A stretch of DNA of 64,000 bases, taken from Lachnospiraceae bacterium. Its GTDB lineage: Bacteria; Bacillota; Clostridia; Lachnospirales; Lachnospiraceae. Made by a program: the position numbers and the translations under genes. The stretch covers positions 1 to 64,000 of the forward strand of contig JAFRWN010000140.1 in assembly GCA_017437965.1 (NCBI GenBank), in the 5' to 3' direction. Shown here one piece after another: positions 1-64,000 of the stretch. Every line of letters begins with the position of its first letter. Position 1 is the first letter of the stretch. The notes under the pieces were generated by a model, which saw only the letters and a list, made by a program, of their open reading frames with translations, ran no database searches and was not told the origin of the DNA.

Positions 1-1173
1 ATCCTCACATGAGCTGTAGACAAGCTCGCCGTTATGGTGACCCGTGTAAAGATCGAAAACATGATAGGTCGGAGTGAGCACCATTTTCTCTCCTTCGGTA
101 AGCACAAGTGCCTGGAGCACATTTACAGCCTGGGCAAGATTTGCCATGATCACACGCTCGGAATAGGTGTTGAAAATGTTAAGGCTTCCGGCAGCAACAA
201 TAGCATCACGCATTGTATTCTGCTGGAAGAGGAAGCCGGGATTGGTACCTTTTTCCACATCGAACCAGCAGCCCCATTCGTCAACGATCAGACCGATCTC
301 GCAGTCCTTATCATATCTGTCCATGATTCCGCAGTGACGGCGGATGACCTCCTCGATGTAGAGCGCGTTCTGAATGGTTGAATAATAATCATCCTCGTTG
401 AAATCTACCGCGTCGCCCTTTTTATCCCAGTTACCATGAGGAATGGTATAGTAGTGAAGCGAAATGCCCTTGGTCATGTTCTTGTTGACGCTTGAAAGAA
501 GCTTGTCTGTCCAGTTGTAGTCATCACCGCTCGGACCGCAGGCAATCTTGAAAAGCTTATTGCCGGAGAAATCCTTGCAGAAGCTCTGGTATCTTCTATA
601 CTCATCGGCATAGTACTCAGGGCGCATGTTTCCGCCACAGCCCCAGTTTTCATTGCCGATTCCGAGATATTTAAGCTTCCATGGCTTCTCGCGTCCGTTC
701 TTGCGTCTTAAGTCGGCCATCGGTGATTCGCCGTCAAAGGTGATATATTCCACCCACTCCGAAAGCTCCTGCACGGTTCCGCTTCCCAGGTTCCCTGCAA
801 GGTAAGGCTCGCAGCCGATTTCCTCGCAGAGATTGAAGAATTCGTTGGTACCGAAGGAATTATCCTCGGTAACTCCGCCCCAGTTAGTATTCACCATTTT
901 CTTACGAGTAGATTTTTCGCCGATGCCGTCTTTCCAGTGATATTCGTCCGCAAAACAGCCTCCGGGCCAGCGGAGCACAGGCATTTTAATCTTTTTGAAG
1001 GCCTCGATAATATCTTTCCTGGCTCCGTTTATGTTCGGAATCGACGAATTTTCGCCGACAAAAATGCCGTTATATATGCAGCGTCCGAGGTGCTCGGAAA
1101 AATGTCCGTAAAGCTCGGGGTTGATATGTGAAATCTTGTCAGTAGCATTGATACGTAATATCAGATTTTTCAT
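1..1173 (-). CDS. abfA: GH51 alpha-L-arabinofuranosidase (3' part cut by window edge)
   Basis: Hydrolyses terminal alpha-L-arabinofuranosyl residues from arabinoxylan or arabinan oligosaccharides; no signal peptide, so cytoplasmic action on imported oligosaccharides is expected. The reverse strand reads openly from an ATG at 1173 off the left edge: 391 codons of a family usually near 500. Seen: N-terminal [15 protein letters not shown], then [11 protein letters not shown] with the acid/base Glu at about residue 175, and [16 protein letters not shown] with the nucleophile Glu at about residue 299. Both agree closely with characterised GH51 enzymes. GGAGG lies about 8 nt before the ATG. It has its own promoter (1212-1240) and follows the SDR gene on the same strand with an 84-nt gap. 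Confidence 0.95.
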
Positions 1174-1211
1174 TGTAAACCCTCCGTGATTTTTTTGTAA
1201 ACCTGTCTGTA

Positions 1212-1240
1212 ATTATAGAACAAGAAAAGGGTGGTGTCAA
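1212..1240 (-). promoter_or_regulatory. Sigma-70-type promoter of the GH51 gene
   Basis: On the minus strand, TTGACA (1235-1240), a 17-nt spacer and TATAAT (1212-1217), both consensus hexamers. It lies about 40 nt upstream of the GH51 start codon. Confidence 0.8.
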
Positions 1241-1257
1241 TTGAGAAACTTGAAAGC

Positions 1258-1980
1258 TCAGTTTTTTTGCTTTTTTTGTATCACGTTTTTCTGGGGCCTG
1301 AGTGTTATGTCACTGATGTTAAGCCCGGGGATACGGTACATTTCATCAATTGAATCCACAGTCATTTTTGCGATTTCTTCTGCCTCAAGATGGGCATCAT
1401 TATCCTCACCGGGCAGAAAATCGGCATTGCGGTACAGGGCGGTGTCGGTAAGGTCGGGATGTATGTTCATGACCTTGACCCCGCTTTTTCTTGCCTCTTC
1501 AAAAAGGCTCATGCCGAAGCTAGAAAGTCCGGCCTTGGTTGCCCCATATGCGCAGCCGTGGGTATTGTTGGTGCTCTTTGCGGTTACGGAGGAAATGTTC
1601 ACTATCATCCCGGAGCCTTTCTGCTTCATCGCAGGTAAAACGAGCTTAGACAGTATCATGGGCACCGTCAGGTTCGTAGTAACCATTTCTGTAATGTTTT
1701 CGGCGGAAATGGTCTCATGATTTCCATAGTACGCAACCCCGGCATTGTTTATCAGGATGTCAAGGGGACCGTCATTTAGAATATTTTTGACAAGCTGCGG
1801 GAGCTCCACCGTGTCGGTGAGGTCGAAGGAAAGCAGACGGAATTTATCGCTGGCAAGTCCGTTGGTATCAGTTGAAAAATCCCTTCCGATCCCGTAAACA
1901 TAATAATCTCTTTTAATAAGTTCTTTAAGCATTGCAAGCCCGATCCCCGAGCTTGCTCCTGTAAGAAGTACGCGTTTCAT
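1258..1980 (-). CDS. Short-chain dehydrogenase/reductase (SDR)
   Basis: Classical SDR, 240 aa, NAD(P)-dependent oxidoreductase of unknown substrate, cytosolic. Seen: Rossmann glycine motif TGASSGIG near the N-terminus, NNAG at about residue 80, catalytic Ser in NISSVTA, and the YGATK (YxxxK) pair. An ATG 24 nt further upstream (2004) is in frame, but AAAGGA lies correctly in front of 1980 while the upstream ATG has no spaced ribosome site, and a TATAAT sits just before it. The C-terminus (RPQKNVIQKKQKN) is basic and short. It lies between the radical SAM gene and the GH51 gene on one strand; a functional link is not evident. Confidence 0.88.
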   Translation of the reverse strand: MKRVLLTGASSGIGLAMLKELIKRDYYVYGIGRDFSTDTNGLASDKFRLLSFDLTDTVELPQLVKNILNDGPLDILINNAGVAYYGNHETISAENITEMVTTNLTVPMILSKLVLPAMKQKGSGMIVNISSVTAKSTNNTHGCAYGATKAGLSSFGMSLFEEARKSGVKVMNIHPDLTDTALYRNADFLPGEDNDAHLEAEEIAKMTVDSIDEMYRIPGLNISDITLRPQKNVIQKKQKN

Positions 1981-2048
1981 ATTTTGTACCAATCCTTTTT
2001 TCATCCTGTCATTATAATATAAGTCTTGCTTTTTGCGCTGAAATTAAA

Positions 2049-3347
2049 TCAATAATCCGAAATAAAGATTTTCTCTACAGGATAATATCTCCCAATCCTT
2101 TCTTTTACAAACTCCGTCATTTCCATTCTGAGCTTTTTATCATATCCGCACATTCCGTCTGTATTTTCATAAGGATATGCCGAAATCGGCGTCAGGGCCG
2201 TCTTTTTCAGCCTTTTTATGTAGGAGGATGATATTCTGAAGGTACCGACGGAAATATCTTCAAGTTTAGCCATCACAGGCTCCGAAAACAGTTCATCTAT
2301 CATGCTTCCATAAATATCATTCCAGCCTATAACCGCAATCATCGGGTCTATGCAGAGCCTGGTTCTGATTCCGGCCTTAAGCGACGAATATATCGCACTT
2401 TTTCTTGCCTGAAAGCTTCCGGCCCAGTGTTCATATGCTCTTGCAATCGGGTCGGGAGAGACAGTATAAGCTAAGATAATATTTGAGGGAACAGCCGGAG
2501 ATTTGGTGACGTCTCCGGATGCACACTTAGTCCTTATCTCAATCAAAAGCTCCGGCCGGTCGGCCGCAAATTCACAATACTTTTTAACAATTCCTGTGAA
2601 ACCTTCGAGTGCCAGCAGATCGGTATCATAGGCTATCGAAAGATAAAGAGGGTGATTTTTTAGCTCTGCATCAATATCGGAAAAATAGTCATCTGTATTT
2701 ACGAAAATCACAATATTTCCGCTCGGGTACATCCCGCGCAGAAAGCAGTATTCACAGTCATAAAGGCAGTTTTTGACCTGTGAAGTGTAGTAAAAATGCT
2801 CATGGCCGAAGTTCTGGCAGGGCCTTGCCCCGTCATATATCCTCTTGCCGTTATTAACGGCAAGTATCAAGGCAGGAGAGCGCTTCTGGGCAAGAAAATC
2901 CTGTCCGGCAACGTTGAAAATATCCTTGTAATGAGCTATTTCGGTGACCTTACGCTCAGGAAAGCGTGAAAGTATCCTGTTTGTTAAAGGATATGTCAAG
3001 GCACCTTTTTCAACATATATTTCCGAAAAAACAGTACTGCCTTTTTTTATACCAGAAAGCTGAGTCACATTATTTTCGCCCGAAACATCCGGGAAAACCT
3101 TACGGACTTTGACCGAAAGGGCATGAAGAAACAAAGCGCCTTCTTTTTTTGAAAGAGGTTTATCCGGATCCGGTTTAGAGCCGGTATACTCTCTGTAGCA
3201 GTTCAAAATAAAACTCGCTACGTCCGTGCCGGCAAGATTAAGGTAGGAGATAAGGGACTTAAGTTCCTGCCTCATGCTTTCGGTGGCGGACAGCTGGTCA
3301 GAGAAAGTACCGGTCAGCTTTTCGATTGTTGATTCGTTATTTACCAT
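2049..3347 (-). CDS. Spore photoproduct lyase-family radical SAM protein
   Basis: 432 aa. Family members repair the thymine dimer spore photoproduct by radical SAM chemistry, but SPL-like paralogues of unknown role also exist. Seen: a cysteine triplet C194-X3-C198-X2-C201 (CLYDCEYCF), the 4Fe-4S site typical of SPL, preceded by PCQNFGHEHFYYTSQ and followed by VFVN-like strands and YDTDLLALEG; later LRPQ-like elements are absent. The first ~130 residues are an additional helical region. The start is uncertain: a TATACT hexamer sits just before the ATG and no clear ribosome site is visible, so the transcript may be nearly leaderless or the start may be at residue 25. It is divergent from the aldo/keto reductase gene. 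Confidence 0.8.
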   Translation of the reverse strand: MVNNESTIEKLTGTFSDQLSATESMRQELKSLISYLNLAGTDVASFILNCYREYTGSKPDPDKPLSKKEGALFLHALSVKVRKVFPDVSGENNVTQLSGIKKGSTVFSEIYVEKGALTYPLTNRILSRFPERKVTEIAHYKDIFNVAGQDFLAQKRSPALILAVNNGKRIYDGARPCQNFGHEHFYYTSQVKNCLYDCEYCFLRGMYPSGNIVIFVNTDDYFSDIDAELKNHPLYLSIAYDTDLLALEGFTGIVKKYCEFAADRPELLIEIRTKCASGDVTKSPAVPSNIILAYTVSPDPIARAYEHWAGSFQARKSAIYSSLKAGIRTRLCIDPMIAVIGWNDIYGSMIDELFSEPVMAKLEDISVGTFRISSSYIKRLKKTALTPISAYPYENTDGMCGYDKKLRMEMTEFVKERIGRYYPVEKIFISDY

Positions 3348-3400
3348 GTAACGAGTATAACATATTCCCAGAAAAATTTAAATAAATGATGTGCATAAAA

Positions 3401-3429
3401 TTGACTTTTTATTTTCCGGGAAGTATAAT
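3401..3429 (+). promoter_or_regulatory. Promoter of the aldo/keto reductase gene
   Basis: TTGACT (3401-3406), a 17-nt spacer and TATAAT (3424-3429), 73 nt before the start at 3503. It lies in the divergent spacer with the radical SAM gene. Confidence 0.75.
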
Positions 3430-3502
3430 TTTTAATAATCTGATTCCGGCCGGACTGTTTATCGTGGCCGCGGTGATAAGACTATTCTCAAGAAGGGGTT
3501 AA

Positions 3503-4510
3503 ATGAAAACCATCAGACTCGGAAAAACTGACATCATCACTCCCCAGAATGCTTTCGGAGCTCTGCCGATACAGCGTGTCGATAAGGACATGGCAGTAAA
3601 GATTTTGCGAAGGGCATATGAGGGCGGAATGACCTATTTTGATACCGCAAGGGCATATTCTGACAGCGAGGAAAAGCTGGGGCTGGCATTTGAGGGAATG
3701 AGGGATAAAATATATATCGCCTCTAAGACTATGGCGGAGACTCCCGAAAAATTCCGTGAGGATTTAGAAACGTCCCTCAGACTGCTTAAAACGGATTATC
3801 TTGACCTTTACCAGTTCCACTGCGTAAAACGTTGCTATGCGCCGGGAGACGGAACAGGAATGTATGAGGAAATGCAAAAGGCGAAGGAGCAGGGAAAGAT
3901 ACGATATATCGGTATCACCGCCCACAAAATCGGCATTGCCGAGGAAATAGTAAAGAGCGGTCTTTATGATGCCTTGCAGTTCCCGTTTTCCTATCTTGCA
4001 AGTGACAGGGATATTGCTCTCGTTAAAGTTTGTGCAGAGGCAGGCATGGGCTTTATAGCGATGAAGGGGCTTTCAGGAGGACTTTTAACGAATTCCGGGG
4101 CCTGCATGGCTTTTATGTCACAGTATGACGCACTTCCCATATGGGGAATACAGCGCATGGAAGAACTTGAGGAGTGGCTGTCCTTTTTTGAAAAAGATTG
4201 TGTCATGACTTCGGAAATCAGGGGATACATCGAAAAAGACAGAAAGGAACTGCTTGGCGAATTTTGCAGAGGCTGCGGCTATTGCATGCCTTGCAGTGTG
4301 GACATAATCATCAACCAGTGTGCAAGAATGTCGCAGATGATACGCAGAGCACCATCGTCAAACTGGACCACGGATTTTTGGAAAAATGAAATGATGAAGA
4401 TAGAACAGTGCGTTGAGTGCGGCCTGTGCCGGAGCCGCTGTCCTTATGAACTTGACATACCGGCACTGCTGAAAAAGAACCTGGCGGATTATAAAGAAAA
4501 TTTTATGTGA
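3503..4510 (+). CDS. Aldo/keto reductase with C-terminal ferredoxin-like Fe-S domain
   Basis: 335 aa. Residues 1-230 are an AKR barrel: DTARAYSDSEEKLG (catalytic Tyr region), YIASKT (Lys) and LYQFHC (His). The C-terminus carries CRGCGYCMPC near residue 255 and CVECGLCRSRCP near 308, the second being a 4Fe-4S-like cysteine set. This AKR/Fe-S fusion is common in anaerobic Firmicutes and suggests electron transfer between ferredoxin and a carbonyl or nicotinamide; the substrate is unknown. A ribosome site (AAGGGG) precedes the ATG. It may be cotranscribed with the next gene (32-nt gap). Confidence 0.9.
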   Translation: MKTIRLGKTDIITPQNAFGALPIQRVDKDMAVKILRRAYEGGMTYFDTARAYSDSEEKLGLAFEGMRDKIYIASKTMAETPEKFREDLETSLRLLKTDYLDLYQFHCVKRCYAPGDGTGMYEEMQKAKEQGKIRYIGITAHKIGIAEEIVKSGLYDALQFPFSYLASDRDIALVKVCAEAGMGFIAMKGLSGGLLTNSGACMAFMSQYDALPIWGIQRMEELEEWLSFFEKDCVMTSEIRGYIEKDRKELLGEFCRGCGYCMPCSVDIIINQCARMSQMIRRAPSSNWTTDFWKNEMMKIEQCVECGLCRSRCPYELDIPALLKKNLADYKENFM

Positions 4511-4542
4511 AGTGCTAAAAATGATGAAAAGGAATCATAGAA

Positions 4543-5103
4543 ATGACTGTTGAAGAAGCAAAAGATATTTATATGTCATGCTTCGGGAACGAAGGCCGTT
4601 ATATGTGGCATGAGATAGGTTCCGCGGCCTACAAGGAATATTGTGATCTGAACATAACCCGTGAAATCAAATCACAGTGGGACACTGAGATAATTGAAAG
4701 TTACATGGAAGCTTTGCAGAAAGATTCTTCACGTGCTTCAAGCTATTTCATCCACGTTTTGCAGGCTCTTATTCGCGGAAACTGCGAAGTAAAAGAATAT
4801 GCCGAAAAGCTTCTGGATTTAATGGAAAACATGACAGAGCTTGACGAACTTAACAAAATAAGCATCATACGTTATATGGGAGAAGACTCACAGTTTGACA
4901 TCAGCGGGTGTCAGTTTTACTGCGTCAGTACTCCGTTTAAGGACAGGATGGATAAAATCATGCGTAGGCTGATGGATTTCGAATGTCCCGATGAAAAGGC
5001 TGACCCGAGATTCGAAAAAAGCCCCGGCAAACTGAAATTGTATTATGAGGCTGTCGAAAAGTATGAGAAGGCCTATGAAAAATGGAGTGAAATGTATGAA
5101 TGA
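4543..5103 (+). CDS. Hypothetical protein, helical, cytosolic
   Basis: 186 aa, not recognised. It is acidic and predicted largely helical with repeated Tyr/Glu-rich stretches (KLKLYYEAVEKYEKAYEKWSEMYE at the end), no signal peptide and no transmembrane segment. AAGGAA precedes the ATG. It follows the aldo/keto reductase gene by 32 nt and could share its transcript. No function is assigned. Confidence 0.7.
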   Translation: MTVEEAKDIYMSCFGNEGRYMWHEIGSAAYKEYCDLNITREIKSQWDTEIIESYMEALQKDSSRASSYFIHVLQALIRGNCEVKEYAEKLLDLMENMTELDELNKISIIRYMGEDSQFDISGCQFYCVSTPFKDRMDKIMRRLMDFECPDEKADPRFEKSPGKLKLYYEAVEKYEKAYEKWSEMYE

Positions 5104-5163
5104 TAAAAGGCTGTCGCAGATGCGGCGGCCTTTTAAAATGAAGGAAACATAAGGTTAAATGTC

Positions 5164-5193
5164 TTGACAAAATAAAAACGGGGGGGGTATTAT
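5164..5193 (+). promoter_or_regulatory. Promoter with a G8 tract in its spacer
   Basis: TTGACA (5164-5169), an 18-nt spacer and TATTAT (5188-5193). The last eight spacer bases (5180-5187) are all G, so slippage would change -35/-10 spacing. It drives the zinc-ribbon operon; AAAGGAGG follows at about 5211-5217. Confidence 0.65.
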
Positions 5194-5229
5194 GTATACA
5201 ACTGAGCTTAAAGGAGGACATCTGATATA

Positions 5230-5694
5230 ATGAGAAAAAACATCACGGAAACATACAATAATTCTAATGTTTCACCTTCAAATGTAAATCCTCAGATTGC
5301 TTTGTCGGAGCAGAAGTATGAGGAAGCAAAAGAAGCTACGGAAAAGGCATTGCTTGATCTGGGGAAAAAATATTTTGAAGCAAATTTTGATAATGAAAGC
5401 GCGGAATTTTTTGGTGAAATATCGGCTGTCAAAGAGTGCGGGCAGATGGAAAAAGTCTGGTATCAGTACAGGCTTAGCCTTGACGAGAAGATGCAGTGTG
5501 AAAGCTGCGGTGCAATAATAACAAGCGACAGCCTGTTTTGCAACAAATGCGGAAGCAAGGTGGTTCCGACAGATTTCACGCTTATAGAAAATTATTTAGT
5601 TCCCGAAGCTCCCAAAACAAAGACCTGTCCTTCATGCGGCAAGACTCTTGTTGGAGAAGCAAAGTTTTGTGAAAAGTGTGGATTTAAACTATAA
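5230..5694 (+). CDS. Double zinc-ribbon protein
   Basis: 154 aa, cytosolic. The N-terminal ~90 residues are Asn/Glu-rich and helical. Two CxxC...CxxC zinc ribbons follow: CESCGAIITSDSLFCNKCG (about 95-113) and CPSCGKTLVGEAKFCEKCG (about 133-151). These are zinc_ribbon_2/DUF7577-like modules whose role is usually protein interaction; no catalytic domain is visible. First gene of a three-gene operon (gap of 19 nt to the next), all three with the same type of ribbon. Confidence 0.8.
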   Translation: MRKNITETYNNSNVSPSNVNPQIALSEQKYEEAKEATEKALLDLGKKYFEANFDNESAEFFGEISAVKECGQMEKVWYQYRLSLDEKMQCESCGAIITSDSLFCNKCGSKVVPTDFTLIENYLVPEAPKTKTCPSCGKTLVGEAKFCEKCGFKL

Positions 5695-5713
5695 TCATTG
5701 TGGAGCTATTTAG

Positions 5714-7408
5714 ATGAAATGTAAAAAATGCGGTAAAGAAATTTCAGAGGATGCTTCTTTTTGTATCCATTGCGGTGAAAAAAATGAAGTGACCTCTGCA
5801 TTGGTTGAAAAACCGGCGAACGGTTCTTTGAAAAAAATAATAATAGCGGCAATAATAATCATTATGGCCGGGCTTGTTGGGATTTTTGCTTATCTTGGCA
5901 ATAACAGTCTCAAGAAAAACAGTGATAAGAACGGAAAAGCTTCGAACGTTTTGGAAAACGAGAGTGAAGATTTTGATGATCAGGCTGCTCCGGAGACACC
6001 GGTACCGACTGAAACAGCAGTGCCGACAGCAACAAATACGCCGACCCCGACAAGTACTTCCACACCTGCATCTGAGTCCAAGACTGAAGTAACAACTGAG
6101 CCCGTTGTAACAACTCAGGCACCTGTTACTACAACAAAGCCTGCAGAAACAACAGCTGAGCCTACAACTCAGAAACCCATTGTCAACAACAAGATCGTAG
6201 ACAGAATCAGTGGTTTATCACACCAGAATTGGAAAAAAGCTCCAATTGAGTCCAGCAAAACATTCAACACAACCAACACGAGCAACATATTCTATATGAA
6301 TGGAAATGACACTTGGGTATTCTGGCGCTTTACAGATACAGGTATCGTAGGTTGTGGATTAGATTACGTAAATGCGTATGATGCATATGACAAAATCACA
6401 AATACTGAGAATGTGACATATGCAGAAACTTACTTTGGTTTCAACGCATCCATCAAAAATAAAACACTTTCCGTGAATAATTACTACAATTTGGATGGTG
6501 TTAAATGCTCTGACATTAAAATCACATACATGAACGGAACAACTCCTCGTTACACTGTAACGGCTGACGAAGGCATCACTGCAGATCTCTCAGACGAATC
6601 ATACGTAAATGGATACTATGCGATCACTGCAGAATATACAAGTGTCAACAACCACAAATACATTGCAAACATGTATCTGCTTATCAATTATGCATCCAAC
6701 AATGATTCTGATTTTGAGGCATATATCTGCTATGGTCGTCACTTCTACTCTTTCGAGACAGAAGGTCCTACAACCAGACAGGCTAAAATCACAGAAATGA
6801 TCGAAGCCAAGAGTATCACCCCTGAGAACTCTCTCAACTACAATATTGCATATCCTTATGAAGCTAAAAGTCAGGCTGAATACAGCGGTTATTCCACATA
6901 CGTATCTGATACAGAGTACTGGATCAACAAGTCTGATGAAATCCTTGCAGGTCACGAGAATGATTCTACAGCATACAAAGCACTCCTGCTCCATGACTGG
7001 ATGACAGAAAACCTTGTATATGATTGGTATAAAGCTCATAAACTCAACAACCCTCGTTACTATGGCTATTACCATACTGGTGATTTTTACGTATCTCAGT
7101 GTAACGTGGGCGTATGCAGAGACTTTGTAAATATCTATGCAATCATGTGCAGAAAGCACGACATCCCTTGCATCATCCTCGGTAACAACGCTGAAGGGCA
7201 TGTATGGAACGCTGTATATCTGTATGATCAGTGGCTTGAAGTTGATATTACAGGTGATATTGACCGAGAAGCACGCAACGCAGACGTCACCGACGTTACT
7301 GCTGCTACACAGGAAAATACCCACTCATTCAAGCACTTTTGCAACTATGCGTACAGCGATCTGATGCCTGTAGCATCTGAAATCAATAGCTGGCTCCATT
7401 ACCAGTAA
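5714..7408 (+). CDS. Zinc-ribbon membrane protein with extracellular transglutaminase-like domain
   Basis: 564 aa. Order: N-terminal zinc ribbon (MKCKKCGKEISEDASFCIHCG), one transmembrane helix (IIIAAIIIIMAGLVGIFAYLG, about 40-62), a Pro/Thr-rich linker (about 90-155), a beta-rich region, and a transglutaminase/protease-like domain with Cys in VGVCRDFVN, His in EGHVWNAVYL and Asp in LEVDITGD, spaced as in the papain-like triad. The ribbon would be cytosolic and the enzyme domain outside. The role is unknown; such domains in bacteria act as peptidases or cross-linkers. Codon choice in the extracellular part (more AAC, ATC, TAC) differs by eye from the N-terminal part, suggesting module acquisition. 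Confidence 0.82.
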   Translation: MKCKKCGKEISEDASFCIHCGEKNEVTSALVEKPANGSLKKIIIAAIIIIMAGLVGIFAYLGNNSLKKNSDKNGKASNVLENESEDFDDQAAPETPVPTETAVPTATNTPTPTSTSTPASESKTEVTTEPVVTTQAPVTTTKPAETTAEPTTQKPIVNNKIVDRISGLSHQNWKKAPIESSKTFNTTNTSNIFYMNGNDTWVFWRFTDTGIVGCGLDYVNAYDAYDKITNTENVTYAETYFGFNASIKNKTLSVNNYYNLDGVKCSDIKITYMNGTTPRYTVTADEGITADLSDESYVNGYYAITAEYTSVNNHKYIANMYLLINYASNNDSDFEAYICYGRHFYSFETEGPTTRQAKITEMIEAKSITPENSLNYNIAYPYEAKSQAEYSGYSTYVSDTEYWINKSDEILAGHENDSTAYKALLLHDWMTENLVYDWYKAHKLNNPRYYGYYHTGDFYVSQCNVGVCRDFVNIYAIMCRKHDIPCIILGNNAEGHVWNAVYLYDQWLEVDITGDIDREARNADVTDVTAATQENTHSFKHFCNYAYSDLMPVASEINSWLHYQ

Positions 7409-7436
7409 AAAAATAAACCCATGAAAGGAAACTGAA

Positions 7437-8429
7437 ATGTATTGTACAAAATGCGGTAAGAAAAATTCCGATGAGGCGAAGTTCTGCATCGGTTGTGGCG
7501 CGAAATTTGAAGCAGTGCCGGAATTAAGTAATGTACAGCTTAAAAATGCAGAGATTAAAGAAAAACAACCGGGAGAAAAACAAAAACAGCCGGAAGAGAA
7601 CCAAAACCAGCCGGACGAGAACCAGGAATTTAAAGGTAAAGGAAAAGCTTTATTGATTGCTTTACTGATTTTCGGTGCAGGGGTTCTTTGCATGAAAGCC
7701 GGGCATGAAATAAAGTTTGGAGTAATTGAGATTTTAGGCTGTGCTTTGTTTTTGGCGGGAATTATGGGCTTTTTTACTGTCCTTCTTACTCAAAATAATT
7801 CCAAGATTGCCAAGCTGGACAGAAAGCTTGAAGAAAAATCTGCCGTAAAACTGCAAAAAACCTATGATGAAGTTGTAGAAAGCAAGCCGGAATGGAAGAC
7901 AATGACGGCATGTTTTCTGGGAATGCTTGCTGGTTGTGCTTTTATTCTTTTTCCCACCTGTTCAGTGCTTGGAAAAAAACTTAATCCCTGTCAATTTGTT
8001 TTTGCCGGTATAGGATTGATGGATAAGAAGATTCTGGGAATTTCGCTTGAAACAAATCTGACTAAATGGATTTCAATTGCTGCCGGAATTGCTTTGATTG
8101 TCGTGGTTTTTGAAATTCTTTCGGCTCTGTACGATATGTACTATCTCATGAAATATAAAGATGCCTCCAAAGAAGCAAGAACAAAGCATATGCTTGAATT
8201 CTGGAGATCAATATCCGGAGGATCTTTTGCCGGAATATTTATTTTATTTTATCCTAATTTTTTTATGTCTAATGTAGGAGAAGATCTTCATATCCCTGAT
8301 TTTATCAGAGATTTTGTTTTCGGGGATGCTGCAATCAACAATGCCGGGATTACTATACTGTTGATTGTTTTAGTAATATCATTTATTGCTTCAAGAAAGA
8401 TCAGAAAAGTGGAAGCATTTCTTCAATAA
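7437..8429 (+). CDS. Zinc-ribbon multi-pass membrane protein
   Basis: 330 aa. An N-terminal zinc ribbon (YCTKCGKKNSDEAKFCIGCG) is followed by a Lys/Gln-rich linker with short PEENQNQPDENQ repeats, two hydrophobic segments around residues 65-120, and three to four further membrane helices (about 155-175, 205-235, 260-275, 300-320). No known domain is recognised in the membrane part. Last gene of the zinc-ribbon operon, 28 nt after the transglutaminase-like gene; a terminator follows. Confidence 0.75.
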   Translation: MYCTKCGKKNSDEAKFCIGCGAKFEAVPELSNVQLKNAEIKEKQPGEKQKQPEENQNQPDENQEFKGKGKALLIALLIFGAGVLCMKAGHEIKFGVIEILGCALFLAGIMGFFTVLLTQNNSKIAKLDRKLEEKSAVKLQKTYDEVVESKPEWKTMTACFLGMLAGCAFILFPTCSVLGKKLNPCQFVFAGIGLMDKKILGISLETNLTKWISIAAGIALIVVVFEILSALYDMYYLMKYKDASKEARTKHMLEFWRSISGGSFAGIFILFYPNFFMSNVGEDLHIPDFIRDFVFGDAAINNAGITILLIVLVISFIASRKIRKVEAFLQ

Positions 8430-8479
8430 ACTGATCGTTTTTTAACGGAATACCGTTAACTGGTAACATAGGACAAAAG

Positions 8480-8521
8480 AAGACAGGTAAGCAGATATCT
8501 GAATCTGCCCCTGTCTTTTTT
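8480..8521 (+). terminator. Terminator of the zinc-ribbon operon
   Basis: Long hairpin: AAGACAGG (8480-8487) pairs with CCTGTCTT (8510-8517), with an inner GCAGAT/ATCTGC stem, followed by T-rich sequence. Confidence 0.8.
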
Positions 8522-8549
8522 AATGATTTTTCAGTTGTTTTAAAGTATT

Positions 8550-9521
8550 TTACAGCTTCTCGAACTGCTCCTTGTAGAAGCTGGTGTAGTCGGTCCTGTG
8601 CTCTTTCAAGAAGCGGATCGCATCCTTAGGATGCTGGTTTAATATACCCGAAAGAAGGTAAGGGATGTCATAGCCCCATACACATTCTTCGCGCATCTTG
8701 ACCATGTGCTTCTCGATGAACTGGATGACAGGGTAGATGTTGAACTTCGGATTACGCAGGAAGCCGAGCATCTGTTCCATCATGCAGTTACCGGCACCAC
8801 GTCCCATGCCGTTAACGGTAACGTCCGCAATGCTTGCGCCGCGGGAGAGTGCTTCGATTGAGTTTGCGAAGGCAAGCTGCTGGTTGTTATGGGCATGGAT
8901 ACCGATGTACTTGTTCGAACCCTCAGCCTTTTCGAGATACATATCTGCAAGGTTTCTTGTTGTCTCGGGAACAAAGGAACCGTAGCTGTCGACAATGTAG
9001 ATGCCATCAACGGGACTCTGCATCAGAATATCGAGTGCCTGTGAAATCTGGGACTCGGAAACGGTTGAAACCGCCATGATGTTGCAGGTGGTCTCATAGC
9101 CCTTGTCATGTGCATCCTGGATCATTTCAAGGGCAGTGGGAATCTGGTGGATGTAGCATGCCACACGTATCATGTCAATAGGGCTCTCGGCCTTCGGAAG
9201 AATGTCCTTCTTGTAGTCGCAGCGGCCTACATCAGCCATTACGGCAATCTTAAGGTCGGTGTGGTTTTCGCCCACGATGGCACGGATATCCTCGTCGTCG
9301 CAGAACTTCCACTTGCCGTACTCGTTTACGTCGAACATTTCCTTTGAAGCCTTGTAGCCGAATTCCATATAGTCGATTCCGGCTTTTATATTTGTGATAT
9401 AAAGGTCGCGTACAAAATCATCACTGAAGTTGAAGGAGTTTACAAGTCCTCCGTCACGCATTGTTGCATCCAACACCATGATGTCCGGTCTGAATGTCAT
9501 TAAGTCGCCTTTGTTTCCCAT
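8550..9521 (-). CDS. DRE-TIM (HMGL-like) aldolase/metallolyase
   Basis: 323 aa, cytosolic. The family does metal-dependent carbon-carbon bond chemistry on 2-oxo acids (4-hydroxy-2-oxovalerate aldolase, HMG-CoA lyase and relatives). Seen: LDATMRDGG near residue 20 (metal/catalytic DRxxR-type region), IHAHNNQQLAFAN (the HxH metal ligands) and VNGMGRGAGN. Length suits a single-domain aldolase; the exact substrate is not assigned. The start at 9521 has GAGG about 10 nt upstream. It is a single gene with its own promoter (9577-9605). Confidence 0.8.
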   Translation of the reverse strand: MGNKGDLMTFRPDIMVLDATMRDGGLVNSFNFSDDFVRDLYITNIKAGIDYMEFGYKASKEMFDVNEYGKWKFCDDEDIRAIVGENHTDLKIAVMADVGRCDYKKDILPKAESPIDMIRVACYIHQIPTALEMIQDAHDKGYETTCNIMAVSTVSESQISQALDILMQSPVDGIYIVDSYGSFVPETTRNLADMYLEKAEGSNKYIGIHAHNNQQLAFANSIEALSRGASIADVTVNGMGRGAGNCMMEQMLGFLRNPKFNIYPVIQFIEKHMVKMREECVWGYDIPYLLSGILNQHPKDAIRFLKEHRTDYTSFYKEQFEKL

Positions 9522-9576
9522 TTTAAGTGTACCTCACTTTTGTCTCTCTTTTTTGTGATATCTTCACGTGACACCG

Positions 9577-9605
9577 ATTATACCACAATACTTTAGTGAT
9601 GTAAA
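9577..9605 (-). promoter_or_regulatory. Promoter of the DRE-TIM aldolase gene
   Basis: Minus-strand TTTACA (9600-9605), a 17-nt spacer and TATAAT (9577-9582), leaving a leader of about 50 nt. Confidence 0.7.
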
Positions 9606-9644
9606 GTGCTAAATTGCAAAAAACTAAAAAAATTTTTATTATTA

Positions 9645-9681
9645 CATAAAAAAGCCCGGACATACATTTCATCCGGGCTTT
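9645..9681 (-). terminator. Terminator of the vWA/Ig operon
   Basis: AAAGCCCGGA (9651-9660) pairs with TCCGGGCTTT (9672-9681); in the minus direction a T-tract follows. It sits just after the stop of the 728-aa protein gene. Confidence 0.85.
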
Positions 9682-9703
9682 GATTCTTGAGTTGTTCTTA
9701 TAT

Positions 9704-11890
9704 CTAGATCAGCTTCTTCCCACACTTGGTACAGAACTTCGCACCCGGCGTAAGAGCATTTCCGCATCCGCTGCAGAACTTAGGAGTATTTACCTTAGGA
9801 GTCTCCGCAGCACTCTTTGCAACCTCAGCCTCCGCCTTAGCCCTTGCTTCCGCCTCCGCTTTTGCTCTTTCAGCTTCCTCGTTGGCCCTTGCCTCAGCCT
9901 CAGCTTTCATCCTTGCCTGTTCTTCAGCAGCACGCTTAGCTGCTTCTGCCTTCAGTCTTGCTCTTTCTTCCGCTGCAGCCTGTTTAGCTGCATTAGCTTC
10001 AGCCTTTTTCTTTTCTTTTGCTGCCTTAAGCTCGGGATCGCTGCTTCTCTTAATGATGACAGAGATCAGAAACATCAGAACCGAAAGACCGATAAGACCT
10101 GAGAAAACATAGATCAGAGTCTTTGTGGCAGCAGTGGTATCAAGATATTCGCTTGCAGCCTTGCTGTCATCAACAGCCAGGTCGATATAGTCGGCAGACT
10201 TTTCAAAGCTTCTTCTCTGTGAATAGTAGATGCAGTCAAATATGAGAGCAGCAGTAGCAAATATGAAAAGTATGATCGCCATTGCCTTAAGGATACCTGC
10301 AGCGCTCTTTTTCCTCATCTTTCCGAAGATAAGAACCAGAAGTTCAAGTATTACAAACAGCGCGATTGCAATTCCGACAATCCAGGGAATCTTTGAGAAA
10401 ATCTTGTTGGCAGTCTTGTTCTTTACTATTGTTTTTTCTTCGGTTTCCTTTTTGAGCTTGCCCTTGTTTATCTTCAGACTCGAAAGAGTGGTGTTGCCGG
10501 CAGGATCTTCAGAAGAAAAACTGATGACATTTTCACCATCACTCAATTTGAATTCATAGGTGAAGGTTCCGTCTGCGGCGAGTTCAATCTTTGTTCCATC
10601 ATCGATGGTAAGGACACAGTCGGTATCGGTTTTTCCCGTGATCAGGACATTATCCTTTTCTGTGGTCATTCCGTTCAGCTGCTCATAGATTATGAGCGTG
10701 GGCGGATTGTTGTCAATGCTGACAATCTTGTCAAGTATAAACTTTATCTTGTCTGAATTGGTGTAGCTGATCTGCAGAGTATTCTGCTGATCGGGAAGCT
10801 CGATTTCTGCCTTTCCGTTTCCGTTAAGCTTCAGTTCCCCGCTGTTCTCGTTGACAGTATAATAAACGGTCTGATCATTTGCGTTTTCATAGCTGAAGCT
10901 GAAAGTATTTCCGGAAACAGAGCTTTCTTCGGGAAGGGTGATAAAGAAAGTATTTCCCGAAGAATCAAGGTTTATTTCCTTTGTGGCAGGGGCGGATATC
11001 AGGCCCGAACCGTTCTGCACCGAGACACTGCACTTTATAAGCTTCACACCGGCATCGAAACTGACGGTCACATCCTTCTGAACCGAAAGATCGATCAGCT
11101 CGTTGAAAATTTCAGTTCCGTCTGCGCTGACAACGATGTTTGCCGATTTGTCGTTCCAGTTTATATGATCCTCAATTGATATTTCAAGCAGACGAAGCTG
11201 CTCCTCTACGGTTACGTCAAAATCATCAATAGGGTCGGGCGTATTTCCTGAGGAATATGAAAATTTATCGCTTACAGCCTGGTCAAAATATCTTGTGCCG
11301 TCCTTGTCATAGTAGGCAAATACCTGTACATAATATCCATCATAGGAATTTACGTTCTCAAGACTGATGGTTTTGCTTATCTTTTCACCAGTGGATTCAT
11401 AACCGGATTCAAGCACACGGTATGTAACCATATCAGGATCTGTTCCAAGCCTTACTTCATAGTTGAAATCCCTTTGCTCATCATGGGTCACAAGAAAATC
11501 AAGCTTAAGCTCATCACCCTCGACCTTTACATCAAGCCCGGTGATCTCTATCGGATTCTCATAACGTTTAACGTCAACTTTTATCGACTCGTTTGAGCCT
11601 TTGTCATATACCAGCTTCCACTGGCCTTCTGCGGCATCCTTTATCGTAATGATCATTCCGCCGTCAAACGAAACTTGCTCCACATTTGCAGAGTTCAGGG
11701 AAACCGCATTGTCCTCGGGATCCTTGAATGAAATTTTAACATCATCGTTTTCATAGCTCACATAAACGATAATGGTGTGCTTGTCATCGTTATAGTAGAG
11801 GTCAGCCTCGGTTTCCTCAGCTGCAGCCACACAGGGCAGCAGCATGAGAAAGAGCAGTAATATCAGTAAATAAAATCTAAATTTCTTCAT
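9704..11890 (-). CDS. Ig-like membrane protein with cytosolic Ala-rich coiled coil and C-terminal zinc ribbon
   Basis: 728 aa. A signal peptide (FYLLILLLFLMLLPCVAAA) is followed by about 460 residues of beta-rich extracellular sequence ending in a bacterial Ig-like repeat (ITGKTDTDCVLTIDDG..., DPAGN). Three membrane helices lie near 495-520, 530-555 and 590-612. The cytosolic tail is an Ala/Glu/Lys/Arg coiled coil (about 615-700) and a zinc ribbon (FCSGCGNALTPGAKFCTKCG). The topology links an outside sensor or adhesin region to an inside interaction module. It starts 12 nt after the vWA gene, so they form an operon. No enzymatic function is seen. Confidence 0.8.
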   Translation of the reverse strand: MKKFRFYLLILLLFLMLLPCVAAAEETEADLYYNDDKHTIIVYVSYENDDVKISFKDPEDNAVSLNSANVEQVSFDGGMIITIKDAAEGQWKLVYDKGSNESIKVDVKRYENPIEITGLDVKVEGDELKLDFLVTHDEQRDFNYEVRLGTDPDMVTYRVLESGYESTGEKISKTISLENVNSYDGYYVQVFAYYDKDGTRYFDQAVSDKFSYSSGNTPDPIDDFDVTVEEQLRLLEISIEDHINWNDKSANIVVSADGTEIFNELIDLSVQKDVTVSFDAGVKLIKCSVSVQNGSGLISAPATKEINLDSSGNTFFITLPEESSVSGNTFSFSYENANDQTVYYTVNENSGELKLNGNGKAEIELPDQQNTLQISYTNSDKIKFILDKIVSIDNNPPTLIIYEQLNGMTTEKDNVLITGKTDTDCVLTIDDGTKIELAADGTFTYEFKLSDGENVISFSSEDPAGNTTLSSLKINKGKLKKETEEKTIVKNKTANKIFSKIPWIVGIAIALFVILELLVLIFGKMRKKSAAGILKAMAIILFIFATAALIFDCIYYSQRRSFEKSADYIDLAVDDSKAASEYLDTTAATKTLIYVFSGLIGLSVLMFLISVIIKRSSDPELKAAKEKKKAEANAAKQAAAEERARLKAEAAKRAAEEQARMKAEAEARANEEAERAKAEAEARAKAEAEVAKSAAETPKVNTPKFCSGCGNALTPGAKFCTKCGKKLI

Positions 11891-11902
11891 ATCTTTATCC
11901 TT

Positions 11903-14900
11903 TTAGTAGAATTCAACTCCGACTCCGGGATTTGTAAGTGAAATATATCCGCGGAAGCCTTTTGGATCTTTTCCGACATTTTCTTCCCTGATGATCAGGT
12001 TAAGGGTTACATCTTCGCCATCGCCATATACAAACGCCAGTTCATACAGACCGTTGATTCTGCCGGATTCATGGATATTTCTGAAGCTCAGGTAGTAATC
12101 AATGTCGCCGCGCATGATAAAGTATGACGCGAGGTTGTTGATGCCGACGCGTGTCGTACCCTGAACCTTGAGCTTGAAATTAGGATAATCGATCTCAGGT
12201 CCCTGGGAGAGTGAATAATCCACTCCGATCACATCCTCGGAGGAGAAGCCGAGCAGATAATCGTCATAGGTGAAGTTTCCGATCTTGCATTCGCATCTGC
12301 CGTAATCAACCAGACCGAAAAGTTTAAGGTTGCTTTCTGCAGTGATCACGGGATCGTTATAACGGAAGGAGATTATCGTATCCGCAAGAGTTATAAGGGC
12401 AACATCGCTTCCGAAGAACTCCTTTAAGATAGTAGCCTTGTCGGAGAGGTTGAACACTTCGACATCAGCTCCGCCCTTGAATGTTGCATTGCAGAAGAAG
12501 CTCGGGATGTCGTAGATCGGATAGTCCTCATTGGCAAGATCCGAGACACCGAAGCTGAAATTATTGAGTGAAACCTTATTGGGAACAATATATATGCTCT
12601 GAGGATTCGAATAATGGAACATTACGGAGTCCCATGAACCATCCTTGAAACCGATATCCATTGACATTCCGGCGTTGATATCCTTCTTTGCCAAAGGTAA
12701 TGAAACGCCGAGTGAAAGCTGATAATCATGTGAATAGGTATCATATTCAAGAGAGAAATCGGAAAGGTTTACACCATGCTTTCCGAAGTTGAATTTATTA
12801 TCGAGTCCTCCGAGTGAAAGCTTGCCCTTGGTGAAGAAGCCTTCGGAATTCAGGATACCTTCCTGGTTGAATTCAACGCTGAACATCGAGGAAGAGGTAG
12901 TCTGATGGATGATTTTATCAAGCATGGGGAAGTTGAAATAACCTCTTTCCATTTTTATGATCATCTGCTCCGGATAAACCTGTGCCGCACCTTTTTCAAG
13001 GTGGATTGCTCCGAGATTTACAGGATCAAGGCTGATCTCGTCAACCATGTAGTTATCTGTATCATCAATATGGGCAGCGTCATTATAAAGCGTCAGATCC
13101 CTGAGGATTCCGAGGTTGATGGTATCTTTATAGTATTCGCCAAGCTGTCCGGGCATCTGGTTTTCAAATTTAGCATAACAGCCGGATTGAGAGCTGAGTT
13201 CCACGGAATTGTCGGTCTCAACATTTCCGTCTAAAGTAACATCACCAATGAAGTAAAGGTAATTGCCAAGCTGGACATTTCCGGAAAGTACGGTTTTGTC
13301 GGTGCCTTTCTTGATTTTGTCTGCCGTAAAGGTATATGCACCGTAAACCAGGGTCTGGGTAGTGCCATCAATGATTTTTACGTCATCAACAGTCCTTGCG
13401 GAGAAAAATGCTTTTGTGACCGTTGTCGTAACCGTATATTTTCCGTACGGGATCAGGCTTGGAATGGTGAGCGTAAAGTAATTCTGGTCTTTGAATTTTG
13501 CCTGGAAGGTCTTGGCATAATTCTCACCGCGAATTTCCACAAGACATTTTGTATCAGGCGTGAAATTCGCACCCATGATGGTAGCGGTAATGTCTGAGTC
13601 GCCCTTTATGATCTTTGTTTCCTTGAAACCGTACAATAAGAGTCTGTCGGAAACGGATGCGGAATCAGGGGTTGTAGGCTCGGTATCAAGCTTTGTGGAA
13701 TCGATGGTATACATCTTTTCGGTTGTTGAAGAATCTTCGTCATTTGTAAGCTTAAGAACACGCTCGGAAGTAAAGCTGTCCTGAGCCGTAAAGCTTATCG
13801 TATAGGTATGCTCCATCTGGGAATGGATGAAATCGTAGAAGCCTTCAAGTGCCGAAACATCAGTACAGTATACAAATTTGCCGTTGCCGTAATTTGCTAT
13901 ATTGGTCAGATATTCAGGGTTGGTGCTGGAACCGAGACCGATGGTATAAAGCACGATATTGTTGGCCTCGCATTTTTCCCTGAGTTCTTTAAGGTTTTCG
14001 TCATAGAAGGAGCTGTCTTTGCCGTCGGTCATCAGGATTACTACATTGAAGACATCCTGCTTTCCGGAAAGTTTTTCAATCGCAGCAAAGGCAGCAGAAG
14101 CTATGTGGGTACCTCCGCCCGGCTGAAGCCTTACGATAAATTCCTCAAGCTTTGCAGGGTCATCCACTATACCGGAGTCGAAATCCACACCGCTTGAAAA
14201 GCCGATGAGACCGATCTTTTCTCTGTTTGTGATAGTTGAAGCAAAGCTTCTTACGGCAGCCTGGAGGGTATCGGTTGAGCCATCCATGCTTCCGGATTTG
14301 TCGCAGACCATATATATTCTTGCTGCATTGTATGAAGTCTTTTTGATCTTGAAATCATCAATGATGATACCACAATCTGAAAGCTTAAGTGAGAGATTGT
14401 CAAGATCAAGTTCTTTTCCTGTCTGGATATTGAAACTGATTTCAGGGAAACGTGAGGTATCAATGCTGCTTACATTGATCATGGCGAGCTGCTTGCTTAC
14501 ACAGCTTGAACCCTCGTTGGTGATGAGGTCCTTGGCACCAACACGTTTTTTCTCTTTCGCAGGTTTTTCCTGATATTCGTCGGAATCGGAAGACCTGTCA
14601 TTGGGGTTTTTATTGATGACACCGATATCGTAGGCATCGGAAAGGTAGGAGTTTACGTTCTTTACATTGCTGTTTCCATCTCCACCATAAACGACACCGA
14701 TTATGTTTTCACAGACTGAAGCATATTCATCATCGCTGCTGAATGTAGAGGTTTCGATACTCTGTAAAAGCTCGGAATCAGCCTTTTCTGTCTTGCCTTC
14801 GGCATAATGGAAGGTGGAAGCTCCGAGAAGAAGCTTGCTCTGTTCCTCAAGTGGCACAATAAAAGGATCAATCCTTGTATCGAGCTCGGTAAGAGCCGGA

Positions 14901-15934
14901 TTCTCTACCATGTTTTCCACAGTGTCAATTTTCTCGTTAAGAAGCTTGAGCTCTGCGCCCTCGACACTCTTCTGGACTTTTCTGTAAGCTTCCTTACACT
15001 GCTTTAAAACTTCCCTTTGCTTCTTTGTTGAAATTTCTACAAAATCCTTGGGAAGATCACTTTGACTGATATGTCCGTCTACGAGAAGCTGTGCTACGGT
15101 TACAAGTGCAACCTGTGACTCTGTTGACGTTGCATAATCGATGAGGGTATCCATATCATCGGTCATGACAAGAGCCTTTACAAAAGCTTCGTCGAGGTCG
15201 GGTATATCAAAGATTTCAGGGGTTTCCCCATAGATCTCTGTAAGCTTTTCGGCTGCTTTGTTTACATTGATTTTGGAATGACTGAGGTCTTTGGTATAAT
15301 CCGAATAGTTCTGATTGATAACACTGATAAGCTCTGCGGCCTCGGAAAGGTTTGCAAAGCCCGGGTCGGATTTTTCCTTCTCTTCGATATCTTTCCTTGC
15401 TTCCTCAAGCAGCATGGCAGCATAATCGAGCTCGCCCTTTGCTATTTTTTCGCATGCGGAAATAAGCTCTGCAGAATAGCCATTATCCTCAGGATTTTTT
15501 CCGTCTTCCTTAAGGACTGCAATTTTTGCAAGAACTGCATTGGCATCAGCCATAGTAAGCGCAAGACCGTTTTTGAAAGCGGTATAAAACTGCTTGTCGC
15601 TTTCGGAAAGAATTGATTCATTGCCGCTTTTTTCAAGCTTTGAGTAGAGAACGGATGCGCCTGCATAATCACCTTTGATAACCTGTATCCTTGCATTGAG
15701 CAGGGTACCCATGGGCACATCACCGTTTCTTGAATAGAGTTTTTTAAGATAAGATATTGCTTTGTCCGGGTTTCCTTTATCTACTGCGCATTCAGCAAGA
15801 TAAATGTACCTGTCGGCGGAATTGTCTGTTTCATCTTCGGCAGCATCAGCATTTTTGTAAAATACAAAAAGAGCAAGCATAACAAAGAATGCAATAGCCA
15901 GAATCGCCGTCACAAGTTTTTTTTCGATTCTCAT
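11903..15934 (-). CDS. Secreted or membrane-anchored von Willebrand factor A-domain protein, 1343 aa
   Basis: N-terminal signal/anchor (LVTAILAIAFFVMLALFVFY), then a helical TPR-like region (about 40-400), then a vWA domain around 540-720 with the MIDAS motif CDKSGSMDG and LMTDGKD, then a beta-rich C-terminal half with IPT/TIG-like and beta-solenoid-like repeats (DVTLDGNVETDNS). vWA domains bind metal-dependent ligands; an adhesive or scaffold role at the cell surface is inferred. The start at 15934 is chosen over 16018 because GGAGG is ideally placed before it and the -10 box at 15978-15983 lies upstream of it. First gene of an operon with the Ig/zinc-ribbon protein. Confidence 0.82.
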   Translation of the reverse strand: MRIEKKLVTAILAIAFFVMLALFVFYKNADAAEDETDNSADRYIYLAECAVDKGNPDKAISYLKKLYSRNGDVPMGTLLNARIQVIKGDYAGASVLYSKLEKSGNESILSESDKQFYTAFKNGLALTMADANAVLAKIAVLKEDGKNPEDNGYSAELISACEKIAKGELDYAAMLLEEARKDIEEKEKSDPGFANLSEAAELISVINQNYSDYTKDLSHSKINVNKAAEKLTEIYGETPEIFDIPDLDEAFVKALVMTDDMDTLIDYATSTESQVALVTVAQLLVDGHISQSDLPKDFVEISTKKQREVLKQCKEAYRKVQKSVEGAELKLLNEKIDTVENMVENPALTELDTRIDPFIVPLEEQSKLLLGASTFHYAEGKTEKADSELLQSIETSTFSSDDEYASVCENIIGVVYGGDGNSNVKNVNSYLSDAYDIGVINKNPNDRSSDSDEYQEKPAKEKKRVGAKDLITNEGSSCVSKQLAMINVSSIDTSRFPEISFNIQTGKELDLDNLSLKLSDCGIIIDDFKIKKTSYNAARIYMVCDKSGSMDGSTDTLQAAVRSFASTITNREKIGLIGFSSGVDFDSGIVDDPAKLEEFIVRLQPGGGTHIASAAFAAIEKLSGKQDVFNVVILMTDGKDSSFYDENLKELREKCEANNIVLYTIGLGSSTNPEYLTNIANYGNGKFVYCTDVSALEGFYDFIHSQMEHTYTISFTAQDSFTSERVLKLTNDEDSSTTEKMYTIDSTKLDTEPTTPDSASVSDRLLLYGFKETKIIKGDSDITATIMGANFTPDTKCLVEIRGENYAKTFQAKFKDQNYFTLTIPSLIPYGKYTVTTTVTKAFFSARTVDDVKIIDGTTQTLVYGAYTFTADKIKKGTDKTVLSGNVQLGNYLYFIGDVTLDGNVETDNSVELSSQSGCYAKFENQMPGQLGEYYKDTINLGILRDLTLYNDAAHIDDTDNYMVDEISLDPVNLGAIHLEKGAAQVYPEQMIIKMERGYFNFPMLDKIIHQTTSSSMFSVEFNQEGILNSEGFFTKGKLSLGGLDNKFNFGKHGVNLSDFSLEYDTYSHDYQLSLGVSLPLAKKDINAGMSMDIGFKDGSWDSVMFHYSNPQSIYIVPNKVSLNNFSFGVSDLANEDYPIYDIPSFFCNATFKGGADVEVFNLSDKATILKEFFGSDVALITLADTIISFRYNDPVITAESNLKLFGLVDYGRCECKIGNFTYDDYLLGFSSEDVIGVDYSLSQGPEIDYPNFKLKVQGTTRVGINNLASYFIMRGDIDYYLSFRNIHESGRINGLYELAFVYGDGEDVTLNLIIREENVGKDPKGFRGYISLTNPGVGVEFY

Positions 15935-15977
15935 ATTATCCTCCGTTCTGAAAAAGTGAAAAACAATAGATAATATG

Positions 15978-15986
15978 ATTATAACA
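15978..15986 (-). promoter_or_regulatory. Extended -10 promoter of the vWA operon
   Basis: Minus-strand TGTTATAAT (extended -10) with no convincing -35; it leaves a leader of about 35 nt to the ATG at 15934. Confidence 0.5.
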
Positions 15987-16036
15987 TACCTTATTTTATT
16001 AATAAAGAAGAAATTCATCGGAAAAAGGGGAAAACA

Positions 16037-16063
16037 ATAAAAAAAGAACCGGAAACGGTTCTT
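16037..16063 (-). terminator. Terminator of tRNA-Gly
   Basis: AAAGAACCG/CGGTTCTTT hairpin followed by a T-tract in the minus direction, directly downstream of the tRNA. Confidence 0.8.
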
Positions 16064-16079
16064 TCAGAGAAATAAAAAG

Positions 16080-16151
16080 AGCACGAGACGGGATTCGAAC
16101 CCGCGACCCTCGCCTTGGCAAGGCGATACTCCACCACTGAGCCACTCGTGC
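16080..16151 (-). tRNA. tRNA-Gly (anticodon GCC)
   Basis: A 7-bp acceptor stem GCACGAG/CTCGTGC, D-arm with GGCTCAGTGGTGGAG, anticodon loop with GCC between CGCCTT-like stem halves, and T-loop GGTTCGAATCC. CCA is not encoded; the discriminator is T. A minus-strand promoter, TTGACA (16206-16211), 17 nt, TATATT (16183-16188), lies upstream. Confidence 0.95.
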
Positions 16152-16182
16152 AAAATCTTGTTCATTTGTGAACGCAAGACAT

Positions 16183-16211
16183 AATATATCATATTCCATC
16201 TTGTTTGTCAA
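16183..16211 (-). promoter_or_regulatory. Promoter of tRNA-Gly
   Basis: Minus-strand TTGACA (16206-16211), a 17-nt spacer and TATATT (16183-16188), about 30 nt before the tRNA. Confidence 0.75.
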
Positions 16212-16303
16212 CAAAAAAAATCAATTTATTTTAGCTTTTTTTGGGGCCATTTGTAATATCTTTGCTTTTTGCGTGTATGGAGGGGTATCTTAGGCTTTTG
16301 AGA

Positions 16304-16333
16304 TTGACAAGTATAACAGGTATTGCTTATAAT
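16304..16333 (+). promoter_or_regulatory. Promoter of the epimerase/alcohol dehydrogenase operon
   Basis: TTGACA (16304-16309), an 18-nt spacer and TATAAT (16328-16333), followed by GGAGG and the ATG at 16368. Confidence 0.75.
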
Positions 16334-16367
16334 TTTTGATATAAAAACCTGAGGAGGATATGGGTGT

Positions 16368-17384
16368 ATGAAAATATTGTTTATTGGCGGAACCGGAACG
16401 ATCAGCATGGCAATAACAAGACTGCTTGCCGAAAGAGGAGATGAGCTTTATCTTCTTAACCGCGGCAGCAGAAGCGATGAGCTTCCGGCAGGGGTTAAAA
16501 CCATTACCTGTGACATCGGTAATGAGGAAGAAACTGCGAAAAAGCTTGAAGGCATGAGCTTTGACTGCGTCGGTGAATTTATCGGCTTTGTTCCGGCGCA
16601 GCTGGAAAGGGATTACAGACTCTTTAAAGGAAAGACAAAGCAGTTCATATATATAAGCTCGGCATCGGCTTACCTTAAGCCACCGGCGGGCTATGTCATC
16701 ACAGAGGAGACCCCTCTTGAAAATCCTTACTGGGAGTATTCCAGAAACAAAAAAGCCTGTGAAGAATATCTCCTGAAGCTTTACAAAGAAGAAGGATTTC
16801 CTGTTACTATTGTGCGTCCTTCCCATACCTATGATGAGAGAAGCGTACCCCTCGGAGTACATGGAAACGGCGGAAGCTATCAGGTGGTGAAGAGAATAGC
16901 GGAAGGCAAGCCGGTCATAATCCACGGAGACGGAAGTTCACTCTGGACCATTACCCATAACAGCGATTTTGCAAAGGGTTATGTAGGTCTGATCGGAAAC
17001 CCGAAGGCAATAGGAGAGGCCTTCCATATCACTTCCGAAGAAAGTGTCAGCTGGAATGAAATATATAAGGCGATCGCAGATGCACTCGGTGTTGAACTTA
17101 AACCTTATTATGTTTCCTCGCAGATGCTTGCAGATATGAGTGATTATGATTTTGTCGGCAGCCTGATCGGAGATAAGTCAAATTCCGTTGTATTTGACAA
17201 TTCAAAGCTTAAATCCCTGGTACCTGATTTTAAGGCAAAGATCAGTGCGAGAGAAGGTATCATGATGACGGTAAAGAACGTTATGGCACATCCTGAATTC
17301 CAGAAGGAAGATAAGGAATTTGACGTATGGTGCGACAGGGTGATAGAAGCGCTGGAAAATACAAAAAAATCATTCAATAAATAA
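16368..17384 (+). CDS. NAD-dependent epimerase/dehydratase (extended SDR)
   Basis: 338 aa, cytosolic. The N-terminal dinucleotide motif is FIGGTGTIS (a variant of GxxGxxG). The usual catalytic pair appears as ISSASAYLKPP with the Tyr, and YSRNKKACEEYL as the YxxxK-type region. Substrate motif VRPSHTYDERS follows. It resembles sugar-nucleotide or isoflavone-reductase-like epimerases found in Firmicutes; the substrate is not assigned. GGAGG precedes the ATG. The iron alcohol dehydrogenase follows after 9 nt, so both are one operon. Confidence 0.85.
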   Translation: MKILFIGGTGTISMAITRLLAERGDELYLLNRGSRSDELPAGVKTITCDIGNEEETAKKLEGMSFDCVGEFIGFVPAQLERDYRLFKGKTKQFIYISSASAYLKPPAGYVITEETPLENPYWEYSRNKKACEEYLLKLYKEEGFPVTIVRPSHTYDERSVPLGVHGNGGSYQVVKRIAEGKPVIIHGDGSSLWTITHNSDFAKGYVGLIGNPKAIGEAFHITSEESVSWNEIYKAIADALGVELKPYYVSSQMLADMSDYDFVGSLIGDKSNSVVFDNSKLKSLVPDFKAKISAREGIMMTVKNVMAHPEFQKEDKEFDVWCDRVIEALENTKKSFNK

Positions 17385-17393
17385 GGGGGATAT

Positions 17394-18572
17394 ATGAATA
17401 ATTTCAATTTTTACAGCCCGACAGAGTTTGTTTTCGGAAAAGGAAGAGAAAACGATTGCGGTGAATATGTGAAGAAATACGGTGGCAGTAAGGTCCTTAT
17501 CGTATATGGAGGACAGTCTGCTGTAAAGTCCGGACTTCTTGACAGAGTAAAGGCTTCGCTTGAAAAAAACGGAATAGAGTATTATGCGATTGGCGGAGTA
17601 AAGCCCAATCCGAGAGATACTCTGGTATATCAGGGTATTGATATCGCAAGAAAAGAAGGTCTTGATTTTATACTTGCAGTAGGTGGCGGCTCGGTCATCG
17701 ATACCTCGAAGGCTATCGCTATCGGAGTACGCTACGAGGGTGATTTCTGGGATTTCTACAGCGGAAAGCATGCAACAAAGGCTTTGCCCGTAGGCACTGT
17801 ACTCACTATTGCGGCTGCCGGAAGCGAGGGCTCGGGAGATTCCGTAATAACAAAAGAAGATGGTATGCTTAAGAGAGGCACCGGCTCGGATGCGCTGCGT
17901 CCCAAGTTTTCGGTAATGAATCCGGAGCTTACCCAGACACTCCCAGCCTACCAGACTGCCTGTGGGGCAACCGATATAATGGCACATGTATTCGAGAGAT
18001 ATTTTACCAATACAAAAGAAGTTGAGATTACCGACAGGCTATGCGAAGCAGTGCTTATGACGATGGTCAAGGAAACTCCGAGAGTAATTGCCGATCCGGA
18101 TAATTACGAAGCGAGAGCAAATATCATGTGGGCCGGAACAGTTGCACATACTAATCTTGTCGGTGTCGGCAGGGAGCAGGACTGGAACAGCCATGGAATA
18201 GAGCATGAGCTTTCGGCACTCTATGACTGTGCCCATGGTGCAGGCCTTGCGGTTATAATGCCTGCATGGATGGATTTCGTTTATAAACATAATGTGATGC
18301 GCTTTGCCCAGATGGCTACAAGAGTGTTTGGCTGTGCGATGGACTTTGAAAATCCTGAAAATACTGCAGTTGCAGGAATAAAAGCATTCAGGATGTTCTT
18401 ACATGGTATCGGCATGCCGATCAATTTCGAAGAACTTGGTGCAAAGGAAGAGGATATTCCGGCACTTGTTGATAAATTCGGCCTCGGAGACGGACGTACA
18501 GGAGGTTTTGTAAAGCTTTCATCAGAGGATATTGCAGAAATATATAAGATCGCAGCGCATGCCACTCTTTGA
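17394..18572 (+). CDS. Iron-containing alcohol dehydrogenase (butanol dehydrogenase type)
   Basis: 392 aa, cytosolic NAD(P)H-dependent alcohol/aldehyde oxidoreductase. Seen: GGGSVIDTSKAIA (cofactor phosphate binding), TIAAAGSEGSGDSVIT, and metal-site residues in TACGATDIMAHVFERYF, NSHGIEHELSALYDCAHGAGLAV. The length and the long HxxxH/H pattern match the BdhA/YqdH subgroup. It is second in the operon with the epimerase. A fermentative aldehyde-reducing role is inferred. Confidence 0.93.
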   Translation: MNNFNFYSPTEFVFGKGRENDCGEYVKKYGGSKVLIVYGGQSAVKSGLLDRVKASLEKNGIEYYAIGGVKPNPRDTLVYQGIDIARKEGLDFILAVGGGSVIDTSKAIAIGVRYEGDFWDFYSGKHATKALPVGTVLTIAAAGSEGSGDSVITKEDGMLKRGTGSDALRPKFSVMNPELTQTLPAYQTACGATDIMAHVFERYFTNTKEVEITDRLCEAVLMTMVKETPRVIADPDNYEARANIMWAGTVAHTNLVGVGREQDWNSHGIEHELSALYDCAHGAGLAVIMPAWMDFVYKHNVMRFAQMATRVFGCAMDFENPENTAVAGIKAFRMFLHGIGMPINFEELGAKEEDIPALVDKFGLGDGRTGGFVKLSSEDIAEIYKIAAHATL

Positions 18573-18585
18573 TTTAAATAACCCC

Positions 18586-18614
18586 TTGCTTTTTTCTATG
18601 TTTTGTGATATAGT
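18586..18614 (+). promoter_or_regulatory. Promoter of tRNA-Pro
   Basis: TTGCTT (18586-18591), a 17-nt spacer and TATAGT (18609-18614), ending about 15 nt before the tRNA. Confidence 0.6.
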
Positions 18615-18629
18615 AGGACGAGTGAAAAG

Positions 18630-18703
<74 letters not shown>

Positions 18704-18713
18704 GGCTTATTTT

Positions 18714-18749
18714 ACAAGGGTTTCCGAGTTTGGAAGCCCTTGTTTTTTT
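18714..18749 (+). terminator. Terminator of tRNA-Pro
   Basis: ACAAGGG with TTTCC pairs with GGAAG and CCCTTGT, then seven T. Confidence 0.85.
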
Positions 18750-18842
18750 GCCCGGATTTCTAAGTTTTTTCATTAAACCCTATTTTATTCGAAAAAAATG
18801 GATATAAAACAATCTATAAATCACATATATGAAGATAGCAAA

Positions 18843-18871
18843 AATGTCACCGAGAATGTCACTGAGATGTC
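18843..18871 (+). repeat. 12-bp tandem repeat upstream of the first toxin module
   Basis: AATGTCACCGAG, AATGTCACTGAG and a partial ATGTC follow each other directly, 35-65 nt upstream of the extended -10 at 18907. It could be an operator; no partner is known. Confidence 0.5.
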
Positions 18872-18906
18872 TTTTTGTGAAAATTATGGCCTAAGCAGCC
18901 CCGATA

Positions 18907-18915
18907 TGTTATAAT
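18907..18915 (+). promoter_or_regulatory. Extended -10 promoter of the first toxin-like mRNA
   Basis: TGTTATAAT at 18907-18915 with no clear -35. AAGGAGGTGA follows at about 18943-18952. Confidence 0.5.
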
Positions 18916-18950
18916 ACCCTTGCTGCGACTCTTTCTGGCGGGAAGGAGGT

Positions 18951-19043
18951 GAGTACACTGCAAAACTGATCTCATTTTTGCTTTCTGTTATGGTAAGTAT
19001 AGTTGGTTACTATATTTGCAAGTGGTTTGACAGAAAGGATTAG
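18951..19043 (+). pseudogene. Small hydrophobic peptide, Fst/TxpA-like type I toxin without a normal start
   Basis: The frame GAG TAC ACT GCA AAA then LISFLLSVMVSIVGYYICKWFDRKD, ending TAG at 19041-19043, has the shape of a ~30-aa type I toxin: one membrane helix and a short charged tail. A strong ribosome site (GGAGG, 18945-18949) lies at the right place, but no ATG, GTG or TTG is in frame next to it. The GTG at 18949 is one base out of frame and stops at 18967-18969. In-frame alternatives are a TTG at 18978 and an ATG at 18990 (17 aa). It is therefore either decayed by a one-base change or uses a non-AUG start. Confidence 0.5.
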
Positions 19044-19071
19044 CAGCAAAAGCCCCGGTTAATCTACCGTA

Positions 19072-19144
19072 AAAAGATAAATCCCGGTAGCTGCAACTAC
19101 CGGGATCTTTAATTAGAGCACACTGCCCTGATCTCATTTGGTTG
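19072..19144 (-). ncRNA. Predicted antisense antitoxin RNA of the first module
   Basis: A minus-strand promoter lies at 19150-19178: TTGACA (19173-19178), 17 nt, TAACAT (19150-19155). An RNA of about 70 nt would end at the bidirectional hairpin. Its 5' part contains the complement of CTGATCTCATTT (19129-19140), a 12-mer also present in the toxin mRNA at 18966-18977, so the two RNAs can pair near the toxin start. This is the arrangement of par/Fst-type loci. Existence is predicted from sequence only. Confidence 0.55.
19075..19110. terminator. Bidirectional terminator shared by toxin mRNA and antisense RNA
   Basis: ATCCCGGTAG (19081-19090) pairs perfectly with CTACCGGGAT (19097-19106). T-rich sequence follows on both strands, as expected for convergent transcripts. 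Confidence 0.75.
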
Positions 19145-19167
19145 CAATTATGTTACCACCAAATGAG
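19133..19167. repeat. Inverted repeat at the antitoxin promoter
   Basis: CTCATTTGGT (19133-19142) and ACCAAATGAG (19158-19167) are perfect inverted copies flanking the predicted -10 of the antisense promoter. Confidence 0.6.
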
Positions 19168-19196
19168 AAATCTGTCAATATTATTTTTCAAGTTCA

Positions 19197-19225
19197 TTGA
19201 CACATTCTGAAAAGAATGTTATTAT
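19197..19225 (+). promoter_or_regulatory. Promoter of the second small-protein mRNA
   Basis: TTGACA (19197-19202), a 17-nt spacer and TATTAT (19220-19225). The leader before the start codon is about 80 nt. Confidence 0.7.
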
Positions 19226-19311
19226 AGTTTTCGGAAAAGCACTCATGACAGGGTGGATTGCCTTCTTTAACCAAATGATCTTAGGATTGTTAAGGAAAGG
19301 AGGTGATGCTC

Positions 19312-19467
19312 GTGCAGTTTCGTTTTATTGCGGAGCTTGTCGGCTTTATCGCTTCAGTCGTTACGATTGTTTCTGCGATCATAGGCTGCATCAAGTTCTT
19401 TGTACATAAAAAGAAATCCCGCTCTGTCTGCCAACAGAACGGGACTGTTTCCCATAATGGGAAATAA
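19312..19467 (+). CDS. Small single-helix membrane protein, type I toxin-like (51 aa)
   Basis: GTG start 8 nt after GGAGG (19299-19303); an ATG at 19306 is in frame but too close. The peptide has one hydrophobic helix (FIAELVGFIASVVTIVSAIIGCIKFF) and a basic tail (HKKKSRSV), like holin-like type I toxins. The last third of the gene overlaps a hairpin acting as a minus-strand terminator (19411-19440). A minus-strand promoter lies just downstream (19517-19545), so an antisense RNA would cover the 3' end of this gene. It is next to a similar module at 18.9-19.15 kb. Confidence 0.6.
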   Translation: MQFRFIAELVGFIASVVTIVSAIIGCIKFFVHKKKSRSVCQQNGTVSHNGK

Positions 19468-19511
19468 ATCTTAATCTCAAGGCATCCACTTTGGAGTGGG
19501 TGCTTTTCTAT
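19404..19511 (-). ncRNA. Predicted antisense RNA of the second module
   Basis: Promoter TTGACG (19540-19545), 17 nt, TACTAT (19517-19522), on the minus strand. The transcript would run from about 19511 through the toxin 3' region to the TCCCG...CGGGA hairpin (19411-19440) followed by TTTCTTTTT. Predicted only. Confidence 0.5.
19479..19510 (+). terminator. Terminator of the second small-protein mRNA
   Basis: GCATCCACT (19482-19490) pairs with AGTGGGTGC (19495-19503), followed by TTTTCTATT. The same segment is complementary to the 5' leader at 19234-19264. Confidence 0.65.
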
Positions 19512-19560
19512 TACCTATAGTAGCACTTTTTGTCGCTCCCGTCAACAGTTATTTTTTCAA

Positions 19561-19725
19561 TACTATTATTTCAAAAAGATACATGATTATTGGGGACATT
19601 TGACCTTTTATGCTGAAAAAGAAGCATCATGGGATGAGGCCGACTTAGAATATCATCGCAAAACGCTTGAGGCGATTTTGGTTCATGAACATGATGTAAT
19701 TTTTGTAGATATCAAAATGGATTGA
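19561..19725 (+). pseudogene. Coding remnant without start codon
   Basis: A 54-codon stretch (FKKIHDYWGHLTFYAEKEASWDEADLEYHRKTLEAILVHEHDVIFVDIKMD) ends in TGA and looks protein-like in composition, but has no ATG or ribosome site; the frame stays open upstream into the toxin terminator. Probably the 3' end of a gene whose front was lost. Family not recognised. Confidence 0.3.
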
Positions 19726-19741
19726 ATTATCATAATGTGCT

Positions 19742-19780
19742 TTAAGCCGCTCATATGAGCGGCTTAATAGCTTTTTTCTT
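19742..19780. terminator. Hairpin terminator
   Basis: TTAAGCCGCTC/GAGCGGCTTAA perfect stem followed by TAGCTTTTTT on the plus strand; it lies between the coding remnant and the convergent lipoprotein gene. Confidence 0.75.
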
Positions 19781-19799
19781 TTTTGTTTTTAGACAATCA

Positions 19800-20885
19800 T
19801 CAAAGTTTTATTTCTTCAGTGTGATCTTCGTAGTGAATGCGGAAGGAGACATCTCCTATTCCACGCGTGATGACAATTTTGCCGTTATAATACATAGTAT
19901 CAGTCACAAAAGAAGGAATACTGTCTGCCAGGAGTGTTTTATACTCCTGAGTTTGCTCATCAATCAGGTAAAAATTCTTATTGTTTAATATAATATATCC
20001 ATTATTAGAGTAACCGTCATAATAGGACCCTCCGCTAGGGAATATCATAGTTGGAGCATCGGATTTAAGGAAATATACATTCATTCCCGACGAATGCTGA
20101 TCACTGTTCACATTCCAACTGTTTTCAGCCAGGACACCCTTCTTACCCTGTAAAATATGCCATGATCCCCAATCTTCATCAGGACAGTACAAGTCTTTTT
20201 CCTTATCTATAACAACCTCCGTTTCAGTATTATTTTTGGTTGTACATAAAAGAACAGGGAAGCCTTTGGGATCGGGGAATCCACTTTCTTCATAAAGATT
20301 GTTTCCTGCATATACCCAAAGATTGGTTTCATCCGGATACAACTCTGCCATTTCAAAATTCTTTATGATGTATCCGGCTTTTTCCATGCCGTTGTCAAAG
20401 CATTTTACATGCAACTGATCATCCTCTTTAGCGATAAAATAACAGGTTGTTCCATCATATGCTGCATAATTGCATTTTTCTGGAATTGGCATGATCCGAA
20501 CTACTTTTTCGTTTTCAAGAAGATTTACATTCTTTTCGTCCACAAAAATTGTACCCCAAGGTGTGGAGAATATTTTACCTTTGCCGCCCATCTCTGCATT
20601 TTCTTTTGAATCAATATCGTAAAAGTACAGCTTGTCACTTTTCTCGTAATAGATTATATTTCCAGAAACAGAGTATGATGATATATCATCTGTATTATTG
20701 ACTCCGGCTTTATCTGAAGTTTTATTCTCATTTATTGTATCCGAGTCTTTGTTTGAAGAATTTGATTTCTTTTCTTCTGAGCCACAGCCAATAAAAGCTA
20801 AACACAGTACCGCAATTATTGCCGCCAGCACAGCCATAATTGTTTTGCTTAATAAAGCAGTTCTTTTTTTTGTCTTGTTTTCCAT
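19800..20885 (-). CDS. Predicted lipoprotein with beta-propeller-like repeats
   Basis: 361 aa. The N-terminus has a basic stretch, a hydrophobic helix and lipobox FIGCGSE (Cys near residue 34), then a Ser/Asn/Lys-rich linker. The rest has repeated YFYD/IYY...F-type strands (ISGNIIYYEKSDKLYFYDIDS) resembling DUF5050/WD-like propellers of Firmicutes surface proteins. Function unknown. It is preceded by the GGTGC-type promoter (20933-20965), the same signal found before the giant proteins at 34.6-34.8 kb, so it probably belongs to the same regulon. GAAAGGA precedes the ATG. Confidence 0.75.
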   Translation of the reverse strand: MENKTKKRTALLSKTIMAVLAAIIAVLCLAFIGCGSEEKKSNSSNKDSDTINENKTSDKAGVNNTDDISSYSVSGNIIYYEKSDKLYFYDIDSKENAEMGGKGKIFSTPWGTIFVDEKNVNLLENEKVVRIMPIPEKCNYAAYDGTTCYFIAKEDDQLHVKCFDNGMEKAGYIIKNFEMAELYPDETNLWVYAGNNLYEESGFPDPKGFPVLLCTTKNNTETEVVIDKEKDLYCPDEDWGSWHILQGKKGVLAENSWNVNSDQHSSGMNVYFLKSDAPTMIFPSGGSYYDGYSNNGYIILNNKNFYLIDEQTQEYKTLLADSIPSFVTDTMYYNGKIVITRGIGDVSFRIHYEDHTEEIKL

Positions 20886-20932
20886 CTTTTCTTTTTCCTT
20901 TCGTTTTTCATTTGATTTACTTTACGCGTCAT

Positions 20933-20965
20933 ACTATAAACCCGAAAGCGCACCAAAAGTGCACC
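20933..20965 (-). promoter_or_regulatory. GGTGC direct-repeat promoter, copy 1
   Basis: In the gene direction: GGTGCACTTTTGGTGCGC (20948-20965), 9 nt, TATAGT (20933-20938). The half-sites are 11 bp apart and there is no consensus -35. Confidence 0.7.
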
Positions 20966-20966
20966 A

Positions 20967-21362
20967 TTCAAAAAACTTTTTTTGCAATTTTTAATGAAAG
21001 CAAGACTTAATTACCCTCGCAAATGCCTTTTTTGGTTGTAAAATGAAGATAAAACTGGTGATTTTGAACAAATACAGATAAAAAAGAATCATTATAACTT
21101 CCACAATCAACAAAATTCATAAAAATTATTATTATTTTGTAAAATCAGTATTTTATTTATCAGCCTCATCTGCCCTTTTATCGTTACGGATGATGATTTT
21201 CATTAATTTGGTGTAAGATTTCACAGAATGCATCACTCTACCATTAGTTCTTGCAAAATGAAGAATCTCTTACAATGCATCATTAATATTAAAATTCCGT
21301 ATCATTTTTCGGTACATAGTCAATTTTTGAGCATAAAATATGGCATTTGGTCAAAATTTTGC
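20967..21362. other. AT-rich intergenic stretch without recognised feature
   Basis: About 400 nt with no ORF of interest, no clear hairpin and only short imperfect repeats (AATGCATCA twice at about 21227 and 21276). It separates the divergent lipoprotein and lectin genes. Confidence 0.5.
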
Positions 21363-21390
21363 TTGACATATATTTTTTTAGGTGTATAAT
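21363..21390 (+). promoter_or_regulatory. Promoter of the peptidase/lectin gene
   Basis: TTGACA (21363-21368), a 16-nt spacer and TATAAT (21385-21390). Confidence 0.75.
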
Positions 21391-21447
21391 CATCTCTTGA
21401 CAGCTTTAAAAGCCACTGTAAATATTTTGTAAAAAAGAGGTAGTATA

Positions 21448-23361
21448 ATGCAAAACACAAGAAAAGTTAGAATCATAAAAACACTCGTCTCATGTTTATT
21501 GATTCTAACAATGGTAGTTAGTATGCAAGGATTTGAGATTGCATACGCTGAAGAAAAAAGCGCAAAAGAAGAATATTCCTTTATGCAAGACGATAATAAG
21601 AATAAGCAAATATCAAAAGTTGAACTAGGCAATAAAAATTATCTTAATAACTTAGATAATAAAGATGAAACTTACGAGGAGTATTTGCCTTATGATAAAG
21701 AAATTATTCAAGCATATGATAATTTTACCGATTCATTGACAAAAAAGAACAAAACAGTGTACATCTGTCTAGAGGATTTTGCTGAATATTATAAAACCGG
21801 AAATGTCAACAAATGTTTCGAGATAAACAGCGAGATAGAAAAAAGCGTTGTTGATACTGAAAAAAGAGAAAAATTTGAAGTTCAAAATGAAAAGGAAATC
21901 GAGAGCATAAAATCTTCTAGTGGTTCCGACAAATATTACTATGATATAGGGAATGACCCCAGTCAGAAACCTGTATACAGTAAGTATAGTATATTGCAGG
22001 TTGCCAAAAAAGGTGATATAATTCTTGACAAAGAAGGCTCTTGGGGATTAACAGGACATGCAGCCATTGTCGAAGGGATATTTAAAAGTCCTAAGCATGG
22101 TTGTTACTATGTAAAACTAATTGAAGCAGTAAAGCCAGGTGGTGTTTGTCACGGATTGTTAGATGATGTAAGAGCTGACGAACGAGATTCGGTACTTTAT
22201 AAAGTATTTGTTGCCTCCGAAGAGCAAAAAAGAAAGGCTGTTTTATTCTGTTATCACGAAATAGGTGCCAAGTGGGGAGGAGACTTATCACATAATTATC
22301 AAGCTGGCCAGCACTGGTGGTTATGTTCTCAACTTGTTTGGGCAGGATATAAAAATCAAGGAATAGATATTGAGTGCAATTCTAGTATAACACCAGGCGC
22401 TGCTCCATATGACATTACTGAAAGAAGCGAAAAAACAACAAAGGTAGAATTACAAAGGGACTATCATCCGATTAAAGATGGTACTTATTATATAACTAAT
22501 TGTAAAAGCAATTTGAGACTTGATGTTAATGGAAACATTGCTGATAGCACTCAGATACAGCAGTATAATGTTGGAAATTATGCAGATCAAAAATGGATAT
22601 TTACATATAACTCTGAAGGAAGGTATTACACAATAAAATCTGCCGCTTCTAACAACAATTATTATCTTGACGTTGCATCTCCCAGTAGCGGACTGCATGC
22701 AAAAGTAAAACTTTGGCATACCAATAGTAATCTTGAAGAAAAATGGTATATTTATAAATCAGGTAAAGATGGAAATAAGTATTGTTTTATCAATTGCTAT
22801 AATTATATGTGTATGGATATATCAGGCGGTTCTACCAATAATGGAGCAGATGTACAAATATATAGGTACACTGGATCTGAAGATCAAAAATGGATGATCA
22901 GTTTATGTGGAACAAAAGTAATTCCCGATGGAAAATATTATATTACAAACAGTAAAAGTGGATTAAGATTGGGCGTTGAAGGAGGTGTGCCAGGAAAAAG
23001 TGTCCAGATTAAACAATATAACAGTACAAGCCAAAACAATCAGAAATGGTATATTGAATGGAATGAGGCATGGACATGTTATTATATTGTGAATAGCGAT
23101 CTTAGCAATGGTGGCTATTATTTAGATGTTGCATCCCCATCAAGTGGAGCACATGCCAAGGTAAAATTATGGAATTCAAAAACCAGACCTGAAGAAAGAG
23201 GGGTTATTGTTTCAACAGGAAATGGGACATATAAATTTATTAATGGATATGATGGCCTATGCATGGATATTCAAGGTGGATCTACATCAAACGGAGCAGA
23301 TGTTCAAGTATATCCTTACGAAGGTTCCGCTGATCAAAAATGGAAATTGCAAAAAGTATAA
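21448..23361 (+). CDS. Secreted YiiX-like cysteine peptidase with two ricin-type lectin domains
   Basis: 637 aa. The signal peptide ends near IAYAEE (about 30). After a charged region comes a permuted NlpC/P60 (YiiX/YebB-like) domain at about 165-320: GDIILDK, then GHAAIVEG with the His and WWLCSQLVWAGY with the Cys. Two ricin B-type beta-trefoils follow (about 340-480 and 490-637), shown by repeated QxW-type motifs: DQKWIF, EEKWYIY, DQKWMI, NQKWYI, DQKWKL. Such a protein would bind glycans and cut a peptide or amide bond outside the cell, for example in peptidoglycan or host/neighbour surfaces (inference). The gene is visibly more AT-rich than the metabolic genes. Confidence 0.82.
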   Translation: MQNTRKVRIIKTLVSCLLILTMVVSMQGFEIAYAEEKSAKEEYSFMQDDNKNKQISKVELGNKNYLNNLDNKDETYEEYLPYDKEIIQAYDNFTDSLTKKNKTVYICLEDFAEYYKTGNVNKCFEINSEIEKSVVDTEKREKFEVQNEKEIESIKSSSGSDKYYYDIGNDPSQKPVYSKYSILQVAKKGDIILDKEGSWGLTGHAAIVEGIFKSPKHGCYYVKLIEAVKPGGVCHGLLDDVRADERDSVLYKVFVASEEQKRKAVLFCYHEIGAKWGGDLSHNYQAGQHWWLCSQLVWAGYKNQGIDIECNSSITPGAAPYDITERSEKTTKVELQRDYHPIKDGTYYITNCKSNLRLDVNGNIADSTQIQQYNVGNYADQKWIFTYNSEGRYYTIKSAASNNNYYLDVASPSSGLHAKVKLWHTNSNLEEKWYIYKSGKDGNKYCFINCYNYMCMDISGGSTNNGADVQIYRYTGSEDQKWMISLCGTKVIPDGKYYITNSKSGLRLGVEGGVPGKSVQIKQYNSTSQNNQKWYIEWNEAWTCYYIVNSDLSNGGYYLDVASPSSGAHAKVKLWNSKTRPEERGVIVSTGNGTYKFINGYDGLCMDIQGGSTSNGADVQVYPYEGSADQKWKLQKV

Positions 23362-23373
23362 TGGAGCAAAAAT

Positions 23374-24021
23374 ATGTCTTTAAAAGAAAAATTAACATAT
23401 TATATCAGATCGGATGCATTAAAACCCTTAAAATATATTTGTACCGCAATATACATATTATGGATACTGTGTTTTGCGGTTGATTTAAAATATGGCTTTT
23501 TCAGTATACACATACCTTGGTTTTATATTACAATGACCTATGGTATTGGTATTGCCATTATTGCATATGCTGTTTTCATATGGTTATTCTTTAAAGATAA
23601 GAATTGTGAAGAAAGAAAAAGGCTCAGAAGAAATGTTATCACCGCTATTGTGATAAGTTTTGTTTTGAATCTGGGAATAGTAATTATTAGAATTCCTTAT
23701 GACAAAAGTGTTTTTATCTTGTTTGTTAATTATTTGTTTCCAGCTGTCATAACAATTTATTTATTGCCTATGTACATAATGCTATGGAATGAAATATGCA
23801 GTATAGCAAAGAAAAAAACTTATGGTCTAAAGACCATATCATCAATATTTTATTCAATTGGATTTATTTTGATAATAGCGGAATATGTATTTTTTCTTTA
23901 TGCAATCTTTACACCGACAAGTAGCGCTTTTGTTGTGACAAAAACAGGAATACTAATTTACAATCTTATTCCTATAGTTTTTTTTATTCCAGCTACTCCT
24001 ATAAAACTATTTATGAAATAG
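23374..24021 (+). CDS. Six-helix integral membrane protein
   Basis: 215 aa, with about six hydrophobic helices and no known motif. It resembles the 219-aa protein at 24945 (matching YIxWxxxxxxDLKYxxxS near the first helix and similar loop order), so the two are probably paralogues. It follows the peptidase/lectin gene by 12 nt, so both are likely cotranscribed; a role in immunity to or export of that protein is possible but unproven. Confidence 0.65.
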   Translation: MSLKEKLTYYIRSDALKPLKYICTAIYILWILCFAVDLKYGFFSIHIPWFYITMTYGIGIAIIAYAVFIWLFFKDKNCEERKRLRRNVITAIVISFVLNLGIVIIRIPYDKSVFILFVNYLFPAVITIYLLPMYIMLWNEICSIAKKKTYGLKTISSIFYSIGFILIIAEYVFFLYAIFTPTSSAFVVTKTGILIYNLIPIVFFIPATPIKLFMK

Positions 24022-24062
24022 TAGTATAATTGTCATATGAGGAGGAATTTTCAATGTTTTTC

Positions 24063-24091
24063 TTGACATCACATATTGTGTCCTATATAAT
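24063..24091 (+). promoter_or_regulatory. Consensus promoter of a structured RNA
   Basis: TTGACA (24063-24068), a 17-nt spacer and TATAAT (24086-24091). A ribosome site (GAGGAGG) and a 13-codon ORF (MFFLTSHIVSYII, 24054-24095) overlap the promoter. Confidence 0.75.
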
Positions 24092-24097
24092 ATAAAC

Positions 24098-24175
24098 AAG
24101 TAATCGGTTTAACCGATTTGGGCTGGTTGCAAAACCCAGGTTCATCTTTGGCGGGGAAGTTCCCCGCCTTTTATT
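24098..24175 (+). ncRNA. Small structured RNA upstream of a DUF3800 gene
   Basis: An RNA of about 75 nt between a consensus promoter and an intrinsic terminator. Stems seen: ATCGGT/ACCGAT, CTGG/CCAG, and GGCGGGGAA/TTCCCCGCC with a T-rich end. Structured RNAs of several classes (DUF3800-I and following) have been reported near DUF3800 genes, so this may be one of them. There is no convincing open frame. Confidence 0.55.
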
Positions 24176-24177
24176 TT
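24150..24177 (+). terminator. Terminator of the DUF3800-linked RNA
   Basis: GGCGGGGA and TCCCCGCC with a 2-nt loop, followed by TTTTATTTT. Confidence 0.8.
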
Positions 24178-24199
24178 GAATCTTCGAGGTTATTTGTTC

Positions 24200-24765
24200 G
24201 TGAAAGAATTAAGTGTATTCATAGATGAAAGCGGGGATTTTGGAGAATATTGTCCTCATTCCCCTTATTACATTATCACCATGGTCTTTCATGATCAAAG
24301 TAATGATATTCGGGAAGCGCTAACTAAGCTTAATTCCGAATCATCATTTCTTGGATTAAATGATCTATGTATACATACCGGTCCCATAATCCGCAGAGAA
24401 GAGATATATGTAAATATGTCCATACAGGAAAGACGAAGAATCTTCAACAAAATGATTGCTTTCATCAGACAGATTGACATTCAATATATGACGATGTAAA
24501 GATATATTACGACAATGGTCAAGTGGAAGTTAGCAAAATATTATCCTCTGTTTTTAATTCCCTGCTTTCCAATCCTATTTTCAAGAAAGTAATGCCTAAA
24601 GATTATCGTCTGTTTCAAGTTGCCGACCTTCTATGTACTATGAAACTGACTCAATTAAAAATTCAAAATAACTTATATTCCAGTTCTGAAAAAGCCTTCT
24701 TTGGAAATTCAAGGGACTTAAAGAAAAACTATCTGAAACCCTTAGCGGTTAAAGAACTCTTATAA
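24200..24765 (+). pseudogene. DUF3800 protein gene with internal deletion and frameshift
   Basis: The first part (GTG at 24200, GAGG 10 nt upstream) gives VKELSVFIDESGDFG, the typical DUF3800 opening, and stops after IDIQYMTM at 24499. The second part continues in another frame with DDVKIYYDNGQVEVSKILSSVFN... to a TAA at 24763-24765, matching the family's C-terminal half (DYRLFQVADLLCTMKLTQLK). The joined length is short for the family (usually about 220-250 aa) and the central segment is missing, so a deletion broke the gene near 24490. DUF3800 proteins are often near mobile or defence genes; the function of the family is unsettled. Confidence 0.7.
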
Positions 24766-24944
24766 CATTTCTTCCATAACTCATGTTTTTACGATAGTTA
24801 TGGAAATAATGTACATCTATTTCACTACAAGGAAACATCCACTTGCGCCGATTTTTGTCCAGTTAGGAATTGATAATTGACTTTTGGCAATAAATGATGT
24901 AGGCTATCTTACAGGTGGCCCATGGTTTCATAAGGAGAATTACA

Positions 24945-25604
24945 ATGCCTTGGCTCACCGCAAAAGGAGGCTTCATGAAATCCAAAACGGTTAAAACCAT
25001 AGGCATTTCTTTGTACATATTCTGGATGATCTATGCCACAATCGATCTGAGGTATGATATTTTGTCAAATGTTATGCCGGTTTTCTTCAGCTGCTTTCTT
25101 ATAGGATCGTTAGTGTTGCTTCCAATCATGTTTATTGTTGAAAAATTTCTTGAAGCAGATGAAAAAAGAACCAGCGGACGCGGAGCTTACTGCCTTGACG
25201 AGCTGAACAATGCAGTAAAAGCGATTGCAGTCTGCAGTGTCATAATGTATATAACCCTTTTTATTGCAAAACTAATTTGTGGCAGAACAAATCGTTTATA
25301 TGATTACTTTCTTAAGGTTATTGCTGCAATCCTTATCACCCCGCTTTTTTTGATGATGCGTAACATTTTTACAGATTTGCGAAGCGAAAAACCTTACGGA
25401 CGTACAAAAATTTCATTTGTGTTTTTCCTTTTTGGTCTGATTCTTATTTTATTAAAATATCTCTTTTATTTTTATGGGCTGATGATACCTATACTGTTTG
25501 TTGAAAGCGTTAATTCAACGGCGATATATGCCACCTTAGAGTTTGCACCCATCGTACCTTTTATACTTGGCATACCCGTTTACCTATGGGAGGAAGCTCG
25601 ATGA
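24945..25604 (+). CDS. Integral membrane protein, paralogue of the 23.4-kb protein
   Basis: 219 aa with about six hydrophobic segments; no enzyme motif. The start at 24945 has AAGGAG 8 nt upstream; an ATG at 24975 with GGAGG 4 nt upstream is possible. It overlaps the response-regulator gene by 4 nt (ATGA), so it is translationally linked to the two-component system and may sense or export its signal. AgrB is an alternative only by position: the conserved His/Cys protease residues of AgrB are not seen. Confidence 0.65.
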   Translation: MPWLTAKGGFMKSKTVKTIGISLYIFWMIYATIDLRYDILSNVMPVFFSCFLIGSLVLLPIMFIVEKFLEADEKRTSGRGAYCLDELNNAVKAIAVCSVIMYITLFIAKLICGRTNRLYDYFLKVIAAILITPLFLMMRNIFTDLRSEKPYGRTKISFVFFLFGLILILLKYLFYFYGLMIPILFVESVNSTAIYATLEFAPIVPFILGIPVYLWEEAR

Positions 25605-26338
25605 ATCTTAAAGTTTGCTTTTGCGATGATAATCCGGAGATTTTGGGAAACTTGAAAGCAAGATTCGAAAAGCTTGCCTTGGAGGCCGGCATAGACGAAT
25701 ATGTTGTGGATGTTTTCGTGAGCGCTCAGGATATGATAGTAGAGAACACATATCTTCAATATGATGCAGTATTTATGGATATTGAAATGCCGGGGATTGA
25801 TGGTTATCAGGCGGTAAAGCTTTTCAGACAACGTTTTCCAAAACAAGAAGTAATCTTTGTAAGTTCTCATGACAATATGGTTTTTTATACCGGAGATGTA
25901 AAGCCACTGGCTTTTGTAAGAAAATCAAAGCTGGATGTTGATCTTCCCCGGGCTTTTAAGAGCCTGCTGGTTTCACTTGAAAGAAAAAACGAAAGCATTG
26001 GAATGATCAGTAAAGAAGGAGCTCTTTTCCATGTGCCTCTCAGGGATCTTATTTATTTTGATGCCCTTGGGCATAATATATGTGTACACTTTATGGAAGG
26101 CAATGAAACCATAAAGAAAATCAAAGGAACTTTAGGAAAACTTGAGGATACCATTTCCGATAAGGGATTTATCAGAGTACATAAATCCTATCTTGTAAAC
26201 TACAGGTATATTTCTGAAATAGGAAGGACAGAAATCACACTTGAAAAGACTCTCGAAAAGATTCCGATGAGTAAGCACAGAACAGAGAATGTAAAAATAA
26301 GCTTTGCCGATTTTTGCAGGAGATTTGGAACATGGTAG
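25601..26338 (+). CDS. LytTR-family response regulator (AgrA/ComE-like)
   Basis: 245 aa. The receiver domain has CFCDDNPE (acidic pocket), the phospho-acceptor Asp in VFMDIEMPGIDG and Lys in FVRKSK. The C-terminal LytTR DNA-binding domain (about 140-245) has FIRVHKSYLVNYRYI. The start ATG at 25601 follows GGAGGAAGCTCG and overlaps the upstream stop. It overlaps the histidine kinase start at 26332. Targets are unknown; LytTR regulators bind direct repeats. Confidence 0.9.
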   Translation: MNLKVCFCDDNPEILGNLKARFEKLALEAGIDEYVVDVFVSAQDMIVENTYLQYDAVFMDIEMPGIDGYQAVKLFRQRFPKQEVIFVSSHDNMVFYTGDVKPLAFVRKSKLDVDLPRAFKSLLVSLERKNESIGMISKEGALFHVPLRDLIYFDALGHNICVHFMEGNETIKKIKGTLGKLEDTISDKGFIRVHKSYLVNYRYISEIGRTEITLEKTLEKIPMSKHRTENVKISFADFCRRFGTW

Positions 26339-27558
26339 CAGAAATACTAAGACTTTTACCTCATTTTACCGAAGCCCTTATAAGAATGCTTCTATTCTTT
26401 GTTTTATTAAAAACCAAAGAAAAAAAGTATTTAATGAAGATTATCCTTTTTACTTTTCTTGTGTGTGTCGACACAGTATTCACGGAAATTATAACCACCA
26501 TCAAAACACTCGATAATTACAGTGCTTTTATATTGCTGACGGGTAGATTCTTTTTGGCAGATTACTTTTTCGCCGGCACACATTTTGAAAGGCTTACTAA
26601 AGTAATTCTCATAGATATGGTAAAATATCTGTGCTTTGCCTGTATGCCGACATCATTATCGGAAAGAATTGCTTTTCTACTTATTGGATTGATTGTATGT
26701 CTTCTTTTCAGGAAAACAGAGAGGTTCTGCAGCAAAGAAGACTGGTTTTGGGGTGCAATGCTTTTTTTAGGAAGTTTTATATGCACCAACATCACTTCAA
26801 AATTCCTGCTTTTACTTTCCATGCTGATATTTGACATTGCAGTGTTTTCTTATATATTGAAGATTATAAGAGAACGGGAAGACAACAACATGTTTAATGC
26901 TTTCATCGAAAAGATGAATGATGAATTATCAAATGCACTTGAACATGAGAATTCAAATGAAAAGCTAAGAGCACTTCGGCATGAGATAAGGAATGAATAT
27001 GTTCCGATAAAAGAAATGCTTGCAAACGGTGATTATGAAAGTGCCCGCAAACTGCTGGATGAGTTTTCGGGAGACTGGGAACGTTCACTTGCAACTTATA
27101 AAACTGTAAACAGCGGCAACAAAATGATTGATTCCGTTTTCAATTACTTTATCCGAAAGTATTCGGAGAATGGTTATAACGCAGATTTTATGATCGAACG
27201 TTGTGATATCGATCAGTCAATGGAAAAGGATATTTGCCAGATTCAGATAAATCTTTTAAAAAATGCTTTTGAAGCAGCCGGAAAAACCTCCGAAAAAACA
27301 GTTCGCGTCATGATGTTTACAGAAAAGAATTATCTGAAGATCAGGGTACTGAACAGTGTTTCGGGCAATGTGGCGGACGCGTTAAAAAATGTGCAAAATG
27401 AGCATACGACAAAATCCGATATGGAAAACCATGGTTTTGGTATTCCGGCAGTAAAAACAAAGCTCAGACTGCTCCATGGCTATTTCATGTGCTTTGAAGA
27501 AGATGGATTGTTCGGCTGTGAGATGGGAGTACCGGTGAAGATGAACAGTTGGGTATAA
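26332..27558 (+). CDS. Membrane sensor histidine kinase (AgrC/HPK10-like)
   Basis: 408 aa. Five to six membrane helices in the first ~190 residues, then a coiled segment and the H-box LRALRHEIRNEY, N-box QINLLKNAFEAA and G-box HGFGIPAVKTKLRLLHG. The type is the GHKL/AgrC class that detects peptides and signals to LytTR regulators. AGGAG lies 9 nt before the ATG at 26332, and the gene overlaps the regulator's stop. No AgrB or AgrD-like peptide gene is visible nearby. Confidence 0.88.
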   Translation: MVAEILRLLPHFTEALIRMLLFFVLLKTKEKKYLMKIILFTFLVCVDTVFTEIITTIKTLDNYSAFILLTGRFFLADYFFAGTHFERLTKVILIDMVKYLCFACMPTSLSERIAFLLIGLIVCLLFRKTERFCSKEDWFWGAMLFLGSFICTNITSKFLLLLSMLIFDIAVFSYILKIIREREDNNMFNAFIEKMNDELSNALEHENSNEKLRALRHEIRNEYVPIKEMLANGDYESARKLLDEFSGDWERSLATYKTVNSGNKMIDSVFNYFIRKYSENGYNADFMIERCDIDQSMEKDICQIQINLLKNAFEAAGKTSEKTVRVMMFTEKNYLKIRVLNSVSGNVADALKNVQNEHTTKSDMENHGFGIPAVKTKLRLLHGYFMCFEEDGLFGCEMGVPVKMNSWV

Positions 27559-27560
27559 AA

Positions 27561-27597
27561 TAGGCCTTCTGCATAAACCACACGAAGGCCTATTTTT
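27561..27597. terminator. Bidirectional terminator
   Basis: TAGGCCTTC pairs with GAAGGCCTA, followed by TTTTTG; it separates the histidine kinase and convergent anti-sigma genes. Confidence 0.8.
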
Positions 27598-27604
27598 GTT
27601 TTGC

Positions 27605-28567
27605 TTATTCCGAAATAGCTCGTATCCTGACTTTGCAATCTTTGATATTTTCTATCGGGAAATCCAGCATTTGTTTTACAGTCAGATTTCCTTTTGCCGT
27701 AACGACCTGCAGCGTCTCCAGAAAATGGTTTTCAATTCCGTACTTTACCAGTTCTGTAAAAATCTCCCGGGCTTTCTTTTCTAATGCCTGCCTATATGCA
27801 TCAGAATAAAGCCAGTGACAATACTCGCTGAAAGCCTTGCGCTCTGATTCTAATGCCTTATTATATTCCTCGATTTCTTCAGCAGAATGTCTGCCCTTCC
27901 ATACCTCAGGGAAAAGTTTATCAGGAGTATTATTTTTTTCCCAGACAGCCATTTCATATTCAGAAAGTTCATTTAGTTTTTGCTGATCCAATTCCTTGTA
28001 TTCAGTATAATACCAATCTTCATATTCATCCCAGTAAGTTTTCAGTGCAGGATCATTGAAATACTCATTATATGTTTTACCTTCATATACAAACAGGTCA
28101 TAATCATTCAGTTCCAGAGATATGGAAACATAATACTTCTCATTATCATCTTTCGGATTTTGTAGCAATTTATAAATACTATCGTCTCCACAGACATTTT
28201 CCTTAATGTCAAAGAAACCATCTACGCCACTTTCTCCAAGGATAACAATATTTCCTTTTACCCAAGCAGTATCATCCGATTGTTTGTTATCCGGCATTTT
28301 TTCTGTTTCATTATTTTTTACCGGATTATCCTCTTTAATTTTATTTTCCGCTACAGATATTATTTCTGTACTTTCTGTAGCCGGTTTGGTTTGAGTAACC
28401 GTAGGCTGATTATTATGCCAGATAAAGATTCCAGCCATACATGCCACTGTCAAAGCAGTTCCTGCTCCGGCAATCTTAATCATTGTTTTCCTTTTTTTCT
28501 TTTGTGCTACTAAATAATTGTCCCTGCGTTCATACAGGTCTTTCAACATTTCTTCAGAACTCTTCAT
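27605..28567 (-). CDS. Putative membrane anti-sigma factor
   Basis: 320 aa. About 35 charged cytosolic residues, one membrane helix (MIKIAGAGTALTVACMAGIFIW) and a large, acidic, Tyr/Glu-rich extracellular domain. It lacks a recognised zinc-finger (ZAS) motif, so the anti-sigma role rests on gene order and topology: its ATG at 28567 lies inside the end of the sigma gene (14-nt overlap) with AAGGAGGG as ribosome site in the sigma coding sequence. The upstream in-frame ATG (28588) has no such site. Confidence 0.65.
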   Translation of the reverse strand: MKSSEEMLKDLYERRDNYLVAQKKKRKTMIKIAGAGTALTVACMAGIFIWHNNQPTVTQTKPATESTEIISVAENKIKEDNPVKNNETEKMPDNKQSDDTAWVKGNIVILGESGVDGFFDIKENVCGDDSIYKLLQNPKDDNEKYYVSISLELNDYDLFVYEGKTYNEYFNDPALKTYWDEYEDWYYTEYKELDQQKLNELSEYEMAVWEKNNTPDKLFPEVWKGRHSAEEIEEYNKALESERKAFSEYCHWLYSDAYRQALEKKAREIFTELVKYGIENHFLETLQVVTAKGNLTVKQMLDFPIENIKDCKVRIRAISE

Positions 28568-29111
28568 AAACAAAGCCCTCCTTTTCAAGCTCAGATTTCA
28601 AAGACTGCTTTGCACGATAAAGTAGATTTCTTATCTGACGTTCATTTTTCATCATGACAACCGATATTTCTTTATTTGTGAATCCTTCAAAGTAAGACAA
28701 CCATAATATCTGTCGATAATCAACCGGAATCATTGCCAGTGCTCTGTGTACAGCTATTTTCTGTTCTTCACGGATATATGCACGTTCAAGATCAGTTTCA
28801 TCGCTTATATATTCATCGATGTTCTCCAATGGAACATCCTGCAACCTCGATTTTTTTCTTACGTAATCAACCGCTATATTTCTTCCTATGGAATATAGCC
28901 ATGATCTGAAGGAACTTTTTCCAGAAAATTTCGGCTTTTTTGTAAGCAATCGGAAGAAAGTATCTTCCGCAACTTCTTCGGCTGTATAAATGTTGTTTAC
29001 ATATCCGTTTAGGTAAAGTATCAAACCGTCCTTATAAGTTCTAACTATATCGTCAAAACCTTCATCATCACCGTCAAGGAAACGGCGGTAGCTACTTTCA
29101 CCGTTATCCAT
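28554..29111 (-). CDS. ECF-type RNA polymerase sigma factor
   Basis: 185 aa. Region 2: GYVNNIYTAEEVAEDTFFRLL, then FRSWLYSIGRNIAVDYVRKK. Region 4: LAMIPVDYRQILWLSYFEGFTNKEISVVMMKNERQIRNLLYRAKQSL, a helix-turn-helix. The start at 29111 has AAGGAG 8 nt upstream; 29141 has no spaced site. It is translationally coupled to the following anti-sigma gene by overlap. Its regulon is not known. Confidence 0.9.
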   Translation of the reverse strand: MDNGESSYRRFLDGDDEGFDDIVRTYKDGLILYLNGYVNNIYTAEEVAEDTFFRLLTKKPKFSGKSSFRSWLYSIGRNIAVDYVRKKSRLQDVPLENIDEYISDETDLERAYIREEQKIAVHRALAMIPVDYRQILWLSYFEGFTNKEISVVMMKNERQIRNLLYRAKQSLKSELEKEGFVYEEF

Positions 29112-29203
29112 TGATTTACTCCTTTCTGAAAAGGTCTTCATCCCTTTTCACTTATAAGTCGTAAAAATGTCGAAAATGTCTCACTTTTTTTTCGATTTTG
29201 TAA

Positions 29204-29240
29204 AAAGAAATCCCGCTCTGTCACAGGCAGAGCGGGAATG
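29204..29240 (-). terminator. Terminator after the lipoprotein gene
   Basis: TCCCGCTCTG (29211-29220) pairs with CAGAGCGGGA (29228-29237), followed on the minus strand by TTTCTTTTTAC. It shares a long run of identity with the hairpin at 19411-19440. Confidence 0.75.
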
Positions 29241-29257
29241 TTTCCCAAAATATTTTC

Positions 29258-30355
29258 TCATCTCGTGGGTCTGATATAACAAAAGCAATTATACGGAACA
29301 TCCCATATATTATCGTAATCAATCATACTCAGCACACATGATGATCCTTCAATATCATAAGAACATAATCCCGCAATTGATACCGGAACCTTTTCATACT
29401 TGATCTTTATTGCTTCAGGGCTTCCGGTTTCGGGGTAAATGCTTATTGCAGAGATATTCCCGTTTTCGTCATATCTGAATTCATATTTTGAATTGTCTGA
29501 TTTGAACTCGGAATCAGTATCGGAATTATTTACGGACGCAAGTTTTCCGTCATCATTATAAGTCAAAGTGCTTATTATATTATCTTTCTCATATACCTCT
29601 GTAATCCTCTGGTTTTCATCATATGAATACTTTAATCCTGCATTATTGATTTCTGAAACCAGACCGTTGCCATCGGTTTTTACCTCTTCAGGATAGAAAC
29701 GCAGGGGCAGGCTCACCAATTGATCGGCAAAAAGCGGTGTATGACAGTTCATATAAAAGGTTGTACTTATGGTATTGTTTCCCGGGTCTTTTAATTTTAC
29801 ATAGATGTTTTTTTCCGAATAATTAATTACATACGAAGTATAATCTGAAAATTCCGGATTATTATCAACATGCAGTAATGTAGTTGCCCGGCCTCTTTCA
29901 TCCCTTTCTGATATATCCAGAGTTCCAAAACCTTTGGTTTCATATTTGTCTGTCTTTCCGTCATCATTAAATATTATACAGCTTTCTTCTTCGGTTTCGG
30001 GTTCCATGTCTGTTTCGGATATGGTAGTCTTTCGGCTTACATATATTATGTTGCCGTCCTCTTCATAGGACAATTCGGTTACCCACTCGTAATCGACACC
30101 TTTTCCTGTCGATCTTACCAGCCAACCTTTGTCATTGAACTCGTTTTTTATTTCAGAATCGGGAAACGTAAGTTCTGCAGGCACATAAATGAAATCCTGT
30201 GAAAAGTAAGGATTACTTAAGGTTTGTGGTTCTTCTGCAGAAGAAGAATCTGCAGAAGAAGAGTGAGAAGAGGAGATAACCGAAGTATCATCCTTCTTTC
30301 CACAGGCAGTAAATATAAGTATTGCAATAACAACAATCAACAGATATTTTTTCAT
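29258..30355 (-). CDS. Lipoprotein with RHS/YD-like repeats
   Basis: 365 aa. Signal with lipobox IFTACGKK (Cys about 18), a Ser-rich linker, then beta-rich repeats with YD-type motifs (YDENQRITEVYEKD, YDENGNISAI, FDDDGK-like). Function unknown; such repeats bind or wrap in other secreted proteins. It lies 32 nt after the 1406-aa giant gene on the same strand (GGAGGAACTAA before the ATG), so it is probably transcribed from the same GGTGC-type promoter. Confidence 0.78.
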   Translation of the reverse strand: MKKYLLIVVIAILIFTACGKKDDTSVISSSHSSSADSSSAEEPQTLSNPYFSQDFIYVPAELTFPDSEIKNEFNDKGWLVRSTGKGVDYEWVTELSYEEDGNIIYVSRKTTISETDMEPETEEESCIIFNDDGKTDKYETKGFGTLDISERDERGRATTLLHVDNNPEFSDYTSYVINYSEKNIYVKLKDPGNNTISTTFYMNCHTPLFADQLVSLPLRFYPEEVKTDGNGLVSEINNAGLKYSYDENQRITEVYEKDNIISTLTYNDDGKLASVNNSDTDSEFKSDNSKYEFRYDENGNISAISIYPETGSPEAIKIKYEKVPVSIAGLCSYDIEGSSCVLSMIDYDNIWDVPYNCFCYIRPTR

Positions 30356-30387
30356 TTAGTTCCTCCGTTTGCCTTATCAGATAAATC

Positions 30388-33300
30388 TTACTTGGTCTTA
30401 GGCTTTATGCTGATATCGGTCTTAAGCTTAATAGGATTATTGCTAAGGTCAAGTTTCTTGGTCTTTTCGTCAAGCACATTGCTGCCGAGTGCCTTGCCGA
30501 TAAAGGCAATCTGTTCGCAGGCATTTTTGGCTTTAGTCTTGTCAACATTTATTTTCCTTGCTTCCTTATAATCATTATATGCCTTTATATACTCCGAGTC
30601 AAGCGCCTGATCTCTCAGCTTAAGGATATTTTCATGGCTGAGTTCTTCCTTCGAGTTCAGGATCCTTGCGCCGAAATCTTCGCCGAAGGCACTTTTACGC
30701 ATGGTATTGAAAGCCTTCAGGTTGTCGGGATTTTTAAAGCCCTCGATTATGTTTTTCCTGAGGGTTTCAAGATTTTTCTTTTCAACCTCTTCGGGAACAT
30801 GGGGTTTCTTCAGATAATCATCCTTTAAAACTTCAAGATAAAGTGAACGGTAGGCCGAATCGAGTATGGTCTTGGAATATTTTTTGTCTTCTATATCCAC
30901 ATTCTCTTTGTCCTTTTCCACACACTTGTTTCTCAGCTTGCTTTCATGTTTAATAAGTTCTTCCAGAACATCCAGAACCTTTTCGGGCTTCTTTGACTTC
31001 TTTACAGGATTAACTGCGGGGCCTACCTGTACATTTACTTTTTTGGCAGGAGCATCAACAGTGAAATCGGGCTGGGTTGTGGTATATTCATTTGCCAGCT
31101 GCAATGCCTGTGCGCTAGCCTCGGGCCTGCAGTAATCAAGCATTCTGCGCCTGCTGAGCTCTGCATGGGCGAAAACCATTGCACCGTGTCTCTTATCGGC
31201 TGCCTTGCTTATTTCCTTATCGTAGTACTTTTTAAAAAGCCTGTCATACTCTGCGTCATTGGCTTCCTTGGCTTCCTTTGTGGCTGTTTTTCTTTCCTCT
31301 GCGGTAAGGATATGCATTTTTGTTTTTACGGTTTCCTCTGCAAGCTTACTAGCAGCATCAAATTCCTTCTGCTTTCTGTTGATATATTTCTGCATATCAT
31401 CCATAAGCTGCTGCTCCCTGTCAAGGAATTCCTCTTTGGGATATATTCCGGTTTCGGCGTACTGTTGGTCGGCTCTCTTGATATCCTTTATCAAAGCTTC
31501 AAATCTGGTAAGGCAGTCATCGTAATCCTTCTTGCCGGTAATCATGTTACGGCGTTTGAGATTATCATATGCATTGTCAAGGTTGGTAGTCCTTTCGTTA
31601 AAGGCTTTTTGGGTCTCGGGCCGCTTTTCAATCTCACGACCGACGCTTGCTTCAATCTGACTGCTTCTTTTATACATCTTGCCGTTTTCGCTGAGATCCT
31701 TAAGTTTTTCAGCAAGTGCTTTTCCGTCAAGTTCTCCGATATTCATCTGGTCTACATACTGCTTGACCGCCTCGTCGAATTTGACACGCTTCTGCATGAT
31801 AAAGTCATGCTTCATATGTCTGGGCTCATAATTATTGAAGGCATCTATACGGCCTTTTTCAATGTCGCGGTTCCAGTTTTCGATATAGTGATTGTTCTTT
31901 ACGAACTGTACCGCTATATCTTTCATCTGTTCGGGAGTAAGGTTTGGATCTTCGTCAAGTCTCTTAAGAAGCTTTTCGTTTTTGATCTCATTGTTAAAAC
32001 GGTTTATCTCTGCCCTGAAGATAGCGGAATCTTTATGATCCGTACCGGTCATTTCTCCGGGCTTCACATCATATTTGTCAATCATATTATTGACAAAATT
32101 ATCCAGCTTTTTCTTCCCTTCAGGCGTGGAAAGATATATTGACGCATCACTTTCCACAAGCAGCATGTCGGTATATACCAGAGCGTTGAAAACTTCACCC
32201 TTGATGGCCTTCTTGGTAAGGAGAAGCTTTTTAAGAGGGGTCAGATCATTGCCTTTTTCCAGCTCTTCCCTGGCATTCCGTCCCTGAAGCACCGTTCTTG
32301 AAAAATCCTGCATCCTGTCAAGACGTTCAAAATCCAGCCTCTCATTTTCGGGAAGCTTTGCATTATACAGCTTTACCTCATTAAGAAGATCGGGATCCCT
32401 CTTCATCATGTCCTTGTAACTGTCAAGCAGTACAGTATAGGAAGATGAATAGTCTCCAAGAGAAGCGGTAGACTTAAGGTTCTTCTGTATTGAGAAGCAA
32501 CCGTTATAGATGCACATGGCAAGAGGACGTTTGTCCCCCTCGACATACTTTTCCATTGCCTTTTTGGCGTATTGTCTGCCGGCTTCCACTATGTCTGCAT
32601 ATTTTCCGAAATCGTCTCTGGGCCCTTCTGTTGTGTCATTTGCGTCGAGCGTCCAGAAATTCATCGAGTTCATGAGACCTTCTTTCAGGCTTACGCCATT
32701 CTGTTCATTGCTGAAACGGCTTTCGCTGAAAGCTTTTGCGACACCCGGATCACTTGCTTCGAGCGATCCGCCGACACCGAGGGCTGTAATCTCCATCTCA
32801 TTGAAAGGAAGCCCCTTAGCATCATAGGGGATGAGCTTTTCGCTCTGTTCCTTTTTGAACTTACCTTTTTCCCATTTTTTGTCAAGTGCGGGAGTTGAAC
32901 CATAGATTTTATTCATATGGAAGCTGGCTGCCTCTGCACCGAGTTCGCTTACCCTGCCTTTTTCAAACCTTTCCTTTATGCCTGCAATCATTTTAGGGAA
33001 AGAGTCAAAGTACGCCTCGCCTAAAGGTCCGGCGTCACCATATACATTCTGATATTTTGCGTTATAATTTTCCAGCTTATACAAAATATCCCTGGAATCA
33101 TTTATATTGTTGATCTTTTTGTTAAAGCTTTCTTCTTTTAACTGTCTTGCTTCCTCAACTCCCTGTTCAATAAGAGGAAGTCTTTGCTGACAAGTCTGTA
33201 TTCTGTTCAGACTGTCGCTGATTTGCTTTGTAAGAGTTTTTTCTTCTTTTTTCAGCTCATAATAACGGTTGAGTCCGTCGATGCCGGTTTCTTCGCGGAG

Positions 33301-34608
33301 CTTGGCATCTACTGTTGCATAGTCCATCAGAATGCCGATATTGTCATTCTTGAACTGTAGCTGCTCGTCATAGGACTTGCCATCCTTTTCCATTTCTTTA
33401 AGCTTGGAGGCAAAGGTTTCATATGCCTCCAATTCCTTTTTGTAGGGCTTTCTGAGCTCATCCATCTCTTCTATGGTCAAATGGACATCAACAGAATAAG
33501 GTTCAAGCTCCTTCCGTACCTCTGCAAGCCTTTGGTTCCTTTCTGTATATGTATCTGTTTCTTTCTTGATGGTATAATCAAGCATGCCCTTTGTTTTTTC
33601 AAGATACGTAACATTGGAATTTATGAGGCCTAAGATATTGATGGCTTCAAGAGGCCACCCGTTCTCAATAGCCTTTGCCTGACCTTCCATAAAGGCTATC
33701 TCTTTTTCAATACTCCTGTTTTCATTCGGAGATACTCCTACCAGGTGATCGAGAGAATTGTTAAGAAATGTATCACCGTAAACGTGTGGATTGTCAATTT
33801 CAACCTGTCTGAGAGTCTTGAAATCCTTTACGAATTTTTCAAGATGAGCCTTGTAGCGTTCCTTGAAATCTGCTTCTGCCTCCGCGCCGGCGTGTTCATC
33901 CTCAAGTTTCTGCTTTTCATACTCAAGAGACACAAGGGTATTATAGTCACCGATCATTTCCATGTAAGGAAGAAATACCTGTCCGAGTCCTTCCTTCATC
34001 TTATCAAAATCAAATTCGGTTCTTTCCTTTTTGACTTTATTAACCGGAATGTTTTTCTCGATTGCTTCTTCGTTTATTTCTGCATCGGTCTTTAATATTT
34101 TCTTTGTCTTGATTTTCGGACCGTAGGTTATAAGGAATCTCATTCCGTAAACGACGGAAGAATCATTTATAGCCCTGGTAATGTCACCGCTTTCAAGATC
34201 CGAATTTGACTTGAGTGCTTTGAAATATTCTTTGAATTCAAGTCCGGTTCCTTCCAGGTTGTCAATAAATTCTCCCATTTTTTTATCAACTTTACGGGAA
34301 TACTTGAGCATTTCATATTCGGCATCAAGATCTTCGCAAACGTTGTCCATAATAGACATATTTTTGGCAGTATAAAGGCCTTTCACAGGCGGTTTATCAG
34401 GCTGTGGCCTGGCTTTTCCTACATATGTGCTATTATAAAAATCAAACATTTCATCCTGAAGGTCGGGATCAATGACTTCCATTGCTTGCGTGAGATCAAA
34501 CATTACCCTCTCAGCCACATAAGGGCCGTTATAGGGTGCATATTTTCCGTCAAGATAAGTTGTCAGTATGTTTGTTTTTTCTTTGTCTTTTTTTGCTCCG
34601 CTCGGCAT
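30388..34608 (-). CDS. Giant charged coiled-coil protein of unknown function (1406 aa)
   Basis: No signal peptide or membrane helix; rich in Lys, Glu and Asp with long helical stretches, and few Cys. No catalytic motif recognised. The start at 34608 (MPSGAKKDKEK) is supported by GGAGGTAGAAAA; the frame extends to 34671 without a ribosome site. Its promoter is GGTGC-type copy 2, divergent to the 2929-aa gene. Some stretches resemble the other giants in composition only (KxxExxxK repeats). Possible roles such as scaffold, effector or toxin carrier are guesses. Followed by a lipoprotein gene. Confidence 0.75.
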   Translation of the reverse strand: MPSGAKKDKEKTNILTTYLDGKYAPYNGPYVAERVMFDLTQAMEVIDPDLQDEMFDFYNSTYVGKARPQPDKPPVKGLYTAKNMSIMDNVCEDLDAEYEMLKYSRKVDKKMGEFIDNLEGTGLEFKEYFKALKSNSDLESGDITRAINDSSVVYGMRFLITYGPKIKTKKILKTDAEINEEAIEKNIPVNKVKKERTEFDFDKMKEGLGQVFLPYMEMIGDYNTLVSLEYEKQKLEDEHAGAEAEADFKERYKAHLEKFVKDFKTLRQVEIDNPHVYGDTFLNNSLDHLVGVSPNENRSIEKEIAFMEGQAKAIENGWPLEAINILGLINSNVTYLEKTKGMLDYTIKKETDTYTERNQRLAEVRKELEPYSVDVHLTIEEMDELRKPYKKELEAYETFASKLKEMEKDGKSYDEQLQFKNDNIGILMDYATVDAKLREETGIDGLNRYYELKKEEKTLTKQISDSLNRIQTCQQRLPLIEQGVEEARQLKEESFNKKINNINDSRDILYKLENYNAKYQNVYGDAGPLGEAYFDSFPKMIAGIKERFEKGRVSELGAEAASFHMNKIYGSTPALDKKWEKGKFKKEQSEKLIPYDAKGLPFNEMEITALGVGGSLEASDPGVAKAFSESRFSNEQNGVSLKEGLMNSMNFWTLDANDTTEGPRDDFGKYADIVEAGRQYAKKAMEKYVEGDKRPLAMCIYNGCFSIQKNLKSTASLGDYSSSYTVLLDSYKDMMKRDPDLLNEVKLYNAKLPENERLDFERLDRMQDFSRTVLQGRNAREELEKGNDLTPLKKLLLTKKAIKGEVFNALVYTDMLLVESDASIYLSTPEGKKKLDNFVNNMIDKYDVKPGEMTGTDHKDSAIFRAEINRFNNEIKNEKLLKRLDEDPNLTPEQMKDIAVQFVKNNHYIENWNRDIEKGRIDAFNNYEPRHMKHDFIMQKRVKFDEAVKQYVDQMNIGELDGKALAEKLKDLSENGKMYKRSSQIEASVGREIEKRPETQKAFNERTTNLDNAYDNLKRRNMITGKKDYDDCLTRFEALIKDIKRADQQYAETGIYPKEEFLDREQQLMDDMQKYINRKQKEFDAASKLAEETVKTKMHILTAEERKTATKEAKEANDAEYDRLFKKYYDKEISKAADKRHGAMVFAHAELSRRRMLDYCRPEASAQALQLANEYTTTQPDFTVDAPAKKVNVQVGPAVNPVKKSKKPEKVLDVLEELIKHESKLRNKCVEKDKENVDIEDKKYSKTILDSAYRSLYLEVLKDDYLKKPHVPEEVEKKNLETLRKNIIEGFKNPDNLKAFNTMRKSAFGEDFGARILNSKEELSHENILKLRDQALDSEYIKAYNDYKEARKINVDKTKAKNACEQIAFIGKALGSNVLDEKTKKLDLSNNPIKLKTDISIKPKTK

Positions 34609-34647
34609 TTTTCTACCTCCTGTGCGAATTTTAATTATCCTGACGTA

Positions 34648-34680
34648 ATGATAGCACTCTCTGTGCACCAAAAATGCACC
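34648..34680 (-). promoter_or_regulatory. GGTGC direct-repeat promoter, copy 2
   Basis: In the gene direction: GGTGCATTTTTGGTGCAC (34663-34680), 9 nt, TATCAT (34648-34653). It serves the 1406-aa gene. Confidence 0.7.
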
Positions 34681-34725
34681 AAAAAACTGCTTATATTTAA
34701 AAAGTTGTTAAAAAAATATTTTTAT

Positions 34726-34758
34726 GGTGCACATTTGGTGCGCTGGGTATTGTAAAAT
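34726..34758 (+). promoter_or_regulatory. GGTGC direct-repeat promoter, copy 3
   Basis: GGTGCACATTTGGTGCGC (34726-34743), 9 nt, TAAAAT (34753-34758). It serves the 2929-aa gene, divergent to copy 2. Confidence 0.7.
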
Positions 34759-34820
34759 GTGCTCATAAGCTTGAAATCCCTGATCAAAAAGTGATGCTAT
34801 AGAAAACGGAGGTGGCTGTC

Positions 34821-37800
34821 ATGCCTAAGGATAACGGAGTAAAATTAGACGAGTTTGAAGCAAAGGTCTATGAACATTTAATGCAATTTAAGGATGATGC
34901 AGGTGAGTTTGCCAAGGCTTTAGTGAGCGTGCAGAAGGATATTGTCGAGGGAAATCTTCTGGTCAGAAAGGACCTGGTGGGTCTGATCATTAAATCTCTT
35001 CCGAAGCAGCAGAAAAAGGAGCTTCTGGAGGAGGTCTATAAACTGCGTCTTGAGAGGATGACAGAGCTTGGTTATAAGGCTATGTACGACCAGAAAGTCA
35101 AAGATATGAATTGTGAACCTATCGGTGATTATGGTCCCATTCATTTTGATGTTGCGGCAACGATAGTAAAGAAAGAACTGGCACCGAAGGAAATACCGTT
35201 TATTGATGCGGTTGGAGAATATCTGAACTGGGACAAAAAGGAGTTCAATAACAGGGCAGAAAACTGGCTTGAAAACGATGCTAAGCTGGGAAATTACAGC
35301 TGGGAAGACAGAAATGAAATGCTGCAGAAAGCAGTGGGTCTTAATGTGGCTCTGAAAAGTGAAGGTGACGTTCTTGAAAATCTGGAAACCAATTATGCAA
35401 TCAAATCTCAAGTCAGTTTTTATACTCACGGCTCCAGGGAAGAATACTGTGAAGAATACTTAAAGAATACTGCGGAAAAAAACCAGGCTTTTGTTGATGA
35501 AATCAAGGGTTATGGCAAAGAAGCCGCTGAGCTTCTTTCCGAACTTGAGCCTTATAAAGATAAGCTTCCAAAGACCTTTATTGACAGACTTTCAACGGCT
35601 GCGGATTTTGCCGAAAAAGACAATCTGCGGGTTATGAATTTGTTGACTGCTGTTAATTCGCGGGATAAAGACGGAAAAGAGATATCCACTTATATTGCGG
35701 AATTAAGCGGTGATAATACAAAACTTGACAGCATTCTGGAGAAGATAGGTGAGTATTCCGAAAAGGTAAGTAATGCACTCTATAAGAATGTCCAAAAGGG
35801 AAATATATTCCACAATTACCATGAACTTAAAGGCAATGTAAACGGCAATAAGCATTATAAAGAGTATCTGGATAGAGAGAAAGTGGATCGTAGTAAGTTT
35901 CCCCGCAAGAAAGCAGATTTCGAAAAGGATAATGAAATAAACCAGAGGGAATACGAGAATTTAGTAAAAATAAGAACCGAAAAGGAAAAGGAGCGTGCGG
36001 AGCATATTGCCGAAAGCGAAAAGCTGCTTGAAAAGGAAAAAAGATCACGCCTGATTTCCGACATTGTACTTGGTGATGAACCCGAGGAAGAAATCATAAA
36101 TGAAGCTCCTGAAGAGGTGGTATTAAACACCACAGAGCAAAGCCTTGTTGCAACAGGTAAGGAAGTTGATAACAGTGCAAAAATAATAGTAGAAAAGGTT
36201 GAGGCAGAGGAACAGCTTGTACCTGAGGATATCCGTATGTACATGAACTCCCTTGAGGTTGCCGAAGAAAATACGGGATTTCAGGATTTTTCTACATTGA
36301 TGTTTTATGCATTTAAAGCGGCATCACAGTTTTCCGATATTCCCGAAATCAAGAAATTTCGTAAGGAAACTCAAGCGCTTGCGACTAAAATGAACCAGGA
36401 CGCGCAGGAAGCCAGCAATAGTTCCAATTATACGGAAAAAGAACAAAAGGAACGTCTTGATGAACTGAAAAAAAACTACAAAAATGACTGTGATAATTGG
36501 ATGACCGGTCTTCGCGGCCTTATGGAAAAATATAATGATATCGGTTTTGCCAAGAAAATTTTTACGGACACTTTTGAAGAAGTAGACGAAAGAGTTCCTC
36601 TTGACAAGAAAAACGGCATGCGTGGGGCAAAAGTGGATATAAAAGTAGCCGGTGGTCCGTTTAGAAATGAAAGATATGGTTTTGCATCCGATGTCTATAA
36701 GTGCGTCCTTGAGGCTGAACAAAAATCGGACAACCTGTTTATGCAGCCCATTTTTGGTGTAAGGGATAAAGAACGGACAATAATGACTGTTCTTTCGAAG
36801 ATGGAGGATGTACTTCGTGAAGAGGTGCCTGCACTGGCTGAGGTTACTGATTTCCCGGAACCGGACTTTAAGTATATTGAATCAGACGGCATCCGGAATT
36901 ATCTGGCAACCGTAGATCTGTATTTGACTAAACATATAACAAAAAAGGAAGATGCAGACGGACTTGAGGTTGCTGCAGCATATTTTGACCGTTGGGCGAA
37001 GAGAATTGAAGATTATAGTCTTATAGATAACAGTATTAAAAACATGATATCATTTATCCGAAGAAATGATATTTCACTTGACCAGAAGAAATATGTTGCA
37101 AATGCTGTGGCTTTTGATCTTATGTCCGAGGGCGTTGAGATTAATGATGATGTCCGTGAGATACGGAGTGCCACGGAGTTGGAAATCTGGTGCAAGAACC
37201 TTGCTCCTTCAATTGAAAAGGGTATTCGTACGCTGAAAACCGAACCCGATTATGTACTTGATTTTTTGGGTAGTTTCAACGGTAAATTGAAGAATTACAA
37301 GCCGGGATGGGAAAAGAATAAACAGAAAATAGCAGTAAGAGGATATCAGTATGGAGATTATTATGATGACAAAGAAAAAAGAAAGGAGCTTGAAAACGAG
37401 CATAAACCTACGTTTATGCATAAAAAAATAAAACCTCACAGTTATATTCCCGGAAAATTAGAAGACGAGATCGGTCTCGCCTGTGAAAAGGCAGGATTTC
37501 CGGACTTGCTGCGGAAATGGGATATCGGGAAAAAAATCTTTATCTATGCACTGGCTACGGAAGGAAAGTCAATTAATGAACTCAGGCCTATGAATGATAA
37601 AGAGAAGGAGGAAATCTCACGTCGTTTTGCTGAAGACATGAAAAAACATCCTTTCAGCGGAGTAGGAATTGTTGAGCTGCCTAAAAAAGAACTGGAGAAA
37701 AACCTCTTTTGGCATGGGCAGATGTATGCGAATTTCTATAAGAAGATCAGAGAATCGAAGATCAGATTATTTGATGCAGGAGTTGCCCATGAAACAGAAG

Positions 37801-40800
37801 ATGTAATCGATCTTCAGGATACCGAGCTTCAGGCTGTAGTCTCATTGATGAACGAAATGTCAGACGAACGTAATGTTGCTATGCATAGTGAGGAAGCAAG
37901 CAAACCATCTTATTACAATGTCCATGGCGTAGACAGAACAGAGTTCTTTAAGAAGGGCTTTGATTCTGTATTGGGCGAAGGTGCCTATGAAAAAACCAAA
38001 CTGTTTTCAGATTCACTTGCGTCAATCACTAAACCTTACATGTCGGGTATTTCGGATCCGAAAAATTCCACGCTTAAAAAGGTTGTTTATTTAATGCTCA
38101 TAAGATATGAGATAGAGCCTAAGCTCGCCGGAATGGATCTGAATACCGATGATGAAGCAAAGATAAAGATGATCAATGAAATCGGAACGAATCTTAAGAA
38201 GGCTGAAGAGTTCATTGAAGGGGAAGATTTTGAAAAAATAGAAAAGGACTTCGGCGCTGCCTATAAAGTAGAGGAGCAGGATCTTGCTGCGTTTTTAAAG
38301 AAGCCGAGAAGATTGGACGAAAGCTTTATTGCAGGTGCTGATTCCGGGCTTGAACCGGACTGTCAGCTTCAGGAAATCTTAGGCTTTATGTCACGTAATA
38401 TTCCGGGCGTTCCTTCTGTTGTCAGCCTCTATGCCAAAACAGCTCAGGGAAAGAGGAATCCCAGAATTGTTAATGCTGTAAAGGAAGGACATCCCGAGAA
38501 TGTCGGAAAGGAAACGAAAGAAGAAAGAGCAAAGAGAAACGAAACGGATAAAATTGCCAGAGAAGAGGCTGAAAAAGTAACAAAAGCCCTGAATGACAAA
38601 AAGGCTGAACAGGCTAAAAAAGCAGCGGAAGCAAATGATCCTGTCGCCGTTAAAAAGCATCAGATAGAGGACTGCCGCGAGCTTATAAAGAATGGTCTTG
38701 CCCAAAAACAGAAAGATACAATCCTTCTGCAAAACAGTCTGAAACTGGCAGATCTCGAAAAAGAACTTGCTTATCTTGAAAATAAAAAAATATTTCTGAA
38801 AGATAAAAAACGTAATAAATGGATATATGAGAAGGCAAAGGCAGACTGGAAAAACATCAGGGCATATAAAGAAAGCTATGAAACCTACAAATCTGCGCTT
38901 AAAGATGATGAATACACGAAAAAACTAGCTGAGCTTTCTGAAAAAGAGCGTGATGCCAAATCAAGGATGCTGGGTACATATAATTTTGCAAGGCTCAGAG
39001 ACGAAATCTATAGTAAATGCCGCAGAGAAGCGCTCATTGCCAAGAATATCAATCCGGATGGCAAAAAGGCCAAAGATAAGAATGCTGTCACCATTGATGA
39101 GATTTTTGCTAAAAAACAGGAACTCTATAAGGGTGAGGACTATGATTTTGTCGAAAAACCTGATCTGCAGATTTCGATGAACGTAAAGAAATTAGCTGAA
39201 TCCAAAGAGCTTATGCAGAAACTTGCAGATAACCATAACCTGAATGGAGAGCAGGCTTTTGCATCTATTGCTGAAAATGCAGCTAAGAACCGTCTTAGGA
39301 TTAAAAAACTCATAGTAGATTCGAAATTAAAAGACAAAGGATCTTTTGTGCCTGGTGATAAGTTAATACATCCCGATCCGGAGTATACTGACAGAAAGAA
39401 TGAGCTGTTCGATGATATTTTCGGAGAATTTAAGATTCATCAGGAATTGATTATTGATTGCTCGAGAGATGAGCTTGAATTTGCAAAAAGCATAGAAATC
39501 ACACATCTGGGATCGGGAAAAAGCGGAACGATTTTTGATTTCTGGGAGGAAATGGGTCTGAAGAACCCCGGTGAAATGAGAGTGGAGTGCAAAGCATGTA
39601 TGCTTCATATGCTTACAGAACCCAAATACTGGAAGTTTTCAACCAAGCTGGTCAAAATAGGGGTTATAGAAAAAGAGGACAAAGATGAATATGACATAGA
39701 TATTCATTGGGGTAATGAGGAAAAAGAGATTGCGACATTTATTACGCCTGAATATTTACGGAACACGCAAAAAGATCATTATCAGTATATTATAGAAAAG
39801 AATGAGCTTTTGGATGAAGCAGCACAAATGAACGGAATTATTCCCGAAAAGGATGTGGATGCATATTTAAAAGCTGTGTACAAAGACAAGGCGCCACAAC
39901 ATGATGTAACAGATCTTAACAATCTGTATTGGGCCTGGACGATTTATCATGAGAATGATAAAAACTATGATAATAAGGATAAAGCAACTCTGGTAAATGA
40001 ATTCAGGGATGATATCATTACGAGACCTTTTGACAAGAATCAGGACTGGTATGCCGACCTGATAGGAAAAGCATGCCGGAAAGTAAGCAAAGAGTGGATT
40101 ACAATACGCAATGGTTATGATAGAAAGTCTCTTAGTGAGGTAGAAGGTATACTCACCAATAAAAATGGATATCAAAGACATATGCTTAAATGGTTTGGAA
40201 AAATGCTTCCGTATGATCCAAACAGCAAAGAGTATGAGTCTTTTCAGAAAAAAGTTCAGAAGTCATTTGGGGATGAAAAATTACCCAGGTATCTGGAACA
40301 GTTCGAGTTCCTTCAGGATTGTTACAAGGCAGTTTGTAATCCGGACCTTTCGCTGCAAAAGAGGGTGGCATATCTCGCGGTTGCAGAGGATTTTGTGATG
40401 TTCGGAAACAAACTAGAATATTCTGTTTGTGAATGGAACACGGATAAGAAGCGCGATTTAAATGCAATCCGCAGTGAGCTGGAAAAGGGTGATTTTTCCG
40501 AGATTTCAGATAAGGATTGTCAGGATATTCTTGAAACAAGCTTTGTTCTGCAAGACAAAATATTCAAAAAAATAATAGAAAAAGTACCGTCTGTCAGAAA
40601 AATTTTGAATGAAGCTGAAATCGAGGAGCATAAAGACGGTCCGGAGGAAGAGCCTAAAAACATAATAAATGATGAGCCTCAGTATGTAATAAATGAGGAG
40701 CCGAAGAAGCCCGTTGAGATAAACGAGAATATGAAAGTGGATGATTATATTTCCGCTGCACATGAGCAGGGCTTTGATAAGGATGCAGATAAGTTTTTAA

Positions 40801-43610
40801 GGGCAGGTTTCCAGGCATATTATGTTATCACCGGGAAAATGGCAAAACAGGCTAGCGAAGAAGATCGTAACGAGTTAAAGAATGCGTTAAACGGTCTGAT
40901 CTCTGAGCCCAAGGATACAAAAGAAAAAAAGACAGAAGCAGCAGAAAAACTGCGTAAAGCCCTGGATAAGAATAATCTTAAAGGAATCGGGGCTTGCTTC
41001 CTTGCGCTTAAACGTGTCGTTGAATGGGAAAATAAAACCCTGGGCATGAATCTGCTGGAGCCTGTTAAACCTGTTGCTGAAGCAAATCCCGGCAAAAAAC
41101 CCGAACTGGAAAAGCCCGAAATGCCTGACATGAGTAAAACAGTCCGCAGAAGAGGTCCTAACCCGGAAATTGCGGCTGAACTTGAAAGACAGAAAGAAAA
41201 GAAGAGAAAGGAGCTGGAAAAGCGACATAAGGATCTTGAAGATTTTAAAGATAAATACAAAATTTATTTAATGCAAAATAAATTTTTAAAGGAAGAGACT
41301 CGTAAATTTATCTTAAAATCATACGGTTGCTTTTTGGGCAAGACAGAAGCAAATTCCGATATTTTGGAACTTCAACAAGATTTCCAAAAAGAACCGGACC
41401 TCTATGATGATGACGTCGAAGAAGAAGTTGAAAGTTATAATGATAAAATTAAAAAATACGAAGAATATGCGAGGTCTATTGGTAAAATTCCGCCCAAAGA
41501 CCGTTCAGTCTGGCAGGAGAATGCATATCAGGCAGTGCTGGAACTGGATGCATACAGAGAGAATATACGTAAAAAAGATACATTTTCCGAGCGAATGGAG
41601 GCTATAGGCTGGAGAAGTGATAAAAACAATAGAGAGGTTTATCAAAGGATAAGAAATCTTGAAGATGAAGTTACGGATAAAAAACCTTTCAATGAGCTGA
41701 TAGAAGCGTTTGAAAAGGGCGAAGAAATTGACAAGCCCGGCGTCAGCATAAAGAACTCGCCTATTGAGTCAAGCATTAATATGCTGAAAAAAGGACGAGA
41801 AATAGCAGAGGCAATTCCGGAAGATATGTTTAAAGTAAATCATCGCATCAGATCTTGCATCAGAGAGATTAACGATACGATTAAATACTTAGAGGCTGAG
41901 CTCAGAAAACAGGCTGACCCGAAGAAACAGGAAGACCTGAAGAAGCAGGAAGACCTGAAGAAGCAGGAAGACCTGAAGAAACAGGAAGAACTGAAGAAGC
42001 AGGAGGAACTGAAGAAACAGGAAGAACTGAAGAAACAGGAGGAACTGAAGAAACAGGAAGACCTGAAGAAGCAGGAGGAACTGAAGAAACAGGAAGACCT
42101 GAAAAAACAGGAGGAACTGAAGAAACAGGAAGAGCTGAAGAAGCAGGAGGACCAGAAGAAACAGGAAAATCCGAAAGAAGAGGAAAAGATTGAGAATATC
42201 GGAATGGGTGAAAAGGATGTGTCCTATATTGACGACATATCCGAGAAGGATGAAAAGTCCGAAATCCTCGGAATGCCTGAGAAGGATCCGCCGGCCCTGA
42301 AAACCGAGAAAGCCGGTAAGGCGGAAAAGAATCCTGAGGCCGATAATCTGATCATCAGGAATAATACTGCCGATAAATATATTGAGAACCTGAGGGACAA
42401 AGGATTCAAAACTGTCAACAGCTCATATTTTACCGACAAAATCAAGGATGACTATGGGGATAAAATCCTTAAGATAATTGCTGCGCGCCAGCTTGCTGGA
42501 TGCGGACGTAATGATCTCAGGACACTTAAAGCTTTTGCGATAACGTCTGAGATGGTTGACGAACGTGTTGCTCTGATGAAGAAAGATAAGGTTTTTGAAG
42601 GCTTTATTGATAATTTCAAAAAGAGCAAATACAATATGATAACGGCAATCACCTGTGCAAAGATCGGTCATGGCGGAAAACTGGATGATAAGCTGAAGGA
42701 ATACATGCTGAACCTTCCGCCCGGAAAGCTTATAAACAGCAAGCTTCACGAACGCTATCTGCCGAAGGTCTCCGAGCGTATTGAAAGCATTCAGAAGCAG
42801 GTTGAAAAGCTACATAAAATGGATCCCGGAAAGATGAGAGACGATCAGCTTGTAAAAGCGGTTGCAGAGATTATTATACTCAGAAATATGGCAAAAGATG
42901 AGGCAGGTAACAAGGAAAGTCTTTCAAAGCAGATCACCTGCGAACAGGAAGATACACTTAAAACTAAGATCAAAGCCATGGCTAAAAACGATGATTTCCG
43001 AAGGATGGCTCTTAACGGAGAGGTTCAAAGGCTACTCACCAAGGGTCATGGTGGCAAAATGACCGAAAAGGTAAGGGATCTGGCTTCGCAAAGAGATAAC
43101 AAGGCAGCTGACTACTACGAAATCATCGAGGCAAATACAATTGGAAAAAGAATTAAGAGTCTGAGAAAGAGCGCTGCGGAGCTGTACGTTTCACTCGGAC
43201 AGGCTGAGGAAGGCTCTGATAATCAGAGACAATTGATGCAAAAGGGAAAGGATCTGATGGAAGAATACTCTCTGCTCTTTGCAAAAGTGGTTGATCCTGA
43301 GAAAAACTATGCGGTGGAAGAACAAAATTTAAGAAAAGATGTTCCGTGGAAGAAAATTGCAGAGCTTAAGACCAAAAATACACCGTTTACCGAGAAATTC
43401 AGGCACGTAACAGGCTTTTTCAATGCAAAGGATGTTTCCGATTGTCTTGAAAACATGTCAAAGCAGGGACTTGATGTGTATCTGGACAGCGTTAATGCCA
43501 AGATAAGTGAAGTGAACCAGCGAATTAAAGGTGCACAGAATCTGGCAGGTAACGCCGGCCCGCAGCCTGATCCTAAGAAGAACAGGCAGGCGGGCAGACA
43601 GAAGAAATAG
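34821..43610 (+). CDS. Giant cytosolic protein of unknown function (2929 aa)
   Basis: One of the longest genes expected in such a genome. No signal peptide or membrane helix; very high Lys/Glu/Asp, extensive coiled coil. A hexapeptide repeat KKQE(D/E)L occurs 14 times (from about residue 2368). Near the C-terminus a motif GHGGK(L/M) occurs twice (about residues 2616 and 2742) in similar helical surroundings, suggesting a duplicated domain. The start at 34821 has GGAGG 8 nt upstream; the in-frame GTG at 34812 is too close. Function unknown; no protease, kinase, nuclease or toxin motif was recognised. It shares its promoter type with the divergent 1406-aa gene. Confidence 0.78.
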   Translation: MPKDNGVKLDEFEAKVYEHLMQFKDDAGEFAKALVSVQKDIVEGNLLVRKDLVGLIIKSLPKQQKKELLEEVYKLRLERMTELGYKAMYDQKVKDMNCEPIGDYGPIHFDVAATIVKKELAPKEIPFIDAVGEYLNWDKKEFNNRAENWLENDAKLGNYSWEDRNEMLQKAVGLNVALKSEGDVLENLETNYAIKSQVSFYTHGSREEYCEEYLKNTAEKNQAFVDEIKGYGKEAAELLSELEPYKDKLPKTFIDRLSTAADFAEKDNLRVMNLLTAVNSRDKDGKEISTYIAELSGDNTKLDSILEKIGEYSEKVSNALYKNVQKGNIFHNYHELKGNVNGNKHYKEYLDREKVDRSKFPRKKADFEKDNEINQREYENLVKIRTEKEKERAEHIAESEKLLEKEKRSRLISDIVLGDEPEEEIINEAPEEVVLNTTEQSLVATGKEVDNSAKIIVEKVEAEEQLVPEDIRMYMNSLEVAEENTGFQDFSTLMFYAFKAASQFSDIPEIKKFRKETQALATKMNQDAQEASNSSNYTEKEQKERLDELKKNYKNDCDNWMTGLRGLMEKYNDIGFAKKIFTDTFEEVDERVPLDKKNGMRGAKVDIKVAGGPFRNERYGFASDVYKCVLEAEQKSDNLFMQPIFGVRDKERTIMTVLSKMEDVLREEVPALAEVTDFPEPDFKYIESDGIRNYLATVDLYLTKHITKKEDADGLEVAAAYFDRWAKRIEDYSLIDNSIKNMISFIRRNDISLDQKKYVANAVAFDLMSEGVEINDDVREIRSATELEIWCKNLAPSIEKGIRTLKTEPDYVLDFLGSFNGKLKNYKPGWEKNKQKIAVRGYQYGDYYDDKEKRKELENEHKPTFMHKKIKPHSYIPGKLEDEIGLACEKAGFPDLLRKWDIGKKIFIYALATEGKSINELRPMNDKEKEEISRRFAEDMKKHPFSGVGIVELPKKELEKNLFWHGQMYANFYKKIRESKIRLFDAGVAHETEDVIDLQDTELQAVVSLMNEMSDERNVAMHSEEASKPSYYNVHGVDRTEFFKKGFDSVLGEGAYEKTKLFSDSLASITKPYMSGISDPKNSTLKKVVYLMLIRYEIEPKLAGMDLNTDDEAKIKMINEIGTNLKKAEEFIEGEDFEKIEKDFGAAYKVEEQDLAAFLKKPRRLDESFIAGADSGLEPDCQLQEILGFMSRNIPGVPSVVSLYAKTAQGKRNPRIVNAVKEGHPENVGKETKEERAKRNETDKIAREEAEKVTKALNDKKAEQAKKAAEANDPVAVKKHQIEDCRELIKNGLAQKQKDTILLQNSLKLADLEKELAYLENKKIFLKDKKRNKWIYEKAKADWKNIRAYKESYETYKSALKDDEYTKKLAELSEKERDAKSRMLGTYNFARLRDEIYSKCRREALIAKNINPDGKKAKDKNAVTIDEIFAKKQELYKGEDYDFVEKPDLQISMNVKKLAESKELMQKLADNHNLNGEQAFASIAENAAKNRLRIKKLIVDSKLKDKGSFVPGDKLIHPDPEYTDRKNELFDDIFGEFKIHQELIIDCSRDELEFAKSIEITHLGSGKSGTIFDFWEEMGLKNPGEMRVECKACMLHMLTEPKYWKFSTKLVKIGVIEKEDKDEYDIDIHWGNEEKEIATFITPEYLRNTQKDHYQYIIEKNELLDEAAQMNGIIPEKDVDAYLKAVYKDKAPQHDVTDLNNLYWAWTIYHENDKNYDNKDKATLVNEFRDDIITRPFDKNQDWYADLIGKACRKVSKEWITIRNGYDRKSLSEVEGILTNKNGYQRHMLKWFGKMLPYDPNSKEYESFQKKVQKSFGDEKLPRYLEQFEFLQDCYKAVCNPDLSLQKRVAYLAVAEDFVMFGNKLEYSVCEWNTDKKRDLNAIRSELEKGDFSEISDKDCQDILETSFVLQDKIFKKIIEKVPSVRKILNEAEIEEHKDGPEEEPKNIINDEPQYVINEEPKKPVEINENMKVDDYISAAHEQGFDKDADKFLRAGFQAYYVITGKMAKQASEEDRNELKNALNGLISEPKDTKEKKTEAAEKLRKALDKNNLKGIGACFLALKRVVEWENKTLGMNLLEPVKPVAEANPGKKPELEKPEMPDMSKTVRRRGPNPEIAAELERQKEKKRKELEKRHKDLEDFKDKYKIYLMQNKFLKEETRKFILKSYGCFLGKTEANSDILELQQDFQKEPDLYDDDVEEEVESYNDKIKKYEEYARSIGKIPPKDRSVWQENAYQAVLELDAYRENIRKKDTFSERMEAIGWRSDKNNREVYQRIRNLEDEVTDKKPFNELIEAFEKGEEIDKPGVSIKNSPIESSINMLKKGREIAEAIPEDMFKVNHRIRSCIREINDTIKYLEAELRKQADPKKQEDLKKQEDLKKQEDLKKQEELKKQEELKKQEELKKQEELKKQEDLKKQEELKKQEDLKKQEELKKQEELKKQEDQKKQENPKEEEKIENIGMGEKDVSYIDDISEKDEKSEILGMPEKDPPALKTEKAGKAEKNPEADNLIIRNNTADKYIENLRDKGFKTVNSSYFTDKIKDDYGDKILKIIAARQLAGCGRNDLRTLKAFAITSEMVDERVALMKKDKVFEGFIDNFKKSKYNMITAITCAKIGHGGKLDDKLKEYMLNLPPGKLINSKLHERYLPKVSERIESIQKQVEKLHKMDPGKMRDDQLVKAVAEIIILRNMAKDEAGNKESLSKQITCEQEDTLKTKIKAMAKNDDFRRMALNGEVQRLLTKGHGGKMTEKVRDLASQRDNKAADYYEIIEANTIGKRIKSLRKSAAELYVSLGQAEEGSDNQRQLMQKGKDLMEEYSLLFAKVVDPEKNYAVEEQNLRKDVPWKKIAELKTKNTPFTEKFRHVTGFFNAKDVSDCLENMSKQGLDVYLDSVNAKISEVNQRIKGAQNLAGNAGPQPDPKKNRQAGRQKK
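41922..42173 (+). repeat. Coding 18-bp tandem repeat, 14 units
   Basis: Each unit encodes KKQEDL or KKQEEL (last two KKQEDQ and KKQENP). Units differ by single silent or Glu/Asp changes. It would form a regular charged helix, and copy number could vary between strains. Confidence 0.9.
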
Positions 43611-43615
43611 TTTAC

Positions 43616-44983
43616 CTATTCGGTTGCAAACATATTATATTTTTCAGCGAGTTCACCATCGCTTATAAAGGTGATTCTACCGCAGTCATATTCGGAGCTT
43701 ACCCAGTCATAGATTTTATGTATCAATGAGTCTGTTTTGGGGAGCTCCGGAAGACCGCGTTTTTTTCTGTATTCATTTACCCAGTATGCTACACCGGCAA
43801 GACCCGATGAATTGTTAACCGAAACTCTCGGAGGACGGTTAAGTATTGCACCTGTATCAAATATATTATAGATTTCCGGATTTTTCATCATTCCGTCAGC
43901 GTGGATGCCGGCTCTTGTCATATTGAAGTTTTCTCCGACAAAGGGTGTCATCGGAGGAATGTCATAGCCGGTTTCGTTCTGCAGGTATTCGGCGATTTCC
44001 GTGATCGCCTGTGTGTTCATGCCGTTAAGATGGCCGCGGAGGGATGCATATTCAAAGACCATGGCCTCAAGAGGTACATTTCCTGTTCTTTCACCGATTC
44101 CGAGAAGAGAGCAGTTGACCGCACTTGCACCGTACATCCAGGCTGTGGTGGCATTGACAACGCCTTTATAAAAATCATTGTGCCCGTGCCATTCTATCAT
44201 CTCGGAAGGGACATCGGAATAGTGCTGAAGTCCGTAGATGATGCCTGATACGCTCCTCGGCAGTGCTGCGCCGGGATAGGGAACGCCGTAGCCCATGGTA
44301 TCGCAGGCTCTGATCTTGATCGGAATTCCGCTTTCCTTTGAAAGCTCCATCAGTGCATTTGCAAACGGAACCACGAAACCATAGAAATCAGCTCTCGTAA
44401 TATCTTCAAAATGACATCTCGGACGAAGACCGGCTTCAATACATTCTTTTACAATACCCAGATATTTATCCAATGCTTTTTTTCTGGTAAGTCCCATCTT
44501 GTGGAAAATATGATAATCCGAGCAGCTTACGAGTATACCGGTTTCCTTTATGCCGATTGAACGGACAAGCTCGAAATCCTTTTTGTTCGCACGTATCCAT
44601 GTGGTGATTTCAGGGAATTCATAGCCCAGCTCCATGCATTTTTCAAGCGCTTTGCGGTCTTTCTCGGAATATACAAAGAATTCGGTCTGACGTATCATGC
44701 CATTCGGGCCGCCGAGTTTGTTGAGCAGCTTGTAGATGTGTACCATCTGCTCGGTCGTGTACGGGGTTCTTGACTGCTGCCCGTCACGGAAGGTGGTATC
44801 AGTGATGAAGATATCTTCAGGCATATTTTCAGGAACACGGCGATAGTTGAAGGCGATCTTGGGTGTTTCCGAGTATGGAAACATTTGTCTGAAAAGCTCC
44901 GGTTCCGGGGTGTCCTGCAGCTGATAAATATATGGATCCTGTTCAAGCTTGTAGGTTTTATTGCTCAATACGATATCATTCAT
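43616..44983 (-). CDS. Homocitrate/isopropylmalate synthase-family enzyme, candidate (Re)-citrate synthase
   Basis: 455 aa. Condenses acetyl-CoA with a 2-oxo acid. Seen: ITDTTFRDGQQSRTPYT (catalytic Arg/Asp region), EWHGHNDFYK (HxH-type metal ligands), CSLLGIGERTGN. The long clostridial-type N-terminus and stretches such as ETGILVSCSDYHIF and RPRCHFEDITRAD recall the (Re)-citrate synthase of Clostridium kluyveri, but homocitrate or isopropylmalate synthase cannot be excluded. It lacks the LeuA regulatory C-terminal domain. The start at 44983 has GAGG upstream; the longer frame reaches 45172 only by reading through the promoter region. Divergent from a LysR gene. Confidence 0.82.
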   Translation of the reverse strand: MNDIVLSNKTYKLEQDPYIYQLQDTPEPELFRQMFPYSETPKIAFNYRRVPENMPEDIFITDTTFRDGQQSRTPYTTEQMVHIYKLLNKLGGPNGMIRQTEFFVYSEKDRKALEKCMELGYEFPEITTWIRANKKDFELVRSIGIKETGILVSCSDYHIFHKMGLTRKKALDKYLGIVKECIEAGLRPRCHFEDITRADFYGFVVPFANALMELSKESGIPIKIRACDTMGYGVPYPGAALPRSVSGIIYGLQHYSDVPSEMIEWHGHNDFYKGVVNATTAWMYGASAVNCSLLGIGERTGNVPLEAMVFEYASLRGHLNGMNTQAITEIAEYLQNETGYDIPPMTPFVGENFNMTRAGIHADGMMKNPEIYNIFDTGAILNRPPRVSVNNSSGLAGVAYWVNEYRKKRGLPELPKTDSLIHKIYDWVSSEYDCGRITFISDGELAEKYNMFATE

Positions 44984-45114
44984 GCTGATTTTCCTCGTTT
45001 CTTTAAAATTCTTTACAAATATTAGCATATGTTGTATAATTTGTAAAATGAATAAAATAAATAGTAACGATTCGAATTTCGAATCATGCAAAACGACAAA
45101 AAGGAGAGGGCAGG

Positions 45115-45972
45115 ATGGATACGGAATCGATAAAAACCTTTCTGGTACTTGCAAAGACAATGAATTATACAAGAGCGGCGGACCAGCTGTTTGTTGCCCA
45201 GTCGACTGTTACTAACCGTATAAATGAGCTGGAAAAGGAACTTGGATTTGCACTGTTCCAAAGGACAAACAGAAGTGTGGAACTGACTGTGAAGGGTGAT
45301 AAATTCAGGGTTTATGCCGAAAAAATGATGGAACTGACGGAAAATTCCCTGGCGGAGATTTCCGAGGTCCAGAAGTATGATAATTATCTAAGGATAGGAA
45401 GCACGGACTCTATCTATGAGGGCCATCTTGCCGAGCGCATTCAGGAACACAGAAGGACTCATCCGAAGGATTACCTTAAAATTTCAATCGGTCTGTCGGA
45501 TCATCTTCTGGAGCAGGTGCAGAATGATATGCTGGACGTGGTTTTTACCTATCTGCCGATCAAAAAGAATTCCCTGCTTTGTGAACTGTATAAGCAGGAT
45601 CAGCTGGTGCTGGTGACCAGAAGCGAAAACGATAAGTATAAGGAAGGAATCACAGAAGCACAGCTGCTAGCAGAACAATATCTGATGTGTAATTTTGCCC
45701 TTCAGGATGTAGGGCAGTATATACGTAAGCTTTTCCCGAAGTATCATCAGTTTGAGCTGGAGATTGATGACTGCATGAAAATCGTCCCCTTCCTTATGGA
45801 CCGCGACAATTATACCTTCCTGCCGAAGGATATGGCGGAGCATTATGTGGAAAAGGGACGACTGCGTGAAGTTCCTCTTATTGATTTCAATACACCGGTG
45901 ATCAACAGTTACATCATTTACCGGAAAAAACATGAAAATATCTGCAGGGAGATATTCTTTACAGAAACTTAG
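45115..45972 (+). CDS. LysR-type transcriptional regulator
   Basis: 285 aa. Winged helix at the N-terminus (KTFLVLAKTMNYTRAADQLFVAQSTVTNRINELEKELGFALF), then an effector-binding domain of the periplasmic-binding type. AGGAG precedes the ATG. It is divergent from the citrate/homocitrate-type synthase with about 130 nt between start codons, the usual arrangement for a LysR controlling that neighbour; the ligand is unknown. It overlaps the convergent 199-aa gene by 4 nt. Confidence 0.92.
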   Translation: MDTESIKTFLVLAKTMNYTRAADQLFVAQSTVTNRINELEKELGFALFQRTNRSVELTVKGDKFRVYAEKMMELTENSLAEISEVQKYDNYLRIGSTDSIYEGHLAERIQEHRRTHPKDYLKISIGLSDHLLEQVQNDMLDVVFTYLPIKKNSLLCELYKQDQLVLVTRSENDKYKEGITEAQLLAEQYLMCNFALQDVGQYIRKLFPKYHQFELEIDDCMKIVPFLMDRDNYTFLPKDMAEHYVEKGRLREVPLIDFNTPVINSYIIYRKKHENICREIFFTET

Positions 45973-46568
45973 AATTTTTTAGTTACTGTGACCATTACGT
46001 TGGTTCCTTTTATGGAGATGCTGACATCGTCGGCAATGCTTGCCGTAATGGACTTTTCAAGCTCGTCCCAGGCTTCTTTTGCGGATTCGCCCGTTGTGTT
46101 TCTTACACCGTCAGAGTATTTTGACAATGACCAGTTGAGGTTCTCGCCGGTAGCATAGCCTGTCGGGCTTCCGAGGCTCATAAGCCCCATTGAAAAAGCA
46201 GATGCACCGTCTTCTCTCGGAAGAAGCGAGGCAGTGATCATGTCACGGAGCTTGCCCATGAAACTCCTTGCCGCTTCATTTTTTCCTGTTGAAGAAACGG
46301 AAAGAAGGGTTTTTCTCATTTCCTTTGTTAAATCTACACTTCCGTAGAGCATCAGTCTGTAATCGTTTCCGTCCTGCTCGGCCCTGTATTTTGCTTCAAG
46401 GTTTCCGGTAATGCTCTGTACCATTCCGAGAAGCTCTTCTGCGAGCAGACGTAAACGCAGGCTTTCTTTTCTGCCAAGACCGGCGCTCTTTCCGAGTTCT
46501 TCGGTGGCAGTAACCGCCTCACGTACCCCATGTCCGTTTCCGCTTACCGTAAATTCCAGAAATTCCAT
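45969..46568 (-). CDS. HATPase/anti-sigma-like protein of unknown function
   Basis: 199 aa, cytosolic. The N-terminal half resembles an RsbW/SpoIIAB-like fold (TVSGNGHGVREAVTATEELGKSAGLGRKESLRLRLLAEELLGMV, with the E..LL...V N-box-like helix), but ATP-binding G-boxes are not clear. The C-terminus ends SISIKGTNVMVTVTKKF. GGAGG precedes the ATG. It faces the LysR gene. Role unknown. Confidence 0.6.
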   Translation of the reverse strand: MEFLEFTVSGNGHGVREAVTATEELGKSAGLGRKESLRLRLLAEELLGMVQSITGNLEAKYRAEQDGNDYRLMLYGSVDLTKEMRKTLLSVSSTGKNEAARSFMGKLRDMITASLLPREDGASAFSMGLMSLGSPTGYATGENLNWSLSKYSDGVRNTTGESAKEAWDELEKSITASIADDVSISIKGTNVMVTVTKKF

Positions 46569-46599
46569 AATAAATACCTCCTGTTATATCACTGTTTGA

Positions 46600-46960
46600 T
46601 TATATTCTTTTTTTTGCGCTTGCAAGAAGTTCCGGTTCTTTGTCCGTAAGTGTCTTGTTATCTTCCAAGGCCTTTTCGGCTCTTTCAAGTATAAACGGAA
46701 TTTGATAAATGGTTCATATCAAAATTGTCCTCTTTACGAAGTGCGCTGACAATATTCGTAAGACTGCCGTTTTTCAGAAATTCTGCAAATACTCCGTATT
46801 TATCGATCATTTTCTTTTTAAGATCGGAAAGATCGTCCTCTAAAGACCGGCCCTTCTGTGACTTGGTAAAGAAGACCTTTTTGTCACCCGTGTTTACAAC
46901 ATAACGGGTGTTCTGTCCGGCACCGGCAGAGTTTACATCACCTTCGGCCTTTATGGTTTT
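46600..46960 (-). pseudogene. 3' remnant of a giant-protein-like gene
   Basis: Minus-strand reading from 46960 gives TKTIKAEGDVNSAGAGQNTRY..., ...DLKKKMIDKYGVFAEFLKNGSLTNIVSALRKEDNFDMN, without a start codon and with a stop just upstream. A frame change near 46706 leads into ERAEKALEDNKTLTDKEPELLASAKKRI and the stop at 46600. The composition resembles the giant proteins (VFxxFhxN stretch). A GGTGC-type promoter stands just upstream, so promoter and tail of a deleted gene seem to remain. Confidence 0.45.
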
Positions 46961-48819
46961 GGTATATTATATAACACAGAGCGCACCAAAGGTGCACCAA
47001 AATCAAGCGCTTTGTTCTTTACTGCCGTGTATTCGTTTCTCAGGCGTTTCACATCAAGTGTGTAAGGATCTCTGGGTTCAACAATATGGTTTTCCGATAA
47101 AGCTTCGTTTTCATGAGCGGTTGTCGTGGTAAGTCCGGCGCGCAAAGCGGGATCGGAGTATTTCTTTCCGAGTTCTGCGACAGCGGGGTCTGCCATATAT
47201 TGTTTCAGTTTTGCTTCATATTCATTTTTGCTGATCACGACGAGAGAGCTTTCAACCCTTTTACCATTTTCACGGCCCTGGAAATAGGACATTACTCTTT
47301 TCTTGTCCATATAGAACATCTGTGTTTCCGACAATGCCAGGATTTTTGCAATCGCCTTGGTCGAGTCTTCGGGTGACAGTTTTCCGGAAGCATTTACAAA
47401 GGAGTTGAGCCTGAAAACTTCGGTGTTCATGCGTAAAGGCTTGTCCTTGTCGGTATATTTCCAGTCATACAACTGGGTCTGGTCCATCTGGGGATAGGGC
47501 TCGAATACCTTTCTGTCATATTTGTTTACTTCGGATTTTCCGTCAGGATAGCGCATTCTGTCCTTATAGGCACTTATGTCACGCGAACCTTTCATGGTGT
47601 GCTTCTGAATACCTGAGGTGCCGTAGGATGTCATTTTTATTTTCTTGTAGCTCTTGTCATGGCCAAGCCTTACTTCGTTTATACGGTCAAAGATTGCTTC
47701 GACTGTTATTTTGGCATATTCTCCTCCGCGTGAGAATGCAGAGGCAATGTCAAGTGCCTGGTCGAACATCATCTGGTCCCTGGGCGACTTCCTTAAGGAT
47801 TTCTTTCCTTTCATATAGTCGGCAGCGCAGGCAAAGACTTCCTGGAGCTTTTTCTCGTCACATGCCTTGGGATCATCGAGGTTTATCGAATTTATTTTTT
47901 TGTGCAGGGATTTCCATGAGGAATCGCCGTCCTCAGCCGGAGCCATTAACATTGACATGGTCTTTACGTTACGGAGTATTGTCATCCTGTCTTCTTCGCT
48001 GGTCTTGTAGAACGGACGGTACATCTGGATCGCCGCATCCGCAAGGGCTTCCTGCGAGCCTGACTCAAGGAGGTTCTTGACTCTTTGGGGATCCTGGCAC
48101 AGTGATTTGAAGGAAGGGTTCTGCATCAGTTTTTCGGCAGCGGAGCGTGCCTCCCTTACACTGAATTTTGTGGCATCCTTCGGGCGGTTTTTATTCTGCC
48201 ATTCTTTGTAGGCACCTATCATTGCTTTTGCAAGATATTCCTGCTTTTTCCTGGGTGAGTGGGGGATATCTGTAAGATGGGATGCGGTATAGTTTGTCCA
48301 GCTGGGCTCACCCGTAAGCTTTTTCTTCTTGACAACGGTTCCGGGATCGAGGGAGGGCATATCTATCCATTTCTCTTTGCCGATGGAAAGCTTGTCGTCA
48401 AAATAATAAAGATCGTCGTAAAGATCGTTAAGTTTTATGCCGGCTGCCGGAGCGGCTTTTTTGACTTTATCATAGACACGGACGCCGTTTTTGTCCGTCA
48501 TTTTGAACAGTGCCGAAATGGCATAAGCTGCGTCAATACCGTTTCTTCTCTTGTTTGCATCGCTTACTGAAATACATTCTTCAAACTGTACCAGGGAATT
48601 GATCAGCTCATCATATTCCTTCGGGCCCTGCTCGACTCTTTCATCTTTTCCGCGTTTGGTTCTTTTTTCAACTGTCTTGACGCCCATGGCCTCCTTGAAT
48701 TCGGCGGTCATGAAGATGGCGTTAAGTTTTGCGGTAAATGCATTGAGCCTTGAGCGGCCGTAATTGTCTTTTATGAAAAGTCCTCTGTATATTTCGTTTT
48801 TTTCGCTGACCGACGGCAT
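46951..48819 (-). CDS. Charged helical protein of unknown function (622 aa)
   Basis: No signal peptide or membrane helix. It is Lys/Asp/Glu-rich and helical, like the giant proteins. MPSVSEK opening; GGAGG with 7-nt spacing before the ATG. No known domain was recognised. The last 20 codons (FGAPLVRSVLYNIPKP) read through the GGTGC-type element at 46981-46998 and its -10, which suggests that the original 3' end was lost and replaced by this junction. Its own promoter is not of the GGTGC type as far as can be seen. Confidence 0.72.
   Translation of the reverse strand: MPSVSEKNEIYRGLFIKDNYGRSRLNAFTAKLNAIFMTAEFKEAMGVKTVEKRTKRGKDERVEQGPKEYDELINSLVQFEECISVSDANKRRNGIDAAYAISALFKMTDKNGVRVYDKVKKAAPAAGIKLNDLYDDLYYFDDKLSIGKEKWIDMPSLDPGTVVKKKKLTGEPSWTNYTASHLTDIPHSPRKKQEYLAKAMIGAYKEWQNKNRPKDATKFSVREARSAAEKLMQNPSFKSLCQDPQRVKNLLESGSQEALADAAIQMYRPFYKTSEEDRMTILRNVKTMSMLMAPAEDGDSSWKSLHKKINSINLDDPKACDEKKLQEVFACAADYMKGKKSLRKSPRDQMMFDQALDIASAFSRGGEYAKITVEAIFDRINEVRLGHDKSYKKIKMTSYGTSGIQKHTMKGSRDISAYKDRMRYPDGKSEVNKYDRKVFEPYPQMDQTQLYDWKYTDKDKPLRMNTEVFRLNSFVNASGKLSPEDSTKAIAKILALSETQMFYMDKKRVMSYFQGRENGKRVESSLVVISKNEYEAKLKQYMADPAVAELGKKYSDPALRAGLTTTTAHENEALSENHIVEPRDPYTLDVKRLRNEYTAVKNKALDFGAPLVRSVLYNIPKP
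46966..46998 (-). promoter_or_regulatory. GGTGC direct-repeat promoter, copy 4
   Basis: In minus orientation: GGTGCACCTTTGGTGCGC (46981-46998), 9 nt, TATAAT (46966-46971). It reads into the gene remnant at 46600-46960 and overlaps the end of the 622-aa gene. Confidence 0.6.
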
Positions 48820-48963
48820 GATAAATCCTCCTCACAGTTTTTTTTGATAACATTAAATATATTTTACGGGATAGCTTTGTCGTTTGTCAATAAGCGGTGA
48901 CGGAAATTTTGTATAAATCGACTAAAAAACTCCGTTTTTGGAGATATTTTTTGTTAAAAAGTG

Positions 48964-48992
48964 TTGGCAAAACAAAATATCTGTGTTATAAT
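48964..48992 (+). promoter_or_regulatory. Promoter of glgCD
   Basis: TTGGCA (48964-48969), a 17-nt spacer and TATAAT (48987-48992) with an extended TGT in front. Confidence 0.75.
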
Positions 48993-49048
48993 CAGTTCTG
49001 TAACTGTAATTTCGGGGTTACAAATATAGAATTATGAGGTGGAGACAC

Positions 49049-50323
49049 GTGATTAAAAAAGAAATGATAGCCATGCTGCTCGCCGGTGGACAGGGTTCCC
49101 GTCTCGGCGTGCTGACATCAGGAGTTGCAAAGCCGGCTGTCGGTTTCGGAGGAAAGTACTCGATCATCGATTTTCCTTTGAGCAACTGTATTAACTCGGG
49201 TGTTGACACGGTCGGTGTACTGACCCAGTATCAGCCCCTTCGTCTGAACACCCACATCGGAATCGGTATTCCGTGGGATCTTGACAGAAATGTCGGCGGT
49301 GTTTCGGTGCTCCCGCCATATGAAAAGAGCACAAGTGCAGAGTGGTATTCAGGTACCGCAAATGCAATTTTCCAGAACCTCCGTTATATGGAATATTATA
49401 ATCCGGAATATGTGCTTGTCCTCGGCGGCGATCACATCTATAAAATGGACTATGAGGAAATGCTCAATTATCATAAAAAGAATAATGCTGATATTACCCT
49501 TGCAACCATTCAGGTTCCCTGGGAGGAGGCAAGCCGTTTCGGTGTTGTCATCACAGATGATAAGATGCGCATAACCGAATTCGAAGAGAAGCCCAAGAAT
49601 CCGAGAAGTAATCTTGCTTCTATGGGTATCTATATCTTCACATGGAAGGTTCTCCGTGAAGCTCTCATCACTCTTCAGGATCAGGAAAACTGTGACTTCG
49701 GTAAGCATATCATTCCTTACTGCCATGAAAGAGGAGACAGGGTATTTGCCTATGAGTTCCAGGGTTACTGGAAGGATGTAGGAACCCTCGGTTCTTACTG
49801 GGCAGCAAACATGGAGCTTATCGATATGGTTCCCGTATTCGATCTCTATGATGAATTCTGGAAGATCTACACCAAGAGTGAGATCATCCGTCCTCAGTAT
49901 ATTGCTGAAAGCGCAACCATCAACCGTGCGATCATCGGTGAAGGTACCGAAATCTATGGCGAGGTTCATAATTCGGTAATCGGCGCAGGCGTAACAATTG
50001 AGGAAGGCGCAATTGTAAGGGATTCCATCGTAATGACCGGCTCTGTTATCGGAGCAGGCACTTACCTTGAAAAAGCCATCATTGCAGAAAACGTTGTAAT
50101 CGGCAGAAACTGCAAGCTCGGTGTGGGCGAATCAGTTCCCAACGAGAAGCAGCCTAAGATCTACGGCGATGACCTTGTTGTTGTCGGTGAAGACAGCGTA
50201 ATACCCGATAATGTAACCATCGGAAAGAATACCGTTGTCAGCGGTGGCACAAGCGATGATGACTATCTTAACGGACAGCTCCCGAGCGGCGGAAGCTTGA
50301 TCAAGGGAGGTGACAGACGATGA
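49049..50323 (+). CDS. glgC: Glucose-1-phosphate adenylyltransferase
   Basis: 424 aa. Makes ADP-glucose from glucose-1-phosphate and ATP for glycogen synthesis. Seen: nucleotidyltransferase motif [51 protein letters not shown], and a left-handed beta-helix C-terminus with hexapeptide repeats ([25 protein letters not shown]). The start is GTG at 49049 after GAGGTGGAG; an ATG at 49034 would lie in the ribosome site. It overlaps glgD by 4 nt. Confidence 0.97.
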
Positions 50324-51441
50324 AAGCAATCGGAATTATTTTGGCCGGCGGTAATTCGGCAAGAATGAAAGAACTTTCAAACAAGAGAGCAGTTGCTGCG
50401 ATGCCTGTTGCAGGAAGCTTCAGAAGCATTGACTTCGCTCTCAGTAACATGACCAACTCCCACATCCAGAAAGTTGCTGTTCTTACACAGTACAACAGCC
50501 GTTCGCTTCATGAGCATCTTTCCTCATCAAAGTGGTGGGATTTCGGACGTAAGCAGGGAGGTCTCTACACCTTCTCGCCTACGATCACGGCAGACAACAG
50601 CTTCTGGTACCGCGGGACCCTCGATGCAATCTATCAGAACATCGATTTCCTCCGTGACTGCCATGAGCCTTATGTAATCATTGCTTCCGGTGACGGTGTT
50701 TACAAGCTTGACTATAAGAGCGTGCTTCAGCAGCACATTGATACCAATGCAGATATCACTGTGGTTATAAGGGAAGCAAGCGAAGGCGAGGATATTTCCC
50801 GCTTCGGTACCGTTACCGTTGACAAGACAGGAAGAATTACAGAGTTTAAGGAGAAACCTTTAAGTTCTGAGAGCAGGCTGATTTCGACTGGTGTTTATAT
50901 TATCCGCCGTCGTCTTCTGATGGAACTTTGTGAAGCTGCAGTTCAGGAAGATCAGTATGATTTCGTTCGCGGTATCCTTGTTCGCTACACTGAGAGCAAA
51001 GTGATCCGTGCATACAAGATGGATACCTACTGGAGCAATATCGCTACCGTAGATTCCTATTTCAAGACCAACATGGATTTCTTAAAGAAGGATGTAAGGG
51101 ACTTCTTCTTCAAGGAGCATCCGGATGTATATTCCAAGGTGGATGATCTTCCTCCTGCAAAATATAATCCTAATGCCGTTGTAAAGAATTCGCTGATTTC
51201 TTCGGGAACCATCGTAAACGGAAGAGTGGAAAACTCCATTATCTTCAAAAAGGTTTACATCGGCGACAACTGTGTGATAAAGAATTCAATTATTCTTAAC
51301 GATGTTCATATCGGTGACAACTGCGTGATCGAAAACTGCATCGTTGAAGCTCACAGCTCGATCCATGCAGGCCAGACCGTACAGGGCAATCCGAACGATA
51401 TAAAGATTGTTGTTGAACGTAAGGAAGAACGTTATATTTAA
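50320..51441 (+). CDS. glgD: Glucose-1-phosphate adenylyltransferase subunit GlgD
   Basis: 373 aa. Homologue and partner of GlgC in Firmicutes; by itself weakly active, it forms a hetero-oligomer with GlgC. Seen: [41 protein letters not shown] (altered active-site loop compared with GlgC, which fits a regulatory subunit), [18 protein letters not shown] and C-terminal beta-helix repeats. The start overlaps the glgC stop (ATGA). The terminator is at 51481-51510. Confidence 0.95.
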
Positions 51442-51480
51442 ACCTCTCTCGGAGAAAAAGGGACCATAAGGAGAATGATT

Positions 51481-51510
51481 AAGGCAGGTGTTGGGGCACC
51501 TGCCTTTTGA
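51481..51510 (+). terminator. Terminator of glgCD
   Basis: AAGGCAGGTG pairs with CACCTGCCTT, followed by TT. Confidence 0.85.
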
Positions 51511-51600
51511 CGTAAGCCCTTTAGGGGTTACGTCAGTCAGTCTGCGCGACGCTTGGCGCAGTTTATTCAAAGAAATGCCGAGCAATGCGAGGCATTTCTT
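51508..51600. repeat. Three consecutive hairpins
   Basis: TGACGTAA/TTACGTCA (51508-51535), CTGCGC/GCGCAG (51542-51561) and AAGAAATGCC/GGCATTTCTT (51570-51600, 10-bp perfect stem) follow the glgCD terminator without T-tracts. Role unknown. Confidence 0.7.
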
Positions 51601-51637
51601 CCTTCTAAAAAGTTTCTAAAAAATCCCTAAAATAATA

Positions 51638-51666
51638 TTGACAAAACCCCCCGTAAATTATATATT
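51638..51666 (+). promoter_or_regulatory. Promoter of acpP
   Basis: TTGACA (51638-51643), a 17-nt spacer with a C6 run, and TATATT (51661-51666). Confidence 0.75.
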
Positions 51667-51713
51667 ATTCTTAGCCGGAGACGGTGAGCAATGTTTTAAA
51701 GGAGAAGTGAACA

Positions 51714-51944
51714 ATGTTTGATAAAGTGCTTGAAATTTTACGCGATCAGCTCGGTGTTGATACGACGGGTGTTACTGAGGAAACATCATTTGTTGATGAC
51801 CTGAGAATTGATTCCCTCGATCTTTTCGAGGTGGTAACCGCCATTGAGGATGAGTATAATATCGAAATCCCCCAGGAAGAGCTTGAGGGCTTAAAGACAG
51901 TCGGAGATGTTGTAGAATATCTTACCGGAAAGGGTCTTGAGTAA
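51714..51944 (+). CDS. acpP: Acyl carrier protein
   Basis: 76 aa, acidic four-helix protein carrying the growing acyl chain in fatty-acid synthesis. The phosphopantetheine Ser is in RIDSLDLFEVVTAIEDEY. GGAG precedes the ATG. It is a single gene with promoter and terminator; fatty-acid genes do not flank it here. Confidence 0.96.
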   Translation: MFDKVLEILRDQLGVDTTGVTEETSFVDDLRIDSLDLFEVVTAIEDEYNIEIPQEELEGLKTVGDVVEYLTGKGLE

Positions 51945-51967
51945 AACTAAAAAACGGATGTAAGAAG

Positions 51968-51995
51968 CCGGGCAGTCTGACTGTCCGGTTTTATT
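51968..51995 (+). terminator. Terminator of acpP
   Basis: CCGGGCAG pairs with CTGTCCGG (one mismatch), then TTTTATTTTG. Confidence 0.8.
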
Positions 51996-52037
51996 TTGTT
52001 AAACCTTTGAAAAAAGTGTTAATTCATCGTTTCACGG

Positions 52038-52080
52038 TTGACACCGGCGCTTTAAAATGATAATATGAAAACGATTTTCA
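52038..52080 (+). promoter_or_regulatory. Promoter and Fur-family operator of the zinc operon
   Basis: TTGACA (52038-52043), 17 nt, TAATAT (52061-52066), overlapped at its end by the inverted repeat TGAAAA-CGA-TTTTCA (52066-52080), a Zur/Fur-box-like site placed to block the transcription start. Confidence 0.75.
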
Positions 52081-52105
52081 TTTTTGTATTTAAAAAGGAA
52101 AAAAT

Positions 52106-52555
52106 ATGACTGATTCGAATAAACACGGAAAATATAAAACCAAGCAGAGCACCGAGCTTCTTGATTATCTTGAAACCGTTCCCGGCAGGCATCTGACCGT
52201 TGCGGAAATCAGTGATTATTTCAAGGGCAAGGGCAAGGCCATGGGCACGACCACGGTTTACCGCCATCTTGAAAAGCTGGTGGACGAGGGACTTGTCAAC
52301 AAATACAACATTGATGCCGGAAGTCCTGCCTGCTTTGAATATATCGGAAGCGGCGGACACTGCAGCCCTGATGAGAACTGTTTCCACTGCAAGTGCGAGA
52401 AATGCGGAAGGCTTATCCATCTTCAGTGTGACGAGCTCAACATGATCAAAAAGCATATACTGAGTGACCATGGTTTCGAGGTTGATGTTTACCGTACCGT
52501 GTTTTACGGACTCTGTGAGTTCTGCAGGGAACCGGAGAAAGTGAGTGAAGGATAA
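52106..52555 (+). CDS. zur: Fur-family zinc-responsive repressor
   Basis: 149 aa. N-terminal winged helix (LTVAEISDYFKGKGKAMGTTTVYRHLEKLVDEGLV), then a metal-binding part with HCKCEKCGRLIHLQCDE and CEFCREPE (structural Zn Cys pairs). Gene order before znuCB favours Zur over Fur or PerR, though specificity cannot be proven from sequence. It likely represses its own operon through the site at 52066-52080. It touches znuC directly. Confidence 0.88.
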   Translation: MTDSNKHGKYKTKQSTELLDYLETVPGRHLTVAEISDYFKGKGKAMGTTTVYRHLEKLVDEGLVNKYNIDAGSPACFEYIGSGGHCSPDENCFHCKCEKCGRLIHLQCDELNMIKKHILSDHGFEVDVYRTVFYGLCEFCREPEKVSEG

Positions 52556-53254
52556 ATGGCATTACTTAAATGTGAAAATGTGACGCTGGGCTATGAGACC
52601 GGCATAGTGATAGAAAATCTGAACTTTGAAGTGGGAGAGGGAAATTATCTCTGTATCGTCGGAGAAAATGGTTCCGGAAAATCCACACTGATGAAATCAC
52701 TTCTTGGGCTTTTGTCTCCGGTTTCCGGAAAGATAGAGTTCGGCGACGGCCTTAAGAAAAACGAAATAGGCTATCTTCCCCAGCAGACCCAGGTGCAGCG
52801 TGATTTTCCTGCATCGGTCAGGGAAATCGTGCTTTCCGGTTGTCAGGGAAGGATGGGAATACGGCCTTTCTATAATAAGGAAGACAAGGCGCTTGCAGCG
52901 GAAAATATGGAAAGAATGCAGATTACAGAGTTTGCCGACCGTTGCTACCGCGAGCTTTCGGGCGGACAGCAGCAGAGAGTACTTCTGGCGAGGGCTTTGT
53001 GTTCAACGAGAAAGATCCTGCTTCTTGATGAGCCTGTTGCGGGTCTTGACCCCAAGGTTACGGCAAATATGTATGAGCTGGTGGAAGAGCTTAACAAAAG
53101 TGGCGTGAGCATCATAATGATTTCACATGATATAGCGGCGGCCGTAAAATATGCCAGCCACATATTACATATAGGAAAGAAAATATTCTTCGGGACCAAG
53201 GAAGAATATCTTGAAAGTCCTCTGGGCAAATTCTTTACGGAGGTGGAATACTGA
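52556..53254 (+). CDS. znuC: Metal ABC transporter ATPase
   Basis: 232 aa. Walker A GENGSGKST, Q-loop, signature LSGGQQQRVLLARAL, Walker B ILLLDEPVAGLDP and H-loop. Energises uptake of Zn2+ (or Mn2+) with the adjacent permease. It starts right at the zur stop and overlaps znuB by 1 nt. Confidence 0.93.
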   Translation: MALLKCENVTLGYETGIVIENLNFEVGEGNYLCIVGENGSGKSTLMKSLLGLLSPVSGKIEFGDGLKKNEIGYLPQQTQVQRDFPASVREIVLSGCQGRMGIRPFYNKEDKALAAENMERMQITEFADRCYRELSGGQQQRVLLARALCSTRKILLLDEPVAGLDPKVTANMYELVEELNKSGVSIIMISHDIAAAVKYASHILHIGKKIFFGTKEEYLESPLGKFFTEVEY

Positions 53255-54087
53255 TGGAAAAGCTTCTTGATTATTTACAGTATCCAGCCGTGCAGAGGGC
53301 GATAATAGTAGGAATACTGGTTGCGCTTTCGTCCTCGCTTCTCGGGGTGACGCTTGTACTGAAAAGGTTTTCGTTTATCGGCGACGGACTTTCCCATGTG
53401 GCCTTCGGTGCTATGGCAGTTGCGGGTGTGACGGGACTTACAAATGATATGATAATAGTCCTGCCGATTACCATTGTGTGTGCAATACTTCTTCTTCGAA
53501 CAGGTCAGAACACCAGGATCAAGGGAGACGCGGCGATAGCGATGATCTCGGTCAGCGCCCTGGCCTTCGGTTATCTTTTAATGAATCTGTTCCCGACCTC
53601 GGGCAATGTCTCGGGAGATGTCTGTACGACGCTTTTCGGTTCGATATCGATACTGACGATCACCGACTGGGAGCTCTGGCTGTGCATCATTCTTTCTGTA
53701 CTTACGGTTGCCGTGTTTATTTTCTTCTATAATAAAATATTCGCAGTTACCTTTGACGAGAGTTTTGCAAAATCCGCAGGAACCAAGGTTGGAACCTACA
53801 ATACCGTGATTGCGATCGTTACCGCAGTGATAATTGTACTTGCAATGAACCTTGTGGGATCGCTTCTTATCTCGGCACTTGTCATTTTCCCTGCACTTTC
53901 TGCGATGAGGGTGTTCAAGAGCTTCAAGAGCGTTACGATAGCTTCGGCTGTCATTTCAGTCATATGTGCGACCATCGGACTTTTAGTGTCTATCATGTGC
54001 GGCACACCTGTAGGCTCGACAATAGTTGCGGCGGATGCGTCAGTATTTATTATTTGTGAAATTACGGGAGTGATATTAAAGAGATGA
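53254..54087 (+). CDS. znuB: Metal ABC transporter permease
   Basis: 277 aa with about eight membrane helices, ABC-3 family. Seen: LKRFSFIGDGLSHVAFGAMAVAG and the ALVIFPALSAMRVFKSFKSV loop that contacts the ATPase. Forms the channel with ZnuC. It overlaps the next lipoprotein gene by 4 nt. Confidence 0.93.
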   Translation: MEKLLDYLQYPAVQRAIIVGILVALSSSLLGVTLVLKRFSFIGDGLSHVAFGAMAVAGVTGLTNDMIIVLPITIVCAILLLRTGQNTRIKGDAAIAMISVSALAFGYLLMNLFPTSGNVSGDVCTTLFGSISILTITDWELWLCIILSVLTVAVFIFFYNKIFAVTFDESFAKSAGTKVGTYNTVIAIVTAVIIVLAMNLVGSLLISALVIFPALSAMRVFKSFKSVTIASAVISVICATIGLLVSIMCGTPVGSTIVAADASVFIICEITGVILKR

Positions 54088-54737
54088 TGAAAAAAAGTAT
54101 AATCAAAAAAACTATAGCAGCAGTGCTTATGGTAGCTTCGGTTACCATGCTCTGTGCCTGCGGTTCGGACGGAAATAAGAACAGGACTGCCAATAAGAAT
54201 AAAACCGTCAATGATATCCTTAACGAGCAGAATCAGAAGGCATCAAAGGACAACAAGGATTCGAAGCCTGCTGATGAGACTGCGACGAAAGACAATGCGG
54301 CAGTTGAATCCTCTGCAAAATCCCCTGATGAGATTGTTCCTGCGGCTAATGTGCCTCCGACGGAGGATCCTGTGGAGTATGACAACATTGACATCGACCT
54401 CACAACAATGAGCTCAACCATGGTTTATACCGAGGTTTACAATATGCAGGCCGATCCGGATGAATATGTCGGAAAGATAGTAAAAATGAAGGGCTCCAGC
54501 GGATATTTCCTGGATGAGAAGACCAATAACTACTATTTTGCATGTGTTATCCAGGATGCAACCGCCTGCTGCTCGAACGGTATTGAATATGAGCTGAACA
54601 AAAATTACAAGATACCTTTTGACTATCCGGAAATGGAACATGAGATAACCGTTGTCGGCAGATTCGAGACCTATATCGAGGGAGATTACAAGTATATTAC
54701 TTTAAAAAATGCCAACCTTCTGGCTGATGAAGGATAA
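54084..54737 (+). CDS. Lipoprotein of the zinc operon
   Basis: 217 aa. Lipobox TMLCACGSD (Cys about 26), a Lys/Asp-rich linker, then a domain of about 130 residues with EYVGKIVKMKGSSGYF, ATACCSNGIEYEL (Cys pair) and GRFETYIEGDYKYITLKNA, OB-fold-like. It does not resemble the cluster-9 binding protein ZnuA, which is absent here. A role in metal capture or delivery is inferred from the overlap with znuB and the CC pair. Confidence 0.72.
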   Translation: MMKKSIIKKTIAAVLMVASVTMLCACGSDGNKNRTANKNKTVNDILNEQNQKASKDNKDSKPADETATKDNAAVESSAKSPDEIVPAANVPPTEDPVEYDNIDIDLTTMSSTMVYTEVYNMQADPDEYVGKIVKMKGSSGYFLDEKTNNYYFACVIQDATACCSNGIEYELNKNYKIPFDYPEMEHEITVVGRFETYIEGDYKYITLKNANLLADEG

Positions 54738-54913
54738 AAAAACGTAAAAAGAAAATAAAATAACTTAAATATTTGTAGGTATAAGGTGCAAAAATAGAAA
54801 ATTTAATGCAAGTAGTCTGCAATTTTTAGGGTTTTAATCTTATATAAGATGGATTATCATATGTTCAAAGGCTGTGCACAGCCTGGAAAAAACCTAATTA
54901 GGAGGACTATAAA

Positions 54914-55612
54914 ATGTTTAAGAAAATGTTCAAGAAGATTGCAGTTGTTGCATGCGTTGCTTCACTTGCAGTCGGAACAATCGCAGTAGCTAATGCTGGC
55001 TCGTATAATGCTGAGTTCGGAGCTTTCTTCAATGATCCTGATCCCGAAAACGATAGCGATGACGGTGGTTGGCTTAACCTCGGTGATGCTGCTAAGACAA
55101 CATTTACTGATGACGGATCAGTAGCAACCATTACTGTTGAGTTAGCAGAAGAGAGATCTTTTGAAGGTCACTATGCGGCAATTTTAACAGACTATCCTTT
55201 CGATGAGGAAGATCTTCCCGATGCAAAGCTTGTTTCCCTTAAGCTTGATGGTAAAGAGTACACTCCCTCAGCTCAGTTCCTTAACCAGGAAGGTCTTGAA
55301 CTGGCAGACAAGAGTGTAGGTCTTAGAATCAATATCTGCAATCATTGGAATAACAAGATTGAAGAACAGCCCATTGATCTTGATACTGATGAAATGAAGG
55401 CTGTTAAGTTTAAGAAAATCGAAGTATCCTTTAGCGTTAAGGGTGCTGATACTGCAGTAGTTGAGTCTTCATCATCAACAGTAGTTGAGTCTTCTTCAGC
55501 AACTACCGATAACAATACCAAGACCGGTGACAGTACTATGGTTGCAGTTCTTGCAGTTGTAGCTCTTATGGCACTTGCAGGCGTTGTTGTTACTTCTAAG
55601 AAGAGAGCATAA
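54914..55612 (+). CDS. Cell-wall-anchored small secreted protein with beta-sandwich module
   Basis: 232 aa. Signal peptide (VVACVASLAVGTIAVANAG), one beta-rich module (about 40-175) with TITVELAEE and FKKIEVSFSVKG, then a Ser linker and a C-terminal NTKTGDS motif, helix and KKRA tail, resembling a sortase signal. The module resembles parts of the next GH5 and 477-aa proteins (see findings). GGAGG precedes the ATG. A carbohydrate-binding role is inferred. It starts the polysaccharide cluster. Confidence 0.7.
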   Translation: MFKKMFKKIAVVACVASLAVGTIAVANAGSYNAEFGAFFNDPDPENDSDDGGWLNLGDAAKTTFTDDGSVATITVELAEERSFEGHYAAILTDYPFDEEDLPDAKLVSLKLDGKEYTPSAQFLNQEGLELADKSVGLRINICNHWNNKIEEQPIDLDTDEMKAVKFKKIEVSFSVKGADTAVVESSSSTVVESSSATTDNNTKTGDSTMVAVLAVVALMALAGVVVTSKKRA

Positions 55613-55635
55613 TTCACGCTTGAATTAAACATGAT

Positions 55636-55670
55636 AAAAAAGACTGTGTTAACCCACAGTCTTTTTTTAG
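55636..55670 (+). terminator. Terminator before the GH5 gene
   Basis: AAAGACTGTG pairs with CACAGTCTTT, then seven T. Confidence 0.85.
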
Positions 55671-55722
55671 GCAAAAAACAGGAAAAAATAAGGATTTTAA
55701 GGAAAATTGTATGGAGGTATCA

Positions 55723-57645
55723 ATGAAGAGCAAAGCAATAGTCGCATTATTTATGATTCTAATAATGGCAGTTGCAGTTATCGGATGTGGAAAAGAAAGC
55801 AGTTCAAAGAGTAAAGACAGTTCGTCTGCAGAGAGTAGCAGTGCAGAAGAGAGTAGTTCTGTAAAAGAAAGCAGCAGTACACCCGCAGAGAGCAGCACAC
55901 CTGCTGAAAGCAGTAGTTCAGCTGTAGAGAGCAGTACTCCGGCAGAGAGCAGCAGCCCCGCCGACGGAGAAAGAATGGATATTGACAGTGCAATGACAGC
56001 AATCGAGTTTACCGCACTGATGGGCAACGGAACCAATCTCGGAAACACTCTTGAGGCAATAGGCAGCAAGAGAGATTTCTCAAATGTTGCCATCACGGAT
56101 ATGGAAGAATACGGCAGCATAGGAGAAACTGAGTGGGGTCAGCCGACGACCACACTCGAAATGATGAAAGAAATGAAAAAGGGAGGATTCGATTCCATCC
56201 GTATTCCTGTAGGCTGGACCAAAGGTATGGACAATATTTCCTCCTATGATTACACGATAAATGAAGAATTCTTTTCAAGGGTTGATGAAATAATAAACTA
56301 TGCACTTGATGCAGGACTGATTGTGGTTGTAAATGATCACTGGGACGGCGGCTGGTGGAGAATGTTCGGTTCGGCCGATGAAAAGACTGCATCAGAAGCA
56401 TGGAAACTCTATGAATCAATGTGGACCCAGATTTCAGAACGTTATAAGGACTATCCTCTTGCACTTGTTTTTGAAGGTGCAAATGAGGAAATGGGAGCAA
56501 ATCTTAACGATGAAATAAAGGGCGTAAAAGGCAAACTCAGTGATAATGAGTGCTATGAGATGTCCAATAAGATCAGCCAGAAATTTGTTGATGTTGTAAG
56601 GGCAACAGGCGGAAAGAATGCTGACAGATTCCTTCTTATCCCGGGAATCAACACTGATATTGAAAAAACCTGTGATGACAGATTTGTAATGCCTACCGAC
56701 ACAGCAAAGGATAAGCTGCTTCTTTCGGTTCATTACTACACTCCTTCAGGCTACTGTCTGTTCGAGGGTGTTTCAAACTGGGGTACCGGAAGCAATGTTG
56801 AGGAAATGAACAGGCTTCTTAAGATGGTGACCAAGTTTACAGAAAAGGGTTATGGAGTTATCATCGGTGAATATGGTGCCCTGAAGCAGAAGGGTGAATA
56901 CAAGGAAGGTTATATGGACTGGTACACCAACTTCCTTGACAACTGTGATATATATGGTTATGCTCCTATGCTCTGGGACTGCAGCGACCTGTTCGCAAGA
57001 AAGAGCCTGACCTGGACTGATGAAGCACTCGCAAAGCTTTATCTTGACAGAAAAGCTGATACTTCTTCTGAGGAAGAAAAGGCAGCAAAGGCACAGAAAG
57101 CAGTGGATGAAAGAGTTGAGGCTGCAAAGAAAGTGGTAAATGAAAACCGTATTACCGATGATCCGAATGCATCGGTTGCATGGATAATGTTTACGGATGA
57201 AAAGTGGGCAGTACAGTACAGGGTCGGAGATACATATGATCTTGATGCCTATACGGACGGTGTTATTGCAAAGGATGTTCTGGTTGAGGACGAAGGTACC
57301 TACACCGTTTCGCTTGACATTACTCCTTCAGCCAAGAATGCAACGATAGGTTTTATGGCTGTTGGTATTGCAAACGGAGAATATAATTTTGAAGAATATG
57401 TAATCGATATCAAAGAAATTAAGATTAATGGTGAAAAGGTTGAACTTACCGCACAGCCTTATACCTGCAGCGATGACGGAAAGTGTACACGTGTAAATAT
57501 TTACAATCCGTTTATCAATGAAGCACCGAAGAGTGATATAAGAGTGGCAGACGGTGTTGACAGAAAGGCTATTTCACCTCAGATAATTGATCCGAGCCTT
57601 AAAATCAATACGATCGAAGTTACTTTTGACTACTATGAATCCTAA
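55723..57645 (+). CDS. GH5 endoglucanase, lipoprotein with C-terminal beta-sandwich module
   Basis: 640 aa. Lipobox VIGCGKE, a long Ser-rich linker (about 25-80), then a GH5 barrel at about 85-425: GTNLGNTLEA, IRIPVGW, VVNDHW, LVFEGANEE (acid/base Glu), LLSVHYYTP, VIIGEYGA (nucleophile Glu) and WDCSDLF. A C-terminal module (about 480-640) has GTYTVSLDITP and IEVTFDY. It likely cuts beta-1,4-glucan at the cell surface. The start at 55723 follows GGAGG; an ATG at 55711 would contain that site. Confidence 0.9.
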   Translation: MKSKAIVALFMILIMAVAVIGCGKESSSKSKDSSSAESSSAEESSSVKESSSTPAESSTPAESSSSAVESSTPAESSSPADGERMDIDSAMTAIEFTALMGNGTNLGNTLEAIGSKRDFSNVAITDMEEYGSIGETEWGQPTTTLEMMKEMKKGGFDSIRIPVGWTKGMDNISSYDYTINEEFFSRVDEIINYALDAGLIVVVNDHWDGGWWRMFGSADEKTASEAWKLYESMWTQISERYKDYPLALVFEGANEEMGANLNDEIKGVKGKLSDNECYEMSNKISQKFVDVVRATGGKNADRFLLIPGINTDIEKTCDDRFVMPTDTAKDKLLLSVHYYTPSGYCLFEGVSNWGTGSNVEEMNRLLKMVTKFTEKGYGVIIGEYGALKQKGEYKEGYMDWYTNFLDNCDIYGYAPMLWDCSDLFARKSLTWTDEALAKLYLDRKADTSSEEEKAAKAQKAVDERVEAAKKVVNENRITDDPNASVAWIMFTDEKWAVQYRVGDTYDLDAYTDGVIAKDVLVEDEGTYTVSLDITPSAKNATIGFMAVGIANGEYNFEEYVIDIKEIKINGEKVELTAQPYTCSDDGKCTRVNIYNPFINEAPKSDIRVADGVDRKAISPQIIDPSLKINTIEVTFDYYES

Positions 57646-57770
57646 TATGTGAAAAAGTAGAAAAAATCATGTATTTTTGTTGAAAAACTATGGTTTTTCC
57701 TTTTTCGCTAATAGAGTACAATATAAAGTAGGGCTGAAAGCCAAAACGAAATTAAACAAGGAGGCGGATT

Positions 57771-59204
57771 ATGATTAAATTCAAATCAGCATTCAAAAAG
57801 CTAGCTGCCGCAACAATGGCAGCGCTTACATTGGCTGTTTCGATTCCGGGCGGTTTCAGGGCGCACGCAGAAGAAGCAGACTATGAAGGTACCTTTGATT
57901 CCTATATCTATTTTATGGGTTCGTCTGAGGGCTCCGATGATTATGACCTGATTTATAATGCACCCGGTGATGCTCATAATGAGGGCGGAATAACAATGAA
58001 TGAAGCAAAGGGTGTTAAGGTAGGCGATACCTTTACGGTTTCAATGGAGTTTGACAAACCGGTCGGTGAAATAGTTTCACTTGAACCCGTTCTTAAAGCA
58101 GAGAACATTGTTACTCTTGACATTAAGGTTAAATGTACTGTTGACGGCGAGCAGGTAAAGCTTACTACTGCCGGTGACAAAAAGAGATGGTGGTTTGATG
58201 ATAAAGCAAGAACTACCATGAAGCTTTACGGCGGCTATGAAGAGTTCGAAGAGAGCCAGCAGTACTTTAAGGATGCCGAAAACATTCCCAGCGGTTTCAA
58301 GAAGATCGAGTATGAAATTACCATCAATGCGGCAACATATTCCGATGCAGCTTTTGACCCCGCAGGAAAGTACAATGCATATTTTTGTTTCCAGACTCCC
58401 GCATACTCGTTCAGAAATGACTGGCAGGGTGATAACGGAAAGTACGGTCTTGGTTATACTGATGAGACCGGTATGGATTATTTCCATCAGGTAACAGGCT
58501 GGGCGCCCGGTGACGACAGTGTGGCAGAGAAGAGAGAGGGTGAATTTATTGATGCGGAAGTTGCCGGAAACGGAACTTATCAGGTAAAGGTAACCGGACT
58601 CAATTTTGATGAGAACGAGTTCTCTTCACAGTCATACTTCAATCTTATTTTCCTTTCGACCGATATTCCTAAAAACGGCGAATGTGAAATAACTGATATA
58701 GGTCTTAATATTGACGGAAACGATATTGAAATCAACCCGATGATCAATGAAGAAGTAATTGAGTATCAGCAGTGGCAGATCCAGAATAACTGGCAGCCAG
58801 CCATCAAGGAAATCGGTTACTACGCCGTACCTCCCAAGGAGATGACGATCACCTTCACTGTATCAGGCTTTAACTATGATAAAGCAGCTGATGCAGAGAG
58901 CTCATCCGCAGAATCTTCATCCGCAGAATCATCTTCGGCAGAATCTTCATCAGCTGAGCCCGCTGAGTCTTCATCAGCAGCTCCTGCAGAGAGTTCATCG
59001 GCAGCACCCGCAGACAGCTCATCGACAAAGAGTGATTCAGCATCATCAAGCGCAGACAGCGCTTCATCAAGCAGCTCATCAGCTTCCGATTCGTCAAGCT
59101 CATCTTCGGGCGGACTCGGAACTCCCGCAATTATCGGTATTCTTGCCGGTGCGATCGTGGTTGTTGGCGGAATCATTTTCGCAGTAACCAAGAAGAAAAA
59201 ATAA
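57771..59204 (+). CDS. Secreted, C-terminally membrane-anchored protein with repeated beta-sandwich modules
   Basis: 477 aa. Signal peptide (MAALTLAVSIPGGFRAHAEE), about 350 residues of beta-rich sequence with motifs like those in the GH5 C-terminus (GNGTYQVKV, ITFTVSGF), a Ser-rich linker (SSAESSSAES..., about 375-440), a membrane helix (IIGILAGAIVVVGGIIFAV) and KKKK. It probably displays a glycan-binding surface beside the cellulase; not enzymatic by visible motifs. AGGAGG precedes the ATG. Confidence 0.72.
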   Translation: MIKFKSAFKKLAAATMAALTLAVSIPGGFRAHAEEADYEGTFDSYIYFMGSSEGSDDYDLIYNAPGDAHNEGGITMNEAKGVKVGDTFTVSMEFDKPVGEIVSLEPVLKAENIVTLDIKVKCTVDGEQVKLTTAGDKKRWWFDDKARTTMKLYGGYEEFEESQQYFKDAENIPSGFKKIEYEITINAATYSDAAFDPAGKYNAYFCFQTPAYSFRNDWQGDNGKYGLGYTDETGMDYFHQVTGWAPGDDSVAEKREGEFIDAEVAGNGTYQVKVTGLNFDENEFSSQSYFNLIFLSTDIPKNGECEITDIGLNIDGNDIEINPMINEEVIEYQQWQIQNNWQPAIKEIGYYAVPPKEMTITFTVSGFNYDKAADAESSSAESSSAESSSAESSSAEPAESSSAAPAESSSAAPADSSSTKSDSASSSADSASSSSSSASDSSSSSSGGLGTPAIIGILAGAIVVVGGIIFAVTKKKK

Positions 59205-59253
59205 TCAATAAAGTAAGTAATAAGTGATGTGTTAAAATAATAAGGAGGAAAGG

Positions 59254-60705
59254 ATGAAAGAAAAGAATTTAGCAGCAAGGAAACAGTCTTCGGGTATGCT
59301 GTATATCATTCAGAGAGTACTTGTTTCCTGTATGGCATTGCTGCTGTTTCTGGCTTCACTTAATCCGGCAAGGATTTCGGGATCCATCAGCAACAAAACT
59401 TCTCTTTTCACATCCGCAGTATCCTATAATTCCCTGGTTGACGGTCTTAAATACCAGATCAGAAGGAATGTCGTTAAGGCTTCCGGGTTTAAGGCCGCAA
59501 GGGCAGGAGCGCTCATTATCCTTGTTGCGGTGATCGTACTTGGCGTGAGTGCATGTATTTCTCTCGGTAACAACAGATTTAAAAGACTTTCTCAGTTGAT
59601 ATCCGCAGCCGCTGCCATCTTGGTGGCAGCCGGCAACGGATTTATCGTAAAGGGCTATACTGTAATCAAGAAGTCCACAAGCGAGAAGGTTGATCCGAGA
59701 TTTCCTGTCGGAATTTATGTGGTATTCATACTTGCGGGTCTGATTCTTGCTATATCAATAATCAACTTGTTGTCAATAAAGGTAGAGAAGGAAGCAGAAT
59801 TTGAGATGGAGCCCAAGTATGAGCTTTTCATCATGTTCCTTCCTTTCGCACTTCTGTGCTTCGTCTTCAGTTACCTGCCTCTGTGGGGCTGGAGATATGC
59901 ATTCTTCGATTACAATGTCGGAGATACGCTTTCAATGAGCAAATGGGTAGGCTTCAAGTGGTTCAAATACCTCTTTGAAAACAAGTCTACCCGTGCCGAT
60001 ATCGTAAGGGTTCTCAGGAACACGCTTGCAATGTCCGGTCTCGGAATACTCACAAGCTGGATTCCTCTGGCATTTGCAATTTTCCTTACTGAAATCGGAA
60101 ACAAAACCTTCAAGCGTTTTGTACAGGCATTTACGACCATCCCCAACTTCATAAGCTGGATTCTGGTTTATACTGTTGCGTTCGCACTGTTTTCAACAGA
60201 CGGTTTCGTAAATTCCTTCATCAATACACTCGGCGGAAATTCACACACCAACTACCTGATGAGCGACAGCCTGACCTGGATCAAGATGCTCCTATGGGGA
60301 ATCTGGAAGGGCGTAGGCTGGAGTGCGATCATCTACATCGCCGGTATTTCCGGTATCGACCGTCAGCTCTATGAGGCTGCGACGGTAGACGGCGCAGGAC
60401 GTTTTCAGAGAATATGGCACGTAACGGTGCCGGGCCTTATGCCTACCTACATGGTAATGCTTCTCCTTTCGGTAGCAGGCATGCTTTCAAACGGTCTGGA
60501 TCAGTACCTGGTATTCTCGAACGCCAGCAACATGAACCACATGGAAGTCCTCGACCTCTATGTATATAAGATAGGTCTCGGAAACAATGATGCGAACATA
60601 CCGCTGTCAACGGTTATCGGTATGACGAAATCCTTGGTCAGCGTATTCCTGTTGTTCCTTGCAAACAGCGTTTCCAAGGCTGTAAGAAAAGAAAGTATCA
60701 TATAA
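59254..60705 (+). CDS. Sugar ABC transporter permease (LplB/UgpA type)
   Basis: 483 aa, longer than usual (about 300) because of an N-terminal extension with about four extra helices. The MetI-like core has YEAATVDGAGRFQRIWHVTVPGLMPT, the EAA loop that docks to the ATPase. The ATPase itself is not in the window and may be a shared MsmK-like protein. It is followed after 10 nt by the second permease. Confidence 0.9.
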   Translation: MKEKNLAARKQSSGMLYIIQRVLVSCMALLLFLASLNPARISGSISNKTSLFTSAVSYNSLVDGLKYQIRRNVVKASGFKAARAGALIILVAVIVLGVSACISLGNNRFKRLSQLISAAAAILVAAGNGFIVKGYTVIKKSTSEKVDPRFPVGIYVVFILAGLILAISIINLLSIKVEKEAEFEMEPKYELFIMFLPFALLCFVFSYLPLWGWRYAFFDYNVGDTLSMSKWVGFKWFKYLFENKSTRADIVRVLRNTLAMSGLGILTSWIPLAFAIFLTEIGNKTFKRFVQAFTTIPNFISWILVYTVAFALFSTDGFVNSFINTLGGNSHTNYLMSDSLTWIKMLLWGIWKGVGWSAIIYIAGISGIDRQLYEAATVDGAGRFQRIWHVTVPGLMPTYMVMLLLSVAGMLSNGLDQYLVFSNASNMNHMEVLDLYVYKIGLGNNDANIPLSTVIGMTKSLVSVFLLFLANSVSKAVRKESII

Positions 60706-60715
60706 GGAGGTTGAG

Positions 60716-61714
60716 ATGGACGATAAATTTTTGAATGAAGAAAATCAGGATCTCGAGACCTCCGAGCTCGGAGTCGTAAAAAGACCTGCCGAATATGAAA
60801 ATGTAGACATTAAAGTAGGCGGCAAACCGAAGCTTACAGGCGGCGATATCGTGTTTTATATACTGGACTATGCGTTCTATATAATCTTCACCTTATCCTG
60901 CATATTCCCGTTCTACTACCTCTTCATCAATACGATTTCTGATGTGGATCTGGTAAATAAGGGTGCGATAAATTTCATACCCAAGGGAATAAACTTCAGC
61001 AACTACAAATCCGTTTTCGGTCTTAAAGACCTCAGCAACGCACTCTGGGTAACGGTTGCAAGAACCATACTCGGAACAGCACTGATGGTTGTGGCTTCGG
61101 GTTTTGTAGGATATCTTGTGACCAAGAAGGAAATGTGGCACAGACAGTTCTTCTACAGATTCCTCCTTATCACCATGTACTTCAATGCGGGCCTTATCCC
61201 CTGGTACTTGAACATGAACATGCTGGGACTGACAAACCACTTCTCAGCATATATCATTCCCGGGATCGTGGCTCCCTACAATATCATTCTGGTAAAGACC
61301 TATATTGAGTCGATACCTGCGGAGCTGGAGGAAAGCGCATTCATTGACGGTGCATCATTCTTTACGGTATTCCGGAAAATCATATGGCCGCTGTCGAAAC
61401 CGATACTTGCGACCATTGCCATCTTCGGTGCGGTAGGACACTGGAACTCTTTCCAGGATTCACTGATTCTGATGCAGGGTGCTCCGAAATATAAGACACT
61501 CCAGCACCTGCTCTATGAGTATATGACCAGAACAACGAATGTGTCTCAGTCAATAAGTGCATCGGATCCTTCTGCAGCTAATAAACTTGCTCAGAACAAC
61601 CTGGTTGTAAAATACACAATTTCAATGGTAACGATCATACCTATTCTTCTTGTTTATCCTTTCATGCAGAGATATTTTGAAGAGGGTATCATGCTCGGAG
61701 CCGTTAAAGGATAA
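60716..61714 (+). CDS. Sugar ABC transporter permease (LplC/UgpE type)
   Basis: 332 aa with about six helices; EAA loop EESAFIDGASFFTVFRKIIWPLSKPI. It pairs with the preceding permease for oligosaccharide uptake. The N-terminal 45 residues are hydrophilic. The binding-protein gene follows after 18 nt. Confidence 0.93.
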   Translation: MDDKFLNEENQDLETSELGVVKRPAEYENVDIKVGGKPKLTGGDIVFYILDYAFYIIFTLSCIFPFYYLFINTISDVDLVNKGAINFIPKGINFSNYKSVFGLKDLSNALWVTVARTILGTALMVVASGFVGYLVTKKEMWHRQFFYRFLLITMYFNAGLIPWYLNMNMLGLTNHFSAYIIPGIVAPYNIILVKTYIESIPAELEESAFIDGASFFTVFRKIIWPLSKPILATIAIFGAVGHWNSFQDSLILMQGAPKYKTLQHLLYEYMTRTTNVSQSISASDPSAANKLAQNNLVVKYTISMVTIIPILLVYPFMQRYFEEGIMLGAVKG

Positions 61715-61732
61715 TCATTCAAGGAGGGTAAT

Positions 61733-63529
61733 ATGTTTAAGAAATCAATTGTTGGCAAGGCTGCAAAAAAAGTTGCGGCACTTACCATGGCCGCTGTACT
61801 TTCCGTCGGAATGTTCGGCGGATGCGGTGACGAGAGCACAAGCTCGTCAGGTACAAGCAACGGCGGCAGCGATAGCAGTAATGCTTCCGCAAGCAGCGGT
61901 GATTACCAGACTGATCCGTCGAACTTCGACCGTGATACCATCACTCTTACGGTTTTCTCCGAAAGAGCAAACTATCAGGGCGAGCAGTACGGATGGACCG
62001 CACAGGTTTTGCTTGACAAGTTCAATGTAAAGCTTAACATCATTCCCAATTCCGGCGGTGCTTTCAGTACAAGAATGGAAGCGGGAGACCTCGGTGATAT
62101 CATCGTTTTCGGTGCAGAAGGCGATTATATGAAGGCAAGGGATGCAGGACTTCTCTTCAACTGGGAGGAAGACGGCATACTTGATGAGTTCGGCTCTTAC
62201 ATGAAGGAAAACTGCAAGGCTGCACTTGAGAAGAACCGTGGCATGAACGAGGATGGAAAGATCTACGGTCTCGGCTATGAGGTTGCAACATCAAGCAAAG
62301 ATATCGCAAGCTTTTTCTATACATGGGATCTCAGATGGGATCTTTATGAACAGCTCGGACATCCCGAGGTTAAGAACATGGACGATTATCTCAACATGCT
62401 GATCGAGATGAAGAAGATCTGTCCTACAGATGAATCAGGAAAGCCTACCTACGCTTTCTCGCTGTGGCCTGACTGGGACGGCGACATGGTAATGTACGTT
62501 AAGTCTACAGCTACCGCATACTATGGTTATGATGAGTTCGGTATTGGTCTCTATGACCCCAACACAGGTAAGTTCTACGGAGCACTTGATGACGGTTCAC
62601 CTTATCTTGAGATGCTTCAGTTCTATAACAAGCTTTACCAGAACGACCTGCTTGATCCCGACTCGATGACAGCAACCTATGATACAATGATCGAGAAAGT
62701 CAAGAAGGGCGGTGTATTCTGCTCAATCTTCAACTATGCAGGATGCCTTGCATATAATACAGAGAACCATACAAGCCAGAACAAGATCATGAGATCTATG
62801 AAGCCTTCAGAGTCTTCACCCATCGTTTACGGTCTCAATCCTCTCGGCGGAAACAACTACTGGGCTATCGGCGCAAAGAGCGAGTATCCCGATGTATGTA
62901 TGCAGATCATCAACTACATCTTCACTCCCGAAGGAAGACTTACCTTCGAATATGGTCCTAAGGGTTCAACCTGGGATTATAATGATGAAGGATATCTCTA
63001 CTTTACAGAGCTCGGAAAGAAGACCAGCAACGATAATTCGACCCAGATGGAAGCTCCTTACTCAGGAACCTACAAGGAAGGCGAGTGCCAGATCAACATG
63101 GTATCATGGTCGATCGATGCAGTCAACCTTGATTCAAAGGTCGGTGAAACCTATAACCATGTAAACTGGAAGACAGAGCAGACAGATGCTGTCTGTGATG
63201 CAGACAAGGACTGGAGGGAATTCACAGGATGTACAAGTGTCAATGAGTACATGAAGAAGGGCAATTATACCGTATCTCCCGGTTCCGCATTTGTCGGAAG
63301 CCAGAAATCCGATGAGCTTAAGACTACATGGAATCAGGTAACCAAGTGTATTACCGAGTATACATGGAAGGCTATTTACGCTAAGGATGACAAGGAATTT
63401 GCATCTCTTGTAAAGGCTATGAAGGCCAAGGCTAAAGGCTACGGTTACCAGGAGTGCTGGGACTGGACCAATGCAGAGGCTCAGAGACGTAAGGCTGCAG
63501 AAGATGCTGCAAAGGCAAATCAGGAGTAA
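61733..63529 (+). CDS. Extracellular solute-binding lipoprotein (large, LplA type)
   Basis: 598 aa. Lipobox MFGGCGDE (Cys about 29), a Ser/Gly linker, then a two-lobed sugar-binding domain (ITLTVFSERANYQ..., YWAIGAKSEYPDVCMQIINYIFTPEGR). The length fits the large oligosaccharide-binding proteins of Lachnospiraceae. It delivers sugars released by the surface cellulase to the two permeases; the exact ligand is unknown. Confidence 0.9.
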   Translation: MFKKSIVGKAAKKVAALTMAAVLSVGMFGGCGDESTSSSGTSNGGSDSSNASASSGDYQTDPSNFDRDTITLTVFSERANYQGEQYGWTAQVLLDKFNVKLNIIPNSGGAFSTRMEAGDLGDIIVFGAEGDYMKARDAGLLFNWEEDGILDEFGSYMKENCKAALEKNRGMNEDGKIYGLGYEVATSSKDIASFFYTWDLRWDLYEQLGHPEVKNMDDYLNMLIEMKKICPTDESGKPTYAFSLWPDWDGDMVMYVKSTATAYYGYDEFGIGLYDPNTGKFYGALDDGSPYLEMLQFYNKLYQNDLLDPDSMTATYDTMIEKVKKGGVFCSIFNYAGCLAYNTENHTSQNKIMRSMKPSESSPIVYGLNPLGGNNYWAIGAKSEYPDVCMQIINYIFTPEGRLTFEYGPKGSTWDYNDEGYLYFTELGKKTSNDNSTQMEAPYSGTYKEGECQINMVSWSIDAVNLDSKVGETYNHVNWKTEQTDAVCDADKDWREFTGCTSVNEYMKKGNYTVSPGSAFVGSQKSDELKTTWNQVTKCITEYTWKAIYAKDDKEFASLVKAMKAKAKGYGYQECWDWTNAEAQRRKAAEDAAKANQE

Positions 63530-63544
63530 TTTTGGAGGGAAAGC

Positions 63545-64000
63545 ATGAAGATATTTGATATAGATGGACCGCTCTATAAGTTCATGCTGACTCTTACAAA
63601 CATATTGAAGCTAAATTTCTGCTGGATTCTGGGTACGCTTATCGGACTCGGAACCACCGTCGGAGTTTCGACTGTCGCCGCATTTGATGTGGGGCTCAGG
63701 ATGGTAAGAAACGAAGAGGGATATATCGGAAAGCAATTTGTCAGAGCGTGGAAGTCCAACTTCAAACAGGGCTTCCCGCTCGGACTGATAAATCTGCTTG
63801 CCGTATATGCAGTATACCTTGACCTTGCAATCTTTCATGCGATGGAAGACGGCCCGATCCTTCTTCTGATCTGGGGCATCTTTTGTGGGATATTCGTAAC
63901 GATTTCCTTCATATATGCCTATCCGCAGACTGCAAGGTACCAGAACAGCCTTTTCAAAATATTGAAGAACTCCTTCAGGATTTCGACAAGATTTCCTCTG
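63545..64000 (+). CDS. DUF624/YesL-family membrane protein (cut by window edge)
   Basis: 152 codons up to the window end, with three or more membrane helices. The start MKIFDIDGPLYKFMLTLTNILKLNFCWILGTL is typical of the YesL family, which is regularly next to LplABC-type sugar transporters; molecular role unknown. It follows the binding protein by 15 nt, so it belongs to the same operon. Confidence 0.85.
   Translation, partial: MKIFDIDGPLYKFMLTLTNILKLNFCWILGTLIGLGTTVGVSTVAAFDVGLRMVRNEEGYIGKQFVRAWKSNFKQGFPLGLINLLAVYAVYLDLAIFHAMEDGPILLLIWGIFCGIFVTISFIYAYPQTARYQNSLFKILKNSFRISTRFPL

Follow-up and report, generated by a model that had tools for sequence, protein, structure and literature searches.

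The locus lies in a contig of a Lachnospiraceae bacterium (JAFRWN010000140.1), of which positions 1 to 64,000 were analysed as a single stretch, the window. On its plus strand a predicted short structured RNA, with a promoter and an intrinsic terminator of its own, precedes a DUF3800 gene that survives only in two parts (Table 1). A sequence-only reading of this DNA had described a consensus promoter, an RNA of ~75 nt with three stems and a terminator, all intact, followed ~25 nt downstream by a DUF3800 gene without its middle and its frame. This description holds: the promoter matches the consensus throughout, the predicted transcript is 78 nt long and has three stems, and the gene, which has lost ~35 residues, begins 24 nt past the RNA end (by eye). 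Transcription is predicted to start at ~24098.

Table 1. Features of the DUF3800-XI RNA and the broken gene in the window
Feature	Position	Strand	Basis
sigma-70 promoter, TTGACA-17 nt-TATAAT	24063..24091	+	12/12 consensus matches
Predicted transcript (~78 nt), DUF3800-XI RNA plus an extra 5' hairpin	24098..24175	+	fold; ends inferred from promoter and terminator
H1, 5' hairpin (7 bp, 3-nt loop), outside the Rfam model	24102..24118	+	fold prediction
DUF3800-XI core hairpin with 2-nt bulge and GCAA loop	24119..24144	+	RF02975 match, covariation
Intrinsic terminator: hairpin (24150-24168) plus T tract	24150..24177	+	partly inside the Rfam model
Possible ribosome-binding site, CGAGG	24185..24189	+	inferred from sequence
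DUF3800 gene, N part (begins with GTG, encodes residues 1-98 of 225, then continues out of frame up to a stop)	24200..24499	+	
DUF3800 gene, C part (residues 133-224, another frame)	24484..24765	+	

The RNA is a DUF3800-XI RNA with its stems intact and its promoter and terminator in place. A scan with published DUF3800 RNA covariance models, which the sequence-only reading had proposed as a check, returned a full-length match to RF02975 at 24119-24165(+) (56.9 bits, the cut-off being 37.8; E = 6.1e-10 for the window of 64 kb), which is more than chance would give. This motif was reportedly first described by Weinberg et al. in 2017, and both the RNA and its pairing with DUF3800 are already known. 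The locus resembles the RF02975 family in this match and in its position upstream of a DUF3800 gene, but differs in that the gene is broken and in that H1 and the full terminator extend beyond the Rfam model. There is one RF02975 match at the locus, and no tandem repeats were seen by eye in the RNA. The abiF motif (RF03085) had no match at its gathering score, and a search of 24000-24300 that admitted E values as high as 1 did not bring one up either. The predicted transcript folds as exactly the three stems listed in Table 1 (minimum free energy −31.1 kcal/mol, z −3.62; none of 200 shuffles reached this), and its upper stem carries a two-sided change from C-G to U-A relative to the consensus.

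The gene at 24200 begins VKELSVFIDESGDFG, which is the start of a DUF3800 protein. Its N part scores 21.3 bits against the Pfam DUF3800 profile (PF12686; cut-off 21), and the C part alone has no Pfam match; against a profile HMM of 23 intact relatives, residues 1-98 and 133-224 score 155 and 139 bits, respectively. Because these fragments lie in different frames, about 35 middle residues have been lost together with the frame, and the putative nuclease of this genome is, judged by its reading frames, dead through an out-of-frame internal deletion. The same genome has three RF02975 RNAs in all. One of the other two (contig C90) has a good promoter and is followed by a gene fragment only (residues 120-196), and the other (contig C107) is without a gene. 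Pfam and alignment searches of this genome found no intact DUF3800-XI gene elsewhere in the assembly, which is 94.6% complete, so that an intact copy could be missing. Another genome of the same genus (G301) has the RNA plus an intact gene. A further one (G299) aligns with the window from 24839 onward and lacks the module, but it does not offer a clean empty site, as the other side is unrelated sequence.

The structure of the RNA is conserved among its relatives. In an alignment of 96 distinct RNAs, fitted to the RF02975 model so that the counts lean towards that model, 94.6% of cells are paired and 13 of 18 pairs show two-sided changes. The covariation score of 0.257 compares with 0.112 for shuffled alignments (0 of 500 as high) and with at most 0.110 when pairing partners are slid by one to three columns. 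All eight pairs of the terminator helix have changed on both sides across relatives, and the U-G wobble next to the bulge is the same in all 96 rows. Each related locus has one strong plus-strand RNA match, and one of them (L125) has a second in reverse; this DUF3800-XI-like RNA (L125:5701-5757(-), 35.5 bits) lies just after an intact module.

Hairpins like H1 adjoin the core at 54 of 80 loci from named genomes at a set score (null mean 7.6), and promoters with at least 10 of 12 consensus matches occur at 52 of the 80 (null mean 1.8), the null in both cases being a first-order resampling and not an exact shuffle. Among relatives from the same family, H1 is present in 19 of 24 RNAs next to an intact gene, 11 of 17 next to a broken gene and 10 of 22 without a gene. 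The sequence of its arms varies between loci while their complementarity is kept. By eye, among the listed loci, the distance from the end of the −10 box to the core is mostly 22-33 nt at loci with H1 and 8-13 nt at those lacking it, which places the predicted start of transcription immediately upstream of H1 or of the core. RF02975 covers neither H1 nor the 3' arm of the terminator hairpin, and a longer model might detect further members; the RNAs of two loci (L098 and L099) are absent from the RF02975 results for the family genomes.

We examined the pairing of RNA and gene across 299 genomes belonging to the same GTDB family, with strict filters in the RF02975 search under which weak RNAs are missed (one, at L221, was seen only in a later search). 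RF02975 occurs 63 times, in 44 of the genomes. The gene downstream was classed by hand from matches to the HMM of 23 intact proteins within 1.5 kb: 24 RNAs precede an intact gene (one of these, in G039, sits on an overlapping contig), 17 a broken gene (including L012, which keeps only the first few codons) and 22 no clear match within that distance (only 492 nt being available at L053). Searching in the other direction, from the protein, we recovered 26 intact DUF3800 loci, every one with the RNA immediately upstream and one split over two overlapping contigs; two of these RNAs were first found by eye and then scored 55.4 and 45.1 bits. Seventeen gene fragments were also recovered, one of which (G108) is cut by a contig end. 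The RNA is kept at 14 of the 16 that could be scored, and the two without it are in G100 and G121. At the first of these (L100, G100:C45 about 1718) an unrelated terminator-like hairpin stands, by eye, in place of the RNA upstream of an N-terminal DUF3800 fragment.

In named genomes, the best 80 of 336 relatives all have the RNA, and 74 have an uninterrupted frame; six of the 80 loci are also in the family set (100% identical pairs). Fourteen of the 80, chosen for the spread of their labels, were scanned with Rfam, and all 14 have RF02975 at its gathering score. The sequence-only reading had also proposed a check of intact homologous loci, and its refuting condition, no match to any DUF3800 model and no conserved stems upstream of intact DUF3800 genes, does not hold: the RNA is present at all 26 intact family loci and all 80 named-genome loci, and its stems show compensatory changes. 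In the named-genome set the gene match begins 7-71 nt after the end of the RNA model, which leaves too little room for a usual separate promoter. Relatives on viral contigs have the RNA in 14 of 15 cases, one of them weakly (L196, 19.4 bits), and one (L199) has none. In the sets searched an intact gene implies the RNA, and the pairing is obligate. A lesion model based on length alone predicts about two intact genes with damaged RNA in the family set, and none was seen; as only about two are expected, this zero is weak evidence by itself. RNA presence at intact versus fragment loci gives p = 0.14 in Fisher's test.

Median RNA scores are similar next to broken and intact genes (68.7 versus 69.8 bits, p = 0.83) and lower where the gene is absent (57.1 versus 69.8 bits, p = 0.0008), on a scoring model (R1) that was trained on RNAs adjoining intact genes and therefore favours the intact class. 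Good promoters are found at 15 of 24 loci with an intact gene, at 8 of 17 where it is broken and at 6 of 22 where there is none. The RNA outlasts the protein, yet it is not kept for ever, and RNAs without a gene decay. Given the lower scores and fewer good promoters in the absence of a gene, survival here seems to reflect slower loss, to which the small size of the RNA, as a target roughly nine times smaller, contributes. The sequence-only reading had suggested that survival of the RNA would fit an RNA antitoxin retained longer than its toxin, and this interpretation as a whole is partly supported: the asymmetry between RNA and gene is as it predicts, but long-term retention is not supported, given the lower scores and rarer good promoters of RNAs without a gene.

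Gene loss with retention of the RNA can also be seen in a vertical comparison, in which two loci share surroundings that are 91-94% identical; one (L109) is intact and the other (L170) has lost about residues 17-69 of DUF3800 and kept its RNA. The isolate Eubacterium oxidoreducens DSM 3217 has one intact module and one RNA that precedes just residues 207-224, and a gene remnant in an isolate indicates that gene loss is not just an artefact of metagenome assembly. A 4.5-kb stretch of a family genome (G103; L010, at G103:C9, and L042/L142) is 100% identical to this isolate.

Long-term selection on orphan RNAs found no support in the sister species of G131, G009 and G223. Two of these three orphan genera are represented by one genome each, the third has the RNA in 2 of 16 genomes, and those two loci have just a 66-nt stretch at the RNA in common and not their flanks. 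The RNAs of two related orphans (L027 and L224) differ at 8 of 57 positions, which by eye is more than the neighbouring coding region differs. Some orphan RNAs score very high (L007, 78.8 bits). In genomes with an intact module plus an orphan RNA, the orphan is often of a different subtype (by eye), which argues against a general anti-addiction role; as subtypes differ in several genomes, the idea of orphan RNAs as a general shield against a co-resident toxin was rejected.

The RNA of the window itself may be a plain relic that persists only as a small target and is now functionless, a reading that we consider moderately probable and that is compatible with any mechanism of the intact module. 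It agrees with the decay of orphan RNAs, with the result that no intact DUF3800-XI gene was found in the same genome (with the caveat of its incompleteness) and with the sizes of the two targets (~78 nt of RNA versus 678 nt of gene). It sits less easily with a promoter that matches the consensus at all 12 positions with three intact stems and with the two-sided change in the upper stem, though this change is perhaps older than the loss of the gene.

Among loci that are 77-89% identical within unrelated flanks, the shared DNA begins near −160, counted from the gene start, and ends around the stop codon; the unit thus measures roughly 840 bp. Distances between RNAs correlate with distances between proteins (Mantel r 0.63, 0 of 999 permutations; calculated on the 85 of 92 loci whose frame is uninterrupted), as would be expected if the two move jointly, which is not proof of contact. 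A search of 398 genomes of the phylum with R1 gave four matches, a lower bound under strict filters, of which two were known and two are weak (29.1 and 24.7 bits). Labels in the scan of named genomes include Treponema, Fibrobacter, Flexilinea, Saccharibacteria and Parasutterella, some of which may be wrong where the genomes were assembled from metagenomes. A phage or plasmid origin was considered and rejected. Relatives occur at 15 IMG/VR loci, in 1 of 50,697 phage records (partial) and in 1 of 72,556 plasmid records (distant), so this is not mainly a phage or plasmid gene. Nor did a defence-island context emerge from the neighbours of 80 loci, among which (139 of 146 nearest neighbours scanned, with no control set) there is no consistent partner; the neighbours include a small number of AbiEi, restriction or Fic proteins and many housekeeping proteins.

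We modelled the intact protein with AlphaFold2 from a 23-row alignment (pLDDT 91.8, pTM 0.89), and the model is predicted to adopt an RNase HII-like fold. Its best PDB matches in Foldseek are RNase HII structures (2dff, E 5.1e-5), and the top VIA-align match is 1eke (Z 8.5, rmsd 4.0, 164 residues aligned), although Z values of 7-8 can arise from a common arrangement and the value obtained, barely above these, is close to what unrelated models reach. Argonaute PIWI domains come close behind RNase HII at the top of these structure searches; ToxN does not appear in the ranking, which proves nothing about a ToxN-type fold. All 85 intact proteins carry the invariant residues D9, E10, D142 and D180, which may form an active site. 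The likeness to RNase HII (1eke, 2dff) would comprise the overall fold of the model, an N-terminal D-E on the first strand and further invariant Asp, but the motif here is DESGDFG, whereas that of RNase HII is DEAGRG, and sequence identity is 10-14%. Of three intact proteins compared with PADLOC, two are not covered by any model and the third has a weak partial match (E = 0.0062). An RNase H fold with a catalytic rearrangement has been reported for DUF3800 (PMC10910872). Among the essential genes that a transposon screen reports for a Legionella strain is a DUF3800 gene, of unchecked subfamily (PMC7811196), which would be odd for a toxin.

Two known kinds of system have a comparable layout. 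In AbiF/RCd22 of Clostridioides difficile, a SigA promoter is followed by an ncRNA of ~100 nt, a terminator, a ribosome-binding site and a toxin made by read-through, which the RNA inhibits in trans by binding (PMC12373285); the same paper traces the AbiF motif to the 2017 survey named above. The plan of promoter, ncRNA, terminator, ribosome-binding site and gene is shared with the present loci, but RNA and protein are different: AbiF is an Abi_2 protein with structural links to Cas13, and RCd22 carries two motifs (PMC12373285). Type III toxin-antitoxin loci (ToxIN, CptIN, TenpIN) consist of an RNA gene, a terminator and a toxin gene under one promoter (PMC5086642). The terminator between RNA and protein gene and the single promoter, with presumed read-through, are found here as well. 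The RNA, however, lacks tandem repeats, so this is not a type III member as defined, and the protein model resembles RNase HII. The available portions of the DUF3800 literature give no function for the RNAs, and titles and opening lines of abstracts on RNase H with type III systems and structured RNA hold nothing on this subject.

Considering this layout and the dependence of the gene on the RNA, our best guess for the intact module is an RNA-restrained nuclease resembling type III toxin-antitoxin systems or AbiF/RCd22, for which we see about an even chance. RNAs without a gene are common and an intact gene without the RNA was never seen, which is the pattern that an RNA antitoxin predicts. 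One promoter would produce the short structured RNA, with its 5' hairpin, core hairpin and terminator hairpin, and occasional read-through of the terminator would yield the 225-residue DUF3800 protein with its RNase HII-like fold. In the manner of type III antitoxins and RCd22, RNA in excess might bind the nuclease and keep it inactive, and a freed nuclease might harm the cell or an invader. Losing the protein first would then be safe and losing the RNA first would not, which could account for the survival of the RNA in the window; left alone, it would drift. A bolder version, in which these loci form a new class of nuclease restrained by RNA (a type III-like toxin-antitoxin or an abortive infection module), combine an RNase HII-like protein with a single-copy three-hairpin RNA, spread among gut bacteria as cassettes of 840 bp and leave RNA relics after nuclease loss, is tentative and has somewhat less than an even chance. 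The one-sided pattern, the RNase HII-like model and the AbiF/RCd22-like layout turn an unexplained association into a simple test and, if the reading is right, RNA-restrained toxins would be extended to another nuclease fold.

Alternatively, the RNA might be a guide or obligate cofactor of the nuclease (similar to omega-RNA), or the whole might be a small mobile element with persisting deleted copies. The RNase H-like protein would then act together with the RNA and would not be held in check by it. The predicted RNase H-like fold, the obligate pairing, the compact unit with its unrelated flanks and the internal deletions in several copies would all suit this reading, as would reports that some Cas12a2 and type VI-F loci include DUF3800 as an accessory (PMC10910872, PMC12669027). 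We nevertheless regard it as unlikely, because no variable guide segment was seen, the unit ends without terminal repeats (by eye), and copies within one genome are divergent, with no burst of identical ones. An RNA acting solely as a cis leader that sets read-through into the gene, with no partner in trans, would fit the terminator directly before the gene, the little room for another promoter and the action of RCd22 in cis as well (PMC12373285), but it is improbable: nothing would favour the survival of such a leader on its own, and yet there are 22 RNAs without a gene, some with very high scores (L007 among them), and the invariant U-G wobble hints at recognition beyond a leader.

Several further observations concern other neighbours. 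At two loci (L027, G273:C43; L224, G699:C60) the DUF3800-XI RNA, with promoter and terminator, lies directly before a nucleotidyltransferase gene (NTP_transf_2; partial query). A second gene follows that resembles HEPN/HepT by eye and has an 85-nt gap in L027 relative to L224, and the unit is ~92% identical from the −35 box on while the upstream flanks are unrelated. That the RNA has been re-partnered with a nucleotidyltransferase/HEPN-like pair was rejected as a one-off, since just 2 of 29 loci (23 family relatives of the nucleotidyltransferase, 5 viral ones and L224) have a strong RNA, namely L225, which is the L027 locus, and L224. At L062 and L064, orphan RNAs face an opposite-strand ORF that resembles a nucleotidyltransferase by eye, and the one such ORF tested against Pfam (L002:807-1364) had no match. 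Elsewhere in the window, 21448-23361 encodes a 637-residue protein with a weak Peptidase_C92 (permuted papain-like) match and four ricin-type lectin stretches.
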